A stretch of DNA of 38,676 nucleotides from a virus: positions 1-38,676 of the IMG/VR virus record IMGVR_UViG_3300045996_001824; one strand, given 5' to 3'. Of this stretch, positions 1 to 38,676 are shown piece by piece (positions within the stretch are counted from its first letter, which is position 1; each line of letters opens with the position of its first letter). Both the position numbers and the translations under genes were made by a program. The notes beneath the pieces were generated by a model. The model searched no databases. It was not told the DNA's origin and was given only the letters and a program-made list of their open reading frames with translations.

Positions 1-34
1 TTAGCCTCTCCGGATCGTACTTGTGTTCGCTCAT
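1..34 (-). CDS. 5' end of the gene that continues at 38583-38257
   Basis: The ATG (complement of 32-34) overlaps the stop of the upstream gene in an ATGA arrangement. Only 11 codons lie here; the same bases recur at 38550-38583, where the reading frame is complete. This is a copy produced by linearising a circular sequence, not a separate gene. Confidence 0.85.
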   Translation of the reverse strand, partial: MSEHKYDPERL

Positions 35-127
35 CGCAGAGCCTCGCGAATCACGGCAAGTCGCGGTCGCAGAAACCCAACCTGCAGGGTCACGGTAGCA
101 TCATCCGGCAGGGACAGGTTTGCGACG
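1..127. repeat. Terminal direct repeat, left copy (circular-contig overlap)
   Basis: This segment is identical base for base to 38550-38676. A perfect 127-base end-to-end identity matches a common assembler k-mer length, so I read it as the overlap of a circular assembly rather than a biological terminal repeat. The operon reading leftward off position 1 continues at 38549. Confidence 0.95.
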
Positions 128-258
128 TGCTCCAGCTCGGCCAGGGCCTGCAGTGCGGCAATGCTCGGTTGGGCAGCCGGTACCTGTTCGCAGCCGTGCG
201 CCGCGTGGATATTCACGACGCCGCCAGCTTCAACAATGATTCTCGCTTCTGATGCCAT
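31..258 (-). CDS. Small hypothetical protein (75 aa), left operon
   Basis: The ATG at 258 follows a GGTGAGG ribosome-binding site. The product is mildly acidic, opens with a beta-type stretch (ASEARIIVEAGGVVNIHA) and continues as an Ala/Leu-rich helix. I do not recognise a family. The stop overlaps the next start by 4 bases (ATGA), indicating translational coupling within the long leftward operon. Confidence 0.7.
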   Translation of the reverse strand: MASEARIIVEAGGVVNIHAAHGCEQVPAAQPSIAALQALAELEHVANLSLPDDATVTLQVGFLRPRLAVIREALR

Positions 259-262
259 GTCC

Positions 263-523
263 TCACCTGTAGAGTTGTCGGCTCGCCCGGCTGCCGTACT
301 TGGGTAGACAGCCGTGGCAGTAATACGAGCCGTCCGCGACCTGCCGCGTGCCGATGCCGTGGCAGCTCGCGCATCTGTGCTGGCGCACCCGTCGCGCTGT
401 CGTGCGGGGCTCCGTCGTGCCGCTGCGGTGACTCAAGCGACCACGTCGCTCCTGGTGCGGGCACCCTGGGACTACGCAGTACCCCGGCGCAAAAGCATGT
501 TCGCAGCGTGGCGTCCTGTTCAT
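263..523 (-). CDS. Cys/His-rich small protein, putative zinc-binding (86 aa)
   Basis: Two Cys clusters are visible: an N-terminal CEHAF..YCVVPGC group and a C-terminal CASCHGIG...YYCHGC group at about residues 51-72, shaped like a CxxC...CxxC zinc ribbon. The middle is basic (Arg-rich). It may bind nucleic acid or protein through a zinc knuckle, but no specific function can be assigned. The start overlaps the stop of the large upstream gene (520). Confidence 0.65.
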   Translation of the reverse strand: MNRTPRCEHAFAPGYCVVPGCPHQERRGRLSHRSGTTEPRTTARRVRQHRCASCHGIGTRQVADGSYYCHGCLPKYGSRASRQLYR

Positions 524-1638
524 GCTCGCCCGTCATCCTCGGGGCTCGGCGGCTCCTCGTCTTCGGGCGGGTCCGTGAACGAGTCCACAGCATCGGGCTT
601 GTGCTTCTCCTCCAGCTTCGCGAGCTGGCGGTCGCAGCGCGCCCATATCTTCGAGATGGCCTTGAACTCGGGACCCGAGAGGATGCGCCGCGTCGGGCCA
701 GCCTCCTGCATGTCCCGCGTGAGCTGCGATGGCTTGCCGCGGCTGCCGAGCTCGGCGCGGGCACGGACCACGTCATCGTAGCTCTTGGCGTACGTGATGG
801 TTTTCTCGATGTCAGCGAGGCGCTTCTCCAGCGAGCCGAACGAAAGCGGACCGTCAACGCCTGGTGGTCCTCCGTGGAATTCCGGCTCCTCGTCGCCCAT
901 TATCTCCTCAGCAACCGAGGGGGCGCCGGCGCGCGTCGGTCGGCTCGCTTGGGGAGCGTGCTCCTCGCCAGCGCTCGGCAGGTCCTCCAGGTCCTGGGTG
1001 AAGATGTCTGATGCCGCGGTCACATTGAGCACGGCGGCGATAAGGGCTCGCTTGGTGCCCATCTTCAGCACGGTGTTGTACGTGTCCGGCACATCGGGGT
1101 TTGCGACCCGTCCGACCGATTGCCCTTCGATGCTCTGGTCCCCGTCTCGGAACGTAGCGCCGCAGCCATCAATCTTGCGCCAGCAGTACCAGCCGCTGTC
1201 CTTGCTCTTGCGGATGGTCTCTTTGTCGCACTTGGGGCACTTCCGATCGCCCTTGCGGTAGGCGTACTTGCTCTCTCGGGTGGAGCAGCTGCCGAGCCCT
1301 GAGCCGCGCCGTTGTCCCGTCGGGGAGTGGAACAGGACGCAGCGGACCATGATGGTCAGGTGGTCGCCGTCCCGCGTCTGCTCCATGACCTCGTACTCGG
1401 GGTCGAGCCGGAACAGCAGGCACAGCTTCTCTGCGCCAGGCTTGAGCAGGGTCGGCTTCGACTTCGTGCCCGGGATGACGCCGTAGTGCTCGCCGTCCTT
1501 CATCAGGGCTTGCATCACCTCTTGGACCTTGCGGACTTGCGCAATCAAGTCCTCCACGGTGAGCTCGCCCTCAGCGGCGGGCCGCGCCAACGTGGTGACG
1601 TTACTTGGTGTCGTTGCTAGGGCTTGGGCTTGGGTCAT
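520..1638 (-). CDS. Conserved phage protein with Cys4 insert (372 aa), candidate recombination or replication accessory protein
   Basis: This is the largest gene of the left operon. A conserved core (about residues 40-230) contains a stretch opening GEHYGVIPGTKSKPTLLKPG, then SCSTRESKYAYR, a CPKC...C...C zinc-binding insert, and NTVLKMGTKRALIAAVLNVT. I recall this combination from many phage and prophage proteins of undefined role, often near recombination or replication genes. A link to single-strand annealing proteins is a guess. The C-terminal third is charged and acidic with coiled-coil character. The ATG at 1638 is preferred to 1707 because the upstream residues are low-complexity and would overlap the neighbouring gene more deeply; the preferred start still overlaps it by 38 bases. 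Confidence 0.8.
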   Translation of the reverse strand: MTQAQALATTPSNVTTLARPAAEGELTVEDLIAQVRKVQEVMQALMKDGEHYGVIPGTKSKPTLLKPGAEKLCLLFRLDPEYEVMEQTRDGDHLTIMVRCVLFHSPTGQRRGSGLGSCSTRESKYAYRKGDRKCPKCDKETIRKSKDSGWYCWRKIDGCGATFRDGDQSIEGQSVGRVANPDVPDTYNTVLKMGTKRALIAAVLNVTAASDIFTQDLEDLPSAGEEHAPQASRPTRAGAPSVAEEIMGDEEPEFHGGPPGVDGPLSFGSLEKRLADIEKTITYAKSYDDVVRARAELGSRGKPSQLTRDMQEAGPTRRILSGPEFKAISKIWARCDRQLAKLEEKHKPDAVDSFTDPPEDEEPPSPEDDGRA

Positions 1639-1810
1639 CGGTAATCTCGACGGTTCGGAAGCGCCGCGACTCGCGGCAGATTCGGCTGAGCTGGGCATGC
1701 ACGGCATGCAGCTCGGACTCGGACGGCAGCCTCAGCGCAGGGTCCAGGTGCACCCGCGTAGCCACGCGACCGGTTAGGGAGGCCTCGAGTTGGGCAGTGA
1801 GGTCAGACAT
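1601..1810 (-). CDS. Small helical hypothetical protein (69 aa)
   Basis: The ATG at 1810 starts MSDLTAQLEASL and overlaps the preceding gene's stop by 8 bases. The product is mostly helical with an HAVHAQLSRICRESRRFRTVEI segment. I do not recognise a family. Its tail overlaps the next start (1638). Upstream in-frame codons to 1888 are Ser/Arg low-complexity and antisense-like, so I leave them out. Confidence 0.6.
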   Translation of the reverse strand: MSDLTAQLEASLTGRVATRVHLDPALRLPSESELHAVHAQLSRICRESRRFRTVEITDDPSPSPSNDTK

Positions 1811-2087
1811 TCGGATGCTCCGGGAGCTCGAACCAGAAAAGGACTGCCTCCGGTTCCCATTGAAGAAACTCGTGGTCGTTGTTCTCATCGAAGCTGATCG
1901 AGGTCACGTCCAGCCACGTCTCGCGGCCGTCGCGGGTTGCTCGGAAACCGAAGCACTTGACGAGGTCCTGGCGCTTCCCGCGACCGCTGCAGTCGGCAAG
2001 GAACGGAACCATCGCGTTGTCTGATCCCGGGGTGGACTCGATATAGAGTTTCGGCAGTCGCTCGGAACACCTGATCCAGTCGCCCAT
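1803..2087 (-). CDS. DUF551-like small protein (94 aa)
   Basis: Begins MGDWIRCSERLPK and ends in an aromatic WFELPEHPNV tail, the bracketing pattern I know from DUF551-type phage proteins (W-I-x-x-x-x-R-L-P at the start, W/F-x-x-L-P-x-x-P at the end). Function unknown. The second of two tandem ATGs (2087) is chosen because it sits 5 bases from a GGGAGG ribosome-binding site; the first would leave only 2 bases. Confidence 0.7.
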   Translation of the reverse strand: MGDWIRCSERLPKLYIESTPGSDNAMVPFLADCSGRGKRQDLVKCFGFRATRDGRETWLDVTSISFDENNDHEFLQWEPEAVLFWFELPEHPNV

Positions 2088-2335
2088 CATCGCCTCCCAA
2101 AGATTCGTTGCAGCAGACTCGGTGTTTGCGCCGGCACATGGCCACGGCGGCAGGGTTCGCAGCAGTTGCAGCCGCACTTGCTGGCGCGAGCACGTGGCCC
2201 GGTGTCGTCCTCCACCATCTCGCCTGCAGCCTTGCCGAGCATAAAAGCCTCGTGCAGGCCGAACGTCAGCGAGTGGTCACCGTTTCGGATTGCGGCCTCA
2301 ATCTGGTCTAGCCGCGTGTGTTGGCGCCCGTTCAT
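2087..2335 (-). CDS. Small protein with Cys cluster (82 aa)
   Basis: The N-terminal half looks helical (LDQIEAAIRNGDHSLTFGLHEAFMLGKAAGEM). The C-terminal half carries KCGCNCCEPCRRGH, a dense Cys/His group that could hold a metal. Start and stop each touch the neighbours' codons. No recognised family. Confidence 0.65.
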   Translation of the reverse strand: MNGRQHTRLDQIEAAIRNGDHSLTFGLHEAFMLGKAAGEMVEDDTGPRARASKCGCNCCEPCRRGHVPAQTPSLLQRIFGRR

Positions 2336-2649
2336 TCGGCATCCTCTGGGAGTCCGCCTTCGCTAAGAAAATCGCGGAACTGGGGCAGGGTGCGTTCAGC
2401 GTCGAATAGCCATTCTTCCTCATCCGGGTTCAGGTCCAGATGCTTTGCGGCTCTGCCTGGCACGTCGAAGGTTTGAGCTTCGTCGTTTTCGCGCCGCACG
2501 GAGGCGAATGCCCGCTCTTCAGCGGTCCCGAACAGCCACAGCGTGTGCCCAGCGAGGCAGCATGTAGTGCCGCACCAGAATTCTTGGTCCCATTGACTCG
2601 GGTTGGCCTCAATGCGCTCCAATACCGCGGCGAATCGCTTCTTGTTCAT
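2332..2649 (-). CDS. Conserved phage protein with C-G-x-x-C-C-x-A-G-H motif (105 aa), paralogue A
   Basis: The N-terminus MNKKRFAAVLERIEANPSQW and the motif WCGTTCCLAGHT match a small conserved phage/prophage family of unknown function. The Cys/Cys-Cys/His arrangement suggests a metal or redox site. A second copy of the family lies in the same operon at 3615-3941, sharing the start (RFAAVL-x-x-IEANP-x-QWDQ), the CG-x-x-CC-x-AGHT motif and a WLF...DFRQ/RDFL-type end. The C-terminal half has diverged more. The pair is a duplication inside the operon. Confidence 0.75.
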   Translation of the reverse strand: MNKKRFAAVLERIEANPSQWDQEFWCGTTCCLAGHTLWLFGTAEERAFASVRRENDEAQTFDVPGRAAKHLDLNPDEEEWLFDAERTLPQFRDFLSEGGLPEDAE

Positions 2650-2918
2650 GACTCGATGTCACCTTCCGGCAGCGCCGCCGCGTACATCTCCAACGACTGA
2701 GCAGGCTTCCCCAGGGCGAATTGGATTAGCGCCTGGCGGTGCCGCGGATACGACACCTCGCGCGCCCAGAAGCCGTATCTCCGGTCGACGATGCCCCGCC
2801 ATGCTGACAGGGCCTGATGCAGCAGCGTTGCCGCGACTGCTCGGTCCTCGCGCGGCCGCACCAGCGTCGGCTCATCGAACAGGTCCGCCGGCAGCGGGAT
2901 GCCTTGTAGGGTGTTCAT
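2646..2918 (-). CDS. Hypothetical protein (90 aa), left operon
   Basis: The ATG at 2918 (MNTLQGIPLPADLFDEP) overlaps the upstream stop by 4 bases, so I prefer it to the in-frame 2981, whose extra residues read like antisense. The product has a helical middle (ATLLHQALSAWRGIVDRRYGFWAREV). No family recognised. Confidence 0.65.
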   Translation of the reverse strand: MNTLQGIPLPADLFDEPTLVRPREDRAVAATLLHQALSAWRGIVDRRYGFWAREVSYPRHRQALIQFALGKPAQSLEMYAAALPEGDIES

Positions 2919-3115
2919 TCGAACACCATCCCGCGGTCGTAGGAGACAACGCGCCAGCGGACACTCGGATCCTCGAGCCACCGCTCACGAGCACACTCGC
3001 GAGCATGCTCGATGTCCTGGAAAGTCAGGACTCCCCTGGCACCCGACCACTTGCTCCAGTTCCAGCCACCCGTCGGATCCGGACTGGTGTATTCGACGAC
3101 AAACAGCTTGTTCAT
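2915..3115 (-). CDS. Hypothetical protein (66 aa), left operon
   Basis: A short Trp-rich protein: MNKLFVVEYTSPDP, then WNWSKWSGARGVLTF and RWRVVSYDRGMVFE. It looks like a compact beta-alpha-beta fold of the kind found in small phage early proteins. Coupled by 4-base overlaps on both sides. Function not assignable. Confidence 0.65.
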   Translation of the reverse strand: MNKLFVVEYTSPDPTGGWNWSKWSGARGVLTFQDIEHARECARERWLEDPSVRWRVVSYDRGMVFE

Positions 3116-3618
3116 CGCGGCACCTGAGTCGGCAGGTTGTCTTCAAACCCGTAGTCGGCCAGGTCGTTGATGGCCCGGGTGATCTCGCACAGCGCAGTCG
3201 ACGCACCGTGGTACCAGCGGCCACGCGGATACCGCTGCGTCAGATGCAGCAGCAGGGACTCGGACTCTTCCAAGTCGGCACGCAGTTGCGTCTGCTTGTC
3301 GCGAGGCTTGCGCAGGCACGCAGTCAGTGGCGGACCCATGCATCCGTCCTCGAAGCAGAGCCCTGGCGCCGGGTGGTCCGTCTCCCGTAGGCACGAGCAC
3401 TCCGAGTAGCTTGGCCCCTCGTCGCCACCCCACCAGACGAGCTCGCCGGTGTTGTTGCAGGTCTCGCAGGTCGGGCGCCTGCCGAACACCGCAGTGCACG
3501 GCGCCGACACAAACAGCTGGAACGGCAGCGGCGTCAGCGTGGTTTCGGTCGGAGCCTCGTCGGTCCGGAACGAGTCCAGCTCGCAGAGGCCACCGGGGAA
3601 CGCGAGAGCGGCGGTCAT
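3112..3618 (-). CDS. Hypothetical protein with Cys-rich zinc-knuckle-like centre (168 aa)
   Basis: The central region carries CETCNNTGELVWWGG...ECSC, resembling a DnaJ-type CxxCxxxG zinc knuckle with a CxC partner, then further Cys at CFEDGC. The C-terminal 60 residues are helical with an Arg/Leu-rich stretch. The ATG at 3618 overlaps the upstream stop; three earlier in-frame residues are less likely. It could contact nucleic acid or another protein through zinc, but no family is recognised. Confidence 0.65.
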   Translation of the reverse strand: MTAALAFPGGLCELDSFRTDEAPTETTLTPLPFQLFVSAPCTAVFGRRPTCETCNNTGELVWWGGDEGPSYSECSCLRETDHPAPGLCFEDGCMGPPLTACLRKPRDKQTQLRADLEESESLLLHLTQRYPRGRWYHGASTALCEITRAINDLADYGFEDNLPTQVPR

Positions 3619-3941
3619 CGGGCGCACGCTCCGTCGGTGGCCAAGAACTGGCGGAAGTCATCGACACTCCGCATGCCGCCGAACAGCCAATAGGCCTCGC
3701 TGTCCGAGAGCTCCAGAGCCTTCGTCGCAAGCGACTGAACTATTGCCTGAACTTTGAAGTAATCCGCGTTGTCCTCGACATCGAACGAGTACTCGGTTTC
3801 GAACACGCGAGCGCCGAGCCCGAACATCGCTGCTGTGTGACCGGCAAAGCAGCAGGATGACCCGCACCACTCGGACTGATCCCACTGTTCTGGGTTGGCC
3901 TCGATGTGAGCCAGGACGGCGGCAAACCTCTCGCGGTTCAC
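3615..3941 (-). CDS. Conserved phage protein with C-G-x-x-C-C-x-A-G-H motif (108 aa), paralogue B
   Basis: GTG start (VNRERFAAVLAHIEANPEQW) overlapping the upstream stop. The motif WCGSSCCFAGHT and the C-terminal YWLFGGMRSVDDFRQFL match paralogue A at 2332-2649. The central segment is longer and different from A, so the copies are old or fast-evolving. Function unknown; the fixed Cys-Cys and His suggest a metal site. Confidence 0.75.
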   Translation of the reverse strand: MNRERFAAVLAHIEANPEQWDQSEWCGSSCCFAGHTAAMFGLGARVFETEYSFDVEDNADYFKVQAIVQSLATKALELSDSEAYWLFGGMRSVDDFRQFLATDGACAR

Positions 3942-4123
3942 GACGCCCTCGCTTGGCCAAGCCACCGCTCGAGCCCCGACAACGCGCCCTCCAGAGAACG
4001 CGTCGTGTCTGCCAGCCCGGGCCGCTCCTCAGCTGGCGTTCCCGTCGTCTCTATGGTCTCCGGACGTGCTGACTCGTCCGTCTCGTGATGCACGATCACG
4101 AGCAGTGTTGTTGTGCGGCGCAA
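3938..4123 (-). CDS. First gene of the leftward early operon, hypothetical (61 aa)
   Basis: TTG start at 4123, chosen because AAAGGAG (complement of 4129-4135) lies 5 bases upstream and no in-frame ATG exists nearby. The product starts MRRTTTLLVIVHHETDESAR and ends with a helix. As the promoter-proximal gene of an operator-controlled operon it is probably expressed very early. Family not recognised. Confidence 0.65.
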   Translation of the reverse strand: MRRTTTLLVIVHHETDESARPETIETTGTPAEERPGLADTTRSLEGALSGLERWLGQARAS

Positions 4124-4162
4124 GGCGACTCCTTTCGGCTGCTCTCAGTGAGCAGCTCTGAC

Positions 4163-4176
4163 CTTAGGTATCTAAG
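4163..4176. promoter_or_regulatory. Repressor operator L1 (CTTAGGTATCTAAG)
   Basis: Perfect 5-bp inverted arms CTTAG/CTAAG around GTAT; with flanking bases the palindrome extends to CCTTAG/CTAAGG (4162-4177). The identical 14-mer occurs twice more between the two HTH genes. Confidence 0.75.
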
Positions 4177-4180
4177 GCCT

Positions 4181-4194
4181 CTTAGGAATCTAAG
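4181..4194. promoter_or_regulatory. Repressor operator L2 (CTTAGGAATCTAAG)
   Basis: Same arms as the other three operators, with one change in the spacer (GAAT for GTAT). Its centre lies 18 bp from that of L1, the same spacing as between R1 and R2. Confidence 0.72.
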
Positions 4195-4277
4195 CAACTA
4201 GAAAGCGACAGGGCCGTCCACTTTTCTAAGGGCGGACCTGTCTGCCTTAACTCGAGACAAGGCTCGCCCGTTTCGGT

Positions 4278-4309
4278 TGTGTGACCAAAGACTACAAAAC
4301 CGTCACACA
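4278..4309. repeat. 8-bp inverted repeat TGTGTGAC-N16-GTCACACA
   Basis: A perfect inverted repeat in the 380-bp stretch (4124-4503) between the leftward early operon and the repressor gene. No T-run follows, so it is not an obvious terminator. It could be a site for a second regulator or a hairpin in the leader of a transcript entering from the repressor side. Apart from the operators, promoter and this repeat, the stretch up to 4362 shows nothing I can name. Confidence 0.5.
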
Positions 4310-4362
4310 CGGGTGTTTCACTGCCCGGTTTTCGCCATGCGCGGCGTACAACGCAAAGTCAA

Positions 4363-4626
4363 ATGCTGGGCGTTGTTGAGGGCAACGAGCTGCGGCTGTA
4401 CCGCAGACTCGCGGGGCAGCTCGTCTACTGGCGGACCGTGACCGGGGGTGCTGCCGAGCTCGCTAGAGCGCTCGAGACGGCGCGGGAGCTGACGGAGCTA
4501 GCCTCAGAGCTGGGAGGCTGGGCGAATGCGCTCGGCCTCGGCCTCTATCCGACGAAACCAGTACATGCGTCCCGGGTCCCGCCCCGGATCCTCCCTGAGG
4601 ACGAGCTGGATGGCGGCCTCGGGTAG
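4363..4626 (+). CDS. Possible small protein converging on the repressor gene (87 aa)
   Basis: The frame begins MLGVVEGNELRLYRRLAGQLVYWRTVTGG and uses GC-rich third positions like a real gene, and its first 47 codons lie outside any other gene. Its last 123 bases are antisense to the repressor 3' end, and no convincing ribosome-binding site is visible. It may be a genuine small gene or chance; nothing in the product is recognisable. Confidence 0.3.
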   Translation: MLGVVEGNELRLYRRLAGQLVYWRTVTGGAAELARALETARELTELASELGGWANALGLGLYPTKPVHASRVPPRILPEDELDGGLG

Positions 4627-4932
4627 CTGCAGGTTTCGGGCTGCCTGGATGGCCCAAGCCCGCTCTACATACACGTCCACCAGGGGCGGCTCGTCGCCCT
4701 CCTCCCCAAGTAGCATCCCCACCGGGACAGCCAGGAGCGTTGCGATCTGCCGCGCCGTCTTACCCCTCACGGATGAGGCGGGGTCGCGGTCCGTGCGCTG
4801 CCGCAGCTCGCCGATGTAGCCGTTGCTGAGGCCGGCCTGCTCGAGGAAGTCCGTACGCGAATTGAAGCGCCCGGCCCTGACGGCCTCGTCAATCAGGCGC
4901 AGCATTCGGTCGAGTACGGATTCCTGCGACAT
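4504..4932 (-). CDS. HTH transcriptional repressor, CI-like (142 aa)
   Basis: Residues about 24-70 form a Cro/C1-type helix-turn-helix (SRTDFLEQAGLSNGYIGELRQ ... KTARQIATLLAVPVGMLLGEE). The C-terminal 60 residues are helical and acidic, with no LexA/S24 protease domain, so induction would have to use something other than RecA-stimulated self-cleavage. The ATG at 4932 is preferred over TTG at 4971, whose extra residues look untranslated. The gene diverges from the Cro-like gene across two operators, the classic position of a lysogeny repressor. Confidence 0.8.
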   Translation of the reverse strand: MSQESVLDRMLRLIDEAVRAGRFNSRTDFLEQAGLSNGYIGELRQRTDRDPASSVRGKTARQIATLLAVPVGMLLGEEGDEPPLVDVYVERAWAIQAARNLQLPEAAIQLVLREDPGRDPGRMYWFRRIEAEAERIRPASQL

Positions 4933-4990
4933 CTGAGAGGAGATTCCAGCGCTGGACAAGAAAAAGAGCAACGGCTCGCCTGTTTAGCTA

Positions 4991-5019
4991 TTGCTTAGGT
5001 ATCTAAGATGGCTTAGGTA
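4991..5019 (+). promoter_or_regulatory. Rightward early promoter (PR-like)
   Basis: TTGCTT (4991-4996), 17 bases, TAGGTA (5014-5019): the same boxes and spacing as the leftward promoter. Transcription should start at about 5026-5027, exactly at the GTG of the Cro-like gene. Both boxes overlap operators. Confidence 0.6.
4994..5007. promoter_or_regulatory. Repressor operator R1 (CTTAGGTATCTAAG)
   Basis: Identical to L1, overlapping the end of the -35 box of the rightward promoter. Confidence 0.78.
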
Positions 5020-5025
5020 TCTAAG
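5012..5025. promoter_or_regulatory. Repressor operator R2 (CTTAGGTATCTAAG)
   Basis: Identical to R1 and L1, centred 18 bp from R1 and covering the -10 box. A further half-site CTAAG lies at 5039-5043 just inside the Cro-like gene. Confidence 0.78.
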
Positions 5026-5026
5026 G

Positions 5027-5287
5027 GTGAGTGCTCTGCTAAGACTTGAACAGGCGATCGTGGCCCGCGGCAAGACGAAGTCCGCAGTCGCGAAAAGCGT
5101 TGGGCTTTCGAGCGGCTACATGACGTGGCTTTTCTCGAACCCGACTCATGAGCCCCGCCGGGCGACCCTAGAGCTGTTCGCCGAGGAGCTGAAGGTGCCG
5201 AAGGTTTGGCTCCTCCTAGGAGAGGGGGAGCTGCCGGACTTCCTCCAAGAGGAGCCAGCTCCGAAGCGCCGGAAGGTCGCACGCTGA
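5027..5287 (+). CDS. Cro-like HTH regulator (86 aa), probably translated from a leaderless mRNA
   Basis: An HTH of the Cro/C1 type spans about residues 8-55 (EQAIVARGKTKSAVAKSVGLS, then GYMTWLFSNP and LELFAEELKVPKVWLLLGEG), followed by a short basic tail (PKRRKVAR). A start at 4991 would translate the operators themselves (a repeated LRYLR), so the GTG at 5027 is chosen. It sits where the PR-like transcript should begin and has no usable upstream ribosome-binding site, implying leaderless translation. By position it is the antagonist of the leftward repressor. Confidence 0.78.
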   Translation: MSALLRLEQAIVARGKTKSAVAKSVGLSSGYMTWLFSNPTHEPRRATLELFAEELKVPKVWLLLGEGELPDFLQEEPAPKRRKVAR

Positions 5288-5550
5288 TGGAAGCGCCGCG
5301 GTTGTTTGGGCGGCCTGCGCGCTGGAGCGCGCGTCTACGCTGCTGGCGTTGGCGGATGGATCCGCTGACAGCCTGCGCGTACCAAAGCCCCACCGGACAG
5401 TGGTGGATTAGCGGGGCAATCAACTCGTTCCACGTTGCGAGCCGGGCGCATGCGGACATCGCGCGGGCAACGAAGGAGCTTGAAACGCACCTGGTGTCGC
5501 TCAACCGGCGACTGTCACGGCTTATCGGAAAGGCTTCGAAGGATGGCTGA
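5287..5550 (+). CDS. Small hypothetical protein downstream of the Cro-like gene (87 aa)
   Basis: The ATG at 5287 overlaps the Cro-like stop (TGATG), so the two are co-translated. The N-terminus is strongly basic and Trp/Arg-rich (RPARWSARLRCWRWRMD). The middle (YQSPTGQWWISGAINSFHVASRAH) looks beta-structured and the end is a helix. It occupies the place of a CII-type gene, but no HTH is evident and I do not assign that role. Confidence 0.6.
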   Translation: MEAPRLFGRPARWSARLRCWRWRMDPLTACAYQSPTGQWWISGAINSFHVASRAHADIARATKELETHLVSLNRRLSRLIGKASKDG

Positions 5551-5551
5551 C

Positions 5552-5815
5552 TCACAGGTCGTACTTGTTGGCTGTTGGAGTCGACTGCTGTTCGCGGTGC
5601 CGGCAGTGCACGATCAGCTCGTAGCGTTGTCGCGCCGTATCCAGCCCAGCACGGTCCTGCACATCGAAGCCGTTTCGGCAGATGCGCGCGGCGGCGCGGT
5701 AGCACTCGGCGAGCTCGCCTCTGCACTGGATGGAGAATGTCCGCGGCCCGATGCGCTCCGAGTAACCCCCGTGGCATCCGAGCAGAATCGCCGCGGCAAG
5801 AAAGAGCAATCGCAT
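5552..5815 (-). CDS. Small lipoprotein on the minus strand, candidate lysogenic-conversion gene (87 aa)
   Basis: The ATG at 5815 follows GGGAG and opens a lipoprotein signal, MRLLFLAAAILLGC, with lipobox LLGC and acylated Cys at residue 14. The mature part contains CRGELAECYRAAARICRNGFDV...VHC, a Cys pattern I know from small bacterial envelope lipoproteins. It lies opposite to the surrounding rightward genes, is co-oriented with the repressor, and its 3' end almost touches the converging gene. Phage lipoproteins in such a place often alter the lysogen surface or exclude superinfecting phages; that role is inferred, not shown. Confidence 0.7.
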   Translation of the reverse strand: MRLLFLAAAILLGCHGGYSERIGPRTFSIQCRGELAECYRAAARICRNGFDVQDRAGLDTARQRYELIVHCRHREQQSTPTANKYDL

Positions 5816-5858
5816 CAGCTCCCATGCTCGCAACGCGACGCGTCCGCCGCAACTGAAC

Positions 5859-5877
5859 GGGGTATCACCCCTTTTTT
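5859..5877 (+). terminator. Intrinsic terminator (GGGGT-ATC-ACCCC-TTTTTT)
   Basis: A 5-bp perfect stem with a 3-base loop followed by six T on the plus strand. It would end rightward transcripts from the Cro-like operon after they pass antisense through the lipoprotein gene. The next rightward gene starts at 5939, so the integration and replication genes need antitermination or their own promoter. The stem is short, so termination may be partial. Confidence 0.7.
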
Positions 5878-5938
5878 AACCTATAGCGTGGCATTCCGCT
5901 GCGCGTGGTTGAATGTCGCACATCAGGGTGCGGCGTAA

Positions 5939-6316
5939 ATGGCTCTCGCCCTCTCACTCGAGATTGAGCCGAGTCCGCGCCTCGCGAGTGTGGATGCGCT
6001 GATTCTGGCCTTCGCGTGGCGTCCGCGTCTGCGCGCGCACTGCTGCGATGTTCCGCGGCCGTGCAGATGGATCTCCTGCAAGCACAACACGTTTTTGGAT
6101 ATCAACGTCGACACCGGCGAGCTGATATTCAATCACCCGGGGCTCGAGCCTGACGAGGTTCCAGCGGAGTCCAGCTGCGTGCTGGATATCGTGGCTGCGC
6201 ATCCCGAGGGCATGACCTGGCCAGAGGTCGGCGCTGTGCTCGGCGTGACGCAGCAGCGCGTGCACCAACTAGCGGTTCGTTCGCTAGGCAAGCTGCATCT
6301 GGTGGTGACCCCGTGA
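5939..6316 (+). CDS. Sigma-region-4-like HTH protein (125 aa)
   Basis: The C-terminal 35 residues (GMTWPEVGAVLGVTQQRVHQ then LAVRSLGKLHLV) match the HTH of sigma-70 region 4, which recognises -35 boxes. The N-terminal part has a Cys group (CCDVPRPCRWISCKHN) followed by a short beta segment, NTFLDINVDTGELIFNHP. I recall this two-part architecture from delta-proteobacterial proteins annotated as sigma-factor-like. It may act as a transcription regulator of the downstream operon; regions 1-3 of a real sigma factor are absent. The stop overlaps the next GTG. Confidence 0.65.
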   Translation: MALALSLEIEPSPRLASVDALILAFAWRPRLRAHCCDVPRPCRWISCKHNTFLDINVDTGELIFNHPGLEPDEVPAESSCVLDIVAAHPEGMTWPEVGAVLGVTQQRVHQLAVRSLGKLHLVVTP

Positions 6317-6657
6317 GCGCGCTCACGCCCAAGCTCGTCGCCGAGCAGCTGCAGTGTTCTGTCCGCCAGGCGTGCCGCGTGATGCGTGCGGCCGGCGGCT
6401 TCTACGTTGGCAAGTCCCGATCTGAAAACCTGAGAGTTACCGAGGAGCAATTACGCACATGGCAAGAGGGCTCAAACCAGGCTTCTACCGTCGGGGCAAA
6501 GTCATCTGGACGCGGGACCCTGTCTCTGGCGAGCGCACATCGACGCGCTGCACAGACCCCAAAGCCGCCGAGCTCTGGAAAGCCGAGCGTGAGCGACTTG
6601 CAGCCAATCCCAATTACGCAGCCTCGACCAAAGCGACGGTCGGCCGCTGGGTGCTGA
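6313..6657 (+). CDS. Excisionase-like HTH protein (114 aa), overlapping the integrase gene
   Basis: GTG start in a GTGA overlap. Residues 1-53 (LTPKLVAEQLQCSVRQACRV ... VGKSRSENLRVTEEQLRTWQEG) look like a MerR/excisionase winged helix-turn-helix. The remaining 60 residues are Ser/Pro-rich and encoded in the same bases as the first 66 codons of the integrase in another frame. Position directly before int supports an Xis (directionality) role. The long tail may be non-essential or a consequence of lost stop codons. Confidence 0.55.
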   Translation: MSALTPKLVAEQLQCSVRQACRVMRAAGGFYVGKSRSENLRVTEEQLRTWQEGSNQASTVGAKSSGRGTLSLASAHRRAAQTPKPPSSGKPSVSDLQPIPITQPRPKRRSAAGC

Positions 6658-7691
6658 AGACCATGGAGCACAAGGCGGGTTCACGGGCTGGAGGCACCTT
6701 GCACATGTACAAGGTCAAGCTGGGCCACGTCGTTCGCCTGTTCGGCGCTGAGGCCCCGCTCTCCACCATCACGCCGGGAGCCGTGGACGAGTACGTGCGT
6801 TCGCGCTCCAAGGAAGGCGCTTCGAACAGCACCATCAAGCGCGAGTTCACCTGCCTGGTGCAGATGCTCAAGCTCGCCAAGCGGGCGGGGGAGTTCGCGG
6901 GCGACCTCTCCCAGCTGCTCCCGGTCGGCTTCTCCGCCAAGTACGAGCCCACCAAACGGATCCTCCGACGCGAGGACTTGGCGGCTCTGCTTGCCGCGCT
7001 CCGGAACGACACTGAGCGCGCCTGGCTGTGCCTGGCCCTCTCCACCGGCGCCGACGTCGGGGACATCGAGCGGGCGCTCCCCGAGGACTACGACCCGGTG
7101 CACAAGGTGTTCCGCGTGCGCGGGACCAAGACGGTGGTCCGAGACGCAGGCGTGCCCATCCTCCCGCTGTTCGAGGACCTGTTCGCCTTCGCGCTGCCCC
7201 GGCTGCCCATCAGCTGGCCCCGTGCCTCCAAGGGCATCGGCGAGGCCTGCAAGCGCGCCAAGCTCCCGCACCTTTCCCCCAAAGACATCCGCCGCACCGC
7301 GGCCAGCTGGCTCATTGCCGCTGGCGTGGACCAATCACTGGTCAGCCGATTCATGCGCCACAGGAACGACACCATGGTCCGGATGGTATACGGGCAGCTT
7401 CAGCCCCAAGAATTGGGTCGACTTATCCAGGCCCAGTCCGGTACAGAAAAAGCACAGTTTTCAGAAAACACCCGTGGCCCCTTGGCGGAATTGGCAGACG
7501 CAGGGGACTTAAAAGGCCATTCTGCAGACTCGATATCTGCGAATCTCCGACGAATCGCACGACTGAAGAGGCCTAAACAGGCCTCACCCGGCACGGTAGT
7601 CAGTACAGAAACGGCACACTCGCCAGCAGCGTACGCGCTGGCGTTTGCCGCGGAAAGACTGCTCTCCGTTGCCGGGGGTTCCCGTGTCTGA
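6459..7691 (+). CDS. int: Tyrosine integrase (410 aa) carrying attP inside its 3' end
   Basis: The N-terminal arm-binding region (about 1-60), core-binding region (about 65-160) and catalytic domain (about 170-320) are visible. Motifs are RGTKTVVRDAGVPI, PKDIRRTAASWL with Arg278, MRHRNDTMVRMVYGQL with His301 and catalytic Tyr311. At the usual Arg-I position (TG-x-R) there is TGAD (Asp199), and the H of HxxR is Lys275, so the active site is atypical. Residues about 340-352 are encoded by a tRNA-Leu-like sequence (attP core); after integration the last 58 codons would be replaced by host sequence without touching the catalytic domain. The host target is predicted to be a tRNA-Leu(TAA) gene. Confidence 0.92.
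   Translation: MARGLKPGFYRRGKVIWTRDPVSGERTSTRCTDPKAAELWKAERERLAANPNYAASTKATVGRWVLKTMEHKAGSRAGGTLHMYKVKLGHVVRLFGAEAPLSTITPGAVDEYVRSRSKEGASNSTIKREFTCLVQMLKLAKRAGEFAGDLSQLLPVGFSAKYEPTKRILRREDLAALLAALRNDTERAWLCLALSTGADVGDIERALPEDYDPVHKVFRVRGTKTVVRDAGVPILPLFEDLFAFALPRLPISWPRASKGIGEACKRAKLPHLSPKDIRRTAASWLIAAGVDQSLVSRFMRHRNDTMVRMVYGQLQPQELGRLIQAQSGTEKAQFSENTRGPLAELADAGDLKGHSADSISANLRRIARLKRPKQASPGTVVSTETAHSPAAYALAFAAERLLSVAGGSRV
7441..7456. repeat. Candidate integrase arm site P (16 bp)
   Basis: GTACAGAAAAAGCACA, matched at 14 of 16 positions by the copy at 7603-7618. The two lie in the same orientation on either side of the tRNA-like core, as arm-type sites do. Confidence 0.5.
7479..7514 (+). other. 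attP core: 5' half of a tRNA-Leu(TAA) gene
   Basis: The sequence reads as a bacterial leucine tRNA from the acceptor strand through the D arm (GGCGGAATTGGCAGACGC), the 5' anticodon stem GGGGA (7503-7507) and the loop CTTAAAA (7508-7514, anticodon TAA at 7510-7512). The next bases are GGCCA instead of the TCCCC needed to close the stem, so tRNA identity ends at the loop. The anticodon loop is a known crossover location for tyrosine integrases. The core lies wholly within the integrase reading frame. Confidence 0.82.
7568..7585. repeat. 7-bp inverted repeat GAGGCCT-AAAC-AGGCCTC
   Basis: A perfect palindrome with a 4-base loop between the att core and the right arm-type repeat, inside the int 3' end. 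It may be a binding site for an accessory factor or a hairpin in the int mRNA; no T-run follows. Confidence 0.5.
7603..7618. repeat. Candidate integrase arm site P' (16 bp)
   Basis: GTACAGAAACGGCACA, the partner of 7441-7456, 88 bp downstream of the tRNA-like core. Confidence 0.5.
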
Positions 7692-7878
7692 GCAGACGAC
7701 GATTCCGTGCCCGCACTGCTACGACGGGGGTGCCTGTCTGCCAGGCGGTTGTGGCGTCCCTGGGTGCCAGCGCTGCGGCAAGCTTTGCCCGACGTGTCTA
7801 GGTTCCTGCGAGATTCCTGCTCCTGAGCCTGAGCCCGACCTCTCCCTGAGCGACGCGAACGGGGGAGCTCATGGGTGA
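7684..7878 (+). CDS. Cys-rich zinc-knuckle protein (64 aa)
   Basis: The GTG at 7684 overlaps the int stop. Four CxxC-type groups occur in 50 residues (CPHC, CLPGGCGVPGC, CGKLC, CPTC), as in DnaJ-like or ribbon zinc knuckles, then an acidic Pro/Glu tail. It probably binds zinc and a partner; function unknown. It overlaps the methyltransferase start by 8 bases. Confidence 0.65.
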   Translation: MSEQTTIPCPHCYDGGACLPGGCGVPGCQRCGKLCPTCLGSCEIPAPEPEPDLSLSDANGGAHG

Positions 7879-8803
7879 GGGGCTGACCATTGGCTCGCTG
7901 TTCAGCGGGATCGGGGGCCTAGAGCTTGGCCTGGAGTGGGCTGGGCTCGGCCCCACGCTCTGGCAGGTCGAGCGCGAGCCCTTCTGTCGCGCAGTGCTTG
8001 CTCACCATTGGCCGAATGCAGAGAGGTTCGATGACGTCCGCAGTGTTGGAAAAGCAAGTCTCGCTCCCGTGGACATCATCTGTGGCGGGTTCCCTTGTCA
8101 GGATGTGTCCAGCGCGGGAAAGGGCGCAGGCCTTGCTGGAGAGCGCTCGGGTTTGTGGCGTGAGTTCGCTCGCATTCTTGGGGAGCTTCAGCCGCGCTGG
8201 GTCGTCGTCGAGAATGTTACGAGCGGTGCTCGAAAGTGGCTCGACGAGGTCGTGCGTGAGCTGGAGCAGCTTGGCTATGCTTGCTTACCGCTCCCGTTGT
8301 CCGCAAGCGATTGCGGCGCTCCGCACAGGAGGTCGCGAATCTTCATTGTTGCCCACGCTGACGGTGGCCGGGAACTACAACCGCAAGGGAGCGAGTCCGA
8401 ACAGTGGGGACGGGTTGAGAACAGCGCTGGTAATGCTGCCAACGCTGACGGCGACATCGTACGGGTCGAACAGTGGCGGAGCGAAACCGGGACACCACCG
8501 GTACTCGCTGCAGTCGATGGCGAAGTCGGGACGGTTGCCGACGCTGACGACGCGCGACGAGAAGGGCCCGGGCCCGGCGTCGAAGTCCAAGGGTGGCGGG
8601 ATCGATCTTCCGCAAACCCTTGGCGGTCACCTCAATCCGGATTGGTGCCGCTGGTACATGGGCTTCCCGGAGGCTTGGTTGGACGTCGAAGACGCGCACG
8701 TATTCGCGCGCTCGGGAACAGCGTCGTCCCGCAGTGCGCCGAAACAGTCGGCTGGGTAATTCGTGAGCTGATTGCTCAGGCAGGGCAGGCGTCCCATGTC
8801 TGA
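7871..8803 (+). CDS. C5 cytosine DNA methyltransferase (310 aa)
   Basis: Motif I SLFSGIGGLELGLEWAG, motif IV GGFPCQDVSSAGKG with the catalytic Cys, motif VI VVENV, motif VIII GAPHRRSRIFIV and motif X RALGNSVVPQCAE are all in this frame. It transfers a methyl group from SAM to C5 of cytosine, and probably protects phage DNA from host restriction; no partner restriction gene is present. The ATG follows GGGGGAG. The variable middle (about 8350-8700) also reads as a plausible methyltransferase segment in the +1 frame (repeated LPTLT, then GGHLNPDWCRWYMGFPEAWL), so the true protein path through this section is uncertain. Confidence 0.9.
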   Translation: MGEGLTIGSLFSGIGGLELGLEWAGLGPTLWQVEREPFCRAVLAHHWPNAERFDDVRSVGKASLAPVDIICGGFPCQDVSSAGKGAGLAGERSGLWREFARILGELQPRWVVVENVTSGARKWLDEVVRELEQLGYACLPLPLSASDCGAPHRRSRIFIVAHADGGRELQPQGSESEQWGRVENSAGNAANADGDIVRVEQWRSETGTPPVLAAVDGEVGTVADADDARREGPGPGVEVQGWRDRSSANPWRSPQSGLVPLVHGLPGGLVGRRRRARIRALGNSVVPQCAETVGWVIRELIAQAGQASHV

Positions 8804-9131
8804 GACAGACATCGTGCGCAGCATCCTGAAGGCGCTGGCGCTGCGCCGCGTGCTGGCATGGCGCGCCAACGCAGGCCTGTTGGTGCTCGGCAAGGGGGCA
8901 GACAAGCGCGTGGTCCGCGGAGCCCCTGCGGGCACGCCGGACATCATCGGGATTCTGCCAGGCGGCAGGTTCTTCGGCCTCGAGGTGAAGACTCAGACCG
9001 GCCGAGTGAGCCCGGCGCAGCACGCATGGGCCGACCGCGCCCGCGAGCTCGGCGCCCGTTACCAGGTTGTCCGGAGCGCACGCGAGGCGATCGCGGCGCT
9101 CGATTCGTGGATTCAGGAGGAGGCAGCGTGA
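8796..9131 (+). CDS. VRR-NUC family nuclease (111 aa)
   Basis: A PD-(D/E)xK fold of the VRR-NUC type: RGAPAGTPDIIGIL (Asp49), then FFGLEVKTQTGRVSPAQ with Glu63 and Lys65 as the E-x-K pair. The whole protein is the domain, the usual length for phage versions, which are structure-specific nucleases found with replication genes. The ATG overlaps the methyltransferase stop by 8 bases. It likely acts on branched or flap DNA during replication or recombination. Confidence 0.88.
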   Translation: MSETDIVRSILKALALRRVLAWRANAGLLVLGKGADKRVVRGAPAGTPDIIGILPGGRFFGLEVKTQTGRVSPAQHAWADRARELGARYQVVRSAREAIAALDSWIQEEAA

Positions 9132-9520
9132 ACGGCTTTGAGCGGAAGCAGTTGATCGAGGCGTGTGTGCGCGAGGCGGCGGATTACTACTTCGTGGCTC
9201 CGGCGGACGTCACGAGTCGCAGCCGGAACAAGTCGGCGGCGGCGGCCCGAGCGATGGCCATGGCGCTGCTGCGTCGGCGCTCCAGCTGGTCATTCCCCGA
9301 GATTGGGCTGGTGTTCGGCCGCGACCACACGACGGTCATTCACGCGGTCCGCAAGGCCGAGCGGGAGCTGTCCGACCGACTCGGCTGGAGCCCGCCAGCT
9401 CAGCCTGCAGCCGGTGGAGCTGACGTGTCGTCGCTGCTGCTCATGAAGCCGGCGACCGAAGAGACCTTGGAGCAATGGGAAGAGCGGATGGGGTTTTCTG
9501 GCTCGAAGGAGGTTGCGTGA
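9128..9520 (+). CDS. DnaA domain IV-like DNA-binding protein (130 aa)
   Basis: Residues about 10-80 match the C-terminal DnaA-box-binding domain: VTSRSRNKSAAAARAMAMAL, then WSFPEIGLVFGRDHTTVIHA and VRK, where the last part is the DnaA signature (residues 64-76). There is no AAA+ ATPase domain, so it can bind DNA but not oligomerise as host DnaA does. The GTG start overlaps the nuclease stop. Position before the initiator-like gene suggests a role at the phage origin or competition with host DnaA. Confidence 0.85.
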   Translation: MNGFERKQLIEACVREAADYYFVAPADVTSRSRNKSAAAARAMAMALLRRRSSWSFPEIGLVFGRDHTTVIHAVRKAERELSDRLGWSPPAQPAAGGADVSSLLLMKPATEETLEQWEERMGFSGSKEVA

Positions 9521-9789
9521 CGCGAGAAGAGGCTTTGGCGATCGAACGGATTGTCCACTGTGGGTGGCCACACGAGGACCCGAATCGTGACGAGGAGGCT
9601 TTCGTCCGAGTCATTGTCGGGCTGCAGTTCGCCGCGGTGCAGTGGGCGCTCACCCGGCTGCTGCAGACCGTGAAGGAGCGCCCGTCTGCATACGCGATCG
9701 CAGCGGAGGCAGCCAAGCGACCCTTTGGGCCATGGCCACGCTGTGCGGTTGGCGACCTGGTCGAGCGAGAGAGGCTGCGGCTGTCATGA
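9517..9789 (+). CDS. Hypothetical replication-region protein (90 aa)
   Basis: GTG start in a GTGA overlap. The product starts MTREEALAIERIVHCGWPHEDP and has two long helices (FVRVIVGLQFAAVQWALTRL, LVERERLRLS). No family is recognised. Its stop overlaps the ATG of the initiator-like gene (ATGA). Confidence 0.65.
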   Translation: MTREEALAIERIVHCGWPHEDPNRDEEAFVRVIVGLQFAAVQWALTRLLQTVKERPSAYAIAAEAAKRPFGPWPRCAVGDLVERERLRLS

Positions 9790-10823
9790 GAGATTGGGGC
9801 ACCTACCGAAAGCTGTACGACCATCTGCCGCCGTCGTTCGAGCGGCTGCCCTTTGCCGTGCGGTGCTTGTCGGCGGAGATACTCCGGCGCTGCGACCGAA
9901 ACGGCCGAATCATCATCGGGGATGCGCTCACTGACCAGCTCGTCGGCGACCTGGCGTTCCTGGTGCATGCGCACCCTGGTGAGGAGGCGTTCCTCAAGCA
10001 GGGTCTAGAGCTGTTGCTGCGGGAAACTTACCTCGAGTTCGAGGACGGCTACCTCACGATTCGGAACTTCGTTGACGCGCAGCGTTCAGACGGCGCTCGG
10101 GCTATGGCCCGCTCGCGTGCCAAGGCTCCGTCGAGTCCTAACAACCCGCAACCTGCTCCACCGTTACAACTGTTATCACAGTTACAACAGTTAGATGTTC
10201 GCTCCACTTCGTCTAATATCGTATCGTCTAGTTTAGTTTCTTCTGATCCGGATCCGGATCAACCTGACAGGTCGGGAGGCGCGCCCGCGGAGCCAGCCAA
10301 GCCGGAGCCGCAGCGGGTGGACCTGACCGATTCGGATCAGCACTCGCTGTGCCCGACAGACCTCGTCGAGCGCGCTGAGCGCCTCGGGGTGTTCGGCGAG
10401 CTGGCGGCGAGCCTCCATGTGCCGGTCGAAAGCCTGCGAGCCGAGGCCGAGGGCTACGTCCAGCACTTCGTGCTCGGGGCTGGGATTGGTCAGCAGGGCA
10501 ACCGCTGGATGCGCCGGCTCCGCGGGCAGCTGGTCAAGCGAGCCAAGGCGAACGAGCTCAAGCCGCTCGGCGCGCTGGAGCACGAACGGCAGCGCGGCGG
10601 CAGCGAGCCCGGACTCCCGACGGGGTGGTCCAGACACCCGGCGAACCCGGATTGGTACCTCGACGATCGGGGCGCCACCCGGAAGTGCCTGCCAGGCGAG
10701 CGCAGGGAGGTCTCAGGCATCGTTCGGCGCCCGGAAGGGGTCACGGGTCGGTCAACCCCTAGCGGCGCGCTTGTGGGCGACGTGGGCGCCTTGCTGACCG
10801 GCATTGGGAGGTCGGTGTCATGA
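9786..10823 (+). CDS. Replication initiator-like protein (345 aa), origin-like repeats inside the gene
   Basis: The N-terminal 100 residues (WGTYRKLYDHLPPSFERLPF, then CLSAEILRRCDRNGRI and DGYLTIRNFVDAQRSD) resemble the winged-helix DNA-binding part of phage initiators. A Ser/Gln/Asp-rich linker (about 115-165) is encoded by the AT-rich repeat cluster 10163-10260. The C-terminal part (DLVERAERLGVFGELAASLH, GNRWMRRLRGQLVKRAK) is helical and may contact a helicase or loader. This layout is that of lambda O: initiator with origin iterons in the middle of its own gene. No helicase, primase or polymerase gene is present, so host enzymes must be used. Confidence 0.6.
   Translation: MRDWGTYRKLYDHLPPSFERLPFAVRCLSAEILRRCDRNGRIIIGDALTDQLVGDLAFLVHAHPGEEAFLKQGLELLLRETYLEFEDGYLTIRNFVDAQRSDGARAMARSRAKAPSSPNNPQPAPPLQLLSQLQQLDVRSTSSNIVSSSLVSSDPDPDQPDRSGGAPAEPAKPEPQRVDLTDSDQHSLCPTDLVERAERLGVFGELAASLHVPVESLRAEAEGYVQHFVLGAGIGQQGNRWMRRLRGQLVKRAKANELKPLGALEHERQRGGSEPGLPTGWSRHPANPDWYLDDRGATRKCLPGERREVSGIVRRPEGVTGRSTPSGALVGDVGALLTGIGRSVS
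10163..10260. other. Candidate replication origin (iterons, AT-rich tract, GATC cluster)
   Basis: GTTACAAC is repeated at 10163 and 10181, 18 bp apart. AACTGT-TATC-ACAGTT (10168-10183) is a perfect inverted repeat and a second ACAGTT follows at 10187. An AT-rich stretch (10190-10244, with CGTCTA twice) stands out from the GC-rich surroundings, then three GATC sites lie in 16 bp (10245-10260). The combination lies in the initiator-like gene. Confidence 0.55.
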
Positions 10824-11038
10824 AGCGAAGAATCAAGACTCGGTGCCGGCGCGACAGCCGGCGCGAGCTGGTGCGGGTCTCTGGGCTCGCCGATGTGCGG
10901 GAGCGCTGGCGCGAGATGCCGTGGGCGCTCGGTGACGTCGGGGTCTGGAACCTGTTCAAGGTCCGAATTCCGCGCTCGATGCGTGGGTTCTACGCAGCGC
11001 AGTGCCGCATGGCGGCATCTGACGAGGTCCCATGGTGA
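10820..11038 (+). CDS. Small basic hypothetical protein (72 aa)
   Basis: ATGA overlap with the initiator-like gene. Very basic N-terminus (MKRRIKTRCRRDSRRELVRV), then WREMPWALGDVGVWNLFKVRIPRSM. It may bind nucleic acid; no family is recognised. Confidence 0.6.
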   Translation: MKRRIKTRCRRDSRRELVRVSGLADVRERWREMPWALGDVGVWNLFKVRIPRSMRGFYAAQCRMAASDEVPW

Positions 11039-11145
11039 GCCGCAACCTCCCCGAGGATCTACGGCGCAAGCTGGAGGGACTGCCGCCCGAGCTCGCCGAG
11101 GTGGTCCACCTGAAGGCCGGGAGTCCATCATTCAGGAGCTGCTGA
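11035..11145 (+). CDS. Very small ORF (36 aa)
   Basis: GTG start in a GTGA overlap; product MSRNLPEDLRRKLEGLPPEL then AEVVHLKAGSPSFRSC. The helical, charged start and coupled position suggest it is translated, but it is too short for a firm call and could be the remnant of a longer gene. Confidence 0.4.
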   Translation: MSRNLPEDLRRKLEGLPPELAEVVHLKAGSPSFRSC

Positions 11146-11149
11146 CGCC

Positions 11150-11518
11150 ATGAGAATTGCAATGGTTAGCGGGACGCGGCGCATGACGCGCGCTGGCGTC
11201 GTGAGTCAATGGTTGGACAAGCACGGACCTTGGGACCTTGTCGTGCACGGCGGGGCGACCGGCGTGGATGCCGAGGCGCAAGCCTGGGTCGATATCCACA
11301 AGGGCGTTCAGGCCGTCGTGTTCCCGTACCAGAAGCCGCTCGGGATTCGCGGCGGGCCCAGCCGGAACGGAACCATGTGCGATGTCGTCGCAAGGCTCTG
11401 GAACCGAGGGGAGCATCATGTCCGGTGCGTCTTCGTCCCCGACGACAAGAGCCGCGGGACTTGGGACTGCCACCGGGAAGCGCTGGAACTCTGCCTCCCG
11501 TCGGAGGTCCTCGAGTGA
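11150..11518 (+). CDS. SLOG/YspA-like nucleotide-binding protein (122 aa)
   Basis: A Rossmann-like SLOG (DUF2493/YspA-type) fold: beta-1 MRIAMVSGTRRM, the glycine-rich VVHGGATGVDAEAQAW motif, and the C-terminal GPSRNGTMCDV motif followed by CVFVPDDKSRGTWDC. SLOG domains bind nucleotides or nucleotide-derived signals; stand-alone phage members have no settled function. It is followed by a helical protein and then by a Tad2-like protein, all coupled by 4-base overlaps. Confidence 0.82.
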   Translation: MRIAMVSGTRRMTRAGVVSQWLDKHGPWDLVVHGGATGVDAEAQAWVDIHKGVQAVVFPYQKPLGIRGGPSRNGTMCDVVARLWNRGEHHVRCVFVPDDKSRGTWDCHREALELCLPSEVLE

Positions 11519-11796
11519 CCCCCAACGAAGCCCGAAAGGCCATCGAGGACCGGATGGCATGGCTTGCCTTGAAGCTCGAGAAAGACCCGGGCAGGCACAT
11601 GCTCAAGCGCGAGTGGGAGGCCCTGAACATGGTGCAGGGCATGCTCTATGCGCTCGGGGCGAACCAGGCCGGAGGCGAGGCGCGGCACCGCGAGGTGACA
11701 GAGCGCGTCGAGCGGTCACGTCAGCGATTCGACCAGCAACGACAACGGTGCACCTGCGAGCGATGTCCGGTGCACAGCACGGGAGACAAGACATGA
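11515..11796 (+). CDS. Helical hypothetical protein with Cys-rich tail (93 aa)
   Basis: GTGA start overlapping the SLOG gene. Two long helices (NEARKAIEDRMAWLALKLEK, then EWEALNMVQGMLYALGANQA), a charged coil and a C-terminal CTCERCPVH that could hold a metal. Unrecognised family. Likely co-translated with the SLOG and Tad2-like genes. Confidence 0.65.
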   Translation: MTPNEARKAIEDRMAWLALKLEKDPGRHMLKREWEALNMVQGMLYALGANQAGGEARHREVTERVERSRQRFDQQRQRCTCERCPVHSTGDKT

Positions 11797-12161
11797 GACT
11801 CAAAGAAGCAATCCGGCACCCGTTCATTCGCCGCTCAGCCTGGGTAGGCTCACATGTTCACGTCGATACTGACTCGATGATTATCCTTGGGGCCCCCTGG
11901 GAGAAAATCAGCCAAGAGGACGTCCAGGCCGACGACTGGGAGGTCTACGTTCCGGGGCCGCCAAAGCTGACGTTCGCGCAGGCGCTCGAAGCCATGTCCG
12001 CGGGCAAACGCGTCAGGCTACCTGATTGGCAACCGGGAGCGACGCTCAGGATAAATGACGGCGGCGAGTTCTGCATGAGACACCAGAACTATGCGGCTGC
12101 GCTGCAGCCTTTCCCAGCTCTTTCTGCTGCGCTCCGGAAGGATTGGCAGGTGGCCGAATGA
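11793..12161 (+). CDS. Tandem Tad2-like (DUF2829) protein, candidate anti-Thoeris (122 aa)
   Basis: Two consecutive units share the DUF2829/Tad2 pattern of an N-terminal E-A-(L/I)...R-x-x-W and a C-terminal D-W-x-V. Unit 1 (about 1-53) runs from RLKEAIRHPFIRRSAW to DVQADDWEVY; unit 2 (about 58-122) from LTFAQALEAMSAGKRVRLPD plus W to LRKDWQVAE. Known Tad2 proteins bind cyclic ADP-ribose-type signals made by Thoeris TIR proteins and so block that defence. Both units are shorter than typical Tad2 and I cannot test the ligand pocket, so activity is inferred. The ATG overlaps the upstream stop. Confidence 0.68.
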   Translation: MRLKEAIRHPFIRRSAWVGSHVHVDTDSMIILGAPWEKISQEDVQADDWEVYVPGPPKLTFAQALEAMSAGKRVRLPDWQPGATLRINDGGEFCMRHQNYAAALQPFPALSAALRKDWQVAE

Positions 12162-12532
12162 AAGCGAGCAGCATCAAGCCCCTGCTCGACACGGCAGCTA
12201 TCGTGTTCAGCATCTGGGCCGTCGTGGCAGCCTGCGTGTGGGCCCTGCTGTCAGGCTGCAGTGGGGTGGACAGCCACCGATCGGCAGAACAGGTCGAACC
12301 CTGCTCAAGTACCGGTAACGATTCAGGTTCGAGTGATCGGTGCGACTACCGCACGGCTGGCGGCGAGTTCACGGCACCGCCAGACCAATGCCTCGAGCTG
12401 CGATACGACGACTGCGTGGGCAAGGTCGACTGCCGAGGCATCCCCAGTGGAACCACCATCGAGGTGCAATGGGTCGGCTACGGCGCGGCGGTCAACATCG
12501 TCGAGCGGGACTGCAGCGAGGTGTGCCTGTGA
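12158..12532 (+). CDS. Cys-rich membrane-anchored lipoprotein (124 aa)
   Basis: The N-terminus has a long hydrophobic segment (TAAIVFSIWAVVAACVWALL) ending in a lipobox LSGC at about residue 34. The exported part is Ser/Gly-rich, then Cys-rich (CDYR, CLELRYDDCVGKVDC, RDCSEVC), suggesting disulphides in the periplasm or at the surface. No family recognised. In a phage, such a protein may modify the envelope or help exclusion; this is inferred. ATGA overlap with the Tad2-like gene. Confidence 0.65.
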   Translation: MKASSIKPLLDTAAIVFSIWAVVAACVWALLSGCSGVDSHRSAEQVEPCSSTGNDSGSSDRCDYRTAGGEFTAPPDQCLELRYDDCVGKVDCRGIPSGTTIEVQWVGYGAAVNIVERDCSEVCL

Positions 12533-12711
12533 GCTGGGCTTGGGGCGAGAGCTTTTTCAAGCAGCTCGAACTTGAGCGAGCTGGCCACACGAGCTCTGCT
12601 CACTGCTGCGCAGGCTGCTGGTGGAGCGCAATCGGCTGCATAATCTGGTGGGCACACATCAACCGCTCGACGGCGGCCGCGCTCGCGGCCTGGTTGCGAG
12701 GTACTCCATGA
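12529..12711 (+). CDS. Small hydrophobic Cys/Trp-rich protein (60 aa)
   Basis: GTGA overlap with the lipoprotein gene. The centre (CCAGCWWSAIGCIIWWAHI) is a likely membrane segment with unusual Cys and Trp density. Probably a small inner-membrane protein that works with the preceding lipoprotein; it is far from the lysis genes, so a holin role is less likely. Confidence 0.55.
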   Translation: MSWAWGESFFKQLELERAGHTSSAHCCAGCWWSAIGCIIWWAHINRSTAAALAAWLRGTP

Positions 12712-13268
12712 CCGACTCGGGAAAACCCAAGAGGGGACAGAAAGCCATCCGACCTGGGGAATTGTTAAGGGGGAGGTCGCCCAGTTCTGTCAAGGAAAAA
12801 GCGACATCCACCGGTCATAAAGGGCCCGGTCGGGATAACTCCAATGCGAGGGCTATTGCCACCGCCGAGCGCCATGCCCAATGGCTGCAACGTCGCAAGG
12901 AGGGCTGGAGCTACCGACGTATTGCGGCAGACTCGGGTGTTGCCATGAGCACGGTCGAGGAGGCTGTCTGGAAGCAGCTCGCGGCCATCCGCCAGGAGCC
13001 TGCCAAGGAGCTGCTCAACCTCGAACTGGAGGCGCTGGACGACCTGATAGACAAGTCCCTCGAGTCCGTGGACGGCGACGAGCTGGAGCGCATCGAGCTG
13101 GTTCGGAAGCTCAGGGCGGACCGGCGGAAGCTGCTCGGCACGGACGCGCCCAGCAAGGTCGCAATCACCCAATCACCAGAGCAGCAGTGGGAGGAAGTCC
13201 GGGCTTGGCTGAGAGAGCCGACTCCGGAGCTCGAGCAGGTGCTACAGGAGGCAGGATGGAGGCGCTGA
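12708..13268 (+). CDS. Terminase small subunit candidate (186 aa)
   Basis: The basic N-terminus leads to an HTH (HAQWLQRRKEGWSYRRIAAD, then SGVAMSTVEEAVWKQL), a long helical pair (LLNLELEALDDLIDKSLESV, ELERIELVRKLRADRRKLLG) and an acidic tail with Trp. A DNA-binding HTH followed by an oligomerisation coiled coil, placed upstream of the large terminase, fits a pac-recognising small subunit. Six small genes lie between it and the large terminase, which is unusual, so the call rests on architecture. Confidence 0.6.
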   Translation: MTDSGKPKRGQKAIRPGELLRGRSPSSVKEKATSTGHKGPGRDNSNARAIATAERHAQWLQRRKEGWSYRRIAADSGVAMSTVEEAVWKQLAAIRQEPAKELLNLELEALDDLIDKSLESVDGDELERIELVRKLRADRRKLLGTDAPSKVAITQSPEQQWEEVRAWLREPTPELEQVLQEAGWRR

Positions 13269-13333
13269 ATCTTCTGGCGGTTGCGTTTGGGGCGTTCGTC
13301 CTGGGGTACAGGACCTGCCAGTTGCGCCGCTGA
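13256..13333 (+). CDS. Micro-protein with one hydrophobic segment (25 aa)
   Basis: ATG 4 bases after AGGAGG, one of the better ribosome-binding sites in the window. Product MEALNLLAVAFGAFVLGYRT then CQLRR, a single short membrane helix with a basic end. It overlaps the 3' end of the small terminase candidate. Confidence 0.5.
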   Translation: MEALNLLAVAFGAFVLGYRTCQLRR

Positions 13334-13380
13334 ACAAATCGACAGGGGTCGGATAGAGACCACGCCAGACCTGGGCGATC

Positions 13381-13686
13381 ATGCTCGCCATGGCTGGTAG
13401 CAAGTCGAAGCCGGAGCCCGAAGCCCCCGAGCTGGCCGGGGTTCCGCTGTGGAAGTTCGTGATGCACTACGACTGCGGCGACCTGGGGTACGCGCGGACC
13501 CTGGTTGTCGGCAGCGAGTACTCAGGCGGCGTCATCAACGGCATCTGCGAAAGCATCGTGGCCCTGACAGAGGGTATCGTTGCGACGTTTGCCATCGGGG
13601 CCAAGGGGTTGCCGGCTCCGCCTGACACGAGACGTCGACGCATGCTGTTCACGGCTGCTGGCTACGGCCTGTTGGAGGCGTCGTGA
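13381..13686 (+). CDS. Hypothetical protein (101 aa)
   Basis: Starts MLAMAGSKSKPEPE; the ATG at 13390 (MAGSKSK) is an equal alternative because neither has a strong ribosome-binding site. The body (LWKFVMHYDCGDLGYARTLV, then VGSEYSGGVINGICESIVAL) looks like a small alpha/beta domain. Unrecognised. The 47 bases before it form one of the few gaps in the rightward operon; I see no promoter there. Confidence 0.6.
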   Translation: MLAMAGSKSKPEPEAPELAGVPLWKFVMHYDCGDLGYARTLVVGSEYSGGVINGICESIVALTEGIVATFAIGAKGLPAPPDTRRRRMLFTAAGYGLLEAS

Positions 13687-13955
13687 CCCTGGCAGAGGCG
13701 ATAGCCGCGTACTCGGCTGCTCTCTCCAAGTTCAACTGGGCTGGGCTCGGCGTCACTGTGGAGATTGGCGAGCAGCCTGACGGCAACGGCAACTGGGGCT
13801 TCGTCAAGTTCACGAAGGGAACGTTCGTGTTCGACATGCTGATTGATCGGGCCGGCGCATCGGGCCTCACCGAAGAGGAGTTTGGATACATGATGGATTC
13901 CTTCATTCGGGAGGCGGCAATTGGCGTGATGGCTCACGAGGAGCCGGTCCAATGA
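13683..13955 (+). CDS. Hypothetical protein (90 aa)
   Basis: GTGA overlap. The product has an N-terminal helix (LAEAIAAYSAALSKFNWAGL), a beta hairpin (GNWGFVKFTKGTFVFDMLID) and a C-terminal acidic helix. No family is recognised. It is coupled to the GroES-like gene that follows. Confidence 0.6.
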   Translation: MTLAEAIAAYSAALSKFNWAGLGVTVEIGEQPDGNGNWGFVKFTKGTFVFDMLIDRAGASGLTEEEFGYMMDSFIREAAIGVMAHEEPVQ

Positions 13956-14344
13956 TTCGCCCCACACAGGACAACGTCCTCCTGAAGCTGCTGCCCGACG
14001 AGACGGTGTCTCCGGGCGGCATCGTCATCCCAGGCTCAGCCCATGGCCGCCGTGCTGTGGATACGCGGCGCGCGGTCGTGCTCGCGGTAGGGCCAGGGCA
14101 CTACCGGACTCGGAGGGAACGTCTCGGCGCGACCGAGCACACGGTGACTACGAGCGTGCTGGTGCCCACGGAACTGAAGGTCGGCGAGGTCGTGCTGGTG
14201 CATGCCCGCGCTGGCCAGAACTACGACCTGGACATCAACGTGCCGCGTCACAACAAGCCCGCAGAGTTGGACGGCGAGCTGCGCATCGTTCGCGAGGATG
14301 AGGTGCTTTGCGTGCTGGAGTCGGCAAGCGAGGCTGCGGAGTGA
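13952..14344 (+). CDS. GroES-like co-chaperonin (130 aa)
   Basis: The Cpn10 fold is clear: IRPTQDNVLLKLLPDETVSP plus GGIVIP at the start, a mid AVVLAVGPGHY strand, VGEVVLVHARAGQNYDLD and the terminal ELRIVREDEVLCVLE. It is about a third longer than bacterial GroES because of an insert with Arg-rich character (about 60-80). Phage co-chaperonins such as T4 gp31 cap host GroEL so that the capsid protein folds; its position just before the head genes fits. The mobile-loop segment (PGSAHGRRAVDTRR) differs from the usual GroES loop. Confidence 0.85.
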   Translation: MIRPTQDNVLLKLLPDETVSPGGIVIPGSAHGRRAVDTRRAVVLAVGPGHYRTRRERLGATEHTVTTSVLVPTELKVGEVVLVHARAGQNYDLDINVPRHNKPAELDGELRIVREDEVLCVLESASEAAE

Positions 14345-14427
14345 AAGTCCACCTCCACGGCACTGACCTGCTGCTCTGGTGCAGCTACTGGCTCGGCCGG
14401 GTGCACCACGGAGACCTGCAGCGGTGA
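14341..14427 (+). CDS. Micro-protein between co-chaperonin and terminase (28 aa)
   Basis: GTG start in a GTGA overlap; product begins VKVHLHGTDLLLWCSYWLGR. Its stop overlaps the terminase GTG in the same manner, so ribosomes pass through it. It may be a genuine micro-protein or simply the coupling device. Confidence 0.45.
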   Translation: MKVHLHGTDLLLWCSYWLGRVHHGDLQR

Positions 14428-15899
14428 GCGCGGCGGTCGACACATCTGCGGCGTTGTCGTCGTGGGCGTCGTTGGCCAAGACGCATGGGCGGAAGTATCT
14501 GCGGGGGCTTCACCCCAAGCAGAGGGCGTTCGTCGAGGATAAGGCGCCTCGAAAGGCTGCACTGTGCTCTCGCCGCGCCGGCAAGACTCGAGGGCTGGGC
14601 GCCTGGTTCTTGGACGGGATGGAGTCACGTCCTGGGCTACGCTCGTCGTACATCACATTGGACCGCTCCCGTGCGCGTCAGATCATGTGGGATGCGACCC
14701 TGTCGAAGATGCGGCAGGAGTACAGTCTCCCGATAAAGCTGGCCACGCGGGACGGCCAGCTCATGTGCGAGCACGAGAACGGCTCGTCGCTCTGGATTGT
14801 CGGCTGTCACGACAAGGGCCAGATCGAGAAGTTCCGCGGCGAGCCGCTCTACCGCGTGGCAGTGGACGAGGCGCAGGCCTTCCCCGAGTGGCTGCGTGAG
14901 CTGGTTGACGACGCGCTAGAGCCAGCAACGGCGGACTATGGTGGCGACATCGCGCTGTGCGGGACGCCTTCGCCGACTCCGATCGGGTACTTCTACGACG
15001 CGACAACGGGCAACGAGCCCGGCTACTCCAACCACAGTTGGACGCTGCGGGACAACCCATACCTGCTGCGGAACAACCCGCGATTCAGCAACGTCGAGGA
15101 GTTTCTGGCTGACCTCCGAGAGCGGCATCGCTGGGGCGAAGACAACCCGACGTACCGCCGTGAGTGGATCGGGCTTTGGGTCGACGACGTTCTTGCGCGC
15201 ATCTACCCGTTCACCATCGAGCGGAACATGTGGATGCCAACGGGCCCGGGCCCGTTCGGGCTGCCTGATGGTGACTACCAGTTCGGCATCGGCGTTGACC
15301 TTGGCTTCAGTGAGCTAACGACGGCGTTCGCGCTGGTCGCCGCCAACCAGAGCACTGGCACCGCGTACGGGATTCGCGCTTACGGGCGCTCGCGGATGAT
15401 TCCGACGGCGCTAGCCGCGCATGTGCAGCAGCTCCAGGAGCTGGTTCGCCAAGAGAGCGGACGCGGCGCTTTGACGGTCGTTGATGAGGGCGCGCTTGGC
15501 AAAGGCTACGCCGAGCAGATGCGCGCCATGGGCGTCGGGTGCGAGGCTGCCGAAAAGAAAGAGAAGCGCGCATACCAGGAGTTCGTCCAAGGCCTGATAC
15601 TGAGCGGCTCTGCACTGGTAGACTTCAGCCGTTGCGGGCAACTCATCGACGAGTCGCGGCAGCTGCAGTTCGACCCAGAGACTGGGCAAGAGGACGAACG
15701 GTTTCCGAACCACGCATGCGACGCGTACTTGTACACGGTCCGCAAGCTGTTTCCGACTTATCGCCCAGAGCAAGAGGCGCCGCAGCCTGGCACACCGGAA
15801 TGGTTCCGCGCCCAGCAAGCCGCGTGGCGTAAGGCCGAGATTGACAAGCAGCTATCCAAACGGAAGCGCTCCTCCAACTTGAGGGATTACCTACGATGA
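14424..15899 (+). CDS. terL: Terminase large subunit (491 aa)
   Basis: Walker A SRRAGKTR at residues 49-56, Walker B with catalytic Glu in VAVDEAQAFPEW (about 150), then an RNase H-type nuclease: GIGVDLGFSELTTAFALVA (first Asp), LTVVDEGALGKGYAEQM and NHACDAYLYTVRKL (last Asp). It pumps DNA into proheads and cuts the concatemer. The GTG at 14424 is chosen because it couples to the upstream micro-ORF; the earlier GTG at 14379 would place low-complexity residues before the conserved start. Confidence 0.95.
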   Translation: MSAAVDTSAALSSWASLAKTHGRKYLRGLHPKQRAFVEDKAPRKAALCSRRAGKTRGLGAWFLDGMESRPGLRSSYITLDRSRARQIMWDATLSKMRQEYSLPIKLATRDGQLMCEHENGSSLWIVGCHDKGQIEKFRGEPLYRVAVDEAQAFPEWLRELVDDALEPATADYGGDIALCGTPSPTPIGYFYDATTGNEPGYSNHSWTLRDNPYLLRNNPRFSNVEEFLADLRERHRWGEDNPTYRREWIGLWVDDVLARIYPFTIERNMWMPTGPGPFGLPDGDYQFGIGVDLGFSELTTAFALVAANQSTGTAYGIRAYGRSRMIPTALAAHVQQLQELVRQESGRGALTVVDEGALGKGYAEQMRAMGVGCEAAEKKEKRAYQEFVQGLILSGSALVDFSRCGQLIDESRQLQFDPETGQEDERFPNHACDAYLYTVRKLFPTYRPEQEAPQPGTPEWFRAQQAAWRKAEIDKQLSKRKRSSNLRDYLR

Positions 15900-15961
15900 T
15901 TGACCGACTCGGGTTGTTCTTGGGGCTCGCGTGGCTCCTCTTCTGCGTGGTGATGTTCTGA
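15896..15961 (+). CDS. Membrane micro-protein (21 aa)
   Basis: ATGA overlap with the terminase stop; product MIDRLGLFLGLAWLLFCVVM then F, an entirely hydrophobic helix. The next ATG overlaps its stop. Small, but its codon-coupled position on both sides argues for translation. Confidence 0.5.
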   Translation: MIDRLGLFLGLAWLLFCVVMF

Positions 15962-16176
15962 TGGCTGACCAGAAAAGCACGGATTGGACCGAAGAGATGA
16001 AGGCGGCCGCGCTAGGTATCTCCGTCGAACAGCTCAGGCAAGAACAGGCGGACTACGAGACAAAGCTGGCGATGGCGAAGGATGCCGAAGCGCGCAAGGC
16101 GGCATCGGGCAAAGCCCTAGAGGCGGTCATTTCCAGACTGAGCGCCCTGGCTGCGGCAGAGGAGGGCGAGTTCTGA
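15961..16176 (+). CDS. Small helical protein before the portal (71 aa)
   Basis: MADQKSTDWTEEMKAAALGI followed by a continuous charged helix (SVEQLRQEQADYETKLAMAK ... ALEAVISRLSALAAAEEGEF). It resembles short coiled-coil head-assembly accessory proteins, though none can be named. ATG overlaps the micro-ORF stop. Confidence 0.6.
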   Translation: MADQKSTDWTEEMKAAALGISVEQLRQEQADYETKLAMAKDAEARKAASGKALEAVISRLSALAAAEEGEF

Positions 16177-18026
16177 TGGCACGCTGGCACGAGCTCTCAG
16201 GCAAATCCCTGGCTGCCGAGGTCACGGACATCGCGAACGACCTCTATGCGAAGCAGTCGGCGCGGCGCTCCCGTTACCTGCGCAACCAGCAGCTCTACGA
16301 ACGCGCGGCGCTGTCGAGCTACGGCGCAGCCGGCTACTACACGAGCGACTACACCGGCACGGTCGACGGGGACCCGCTCGGGCTCATCCGCAGCGCGGTG
16401 CAGACCGGGCACGCGGAGATATACGCCAAGCAGAAGCCCAAGCCCCAGTTCCAGACCTCGGGTGCGGAGTGGAAGATTCGCCGCAAGGCCCAGAAGCTCG
16501 ACAAGATATGCGAGGGCATCCTGGCTCAGCGCGAGGGCCGCTGGATTGACGGCTGGGCGCTGATGCAGGACGCCGGCATCGAGGCCATGGTCCAGGGCGT
16601 CGCGTGCATCTACGTGTACGCCGACCAGGACAACGAGCGCGTGGCGCATGAGCTTGTCCCCTGCTGCGAGCTGTACGTGGACCCAGTGGAAGGGCGCGAG
16701 CCGCAGAACATGTTCCGGGTGAGCGGCATCGACGCTGACAGCGCGGTGGCCCTGTTCGGCGAGGAGCATCGCCGCGTCATCGAGTCAGCGGAGGAGTTCG
16801 AGCAGGCCCAGGGTTTGGGGCTCGGACAGAGCCGCTCGGTGCGCCGGGTCAAGATGGTCTGCGCCTGGCGCCTGCCGGTGAGCAAGGAGAAGCCGGGCAA
16901 GTGGGCGATCGCCATCGGTGGCGCGCTGATGGATGAGGGCGAGTGGACGGCCCCCGACTTCCCGTTCGTGCGCATCTACTGGGAGCCACATCGCAGCGGC
17001 ATCTGGGGCGCGGGCGTGGTGGACGATGGCGCGCGGCTGGCAGAGCAAGCTGGCGAACTGGACCAGCGCCTGCTCAAGCGTGCGCACATCGCCTCCGGCA
17101 AAAAGGTCTTCTACCGAGATGGCTCGGTCCCTCCGGAGGCGTTCGAGCGCAACGATCCCGAGGTCGCAATTCCGGTTCAGTCTGGGCAGGAGTTCCCGCA
17201 GGAGACGCTGACTCCACCGTTTACCGACGCGGAGTTCCAGTATGCCAAAAGCAAGATATCCCAGTTCTGGGACACCATCGGCATCTCGCAAGTCGGCGCT
17301 GCTGCGCGCCGCGAGCCTGGCGTGGAATCTGCCGTGGCCATGCGTACCCTCAACGACGTCAAGAGCGGGCGTCAGCTGCCGAAGGGGCAGCGTTTCGAGT
17401 CTGCGTTTGTTGACCTCGCTCACCAGTACGTCTGGCGGCTGAAGGAGCTTGCGGAGAATGATCCGAAGTTCGTTGTCAGGTGGCCAGGCAAGCAGACGCT
17501 GCAGGAGGTCAAGTGGGCGGACGCGGACATCCGCGACGAGCCCTACGCGATCACCGTAGCGCCCGCGAGCTCGCTACCGAGCGACCCTGCAGGGCGCCTC
17601 AGCATGGCCGGAGAGCTCTTCTCGCAGCGGCTCATCACTCCGCAGACCTACAAGCAGCTGCTCGGCTGGCCCGACCTGGAGCAGGAGCTCCGCAACGAGA
17701 CGGCCGAGTACGAATATATCGAGATGCTCATTGACGAGTACCTCGACGCGGAAGAGGGCGACTGGGACGCCGGGGAGTACGAGTCTCCCGACGGGACCAT
17801 CCTCGACAAGCCGCGGGCGCTCATGCGGTTCAGCGCCGCCTACTTCCAAGCCAAGCGCGATAAGGCGCCGCCGTTCAACACGGAGCTGCTCAAGCGCTAC
17901 ATCATGGAACTCGACGCGCTGATTCAAGCGGCCGCCGCGGCTGCTGCGGCGCTCCAACAGGGCCAAGTGCCCGCACCACCACCAGGCGGGCCGATGCCGC
18001 CGCAAGGGGTACCGAATGCCGCCTGA
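16176..18026 (+). CDS. Portal protein (616 aa)
   Basis: A large protein directly downstream of the terminase with portal character: an N-terminal helical stem (LAAEVTDIANDLYAKQSARR), a wing with EIYAKQKPKPQFQTSG and GIEAMVQGVACIYVYADQDN, a central P-loop-like HRSGIWGAGVVDDGARLAEQ, and a long C-terminal helix with an Ala-rich barrel and Pro-rich end. It would form the dodecameric ring through which DNA enters. Size and the absence of long-tail genes fit podovirus portals. The ATG overlaps the upstream stop (TGATG). Confidence 0.88.
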   Translation: MARWHELSGKSLAAEVTDIANDLYAKQSARRSRYLRNQQLYERAALSSYGAAGYYTSDYTGTVDGDPLGLIRSAVQTGHAEIYAKQKPKPQFQTSGAEWKIRRKAQKLDKICEGILAQREGRWIDGWALMQDAGIEAMVQGVACIYVYADQDNERVAHELVPCCELYVDPVEGREPQNMFRVSGIDADSAVALFGEEHRRVIESAEEFEQAQGLGLGQSRSVRRVKMVCAWRLPVSKEKPGKWAIAIGGALMDEGEWTAPDFPFVRIYWEPHRSGIWGAGVVDDGARLAEQAGELDQRLLKRAHIASGKKVFYRDGSVPPEAFERNDPEVAIPVQSGQEFPQETLTPPFTDAEFQYAKSKISQFWDTIGISQVGAAARREPGVESAVAMRTLNDVKSGRQLPKGQRFESAFVDLAHQYVWRLKELAENDPKFVVRWPGKQTLQEVKWADADIRDEPYAITVAPASSLPSDPAGRLSMAGELFSQRLITPQTYKQLLGWPDLEQELRNETAEYEYIEMLIDEYLDAEEGDWDAGEYESPDGTILDKPRALMRFSAAYFQAKRDKAPPFNTELLKRYIMELDALIQAAAAAAAALQQGQVPAPPPGGPMPPQGVPNAA

Positions 18027-19167
18027 TGACCTGCTCGAAGCCTGGACCCGCGCCGGTGAGGCGCTTGCCGCAACGCCAGCGGATCCAGCCGCTGCCACAC
18101 CGCCACCAAGCCCGACAACGCCTGTCCGCGACGAGAAGTCCGGGCAGTTCCGGAAAGCAGACGCCAGTGGTGCGACTCAAAAGCCTGAACCCGCGGCAGC
18201 GGCCGTGGAAGCTGACACGGATGCAACAAGTCCGGCTCCAGCGAAGGCCAAGGACGCTGGTGGTTCTCCTGCAGAAGGAAAGCGCCAGCAGTTCGAAGCC
18301 CTCGCCAAGGAGCTAGGCTTCGAGCTCGAGCAGAACCGTGTGACCGTGGCCGAGCGTGCTGCGTTCCGCGAGGAGAAGCGCAAGGCCAAGGCCGCGATCG
18401 CCCAGCAGGAAGCCGAGGTCCGCCAACGCCTGCAGCAGGAGATTGGCATGACCCGGCAGCAGGCCGCCGCTGTGGCCGCCGCCAACAAGGCGCTCGAAGC
18501 GGGTGACTTCGACGAGTTCGCCAAGGCCCTCGGGCGCAAGGATTGGAACGAGCTGAACGGCGAGGTGCTCCAGCGCTTCACGGACCCCAACTTCAAGCGA
18601 TTGCGCGACCTCGAGAAGGCGCACAAGGAGCGCGAAGAGCGCGAGCAGCAGATGCTCCGGGAGAGCCAAGCCCGGCAGCAGCAGGCAGCGCAGCAGCAGC
18701 GCATAACCGCCTACAAGCAGGAACTAGCGCAGCAGCTTGCAGCCTGCGAAGACCCGCTCGCAGCGGCGTTCCATGATGACCCGCTGTTCGTCGACGCGGT
18801 GTTCAAGGTCCAGCGCGAGTACTACCAGGAGCACGGCGAGGCGCTGCCCATTGCCGAGGCCATCAAGATGAAGCCGCGGGACGGCGGTTCTCCCTTGTTC
18901 GAAGAGATGCGCGGGCTATACTCCCGACTGAAGAAGGCCTTCCCCGAAGGTGCCCAAGAGGCAGATCGGGAGTCAGCCGCGAAAGCAGCTGAAAGTGGCC
19001 GGGCCGCTGAGTTGCCCGTGAGGAAGAAGGTTCCCACCTCAATCCCTCAACGGAAGGCGACGGACGCAGCGGCAAGCAAACCTCTCCCGGTCGATTCTAA
19101 GGAATGGATGGACGCCGCAGTTGCGCGCATGAGCCAGGCCATCGAGAAAGACGTCAAGGGAGCGTAG
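18016..19167 (+). CDS. Scaffolding protein (383 aa)
   Basis: Located between portal and major capsid genes. The N-terminal 90 residues are disordered Pro/Ala/Thr-rich, the centre is a long charged coiled coil (REEKRKAKAAIAQQEAEVRQ ... EKAHKEREEREQQMLRESQA, then Gln-rich), and the C-terminus is short and basic (ELPVRKKVPTSIPQRK), the usual place for capsid contact. It would guide prohead assembly and leave or be degraded; no protease motif is visible. Overlaps the portal gene by 11 bases. Confidence 0.85.
   Translation: MPPDDLLEAWTRAGEALAATPADPAAATPPPSPTTPVRDEKSGQFRKADASGATQKPEPAAAAVEADTDATSPAPAKAKDAGGSPAEGKRQQFEALAKELGFELEQNRVTVAERAAFREEKRKAKAAIAQQEAEVRQRLQQEIGMTRQQAAAVAAANKALEAGDFDEFAKALGRKDWNELNGEVLQRFTDPNFKRLRDLEKAHKEREEREQQMLRESQARQQQAAQQQRITAYKQELAQQLAACEDPLAAAFHDDPLFVDAVFKVQREYYQEHGEALPIAEAIKMKPRDGGSPLFEEMRGLYSRLKKAFPEGAQEADRESAAKAAESGRAAELPVRKKVPTSIPQRKATDAAASKPLPVDSKEWMDAAVARMSQAIEKDVKGA
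19156..19162 (+). promoter_or_regulatory. Distal ribosome-binding site (AAGGGAG) for the capsid gene
   Basis: The only good purine-rich site before the capsid ATG lies 32 bases upstream, in the scaffold 3' end. An 18-base hairpin sits in between; if it folds, the effective spacing falls to about 14 bases. Confidence 0.4.
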
Positions 19168-19175
19168 CCGAGAGC

Positions 19176-19193
19176 GTCGCGTCGACACGCGAC
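19176..19193 (+). promoter_or_regulatory. Hairpin immediately before the capsid start (GTCGCGT-CGAC-ACGCGAC)
   Basis: A perfect 7-bp GC-rich stem with a 4-base loop ending one base before the capsid ATG at 19195. It occupies the position where a ribosome-binding site would normally lie. Confidence 0.65.
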
Positions 19194-19194
19194 A

Positions 19195-20448
19195 ATGACC
19201 GCTTCAACACTCTCTCAATACGATGCGCTCCTGAAGGAGCGATACAGCGACAAAGCCAAGGTAGAAAAGCTCGTTTACGGTGATCGCGTTCTGCTCGGCA
19301 AGATGCAGAAAAAGGGCGACACCGGAATGGTCGGCGACCAGATGCCGGTTCCGATCATGGTCGGTAACCCGCAAGGTCAAGGTGGCACGTTTAGCACCGC
19401 GCAGACCAACCAGACCAACACCACGTCCAACAAGTTCGTCATCCAAGCGGGTGACTACTTCGGAACCGTGGCGCTCGGTGACAAGGTCCTGAAGGCCTCG
19501 CGTTCCAACGTGGGCGCGTTCCTCTCGAACCAGATGGCTGAAACGGACGGTCTCTACGAGCAGATGGGCGAAAACCTCTCCATCTACCTGTGGGGCAACG
19601 GTGGCGGCGCTATCGGACAACGCGCCTCGCTGTCCACGAACACCATCACGCTGAGCGACACCAGCCAGGCTGCCAACTTCGAGGTCGGCATGTTCCTGAA
19701 GGCGTCCGCCAACGACGGTTCGGACTCCGCGCACACGCTCCGCGCAGGCAGCTCCACCGACGTTACGGCCGTCAACTACGCCACCGGCGAAGTCACGGTC
19801 ACGTCTGCCGCGGCCATCACGTCCTTCGCGAACAGCGATTACCTGTTCCGTGAGTCGGACTTCTTCGGCACCACGGGCAACGTCGTCCTGAAGGGCATTC
19901 AGTGCTTCCTCACGGCGACCGACACGCCTATGGCGCTCTGGGGAATCAGCTCCGCAACGCGCGCCAACAGCCCGCAGCGTTACGCCGGCTGCCGCGTGCC
20001 GAGCTCGGTGGTGTCGAACAAGTCGTTCGAAGAGCGGATCCGAATCCTCGGCGCGTACATGACGGGTCGTTTCAAGGCCAAGCGCCCGACGGCTGGCTAC
20101 ATGCACCCCGAAGACTGGCAGGTCCTCGAGACCGTGATGCAGGCGCGCGGTGTGCGCCCGCTCGAAGACTCCACCACGCAGTTCGGCTACATGGCCATCA
20201 GCGTGTCGATGGGCGGCGGCATGGTGCCGATCTACGCCGACCGTCACTGCCCCAAGGGCACCTTCTTCGCCCTGCGCGAGGAGCATTGGTGGATCAGCTC
20301 CATCAACGAGCTCATCCACCCGCAGAACGAGGACGGCCTGGAGATGCTCCGCAAGGCGACCACCACGGACTACGAGTTGCGGCTCATCAGCTACCCGCTG
20401 CTGGCCTGCAACGCGCCCATCAACAACGGCCGCGTTTCGCTGACCTGA
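19195..20448 (+). CDS. Major capsid protein, HK97-fold candidate (417 aa)
   Basis: Follows the scaffold gene. It starts MTASTLSQYDALLKERYSDK and has an N-arm with GDTGMVGDQMPVPIMVGNPQ, an A-domain-like segment with SFEERIRILGAYMTGRFKAK, and the end LACNAPINNGRVSL. Length is typical of a capsid protein without an N-terminal maturation domain. The codon choice is even more GC-ending and regular than its neighbours, as expected for a highly expressed gene. There is no close ribosome-binding site, but hairpins lie at both ends. By family resemblance it is of the type seen in phages with short tails and large portals. Confidence 0.9.
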   Translation: MTASTLSQYDALLKERYSDKAKVEKLVYGDRVLLGKMQKKGDTGMVGDQMPVPIMVGNPQGQGGTFSTAQTNQTNTTSNKFVIQAGDYFGTVALGDKVLKASRSNVGAFLSNQMAETDGLYEQMGENLSIYLWGNGGGAIGQRASLSTNTITLSDTSQAANFEVGMFLKASANDGSDSAHTLRAGSSTDVTAVNYATGEVTVTSAAAITSFANSDYLFRESDFFGTTGNVVLKGIQCFLTATDTPMALWGISSATRANSPQRYAGCRVPSSVVSNKSFEERIRILGAYMTGRFKAKRPTAGYMHPEDWQVLETVMQARGVRPLEDSTTQFGYMAISVSMGGGMVPIYADRHCPKGTFFALREEHWWISSINELIHPQNEDGLEMLRKATTTDYELRLISYPLLACNAPINNGRVSLT

Positions 20449-20452
20449 GGCT

Positions 20453-20478
20453 GACGGGGCGGGTTCGCTCGCCCTGTC
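20453..20478 (+). terminator. Strong hairpin directly after the capsid gene, without T-run
   Basis: GACGGGGCG pairs with CGCCCTGTC (9 bp, one G-T) and the stem can extend two more pairs to a TTCG loop. It begins 5 bases after the capsid stop. Because no T-run follows, it more likely stabilises or processes the capsid mRNA, or only attenuates transcription, than terminates it. Confidence 0.6.
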
Positions 20479-20496
20479 TCTCAACTGGAGAGCACC

Positions 20497-20862
20497 ATGG
20501 GATTCCAAGAGCAAAACCTCTACCCCGCTTGGGGCGGCAACCCCGACGTGGTGATCGCGGCGGCGCTGATCACCATCGGCGCGGCAGGCGCGGTTTCGAG
20601 CACGACGGGTACGCCCGGCATCGCGGCCGCCAACGGTGGCGCCGGCGTCTTCTCGTTGACCTTCCCGCCATGCGTGGAGGCCATCATCCAACTGACGCTC
20701 AAGTCTGCCGCTTCGACCGTCGAAGAAGTCATCCTGACGGCTCGCTCTGCATCAGCAGGCACGGCGACCATCCAAACCCAAGTCAGCGGCGGCACCGCCA
20801 CCAATCCGGCGAGCGGTGACGAGATTCACGTCCTCATCTACGCCCGCACTTCGAGCGCGTAA
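20497..20862 (+). CDS. Head decoration-like protein (121 aa)
   Basis: ATG after CTGGAGAGC. Small residues dominate (Ala, Gly, Thr, Ser) in alternating patterns (AGAVSSTTGTPGIAAANGGA, ATIQTQVSGGTATNPASG), indicating a beta-sandwich. The position after the capsid gene fits an outer head decoration or stabilising protein. No exact family recognised. Confidence 0.55.
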   Translation: MGFQEQNLYPAWGGNPDVVIAAALITIGAAGAVSSTTGTPGIAAANGGAGVFSLTFPPCVEAIIQLTLKSAASTVEEVILTARSASAGTATIQTQVSGGTATNPASGDEIHVLIYARTSSA

Positions 20863-21098
20863 TGGCCCTCGACGAGGAAGACGAGGACTACGGCGAGGAG
20901 GGCAACAGCGAATTCGCAGCCCTCGCCGCCGAGGCTTTCCCGGATCAGGAGTTCGACCCGGGGAGGCTCACCGCGCTCAAGCAGCTCATCAAGCTGTGCG
21001 CCAAGGGCGACGAGGCGGAACCGGAGGACGACGAGGAGCCAGCAAAGGGCGGCGGTGACGCGCTCGCGCTGGTGTTCGGCAAACCGAAGAAGAAGTGA
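20862..21098 (+). CDS. Small acidic head-region protein (78 aa)
   Basis: Very acidic at both ends (MALDEEDEDYGEEGNSE, EAEPEDDEEPAK) with one central helix (DPGRLTALKQLIKLCAKGDE) and a basic GKPKKK end. ATG overlaps the upstream stop. Its role is unknown; acidic small proteins here may be head-assembly accessories. Confidence 0.6.
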   Translation: MALDEEDEDYGEEGNSEFAALAAEAFPDQEFDPGRLTALKQLIKLCAKGDEAEPEDDEEPAKGGGDALALVFGKPKKK

Positions 21099-21104
21099 CG
21101 CGAC

Positions 21105-21836
21105 ATGGCGAGAACGAGAACCCTAACCAATCTGCTGGCAGACATCCGTTTCCTGGCGGACGCGCAGGGCCTCACCTCTCGCCATGACGACACCAATCTT
21201 ACGCGGCTGCTGAACCAGAGCATCCAGCGGTTCCGGGAGAAGGTCTCCGCCACGGGAATCAACCACTACCTGGTGCACGCGACGGGCACGCTCACCGTGG
21301 GCCCGTTGTCGCCGTTCCATTGGGGCTCGCTCGACCTCTCCGCGGTCAGCCCCAACGTGGTGCGCGTCTACGGCCTGGACCTGCGCATCGACGGCAACCG
21401 CTGGCACAGCTGCGACGGCATCGAGTTCACGCGGCGTCACGAGTACCAGGACCAGACCGGCGCACGGAACGGCATCACCATCGCGTTCGCTAACTACCAG
21501 ACCGCCAAGCTCGCGCTGTTCCCGCCGCCAGCTGGCGCATACACGTACGTGGCCTGGTACCTGCCCGTGCTGGCCGACCTAGCCGGCGCCAGCGACACCT
21601 TCGACGGTGTCGCTGGCTGGGAGGAGTGGCTCTACTGGGACGTCCTCATCAAGCTCATCAACCGCGACCAGTACCCGCAAGCGTACGAGATGGCGGCAAG
21701 CGAGCGTGAGCGCGTCTGGGCTGACGTCCAGAAGGCGAGCGGCCGCGTCAACCGGGCAAGTTTCACGGTGCGCCGTGACACCTGGGGCGAAGCCGACGCC
21801 AAGGCCACCTACTCGCGCAATCGGGGCCTCTGGTGA
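21105..21836 (+). CDS. Head-tail adaptor (neck) protein (243 aa)
   Basis: An N-terminal helical bundle (TLTNLLADIRFLADAQGLTS, NLTRLLNQSIQRFREKVSAT), then a beta insertion (TLTVGPLSPFHWGSLDLSAV) and C-terminal helices with WEEWLYWDVLIKLINRDQYP. This helical-beta-helical layout and the location after the head genes match connector adaptors such as P22 gp4 or lambda-type gp6-like proteins. It would bind the portal ring and seal packaged DNA. Confidence 0.6.
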   Translation: MARTRTLTNLLADIRFLADAQGLTSRHDDTNLTRLLNQSIQRFREKVSATGINHYLVHATGTLTVGPLSPFHWGSLDLSAVSPNVVRVYGLDLRIDGNRWHSCDGIEFTRRHEYQDQTGARNGITIAFANYQTAKLALFPPPAGAYTYVAWYLPVLADLAGASDTFDGVAGWEEWLYWDVLIKLINRDQYPQAYEMAASERERVWADVQKASGRVNRASFTVRRDTWGEADAKATYSRNRGLW

Positions 21837-22255
21837 GCGGCTCCGGCATTCAGACCGAGTTCTCCGGGGCGCCGGAGTCCATCAAGCGCGACCTTGAGCA
21901 GTTCGCGCGGGATGTGGACGGAATCCTGTCTGCGCTGATTCGCGGCGGCGAGCGGCGCTGGACCTGGGTCCGCGACACGGCGCGCTCAGCAGCAGGGAAC
22001 GACGTTGGCATGGGGCAGGCGCTGCGCGTTGACTCTGCGGACGGGAACGTGCTCGTACGGCTGCCACGAGGCGAGTCCCGAGACAGCGGGCGCTCCGTTG
22101 CCGTGGCCCGAATGAGCGCCAGCAACACCGTGACGGTGGTGGCGTCCAACGGCGCCCGGCTCGACGGGTCAACCGCGACGGCCACGCTTCCAACGACGGT
22201 CGGGCTCTACGTTTTCGAGTACGACGGTGAGAACTGGTGGAGGCACCGTGCCTAA
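21833..22255 (+). CDS. Small neck or tail-associated protein (140 aa)
   Basis: GTGA overlap. A helical start (APESIKRDLEQFARDVDGIL) precedes a beta-rich C-terminal domain with VTVVASNGARLDGSTATATL and VFEYDGENWWRHRA, a pattern found in phage tail and fibre modules. It may attach to the neck or tail. No family name is certain. Confidence 0.55.
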   Translation: MSGSGIQTEFSGAPESIKRDLEQFARDVDGILSALIRGGERRWTWVRDTARSAAGNDVGMGQALRVDSADGNVLVRLPRGESRDSGRSVAVARMSASNTVTVVASNGARLDGSTATATLPTTVGLYVFEYDGENWWRHRA

Positions 22256-25200
22256 GGCGCTGGATGGCCTCCTAGCAGTCCCGATTCAGCCGGGGGTGCG
22301 CCAGGACGTCAACAAGCAGATGCTGCCCGTAGGGGCCCTCTCACGCGCGGAGAACGTGCGCTTCGGGCGCGCTGGCGAGGTCACCTGCAGGCCTGGGAGC
22401 ACGGCGGTCCCGGCAGGCACCACAACGGCGGATTACGTCATCAATGGCGGCGAGGCGATCGGCCCAATCTGCCGGCTCGGTTCCGCAGACATGCTCGGTA
22501 GCGCGGGCCACATGTACGCCCGTGTATCCGACTCCGAGCTGTTCAGCTTCGTCGGCTGTTACTCCAGCGCGGCTCCAGTTCGTCGGCGTCCAGGTCTCCC
22601 GAACAACGGGCAGACCACGCTTGGTCCCAACAAGTGGGGCTGTGCAGCCAACAGCGACGGGTATGTGCTCCTGGCGGCGCCGGCCGGCCAGAGCGGCACC
22701 CAGATCTACTGGGTGGTCGAATCGCCAGAGGGCGTGCGCATTCACACCGGTGTGGAGACTGGGTCCAAGTGCCTCGTGGTGGCGCAGGGCTCGACGCTGC
22801 TGCTCGTGGTCCAGAACGGCACGAACGTTTCGGCGTACCCGATCACCATCTCGGGCGGCGTGGTCAACACCATCACGCCCGCCACCGTCGCGACGCTCAG
22901 CAGCAGCGCGCACTACTGGGATGTCAGCGCGTACGACTCAAGCAGCTGGCTCATCGTCTACCAGTCGAGCGCCACGAACGTCGCAATCTTCCGGAACAAC
23001 GTGACGTCACTGACAGACGCAACGAGCTTCTCTGTCACCGGAACGGTGCCGTTTTCGATCTGGGGCGACTCCACCAATGGGCGCGTCTGGGTCGGCTACT
23101 ACGACAACCCGACAGTTGCGGGGACCGTAGCGTTCCGCGCGTTCACCGTGTCGCCTAGTTTCGCCCCGCTCACGAACGGCACCATCGTTGTTGGGGCTGA
23201 CGTGTACGGGCCGCCCCTGTTCGGTCGCTACCAGTCATCGAGCAGCCTCGTTTTCTTCGTGCACAGGCGCTGCGACCTGACGAGCCCCTACGTCACCTCG
23301 ACGCGCTCGGGAACAGTCTCGACCGCTGGCACCGTCACCACGTTTACTCCGACCTGGCACGTTGCGCCGCTGAGCAAGCCCGACGATATGCGCGTCTGGT
23401 GTCTGCACGGCTCGCCGGTGACGACCTATCAGCGCGCCGTGCTGCTGCGGTTTCGCCCGAGCCCAAGCCCGATGCCGATCGGGTTCTACACCGCCACGCT
23501 CGAGCTGGCCGCCGACGAGACAGAGAGCGTCTACCAGACCAATCTGCCGACCGCGACCTACGACAACTTCTCTGCGGTCGCGACGAGCGCCACCCCGACG
23601 AAGCTGTTCCCGCTCCCTCGGCTGTTGCAGCGTGGCCCTGCCGGCGTCGCGAGCGACTTGGTGCGCCTGGAGTTCGTGGAGTACACGGTCAGCAGCCAGG
23701 CGTCCCACCGCGAAGCAGTCGAGCTCGGTGATTCCCTGGTGGTCAGCGGGCAAGCTGTGCAGTTCTTTGGGCTTGGCTCAGGGAGCTACGACAGCGGCGG
23801 GTCTGCTGGTCAATCGCAGGCTGTCGGCGCGGCGGAGGTTGGCTTTGCCTACCGGCCTGTGGTGCTGAGCGCCACGCAGGGAGCAGGCGGCAATCTGACC
23901 GCGCTGGGCGTCTACTCGTGGCAGTTCGCATTCGAGTGGTCCGACGCGTTGAATCGCCGCCACCGTTCCGCGCCGAGCGCGCCCTACACGCTCACGCTCA
24001 CCGGCGGCAATCAGCAGGTGACGTTTCAGCTTTCGAGCTGCGAGTTCACGCAGAAGTACGCGCCTGGCATGACGTCCGGCGTGCGCATTGTGGCGTATCG
24101 CACGAAGGCAGGCGGGAGCACCTCCTACCGAGAAACCCTGCCTGACGCGGCGCCGAACGCATCCGACTTCAGCGACGGGCAGGTGCAGTACGTCTCGGGC
24201 AACAGCGCCTCGCATACCGACACGGTCATTGGCGTAAACGAAGTCATCTACACCGACGGCGGCGTGCGCGAAAACGTGCTCGCTCCAAGCGGGTCCTACC
24301 TGTGTCGCAGCGAAGAGCGGCTGTGGGTCGGCGGCCAGTGGGAGCCGCAAGTCATCACCGCCAGCAAGATTATCGTCCCTGACGAGGCCATTCAGTTCAG
24401 CTCGAGCGCGGCGTTTTCAGTGGTCCTCCCCGATGCGTGCACGGGGCTCGCGTACCAAGATGGCGCGGTCATCGCGTTCTGCAAGCGAGCCATCTACGCG
24501 ATCACCGGCGACGGCCCCAACGACCAGGGAGTTGGCTCGTGGTCTGCGCCTCGGGCCATCTCACGCGAGGTTGGCTGCGAGAATAACCGGAGCATTCTCG
24601 AGACGGCGCAAGGCGTGATGTTCCAGAACGCGCGCGGCTGGTGGCTCATCCCGCGGGGACTCGGTCAGCCGGCGTTCATCGGTGCGCCCATCCAGCGCAC
24701 GAGCGCGGGCGCAACCTGCTACGGAGCGTGCGTCACGGCGTCTAGCTACTACAGGCTCGCGCGGTTCAGCACGAGCGCGGGCGTGCTGGTTTACGACCTG
24801 GACCTGGGAGCCTGGTCGCTCGACACCTATCAGCAGTCGATTGGTAGCTGCGGGGCTTGGAACACGGGCGCGCTGTTCTCGTTGACCACGCCTGGGACGT
24901 ACGTCGGTTATCTCGACTCGAACAACACGCGGGACTTCGGCGTGCCTGGAACGCCGGAGACCATCACGGCGCTGGTGGAGACTGGTGCAATGCGACCTTG
25001 GGGGCTCGCCGGGTACGGCAACGTTGCCAGTATGATCGGACTGTTCAGCGAGGTCAGCGGCAGCCCAACGCTGTCGATGCGAATTTACCTTGACGGTCTG
25101 CTCACTGGTCCCGACGGGACGCTGCTGACGGCGGACTTCATTCGCACGTGGACGGGCAGCGCGAACGCCGAGGACTCGTACAAGCAGCTCGTTCCGAAGC

Positions 25201-25331
25201 AGGGCCACTGCACGAGCGTGCGCCTCTACACCACCATTCAACCGGGCTCGTCCGGCGGCGCAACGCTGCACGGATGGCAGCTAGCAACGTCGCCGCTTGG
25301 CGAGCGTCGCACACCACAGGCGGAGCGCTGA
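22248..25331 (+). CDS. Large tail/nozzle structural protein (1027 aa)
   Basis: GTG start 4 bases after GGTGGAGG. It begins PKALDGLLAVPIQPGVRQDV then NKQMLPVGALSRAENVRFGR, a start I recognise from podovirus tail proteins that sit under the adaptor. The remainder is Gly/Ser/Thr/Val-rich with many predicted beta strands, as in beta-propeller nozzle proteins (T7 gp12 or P22 gp10 type). It would form the tail tube with the neck proteins. The size is larger than those examples, so an exact fold assignment needs a profile search. Confidence 0.65.
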   Translation: MPKALDGLLAVPIQPGVRQDVNKQMLPVGALSRAENVRFGRAGEVTCRPGSTAVPAGTTTADYVINGGEAIGPICRLGSADMLGSAGHMYARVSDSELFSFVGCYSSAAPVRRRPGLPNNGQTTLGPNKWGCAANSDGYVLLAAPAGQSGTQIYWVVESPEGVRIHTGVETGSKCLVVAQGSTLLLVVQNGTNVSAYPITISGGVVNTITPATVATLSSSAHYWDVSAYDSSSWLIVYQSSATNVAIFRNNVTSLTDATSFSVTGTVPFSIWGDSTNGRVWVGYYDNPTVAGTVAFRAFTVSPSFAPLTNGTIVVGADVYGPPLFGRYQSSSSLVFFVHRRCDLTSPYVTSTRSGTVSTAGTVTTFTPTWHVAPLSKPDDMRVWCLHGSPVTTYQRAVLLRFRPSPSPMPIGFYTATLELAADETESVYQTNLPTATYDNFSAVATSATPTKLFPLPRLLQRGPAGVASDLVRLEFVEYTVSSQASHREAVELGDSLVVSGQAVQFFGLGSGSYDSGGSAGQSQAVGAAEVGFAYRPVVLSATQGAGGNLTALGVYSWQFAFEWSDALNRRHRSAPSAPYTLTLTGGNQQVTFQLSSCEFTQKYAPGMTSGVRIVAYRTKAGGSTSYRETLPDAAPNASDFSDGQVQYVSGNSASHTDTVIGVNEVIYTDGGVRENVLAPSGSYLCRSEERLWVGGQWEPQVITASKIIVPDEAIQFSSSAAFSVVLPDACTGLAYQDGAVIAFCKRAIYAITGDGPNDQGVGSWSAPRAISREVGCENNRSILETAQGVMFQNARGWWLIPRGLGQPAFIGAPIQRTSAGATCYGACVTASSYYRLARFSTSAGVLVYDLDLGAWSLDTYQQSIGSCGAWNTGALFSLTTPGTYVGYLDSNNTRDFGVPGTPETITALVETGAMRPWGLAGYGNVASMIGLFSEVSGSPTLSMRIYLDGLLTGPDGTLLTADFIRTWTGSANAEDSYKQLVPKQGHCTSVRLYTTIQPGSSGGATLHGWQLATSPLGERRTPQAER

Positions 25332-27328
25332 TGGCATACCGAGACACAGCTAGGAAGGGGAAGCTCGATGACGGCTTCCTCGGAATGGGCGGGGATTCCA
25401 AGTACGACCCGGCGAACGCAGGGAAAGAGGGATACGTCGACCTGTTCCCAACTCCGGGCAACTCCGAAACCGAGATGGCGAAAGCCACGCCAGACTACCG
25501 GCCTGGGTACGGCAACACGCCAATCGATAACGAGAAGTGGGACAGCTACGCGATGGGTCGGCCCGACCCAAACGATCCGTACTGGGACTCGACGACGTAC
25601 GATCCGTTTGCGGGCGGCCCGGCTGATGAGCGCAGCTGGCGCGACTTCATGGTCGGGCGAGACCCGAACTACGTCGACGACCAGTCAGCCATGGCCGCGC
25701 GGCGTGGCGCGATGGCCGAGGGGCGCCTTTACAACCTCGGAGACCAATCCGCAGCTTCCGGCGAAAGGTACGCGGGCAACCTCGAGGGCATGGCTGGTGA
25801 CATCTACAAGCGCGCCGGCGGCATGTACGACGTCGCGGCGCCACAGGCGCGAGCGCAGACGGTTGGTGTCACCAACACCGGCGACTACTCGACATCAGAC
25901 AGCGACTTCACGCGCGCGGGCCAGTACGGCCGCAACATGGTCGACCAAGCCGCCCTGGCTTCGCAGCGCGGGCAGGCTTACGGGGAATCACTCATCGGGC
26001 AGGCCAACCAAGCCACCGGAGAGTCGACCGCATACGGTCGGAACCTTGCCAGCCTGGAGGCGCAGCAAGGCCCGAGCGCGGCGCAAGCGCAGCTCCAGCT
26101 CGGCGCCAACGCGAGCATGGACCAAGCCATGGCGCTCGCTCGCAGTGGGCGCGGCTACGGCGGAAGCTCGCAGGGCATCGCCGACGCGCAGCGCGCCAAC
26201 GCCTCCACGATGGCCAACGTCTCGAACCAGGCGGCGATGCTCCGGGCGCAGGAGGACGCCGCGTGGAGGCAGCGCCAGGCCGCGAACCTCGGCACCGCAG
26301 CGGGCATCAACGCGAGCGCAGCTGGCCAATACGCGAACACCTACGGTCAGGCTGGTCAGATCAACACCGCGGGCACTCAGGGGCTCAATTCAGCCTATGG
26401 GAACGCGGCGGCAATCAACACCGCGGCAGGCCAACAGCACGCGCAAAACGCGCAGTTTGGCGCGCAGCAACAGAACGCGATGAGTCAGTTCAATGCGCAG
26501 CAGGCGCAGCAGAGCGACCAGTACAACGTCGGCGCGGTGCTCACGAATCGCAACCAGCAGAACACCGCCGCGGGCAACCTGTACAACGTCGCAGCCGGAG
26601 CCCAGAAGAGCGCGGGAGAGACCGCCGCCGAGGGCTACAAGAGCGCGGGCGCTATGACGGCAACGGGGGCAAGTCTCGGGCAAGCTGGCCAAAGCGTTGG
26701 GGTCGACCTCGCGAAGGCGCAGAACGCCACTGACCTCTACCGCGAAGGCATGCTGACTCAGGAGTACGGCATCGCGAGCGGCATCGGAATCGCGAACGAC
26801 CAGGCGGCTACGCAGCGCGAGGCTGCAGACAAGGCTGCGGCCGGCGCTGTTGTTGCGGCTGGCGTCACCGCGCTATCGGACGTGCGAGCCAAGCAAGGCG
26901 TGGCCCCGCAAGAGGTCGACCTTCGCCCGGCGCGCTCGTACAACTACGCCTACAAAGACCCGCAGCGCGTCGGCGCCGGCCCTGGCCGCTACAGCGGACC
27001 CATGGCGCAGGATCTGCTGAAGTCGCGCGGCGTCGAAGGCTCCGTCGTCAAGCAACCCGACGGCATGCTCGGCGTCGACGCTGACCGACTCAGCATGAGC
27101 ACGGCCAGCGCGGTTGGGCAGGAACAGGCGCGCGTCGACAGCCTGGAGCAGCGCTTCGCAGAGCTGGAGTCGATGCTGAACAACTTCGACGCCAAGAAGA
27201 GGAAGCCGAAGAGCCGCGAGGTGGATTACCGGTCTCTCGACCGCGCTTACGATGCGCCAGACCGAGGCGACCCGTACGGACTCGCCTACGCCGGAGACCC
27301 TTACCCAAAAGCCGCGGGGTCACGATGA
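25331..27328 (+). CDS. Tail protein with C-terminal S74 intramolecular chaperone domain (665 aa)
   Basis: The N-terminal part is Asp/Gly/Tyr-rich and the centre (about 200-460) is Ala/Gln/Asn-rich with repeated short patterns (NTAAGQQHAQNAQFGAQQQN), suggesting a fibrous trimer. From Ser516, LSDVRAKQGVAPQEVDLRPA then RSYNYAYKDP, GPMAQDLLKS and a final coiled coil (VDSLEQRFAELESMLNNF) match peptidase S74 chaperones. These guide trimerisation and cut themselves off just after the Ser of the SD-x-R-x-K motif. Position argues for a tail fibre or needle-like part. The ATG at 25331 overlaps the upstream stop. Confidence 0.75.
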   Translation: MAYRDTARKGKLDDGFLGMGGDSKYDPANAGKEGYVDLFPTPGNSETEMAKATPDYRPGYGNTPIDNEKWDSYAMGRPDPNDPYWDSTTYDPFAGGPADERSWRDFMVGRDPNYVDDQSAMAARRGAMAEGRLYNLGDQSAASGERYAGNLEGMAGDIYKRAGGMYDVAAPQARAQTVGVTNTGDYSTSDSDFTRAGQYGRNMVDQAALASQRGQAYGESLIGQANQATGESTAYGRNLASLEAQQGPSAAQAQLQLGANASMDQAMALARSGRGYGGSSQGIADAQRANASTMANVSNQAAMLRAQEDAAWRQRQAANLGTAAGINASAAGQYANTYGQAGQINTAGTQGLNSAYGNAAAINTAAGQQHAQNAQFGAQQQNAMSQFNAQQAQQSDQYNVGAVLTNRNQQNTAAGNLYNVAAGAQKSAGETAAEGYKSAGAMTATGASLGQAGQSVGVDLAKAQNATDLYREGMLTQEYGIASGIGIANDQAATQREAADKAAAGAVVAAGVTALSDVRAKQGVAPQEVDLRPARSYNYAYKDPQRVGAGPGRYSGPMAQDLLKSRGVEGSVVKQPDGMLGVDADRLSMSTASAVGQEQARVDSLEQRFAELESMLNNFDAKKRKPKSREVDYRSLDRAYDAPDRGDPYGLAYAGDPYPKAAGSR

Positions 27329-28596
27329 GCGACATCGTGACCTCCGACGAGAGAGCGAAGAAACTGGCTCACTCGAAGGGCTACGATCCGAGTTCGTTCG
27401 AGGCGCTCAATGCCTTGGGCGGCTACGGGACGCGCGACGGCGAGTATTTGAAGCCCGTCACGCCGGCTTACACGTCCGATGCCGCGAAGTTCGACGATGT
27501 TTCGAGCCACGCGCTCGCATTCGGCGAAAAACTCCCGAACAAGCCGGTCAAAACCAGCGCCGGGCGGTCGTTCGTGCGCGCAGCCAAGGAAGGGGCCGTC
27601 AACGCGGTGGCTTTCCCGGGCCAACTTGCGGCGCGGGCACTCGGAGCGTCGCCAAAAACGCTCCGGGACATGTCCGCTGAGCAGCTGTTCGAGTCTTTGA
27701 GCGACGAGGACGCCGCAGACTACCGCTACACGCGGAACCTGGAGCGTCAGCAGCATCCGGTGGCCACCGAGATCGGCTCCGACGTGGGCGACGTCGCTGG
27801 CGGGGCGCTGAGTGGCAGCGCCGCCAAGGGCGCGTTGACGCCGGCAGCGCGCGCTGCCTTCGCGCAAGAGGCTCGCGTGCTGGCGGGGCTCGAAGGCGGG
27901 AAAGCTGGCCAGCGCGGCGTGTTGCAGCTGCCGTTTACTCCGGGGCGGTTCACCCAGCGCACGGCCGTGCAGCGCACGGAGGACCTTGCTGCTCTCCGCG
28001 GGAAGCACGAGGCAGTGAGAAGCGAAAGGGCCGCAGACGCGGCAGCCGCTCACGACAGGATGTTGGCAAGGTTGAGAGAACAGGGGGTCACGGAGGGCGC
28101 GAGCGCACAACAGCTGAGCGCCCTAGCCGACCGAGCGAACGAGGCGGCGCAGGCGCTTAAGGCCGAGCTGCAGCCACAGTTCATGGAGGAGAGCGGCCTA
28201 AAGAATGCTCGCAACAAGGGACGCCCCTTCGACGCGGATAGGTTGCGTGCGCTCGAGGACCTGGCCGCCAAGCAGCGCAATGCGAGCGACTTGATATTGG
28301 CTAGCCAGCGAGCACAGGAACTTGACTACTCACAGAGACCGGGCCGGAAAGCACTAGAGGACCTTACCTCTCGTGAGTCAGCCGCTGAGTATCGAGAGCT
28401 GAAGGCCAAAGGTGGCCCGCGCCAAGCGAAGCTCGATGACGCCGAGGCCTACCGGTTTCAAGAGCTGGAAGGGATTGTCAGCCAGATTGGCGCAGAGAAG
28501 AAGGACTTCTACGCCGCAAGAAACCAGCGCCGCAAAGCAGAAAAGCTACCAAAGCTGAAGCCGCCGAAGGGCGTATTCGAGAAGGAGTCGCGCTGA
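27325..28596 (+). CDS. Putative internal/ejection protein (423 aa)
   Basis: ATGA overlap. Mostly helical, with Ala/Glu/Arg-rich coiled coils (about 200-400). A small-residue segment at about 145-175 (GSDVGDVAGGALSGSAAKGA) may insert into membranes. It starts MSDIVTSDERAKKLAHSKGY, which contains an SDERAK motif like the S74 motif of the preceding gene. Three large Ala-rich helical proteins in a row before the fibres is the layout of podovirus ejection proteins. Exact family unknown. Confidence 0.5.
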   Translation: MSDIVTSDERAKKLAHSKGYDPSSFEALNALGGYGTRDGEYLKPVTPAYTSDAAKFDDVSSHALAFGEKLPNKPVKTSAGRSFVRAAKEGAVNAVAFPGQLAARALGASPKTLRDMSAEQLFESLSDEDAADYRYTRNLERQQHPVATEIGSDVGDVAGGALSGSAAKGALTPAARAAFAQEARVLAGLEGGKAGQRGVLQLPFTPGRFTQRTAVQRTEDLAALRGKHEAVRSERAADAAAAHDRMLARLREQGVTEGASAQQLSALADRANEAAQALKAELQPQFMEESGLKNARNKGRPFDADRLRALEDLAAKQRNASDLILASQRAQELDYSQRPGRKALEDLTSRESAAEYRELKAKGGPRQAKLDDAEAYRFQELEGIVSQIGAEKKDFYAARNQRRKAEKLPKLKPPKGVFEKESR

Positions 28597-30449
28597 TGGC
28601 CCAGTTCGTGGACTACGAGCCGATCGCCCCGGGCGCCTGGCAGTTCCAGCGCGACGACGGCAAGCCCATGGTGCTGATGGGCCCCGACGCCGAGGCGCTC
28701 ACCCAGCAGATTGACCGGCAGCGCGAGGCGCAGCGGTCGCAGATGCTCGCCAGCAACGGCTTGGACGGCGTTGGTGGGTACGGCGCGGGCGGGCCGCCGA
28801 ACATGGCCGACGTAGCGCCTCGGATGACAGCATCGCCGCCACCTGGCCCGGCGCCGATAGGGCCGCCCCCGCCGCCGCCCGGCATCGCACGCCAGGTCGC
28901 TCCGCAAGGGCCAGCGCAGGGACCCGCGCCTGCGCCAGCACCGCCTAGCCAGAACGCGGCCGTGCAGAACTACCTGTTCCGGTCCGAGGTCGTTCCAGGC
29001 CGCCCCGGGGTGAGCCAGCAGCAGCTACGGGCCAAGGCTGGGCAGGCTGTGGCGCTGCCCCGCGCGGCTGACGAGACGGTGGAGGGCGGCTACCCGGTGA
29101 ACCAGGACTACCTGGACACCATGCGGGGGTACTCCGACGAGCGCCGCGGGCTCGCCGACTCCGCTGCGCAGCAGGCCATGCGCGAGGCGCAGCAGGGCCA
29201 GGCCGACGCTATTGCCGAGCACGCTCGAGCGTCTGCCCGCCAGCAGGAGCAGGACAAGGTCACCGCCGAGCTCACGCGCCGCGTGGACGAGGACCGGACC
29301 CGTTACCAGCAGCTCCGCGAAGAGTACGCCGGCAGCAAGATCAACCCTACGCGGCTGTTCTCTGGCCCGACGGGCGTAGTCGCTGCAATCGGCTCGGCCA
29401 TTGCACAGGGGCTCGGCGCGTACGCGGCAGTGCTTGGCAAGACCCAGAACTTCGCGGCCCAGATCATCGACGCGGCCATCTCGCGGGACATCGCGGCGCA
29501 AGAACGCGAGCTGCAAACGAAGGGATGGGCCGCAGACAACGCGCTCTCCGACCTGCTCCGCCAGACGAAGGACCTCGACCAAGCCAAGTCAGTGCTTCGG
29601 GCAACCCAGCTCGACTTCGTGGCGGCCGAACGCGCGAAGACTGCAGCGGCTTCGAAGAATCCCGAGATTCAACGGCGCGCGCAGGAGTGGGACCTCGCCG
29701 AACGGGAGAAGCAAACCCGGTTCGAGGAGGAGTACATGCGCAACTCACTCGGTAAGCACAGTGCGCGCATCTCGCAGGAGATGGCTTACCCGGTGGCACC
29801 TGTTGCTGGTGGCATCCGGGCTCCGAGCGAGCGCACCATCCAACAGCGAGCGAAGACGCTGGGCGACGTGCAGGGGCTGGAGAAGGGCGAGGCGGATATT
29901 GCAAAGACCCGCGCTGACACCGAGAAGGCTCAACGGCTCGGCGGGGCAGACGAGGTATCGGTTCGCGCCTACAAGGAGAAGGCCGCTGAAGCGTCTTCCG
30001 GCGCCGAAGCGCTCGCAGCCTACGGCAAGTCGCTCGGCGCGGAGTTCGACCCGCGAACGCGTACGTGGAAGGGCAGCCCTGGCGGAGTGTTCTGGTCCGG
30101 CTTCGGTGCCTCCGATCGAAGCCAAACACTCGCCGCACAGACGGCGACGCTGGCGCCCATCATCGGCCGCGGGCTTGAGGGCAACGCCCCGAACGAGCAA
30201 ACGATGGATGACCTCCGCAGCGGCATGCTGAGCTCAAGCGGCGGGAAGATGCTCGCAATGCTGAACTCGGTGCAGCAACGGCTGGACGAGAAGCGTCGCG
30301 CTGCCGAGGCGGCAGTCCCGGGCTCGGTGGTTTCGCAGCAACAGCAGCGAGCCACTGAGGCCAACCAACAGGACATCATGAACCGCACCGGCTTCGCCCC
30401 GCCCCCAGGCGGCGGCCAGGCCCTGCCAGCACCGAGGCCTCTGCGCTGA
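28596..30449 (+). CDS. Putative internal/ejection protein, coiled coil (617 aa)
   Basis: TGATG overlap. A Pro/Gly-rich linker (about 65-125) is followed by long helices (AAQQAMREAQQGQADAIAEH, DKVTAELTRRVDEDRTRYQQ), one hydrophobic stretch (TGVVAAIGSAIAQGLGAYAA) and a further coiled coil. The hydrophobic helix in a soluble coiled-coil protein suggests membrane passage during DNA ejection. No catalytic domain is recognised. Confidence 0.55.
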   Translation: MAQFVDYEPIAPGAWQFQRDDGKPMVLMGPDAEALTQQIDRQREAQRSQMLASNGLDGVGGYGAGGPPNMADVAPRMTASPPPGPAPIGPPPPPPGIARQVAPQGPAQGPAPAPAPPSQNAAVQNYLFRSEVVPGRPGVSQQQLRAKAGQAVALPRAADETVEGGYPVNQDYLDTMRGYSDERRGLADSAAQQAMREAQQGQADAIAEHARASARQQEQDKVTAELTRRVDEDRTRYQQLREEYAGSKINPTRLFSGPTGVVAAIGSAIAQGLGAYAAVLGKTQNFAAQIIDAAISRDIAAQERELQTKGWAADNALSDLLRQTKDLDQAKSVLRATQLDFVAAERAKTAAASKNPEIQRRAQEWDLAEREKQTRFEEEYMRNSLGKHSARISQEMAYPVAPVAGGIRAPSERTIQQRAKTLGDVQGLEKGEADIAKTRADTEKAQRLGGADEVSVRAYKEKAAEASSGAEALAAYGKSLGAEFDPRTRTWKGSPGGVFWSGFGASDRSQTLAAQTATLAPIIGRGLEGNAPNEQTMDDLRSGMLSSSGGKMLAMLNSVQQRLDEKRRAAEAAVPGSVVSQQQQRATEANQQDIMNRTGFAPPPGGGQALPAPRPLR

Positions 30450-33391
30450 TGGCTGAGCCCATCAACCCCGCGCTCCTCAGCGAGCCCCCGACCGTCCCGA
30501 CGCACGCGGAAGGCGGAGAGGCGTTCCTGCAGGACGCGAACGGCCAGATCGTGGCCGTGCCGCAAGAGCTCGCCGCACGGTACGTGTTCGAGCAGGGCAT
30601 GGCCCCGGTTACCGCCGATGAGGTGGAGCTGGAGAAGGCCAAAGCCAAGCAGTCCGGCGTGCTGGGTGGCACCGTAGCGGCCGCGGAGAGCCTGGCACTT
30701 GGCGCGGCTGACGTCGGATGGGGCCTGCTCACGGCCGGGGCACGCCTGCCGGCAGCCATCGGCTACGCGGCAACCGGGAACGAGTGGCTTGGCGACTTCC
30801 TGGAGAACACGTCGCTGCAGACCACGCTCCGCAGCGCATCCTACGCACAGGGCGGCGTCGAGGCGGAAGCGCAATTCCTGCGCGACCAACGCGCGCAGCA
30901 AGCGGAGTGGCCGACGCTGACCGCGCTCACCCGCGGCGCAGGCCAGGTCGCAGGCACGGCGCTGTCGCTCGGCGCCGGCGGAGTCCAGGGCTTGGTCCAA
31001 CGCGGGGCGCCTGCGCTCACGGCGCGTCTGGGCTCGGTCGGCACAGGCGCAGCAGTCGGAGCGGCAGAGGGCGCTGGCTTCGGGATGCTGGCTCCTTTCG
31101 AGCAGCCGAACGATGACGCGTACTCCCGCGAGGCCGTGCTGGCTTCCGGTCTGCTTGGTGGCCTACTCGGCGGCATCGGCGGCGCGGCCCCGGCACTGCT
31201 CGGCAAGGGCTCGGACAAGCTCCGCGGGGTGTTCGGGCGCGCGGATGACTCTGCGCTCGCAACCGTGGACGACCTAGAGCGGTCCGTCGCGAACAAGATC
31301 AGCGACGCCGGCCCGAATCCCGTGGCGATGCGTGACGCTGCGATGCGCGAAGGCGCCAAGGCTGACGCGGAGCTGATCCGCAAAGCTGGCTCGATGGCTC
31401 CCGAGGACTGGGAGCGCATGGCGGACCTGCCCGACCTCGCCAAGTACGCGCACCGAGACGTGGCGCTCGAAGGCGCAACGGGCGCGCTCCGGCGCGAATT
31501 CGATGACGTGGTCAAAGGCGTCAAGGAGGTTACCGAGGAGCTGCGCCAGGCGCCCTTGAAGCGCGAGCTCGTGGCCAAGAACCTCGCGGCGGACTTCGGC
31601 GACGACGTCACCAAGCACACCGAGGCGATCGCAGCGGCGCAGACCAAGGCCTCCGAGCTGCGCGAGGCGTTCTCCGGGCTCCAGATTCCCGGCGCGGACG
31701 GCATGGTGCGCGGCAGCAAAACGGTGCAGTCGATGGGGCACACCGTTGCCAACCTGGAGAGCGCGCTCGCCAAGGTCGACAACGCGGCGGATGCGTACAT
31801 CGCGACCGACCAAGCGCGCCGCGAACTGCTCAAGCTCGTTCCCGGCCTGAAGAACCAGACCACGTCCACGTTGGCGCACGTCGCACGCGAAGGCCAGGAG
31901 CTGCTCGAGTTCGCGGAGACTCAGTACCGCGGGCTCGCTGACCACCTGTTCGATGACTCCGTGTGGGGCCGCCAGGGCGCCAGCCAGCGCGCCGTCAATA
32001 TGGGTTGGGTCCAGGACATCAACGAGAGTCGCTACGCGCTCCGGAACCTCGCCAGCGAGACAGGACGGGATATCTACGGACGCCCGCAGTTTTCTGCTGA
32101 TCCGGAGAAGATCAAGTCGTACCTCGGCGGGCTCGGAAACCAGTCGCTGCGCGACGAGAACTTCCGCCGCTGGATTGCGGCATCCGAAAACCTCGCCGAT
32201 CAGGTCAAAAAAGGCTACGAACTCGCCCCTGAGCAGGCAGCGCGTGCCACAGCTGTTGCTGATTCCGTCAAGCGCCTGAAGGGGACGCTCGACAAGGCGG
32301 AGAGCATCGTCTCCGGCGCGAACCGTGAGCACGCGCGGCTCGACGCGACGCGCGCGATCGGACTCGGCCGAGTCGGGAACATGATTACCGGCTTCGCGCA
32401 GGACGGCATCCGCGGCGCAGTCTCCGGGCTCGCATTCCCGGGCGGCAGAGCGGCCGCCGTCGACATGATGAAGGCGCTGCGCGAACTCGCCGACGCATCC
32501 CCCGGGCGGGTTGCCGAAGCCGTGGCCACCACCGTGGAGAGCGCGATGGGAGCGAACGCTCCCAAGTCCGCCGCTGCGGCCTCCAGGATGGCCCAGAGCG
32601 TGCGCGCGAGCGGCATGGTGCCTCCAGGGGCGGACTCCCGGCTCGCCGCCGTACGGAAGGCGCTGGGCGTCGCCAGTGAGGTCACCGCTAAGGGCCTCCC
32701 CTCGAAGCTCGGCGGCCCCCTGTTTGAGAGCACCCGTGAGTTGACCCGCGCCGAGCAGCGCGAGCGCTACGAGCGGCGCCGCGAGGTGCTGGCGCAGGCC
32801 GTCACGAACCCCGCAGCGCTGCAGCAGGCGGCTCAGCGTGCCTTGGCGCCCATCATGCAGGCGAACCCGGCACTCGGCGCCTCGCTGATGCTCGACACGG
32901 CGCAGCGGCTCAATCGGCTGATGGAGGCGCTGCCAGGCCGACGCCAGCCCTCCATCATCCCGTCCAAGGTGCGCGACGTGGTCTCCGACCAGGAGCTGCG
33001 CACCGCAGAGGCGTACTTCCAGGCGACGGCAGATCCGCTCTCCGTGTTCGAGGACTTCAAGAACGGGCAGCTCAACTACGAGAAGGCGAAGTTCGCGCGC
33101 GAGCAGTACCCGGAGCTGTTCAACAGCGCCAAGGCTGCGCTGCTGGACATCCTGCCCAAGCTCGAAGACGACGTCTCGGACAACGCGCTGACGCAGCTCG
33201 ACTTGCTGCTCGGCATGAACGGCGAGCTCGACCCTGCGCTGCGTCCTGACTTCCTCGGGCGCGCAGCTCAGCTCGGCGTGCGCATGCGCGCTGAAGCCGA
33301 AGCGAACCAGCCTCGCCCGAACAGCAGCGCGACGTCCGAGCGCATCGCGAAAGCCCACGAAACCCGCACCCAAAAGCTCATGAGCACGTGA
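30449..33391 (+). CDS. Large putative ejection protein with glycine-rich membrane segments (980 aa)
   Basis: The largest internal-type protein. Residues about 70-110 and 170-260 contain Gly/Ala-rich hydrophobic segments (LGAADVGWGLLTAGARLPAA, VGTGAAVGAAEGAGFGMLAP, LLGGLLGGIGGAAPALLG). The rest is long Ala/Glu/Arg helices. No lytic transglycosylase motif is visible, unlike T7 gp16. It may form the channel through the host envelope with the two preceding proteins. Overlap TGATG on the upstream side. Confidence 0.55.
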   Translation: MAEPINPALLSEPPTVPTHAEGGEAFLQDANGQIVAVPQELAARYVFEQGMAPVTADEVELEKAKAKQSGVLGGTVAAAESLALGAADVGWGLLTAGARLPAAIGYAATGNEWLGDFLENTSLQTTLRSASYAQGGVEAEAQFLRDQRAQQAEWPTLTALTRGAGQVAGTALSLGAGGVQGLVQRGAPALTARLGSVGTGAAVGAAEGAGFGMLAPFEQPNDDAYSREAVLASGLLGGLLGGIGGAAPALLGKGSDKLRGVFGRADDSALATVDDLERSVANKISDAGPNPVAMRDAAMREGAKADAELIRKAGSMAPEDWERMADLPDLAKYAHRDVALEGATGALRREFDDVVKGVKEVTEELRQAPLKRELVAKNLAADFGDDVTKHTEAIAAAQTKASELREAFSGLQIPGADGMVRGSKTVQSMGHTVANLESALAKVDNAADAYIATDQARRELLKLVPGLKNQTTSTLAHVAREGQELLEFAETQYRGLADHLFDDSVWGRQGASQRAVNMGWVQDINESRYALRNLASETGRDIYGRPQFSADPEKIKSYLGGLGNQSLRDENFRRWIAASENLADQVKKGYELAPEQAARATAVADSVKRLKGTLDKAESIVSGANREHARLDATRAIGLGRVGNMITGFAQDGIRGAVSGLAFPGGRAAAVDMMKALRELADASPGRVAEAVATTVESAMGANAPKSAAAASRMAQSVRASGMVPPGADSRLAAVRKALGVASEVTAKGLPSKLGGPLFESTRELTRAEQRERYERRREVLAQAVTNPAALQQAAQRALAPIMQANPALGASLMLDTAQRLNRLMEALPGRRQPSIIPSKVRDVVSDQELRTAEAYFQATADPLSVFEDFKNGQLNYEKAKFAREQYPELFNSAKAALLDILPKLEDDVSDNALTQLDLLLGMNGELDPALRPDFLGRAAQLGVRMRAEAEANQPRPNSSATSERIAKAHETRTQKLMST

Positions 33392-33397
33392 GGAACC

Positions 33398-33805
33398 ATG
33401 TCAGACCAGGTTAGAGCAGAAGCAGCCAACATCATCGCGCCGTTGATGAACAACACGACCACGGTGCGGAAGCGCATCGCGGCGGTCGCAATCACATCGA
33501 CGTCGGCGCGGTTCGACTTGTCCACGTACCTCACGTCGTTCGGGGCGGGGCACTACCTGTCCTTCACGGCGATCGGGGCGGACGTCTATGTCGCGTTCAA
33601 CAACGCAGACTCGGGCACCGTTGACCCGACGGTGACGACCTCGGGCGCGGCGACCGTCTGCTACCCGCTGAAGGACGGCGTGGAGAAGCATCTCCGCATG
33701 GTGGAAAACTTCAGCTGGCTGGTGGCGCGCACCTCCAGCGGCTCTGCGACGCTGTACATCGCAGTCGCATCACTCGGCCCGTCGCAGGGCTCGGCGGACA
33801 TCTGA
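33398..33805 (+). CDS. Small structural protein (135 aa)
   Basis: ATG after GAGGAACC. The beta-rich sequence (RIAAVAITSTSARFDLSTYL, DVYVAFNNADSGTVDPTVTT, SATLYIAVASLG) is like head or tail decoration modules that cover a virion surface. No family recognised. Confidence 0.6.
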   Translation: MSDQVRAEAANIIAPLMNNTTTVRKRIAAVAITSTSARFDLSTYLTSFGAGHYLSFTAIGADVYVAFNNADSGTVDPTVTTSGAATVCYPLKDGVEKHLRMVENFSWLVARTSSGSATLYIAVASLGPSQGSADI

Positions 33806-34716
33806 TGCTCTCGCGGCGCCCCATTGCTCCGCAGACTCGCGGGCGCGCTGCGTCGACGCCGTCGAGTCCCCTCATCTCGGTCAACCAAGAGGTGCTGTTC
33901 GACGCGGTGCCCACATTCGACGGGATTATCTCAGTGGAGCAGCCCGTCGTGTTTGAGGCGACGCTGAGTTACAGCTCCTATTCTCCGGAATCCGAGGGCG
34001 GCCTGCTCGGGTGGTTCAAGTTCAATGACCCGTCGGCCATTACCATCGCGGGCGCGACGCTCACCAGTTACATCAACAAGATATCTGGCGTTTCGTACAC
34101 GCCAGGAACTGCGGTCCCTTACGAGTCCGCTGGCTGGAACGGCAAGGGTTGCATCCACCCAACACTGGTCGGCCACGCGGGGATTAGCAATGCGGATGCG
34201 GCGCTGATTAGCCTGTTCGACTGCCCCGGCATCGGCAACGCGAAGCCATACACGATTATCGCTGTCTGCTCCTGCGACTCCGCGACCGGCAGCGGCTACG
34301 TTTTCGCGGTCGGCAACAGTGGCGGGACGAGCGGGACGCGATGGTGGGGTCTACGGAGTGGAGTCGCGCAGTACGAGCACGGCAACGGAGCGCCAGCGAA
34401 CAACACGGCTACGGTTCGCTCGACTGCCGCCGCCACCACAGCGCAGACAATCCTTTGCTGGAACTCTCCCGGAGTAGGCTGCACGTTCCGCGTCAACAAC
34501 GGCGCCGCGGACCCAGTGAACCTCACGGCTGACCCGTCGTACACCCCGGGAACCGGCCCCAACCGCGTATCCCCTGGCTGTCTGCCACGCTCTGCCCCTG
34601 CTGCGCCGTGGCCCGGACGAATAGGGGAGATTCTCATCTATGACTGGGACCTAGGAAACGACGCGACGGCGCGCAACCGCGTAATCAACGACTACCTGAC
34701 GCCGGAGTGGGCGTAA
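33805..34716 (+). CDS. Lectin/LamG-like tail protein (303 aa)
   Basis: A short Pro/Arg/Ser start is followed by a concanavalin/laminin-G-like domain: GGLLGWFKFNDPSAITIAGA, KPYTIIAVCSCDS, and the closing GRIGEILIYDWDLGNDATAR then NRVINDYLTPEW, the typical end of LamG modules in phage fibres. It probably binds host surface sugars. TGATG overlap with the preceding gene and 3 bases before the esterase spike. Confidence 0.68.
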   Translation: MLSRRPIAPQTRGRAASTPSSPLISVNQEVLFDAVPTFDGIISVEQPVVFEATLSYSSYSPESEGGLLGWFKFNDPSAITIAGATLTSYINKISGVSYTPGTAVPYESAGWNGKGCIHPTLVGHAGISNADAALISLFDCPGIGNAKPYTIIAVCSCDSATGSGYVFAVGNSGGTSGTRWWGLRSGVAQYEHGNGAPANNTATVRSTAAATTAQTILCWNSPGVGCTFRVNNGAADPVNLTADPSYTPGTGPNRVSPGCLPRSAPAAPWPGRIGEILIYDWDLGNDATARNRVINDYLTPEWA

Positions 34717-34719
34717 CGC

Positions 34720-36219
34720 ATGGCTGTACACGTAATCTTGTTCAGCGGTCAATCGAACACTTGGGGCCAGAACGCCGGCGAGTCTACGGCTACGCCGGGC
34801 GTGCAGTACTGGGACACGTTGCTTGCGGCCGGCGGCACTCCACCGGCGAGCACCGCGTTTCACGACTTGCACGGCACTAGCGCGGAGCCTGGGCACGTAG
34901 CGCACGGCGCATCCGCGACGATAGGGCGCGTGCTGCACGCAGCCGGTTACGACGTCGTGCTCATCTGTTTGGCAGAGGGCTCGACACTGGCGCAGGAATG
35001 GGTGCCGACGGCGGCTGACGTCTGGAGCAGGTTCGAGCCGGAATTCCAGGCGGCGTACGCGGCGCTCCAGGCGATGCGACCCGGCGAGACGTACAACTGG
35101 ATTCACGTGCGCGATCAGGGCACGTCCGACATGCGCCTTGGAACAGGCGGCGGGTTCCCGGCCATCATCGATAGGTGGGCCGAGGACACGCAGCTGTTCC
35201 ACGAGGCTGTGGAGGCAATCATCGGCCAGTCGATGACCAAGATTTGCTGGCTCAGCTACAGCCAGCTCACGCAAGCCGGATCGAGTCCTCCTGTCGCCAA
35301 TTGGGCGGCGGAGATTCGCGCGCAACAGCTCGAGTGGGCGCCAGCGCCGTACCACATCGACGGCGACGGAATCGCTGAGCTCGAGTCGGACACAGTCCAC
35401 TACACGTCGGCCGGCTACATCACGATGGGCGAGCTCATCGCCGCCAAGATCCAGGAGCTTTTTCCAATGGGAAGCATGGCAACAGGCGGCGCAGATGCCG
35501 CGCTCAAACACGAACTCAATAACGCCGCGTATAGCCCACCGGCCACGCACTACTTTCACCTTTACGCGGGCGGCGTGGCGCTGACCGGCTTCAATAGCCC
35601 GGGATACGTGGCTGCGAGCGCCACCAACAACACGACGACTTGGCCGACCCCGGCAAGCCGCGCCGTGTCGAACGGAGTCGAGATCACGTTTCCGACTCCA
35701 AGCGCTGACTGGCTATCAGCCGATGAGGTCCGTGTCACCGACAACGCCACCGAGGGCGCAGGCACGGTTCTGGGAATCGACACGTTCCCAGCAATGCCAG
35801 CGACGGATGAGACTGGGCCCATCAAGTTCGCGGTGGGCGACCTCACGTTCACCATGTCGGCTGCTTCCGGCTTCGTTGATGCCGTGGCGGAGCGGATGCT
35901 GGGCCTCATCTTCGGCGGCACAACGTACGCCGCGAGCGCCACGACGTATCTCTCCTACTGGGCAGGCGACCCGCAAGGAGCAGGCGCGCAGGCGGGTTCG
36001 CGTGTGGCCATCACCAAGGCAACAGGCTTCAACGCGGCCAGCGGCGGCAAGGCCACCACGGCGTCAGACATCACGCTGACGCAGCAGGCAACCGGCACCT
36101 ACGTTGCTTTCCACGACGCAGCGGCGGCCGGAAACCTCGAGTACTCGGCAGCTCGACCAGCATCGGTTGGCTCTACCGGGACCATCCGTGCTCGCCAGCT
36201 GCGGATTGCGATCACATGA
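34720..36219 (+). CDS. Tail spike with SGNH-type carbohydrate esterase and fibre domain (499 aa)
   Basis: The N-terminal 250 residues look like a sialate O-acetylesterase/GDSL-type hydrolase: LFSGQSNTWG (nucleophile Ser12 in the GQSN motif) and the Asp224-x-x-His227 pair in ESDTVHYTSAGY. It should remove acetyl groups from host capsule or O-antigen. From about 270, ALKHELNNAAYSPPATHYFH and NGVEITFPTPSADW match a beta-rich fibre module. A second beta domain ends the protein. Enzyme plus attachment module suggests a receptor-modifying spike. The start is 3 bases after the lectin gene. Confidence 0.75.
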   Translation: MAVHVILFSGQSNTWGQNAGESTATPGVQYWDTLLAAGGTPPASTAFHDLHGTSAEPGHVAHGASATIGRVLHAAGYDVVLICLAEGSTLAQEWVPTAADVWSRFEPEFQAAYAALQAMRPGETYNWIHVRDQGTSDMRLGTGGGFPAIIDRWAEDTQLFHEAVEAIIGQSMTKICWLSYSQLTQAGSSPPVANWAAEIRAQQLEWAPAPYHIDGDGIAELESDTVHYTSAGYITMGELIAAKIQELFPMGSMATGGADAALKHELNNAAYSPPATHYFHLYAGGVALTGFNSPGYVAASATNNTTTWPTPASRAVSNGVEITFPTPSADWLSADEVRVTDNATEGAGTVLGIDTFPAMPATDETGPIKFAVGDLTFTMSAASGFVDAVAERMLGLIFGGTTYAASATTYLSYWAGDPQGAGAQAGSRVAITKATGFNAASGGKATTASDITLTQQATGTYVAFHDAAAAGNLEYSAARPASVGSTGTIRARQLRIAIT

Positions 36220-36464
36220 GGACCATTCTTGTTCGCTCGATAACGAACGTCACGCCGCTGCCGGATGAGCTGGCGGGGCTCACGGTGGAGGTTCTTCGCG
36301 GGCCAGAGGGTCCAATCTGCCCGAACGGGGAGCCTCACCCCTGGTATTACGTCTGCGCGCAGCGCAACGCGGACGGCACCCACACGCCGTGCAATCCGAC
36401 GTGCCTAGGCCCGCACCACGAGGGAATCATGCGAACGGACTCTGACTTTGCGGTGACACCATGA
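36216..36464 (+). CDS. Small Cys-containing protein (82 aa)
   Basis: ATGA overlap with the spike gene. The product has a beta start (MRTILVRSITNVTPLPDELA) and a Cys group (CPNGEPHPWYYVCAQ, CNPTC) with His residues that may bind metal or form disulphides. Function unknown. ATGA overlap with the peptidase gene. Confidence 0.6.
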   Translation: MRTILVRSITNVTPLPDELAGLTVEVLRGPEGPICPNGEPHPWYYVCAQRNADGTHTPCNPTCLGPHHEGIMRTDSDFAVTP

Positions 36465-37063
36465 CCAGCATCGAAGAGCTCCAACGGCGCGCCGGCTTGT
36501 TCCTGCGCTGGGCATGCGGCGGACCCGAGGGACGCCCCGAGTCAGATCCGATTTACCAGCGCGTGACGGAGGGCAGGGACGTCGGCGCGATGCAGCGCAA
36601 GTACTCGAGCTGCGGAGACCTCGCGCATGCCCTGTACGAGTTCTTGGGCATCCGCGGCCGCTGGGTGAACCGGGCGGCGCTGGGCCACTACGTCATCGGG
36701 CACAACATCGCGCGCCTGAACGGGCATCCTGGCAAGCGGGAGCCCAGATTCAGCGACACCTTTGAAGCCGGTGACGTGCTCGTGGTCTGGAATCAGCCCG
36801 ACACGGAGGACGCACACGTTATCTGCGTGCTGGGTATGGACGGCGGCCACCTGCAGACCGCGGAGTATGGCCAGCCTGGCGGCGCGCTCAGGGAACGCCG
36901 GCTCGAAGTCGCGAACTCGGGTCTGCTCATCGGCGGCCGTTTGGCGCGCGTATGGCTACCACTCCACCGGGTTATCGCACTGGCCAAGCAAGAGGGAGAG
37001 CTTGTGCCGACGGAGCCCACGCTACTTTCGCAACTCGAAGCCTATCCGGAGCCTGCAGCATGA
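36461..37063 (+). CDS. NlpC/P60- or CHAP-like cell-wall hydrolase, putative endolysin (200 aa)
   Basis: Cys51 in YSSCGDLAHALYEFLG starts a papain-like fold, followed by FEAGDVLVVWNQPDTEDAHV with His119 and VICVLGMDGGHLQTAEYGQP. This is the order (Cys, AGDV strand, His-V) of NlpC/P60 and CHAP amidases/endopeptidases that cut peptidoglycan peptides. There is no signal peptide, so a holin would have to release it. Position next to a one-TM protein supports a lysis role. It could alternatively be a virion-associated hydrolase. Confidence 0.68.
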   Translation: MTSIEELQRRAGLFLRWACGGPEGRPESDPIYQRVTEGRDVGAMQRKYSSCGDLAHALYEFLGIRGRWVNRAALGHYVIGHNIARLNGHPGKREPRFSDTFEAGDVLVVWNQPDTEDAHVICVLGMDGGHLQTAEYGQPGGALRERRLEVANSGLLIGGRLARVWLPLHRVIALAKQEGELVPTEPTLLSQLEAYPEPAA

Positions 37064-37386
37064 CCCCGCCCAAGTCGTCCACCATCCGCGACACCATCCC
37101 AGCCCCCGGCGACAACACCGAGCAGAGGCTACGCCGGCTCGAATACAACGACGTCCTGCGCGAGGCCAACATTGACCTGCTGGTGGCGTGCCACGCGCTC
37201 TTGGTGCGGTGCCTGCCACCTCCCCCTGCGGAGATTCTGCCGCTGTACAACGACGTGAAGCAGCGCCTCGACGAGTGGGAGCGGACCCGCGCCGAGGCTG
37301 CGCAGCACCTGTACCCGCACGACGAGGATACGGCTCCCGGAGTGCGCCGGCTGCGAACCGTTGACGGGGGCGACGATGAGCAATGA
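37060..37386 (+). CDS. Helical hypothetical protein, lysis region (108 aa)
   Basis: The ATG at 37060 (MTPPKSSTIRDTIPAPGDNT) overlaps the peptidase stop. The body is a helical hairpin (EQRLRRLEYNDVLREANIDL, LYNDVKQRLDEWERTRAEAA) with a central CHALLVRCLPPPP hinge. Function unknown. ATGA overlap with the membrane protein gene. Confidence 0.6.
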   Translation: MTPPKSSTIRDTIPAPGDNTEQRLRRLEYNDVLREANIDLLVACHALLVRCLPPPPAEILPLYNDVKQRLDEWERTRAEAAQHLYPHDEDTAPGVRRLRTVDGGDDEQ

Positions 37387-37643
37387 GCGACTTTCTCGAG
37401 CTAGCAAAACTGATGGGGCTCCCGGCAGCGCTGCTGCTGGTGGCGATCGTTGCCCTGTGGCGGGAGCGAGTGGCGGAACGGGCCAAGCTTCTGGAGAACC
37501 TGGAGGCACGCGCGAAAGCGGCCGAAGCGGAGAGCGCCCAGCTGCACGCGGAGCTGAAGGCGATGCAGAAGGAGCAGCTGCGGGATGCACAGGAGTTCTT
37601 GGCCGCGCTCGAGAGGAAGCGCGCGCCGAACTCGCCTCCCTAG
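37383..37643 (+). CDS. One-TM coiled-coil protein, putative holin or spanin-type protein (86 aa)
   Basis: An N-terminal membrane helix (about 8-26, LMGLPAALLLVAIVALWRER) is followed by a long charged coiled coil (ERAKLLENLEARAKAAEAES, AELKAMQKEQLRDAQEFLAA). This is the shape of inner-membrane spanins or one-TM holin-like proteins. The last few codons run into ERKRAPNSPP and a stop, while the -1 frame continues in similar helical sequence to 37747, so a frameshift extension is possible. No embedded outer-membrane spanin lipoprotein is found. Confidence 0.6.
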   Translation: MSDFLELAKLMGLPAALLLVAIVALWRERVAERAKLLENLEARAKAAEAESAQLHAELKAMQKEQLRDAQEFLAALERKRAPNSPP

Positions 37644-37648
37644 CTGAC

Positions 37649-37747
37649 ATGGACTGGGAGGAGCCGGACACCGCGATGGTGCCGAACCTGCTGGCAGAGG
37701 CTCGGGCGAAGCTGCACAAGATTGCCAGCGAGCCGCCGAAGGAATGA
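37649..37747 (+). CDS. Small ORF or -1 frame extension of the one-TM protein (32 aa)
   Basis: ATG 5 bases after the preceding stop; product MDWEEPDTAMVPNLLAEARA then KLHKIASEPPKE. The frame is open upstream through the whole preceding gene, and its codons just before the ATG read REEARAELASLAD, a natural continuation of the coiled coil. It is either a reinitiated small protein or the C-terminus of a frameshift product. No clear slippery heptamer is visible. Confidence 0.45.
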   Translation: MDWEEPDTAMVPNLLAEARAKLHKIASEPPKE

Positions 37748-37935
37748 CCGACACGACGCCGCCAACCGAGGACAAGGCCGAATGGACCAAGGCCCTGGTT
37801 GCGGCGTGCGACTTCGTTAGCCCCGAGGGGATTCGGGGCCTGACAGAGCTTGCCCTGCGGCTGCCGAGCCTTCCGGAGCGGGAGCAGCGGGCGGCCCTGG
37901 CGGCGGCTGTGGCTGTGGCTGAGCAGCTGCGGTGA
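37744..37935 (+). CDS. Last rightward gene, hypothetical (63 aa)
   Basis: ATGA overlap. Product MTDTTPPTEDKAEWTKALVA then ACDFVSPEGIRGLTELALRL and an Ala/Glu helix. No family recognised. Its last 119 bases are antisense to the end of the leftward operon (37817). Confidence 0.55.
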   Translation: MTDTTPPTEDKAEWTKALVAACDFVSPEGIRGLTELALRLPSLPEREQRAALAAAVAVAEQLR

Positions 37936-38260
37936 GGGGTTCCCATGGTGCGCCGTACCCGCTGCGAACCTTAATGCCGTCGGGGTAGATGCTCATTCGG
38001 GTCTTGTAGGGCAGCAACCCCTTCGCGCTAAACATGAACCCGCGACAGTCAGGCTCGACAGCTCGCGCTGCCGCAAGCAACGGACCAGCCGGGTCATAGT
38101 CCACGTGTAGAAAAACGCTGCCGCCGCGTCTCGCCTCCGCGAGCACCTCCGGGTTGCCGAGCACCGATCGCAGAGCAGCAGCGAACGTGTCACGTGACTC
38201 TGGTTTCTCCCAGCGTGAAGCCCACCAGGCTACGACTGTGTCTAGCTGTTCGGGTGTCAT
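37817..38260 (-). CDS. Last gene of the leftward operon, conserved-phage-type protein (147 aa)
   Basis: Starts MTPEQLDTVVAWWASRWEKP at 38260, overlapping the upstream stop. The core (HVDYDPAGPLLAAARAVEPD, GLLPYKTRMSIYPDGIKVRS then GYGAPWEPL) resembles a widespread small phage protein of unknown function. The last 38 residues are Pro/Gln/Ala-rich and encoded opposite the rightward gene 37744-37935, which suggests a lost stop codon rather than a functional domain. Confidence 0.65.
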   Translation of the reverse strand: MTPEQLDTVVAWWASRWEKPESRDTFAAALRSVLGNPEVLAEARRGGSVFLHVDYDPAGPLLAAARAVEPDCRGFMFSAKGLLPYKTRMSIYPDGIKVRSGYGAPWEPLTAAAQPQPQPPPGPPAAPAPEGSAAAGQALSGPESPRG

Positions 38261-38583
38261 GGGCCATCTCCAATCTTCAGCTGCTCGTCCACTCTGGCCA
38301 ATTCCGTCCGCAGATTCGCGATGGTCCGGCGCATCGACCAGATTGCGTCGTACGTCTCCTGCGCGCCCGGGTCGGCAAACTGACATGTGCCGCCGTCGGT
38401 GGGGTTGATGGCAATCCGGGCGGCTTTGCCGCATTCGAAGAGCTTCTCCATCTCGGGAACGCCGTACGCTGTCAGGACGTAAGCGACGTCCTCCTCGAAG
38501 TCTCCGCCGCAACGGTGCAGGCACGCCTCGAACATGTCCGCAGCGGACTTTAGCCTCTCCGGATCGTACTTGTGTTCGCTCAT
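38257..38583 (-). CDS. Hypothetical protein across the contig junction (108 aa)
   Basis: MSEHKYDPERLKSAADMFEA ... CLHRCGGDFEEDVAYVL, with three Cys in the first half and a C-terminal coiled coil (IANLRTELARVDEQLKI). The ATG at 38583 equals position 34 of the left end, where it overlaps the preceding stop. No family recognised. Confidence 0.7.
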   Translation of the reverse strand: MSEHKYDPERLKSAADMFEACLHRCGGDFEEDVAYVLTAYGVPEMEKLFECGKAARIAINPTDGGTCQFADPGAQETYDAIWSMRRTIANLRTELARVDEQLKIGDGP

Positions 38584-38676
38584 CGCAGAGCCTCGCGAAT
38601 CACGGCAAGTCGCGGTCGCAGAAACCCAACCTGCAGGGTCACGGTAGCATCATCCGGCAGGGACAGGTTTGCGACG
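38550..38676. repeat. Terminal direct repeat, right copy (circular-contig overlap)
   Basis: Identical to 1-127; see the left copy. Removing one copy gives a circle of about 38,549 bp. Confidence 0.95.

Follow-up and report, generated by a model that had tools for sequence, protein, structure and literature searches.

In Myxococcus phage Mx8 the attachment site, attP, lies inside the integrase gene; on integration int acquires a new 3' end, which did not inactivate the enzyme and changed its specificity (PMC6070905). The initial annotation of the DNA studied here named this phage as the precedent for an attP inside int, and rightly so. A second kind of attachment site is found in the T7-like cyanophages P-SSP7 and S-TIP37, whose hosts are marine cyanobacteria. 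There attP is the 39-bp first half of a tRNA-Leu gene located downstream of int, integration needs both int and attP, as shown by deletion for S-TIP37, and stable lysogens were not obtained (PMC8776855). The authors of Islander, who noted that in Mx8 and SSV the integrase reaches across attP, found that islands bearing a 5' tDNA fragment form a minority class (159 of 3919) and that crossover in the anticodon loop uses one of the common subsites (PMC4383910).

The window analysed here is the whole of virus record IMGVR_UViG_3300045996_001824, a stretch of 38,676 nt with genes for a major head protein and a terminase. The same 127 bp stand at both ends (1-127 and 38550-38676), which makes it very probable that the record is a complete phage genome, either circular or terminally redundant. 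The identical ends and the presence of a single integrase indicate a free phage with an intact attP, so that the half-tRNA gene found within int is to be read as attP and not as an integration junction.

Judged from its sequence, this locus combines both precedents, with a tRNA 5' half that lies in the sense orientation and in frame inside int. Like Mx8, the record has its putative attP in the int coding sequence, here past the catalytic Tyr, and just as the small excisionase gene uoi overlaps the start of Mx8 int, a helix-turn-helix (HTH) gene does so in the record. Mx8 Int is nevertheless not recognisably close: it is 23% identical (E = 0.002) to L180, a relative described below, and has no significant pairwise match to the Int of the record. 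Integration of Mx8 reportedly replaces 112 residues by 13, and its tRNA segment looks like an antisense piece, in contrast to the sense 5' half of the record. The core extends to the anticodon loop and in this respect resembles the 5'-half class of P-SSP7, which together with S-TIP37 is a closer precedent for the half-tRNA than Mx8, although in these phages attP lies outside int. Viral contigs resembling cyanophages also carry a half-tRNA that ends at the same loop base.

The integrase gene spans attP in the record as it does in SSV-type archaeal viruses (PMC4383910). Islander islands of the 5' class likewise bring the 5' part of a tRNA gene, while an in-frame overlap with int, present in the record, is not the rule among them. 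SSV int is split in two pieces on integration, its target being the 3' part of a tRNA-Arg gene, whereas in the record only the tail after residue 352 would change. No description of a sense 5' half in frame inside int and conserved in two phages was found in the literature searched, and phage, plasmid and literature searches gave no direct match. The principle of an intragenic attP is known from Mx8; the arrangement and the protein clade look new.

Dozens of the cyanophage-like contigs were collected with tRNA-Leu(TAA) 5' halves that end exactly at the anticodon loop, and these halves are followed by a few recurrent downstream sequences.

The half-tRNA core and its flanking repeats

The features of the locus are collected in Table 1. 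As the initial annotation had stated, the half-tRNA lies inside the reading frame of an integrase gene. This frame is intact and encodes a tyrosine recombinase of 410 residues. The core, GGCCCCTTGGCGGAATTGGCAGACGCAGGGGACTTAAAA, comprises the acceptor strand, the D-arm and the 5' stem and loop of the anticodon arm.

Table 1. Features of the integrase locus, with positions in the 38,676-nt window
Feature	Position	Strand	Basis
Gene for a small helix-turn-helix protein, probably an excisionase; overlaps int at its start	6313..6657	+	Homology to an ORF of phage L179
int, tyrosine-recombinase gene with putative attP inside its 3' part	6459..7691	+	Intact ORF, 410 aa
Catalytic Tyr311 codon	7389..7391	+	Alignments with relatives
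C-terminal tail after Tyr, 99 codons, holding putative attP	7392..7691	+	Alignment of relatives; pLDDT
Probable P-side arm-type integrase site, GTACAGAAAAAGCACA	7441..7456	+	Repeat; homologous position in L179, 3980-3995
Putative attP core, 5' half of tRNA-Leu(TAA), acceptor strand to A38	7476..7514	+	Match to tRNA-Leu genes
Anticodon loop CTTAAAA, likely 7-bp strand-exchange region	7508..7514	+	Host identity ends there
Probable P'-side arm-type integrase site, GTACAGAAACGGCACA	7603..7618	+	Repeat; homologous position in L179, 4130-4145

The half-tRNA had been delimited at 7479-7514. This 36-bp segment is matched exactly by tRNA-Leu genes at eight loci, in eight bacterial genomes whose titles are mostly Planctomycetota or Phycisphaerae; the homology itself, however, begins at 7476, from where the acceptor strand reads GGCCCCT in the phage and GGGCCCT in the hosts (6/7). 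For the shorter segment 7483-7514, 84,980 species genomes yield 85 exact matches, almost all of which lie in tRNA-Leu(TAA) genes. Identity to the host gene ends after A38, where the host continues with TCC and the phage with GGC, and codon 352 (7512-7514) is the final codon within the core, as had been claimed. In the phage of the record, in the second phage described below and in the cyanophage half-tRNAs alike, host identity stops at the anticodon loop. ARAGORN calls no complete tRNA in the record, and the element is therefore a half. An exact match of 36 bp within 38.7 kb lies far beyond chance.

The core is flanked by two copies of GTACAGAAAnnGCACA. The copies are identical at 14 of 16 positions and form the best direct repeat across the core, a likeness that a 16-mer repeat reaches in shuffled sequence with a p of about 0.0035. 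Even with three mismatches allowed, the motif has these two matches only in the whole record. The repeats are probably arm-type sites to which Int would bind. The boundary of the half-tRNA, the repeats, the conservation of the core in a second phage and the folding of hybrid tRNAs (both below) all support the proposal that attP lies inside int, and we regard it as highly probable that the phage uses the 3' part of the gene as its attachment site.

Conservation in a second phage and the integrase clade

The same arrangement is present in a second phage, L179 (IMGVR_UViG_3300046791_000269, 66,953 bp), whose integrase is 55-58% identical to that of the record and whose int carries a half-tRNA in the corresponding position, with GGC after it. 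Across the whole of int, no other 39-bp window is conserved as well as the core between the two genes (34/39). The catalytic part is 65% identical, the sequence bordering the core on either side 46% and the remaining tail 35%, and outside the core the tail peptide is poorly conserved. In L179 the core lacks one D-loop base, which puts GGCCCCTTGGCG into another reading frame. That the core is conserved despite this shift points to a constraint on the DNA rather than on the peptide, as expected of attP. The notion that the peptide PLAELADAGDLK is what selection maintains and that its tRNA look is accidental can draw on the absence of stop codons from this frame of the tRNA-Leu gene, which can hence sit in an ORF; it is exceedingly improbable, given the exact 36-bp match to tRNA genes, and the different reading of the same DNA over GGCCCCTTGGCG in L179 refutes it.

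L179 also has a repeat pair, GTGCAAAAACGTTACA and GTGCAGATTCGTTACA, that aligns with the repeat positions of the record (p 0.026). The two copies resemble one another within a phage, which would be expected of repeat pairs that each follow the Int of their own phage. The two genomes are otherwise almost unrelated, with matches in int, in the HTH gene that overlaps it and in one further ORF, which argues that the int module moves between phages. The product of the overlapping gene in the record is 39.6% identical to its counterpart in L179, which has a weak HTH_17 match that falls below the Pfam cut-off (E = 3.8e-4).

Searches with the single Int protein gave no match in the collections of viral contigs or genome contigs; L179 and the more distant L180, L263 and L264 were reached by profile searches only. 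The L180 integrase is 36-37% identical to that of the record. The tail of its gene contains an antisense piece that, read by eye, is the 3' half of tRNA-Phe(GAA), flanked on both sides by ACAGTGTCCGG, a repeat likewise read by eye. Among aligned viral relatives, mostly 15-50 residues follow the catalytic Tyr. The exceptions are the record (99), L179 (107), L180 (94), L188 (67) and L228 (76). All five of these long tails run into tRNA sequence, and a long int tail is thus a mark of overlap with an attachment site. The integrases of the record, L179 and L180 belong to what looks like a new clade, spread over otherwise unrelated phages, with attachment sites in frame inside int, and the question posed by Mx8, whether integration rewires the integrase, becomes testable by comparison.

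The integrase protein

Int is the sole PF00589 match in the record (E = 1.7e-10; 41.4 bits, above the curated cut-off of 27.1) and also matches phrog_1 (E = 2.9e-39, 136.8 bits), so its membership of the tyrosine recombinases is assigned by homology. Alignments with relatives confirmed the position that the initial annotation gave to Tyr311, ahead of the half-tRNA and in the same open frame. The predicted structure has a three-stranded domain at its N terminus as well as core-binding and catalytic domains. Residues 1-329 of the model align with lambda Int (1z1b) over 309 residues (Z 17.8, rmsd 5.1), and the modelled layout fits an integrase that binds arm sites. Past residue 330 the pLDDT is mostly below 60, and the tail lies outside the predicted fold.

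Lys224, Arg278 (Arg II), His301 (His III) and Tyr311 are aligned and kept. At the position of the catalytic Arg I, however, the record has Asp199 (codon 7053-7055), L179 has Asp and L180 has Glu. Arg is present there in nearly all other relatives, including L263, an outgroup with a short tail. In addition, the usual box-II His is replaced by Lys275 in two members of the clade. Judging by the recombinases that have been studied, replacement of Arg I by Asp is expected to cripple catalysis. R219, R221 and R228 were considered as substitutes and set aside: they are conserved, yet L263 has them in addition to its Arg I. Either the clade has another way of holding the phosphate or its members are poor catalysts, and it is mainly the missing Arg I that keeps the function of the protein from being treated as settled. 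If the enzyme is active, the absence of Arg I would alter the view of what is essential for tyrosine recombination.

These replacements, and the recombinase-fold regulators found among the structural matches (Z 11-13), raise the alternative that the half-tRNA is a relic of former integration at this site and the integrase now inactive or a DNA-binding regulator like MrpR, YopR and SroF. We consider this quite unlikely. Against it stand the core and the arm repeats, which rank as the best-conserved or co-varying DNA features of the two phages and would not be so maintained in a relic; the four other catalytic residues are retained, and a probable excisionase gene travels with int. The replacement of Arg I (Asp, Asp and Glu) occurs in the same clade that has the long tails bearing putative attP sites.

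Predicted integration products, host searches and neighbouring genes

In the mechanism proposed for an active attP, the N-terminal domain of Int would bind both arm-type repeats, and strand exchange between the host tRNA-Leu(TAA) gene and the phage copy would take place in the anticodon loop. One junction would then unite the phage 5' half with the host 3' half and restore the tRNA within the int reading frame; in its predicted sequence, int runs up to position 7514 and continues with TCCCTCGCC. Residues 1-352 of Int would be unchanged, and a new tail would come from the tRNA 3' half and the adjoining host DNA. At the other junction the promoter of the host tRNA would be left with the displaced 5' half and the former tail of int, with a predicted sequence of host upstream DNA and 5' half joined to GGCCATTCTGCAG.

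The initial annotation had held that integration restores a complete tRNA driven from the phage side and changes the codons of int after about 352. Joined in silico to ten host 3' halves, the phage half gives a tRNA-Leu(TAA) called by ARAGORN in 10/10 cases, which supports the predicted restoration; that its promoter would be supplied from the phage side follows from the proposed mechanism. The change of codons is likewise predicted from the junctions. By host, the Int of the lysogen is predicted to have 359-473 residues, against 410 in the phage, and in three hosts it has 368 and ends just past the tRNA. With the known planctomycete 3' halves, as in the hybrid drawn with the host L061, the restored tRNA contains a C-C mismatch at acceptor pair 3-70. 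This mismatch and the presence of GGCCCCT in both phages suggest that the real host probably has GGCCCCT...AGGGGCC.

The most likely role of the tail is that of a tolerated passenger, needed as DNA and not as protein; its tolerance as protein is indicated by the low model confidence past residue 330 and by the lack of conservation of the tail peptides. The same attP could instead serve a regulatory switch, a speculative idea raised in the initial annotation, in which the change of tail alters the activity, specificity or stability of Int. The changed specificity of Mx8 Int with its new 3' end (PMC6070905), the predicted difference in length between the lysogen and phage forms and the long open tail kept by three related integrases all lend this idea some weight. 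It remains doubtful, since outside the core the tail protein is not conserved between the record and L179, the tail lies outside the predicted fold, and the wide variation of the predicted host-derived tails is easier to reconcile with a neutral tail than with a tuned switch.

A sense 5' half has a further implication, in that one transcript of the lysogen would be both integrase message and tRNA precursor. It is conceivable, if unlikely, that the int transcript then serves as pre-tRNA-Leu and that RNase P and 3' processing cut it near codon 339 and turn Int off. If so, the cut would precede any stop and leave a non-stop mRNA, whose Int product would be tagged and destroyed; the supply of tRNA-Leu would depend on transcription of int, and the message would become a tRNA precursor.

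Prophages with the same int flanked by a split tRNA-Leu, which the initial annotation had suggested looking for, were not found in the genomes searched: neither an integrated copy nor attL or attR was detected in whole genomes, queried by protein or two-row profile, or in a scan of the collection. Among 392 genomes of the phylum of L061 there was no exact 39-bp form with GGCCCCT, the best having one mismatch. Three candidates were rejected. A weak tblastn match by the tRNA-Leu of L061, considered as an integrated int, is an empty attB with no integrase ORF adjoining; the int near a tRNA-Leu in L002 has the opposite orientation and belongs to another integrase family; and L113/L177, with an int and a same-strand tRNA-Gly, has no second half copy on the contig that would make it a 5'-type island. 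In L113/L177 (5388-5459; Planctomycetota sample) the integrase ORF, 804 codons long in total, runs open across the tRNA-Gly and on into a secreted-like protein downstream of it.

Several other genes of the record were observed. A C5 cytosine methylase gene (7871-8803) adjoins 8858-9520, whose product has a DnaA DNA-binding domain (Bac_DnaA_C, E = 2.3e-18). The product of 11238-12161 has a C-terminal stretch, residues 245-278, that resembles Tad2 (Thoeris anti-defence 2) just above the Pfam cut-off, and 12621-13268 has a PHROG match annotated as RNase E (E = 1.5e-16).
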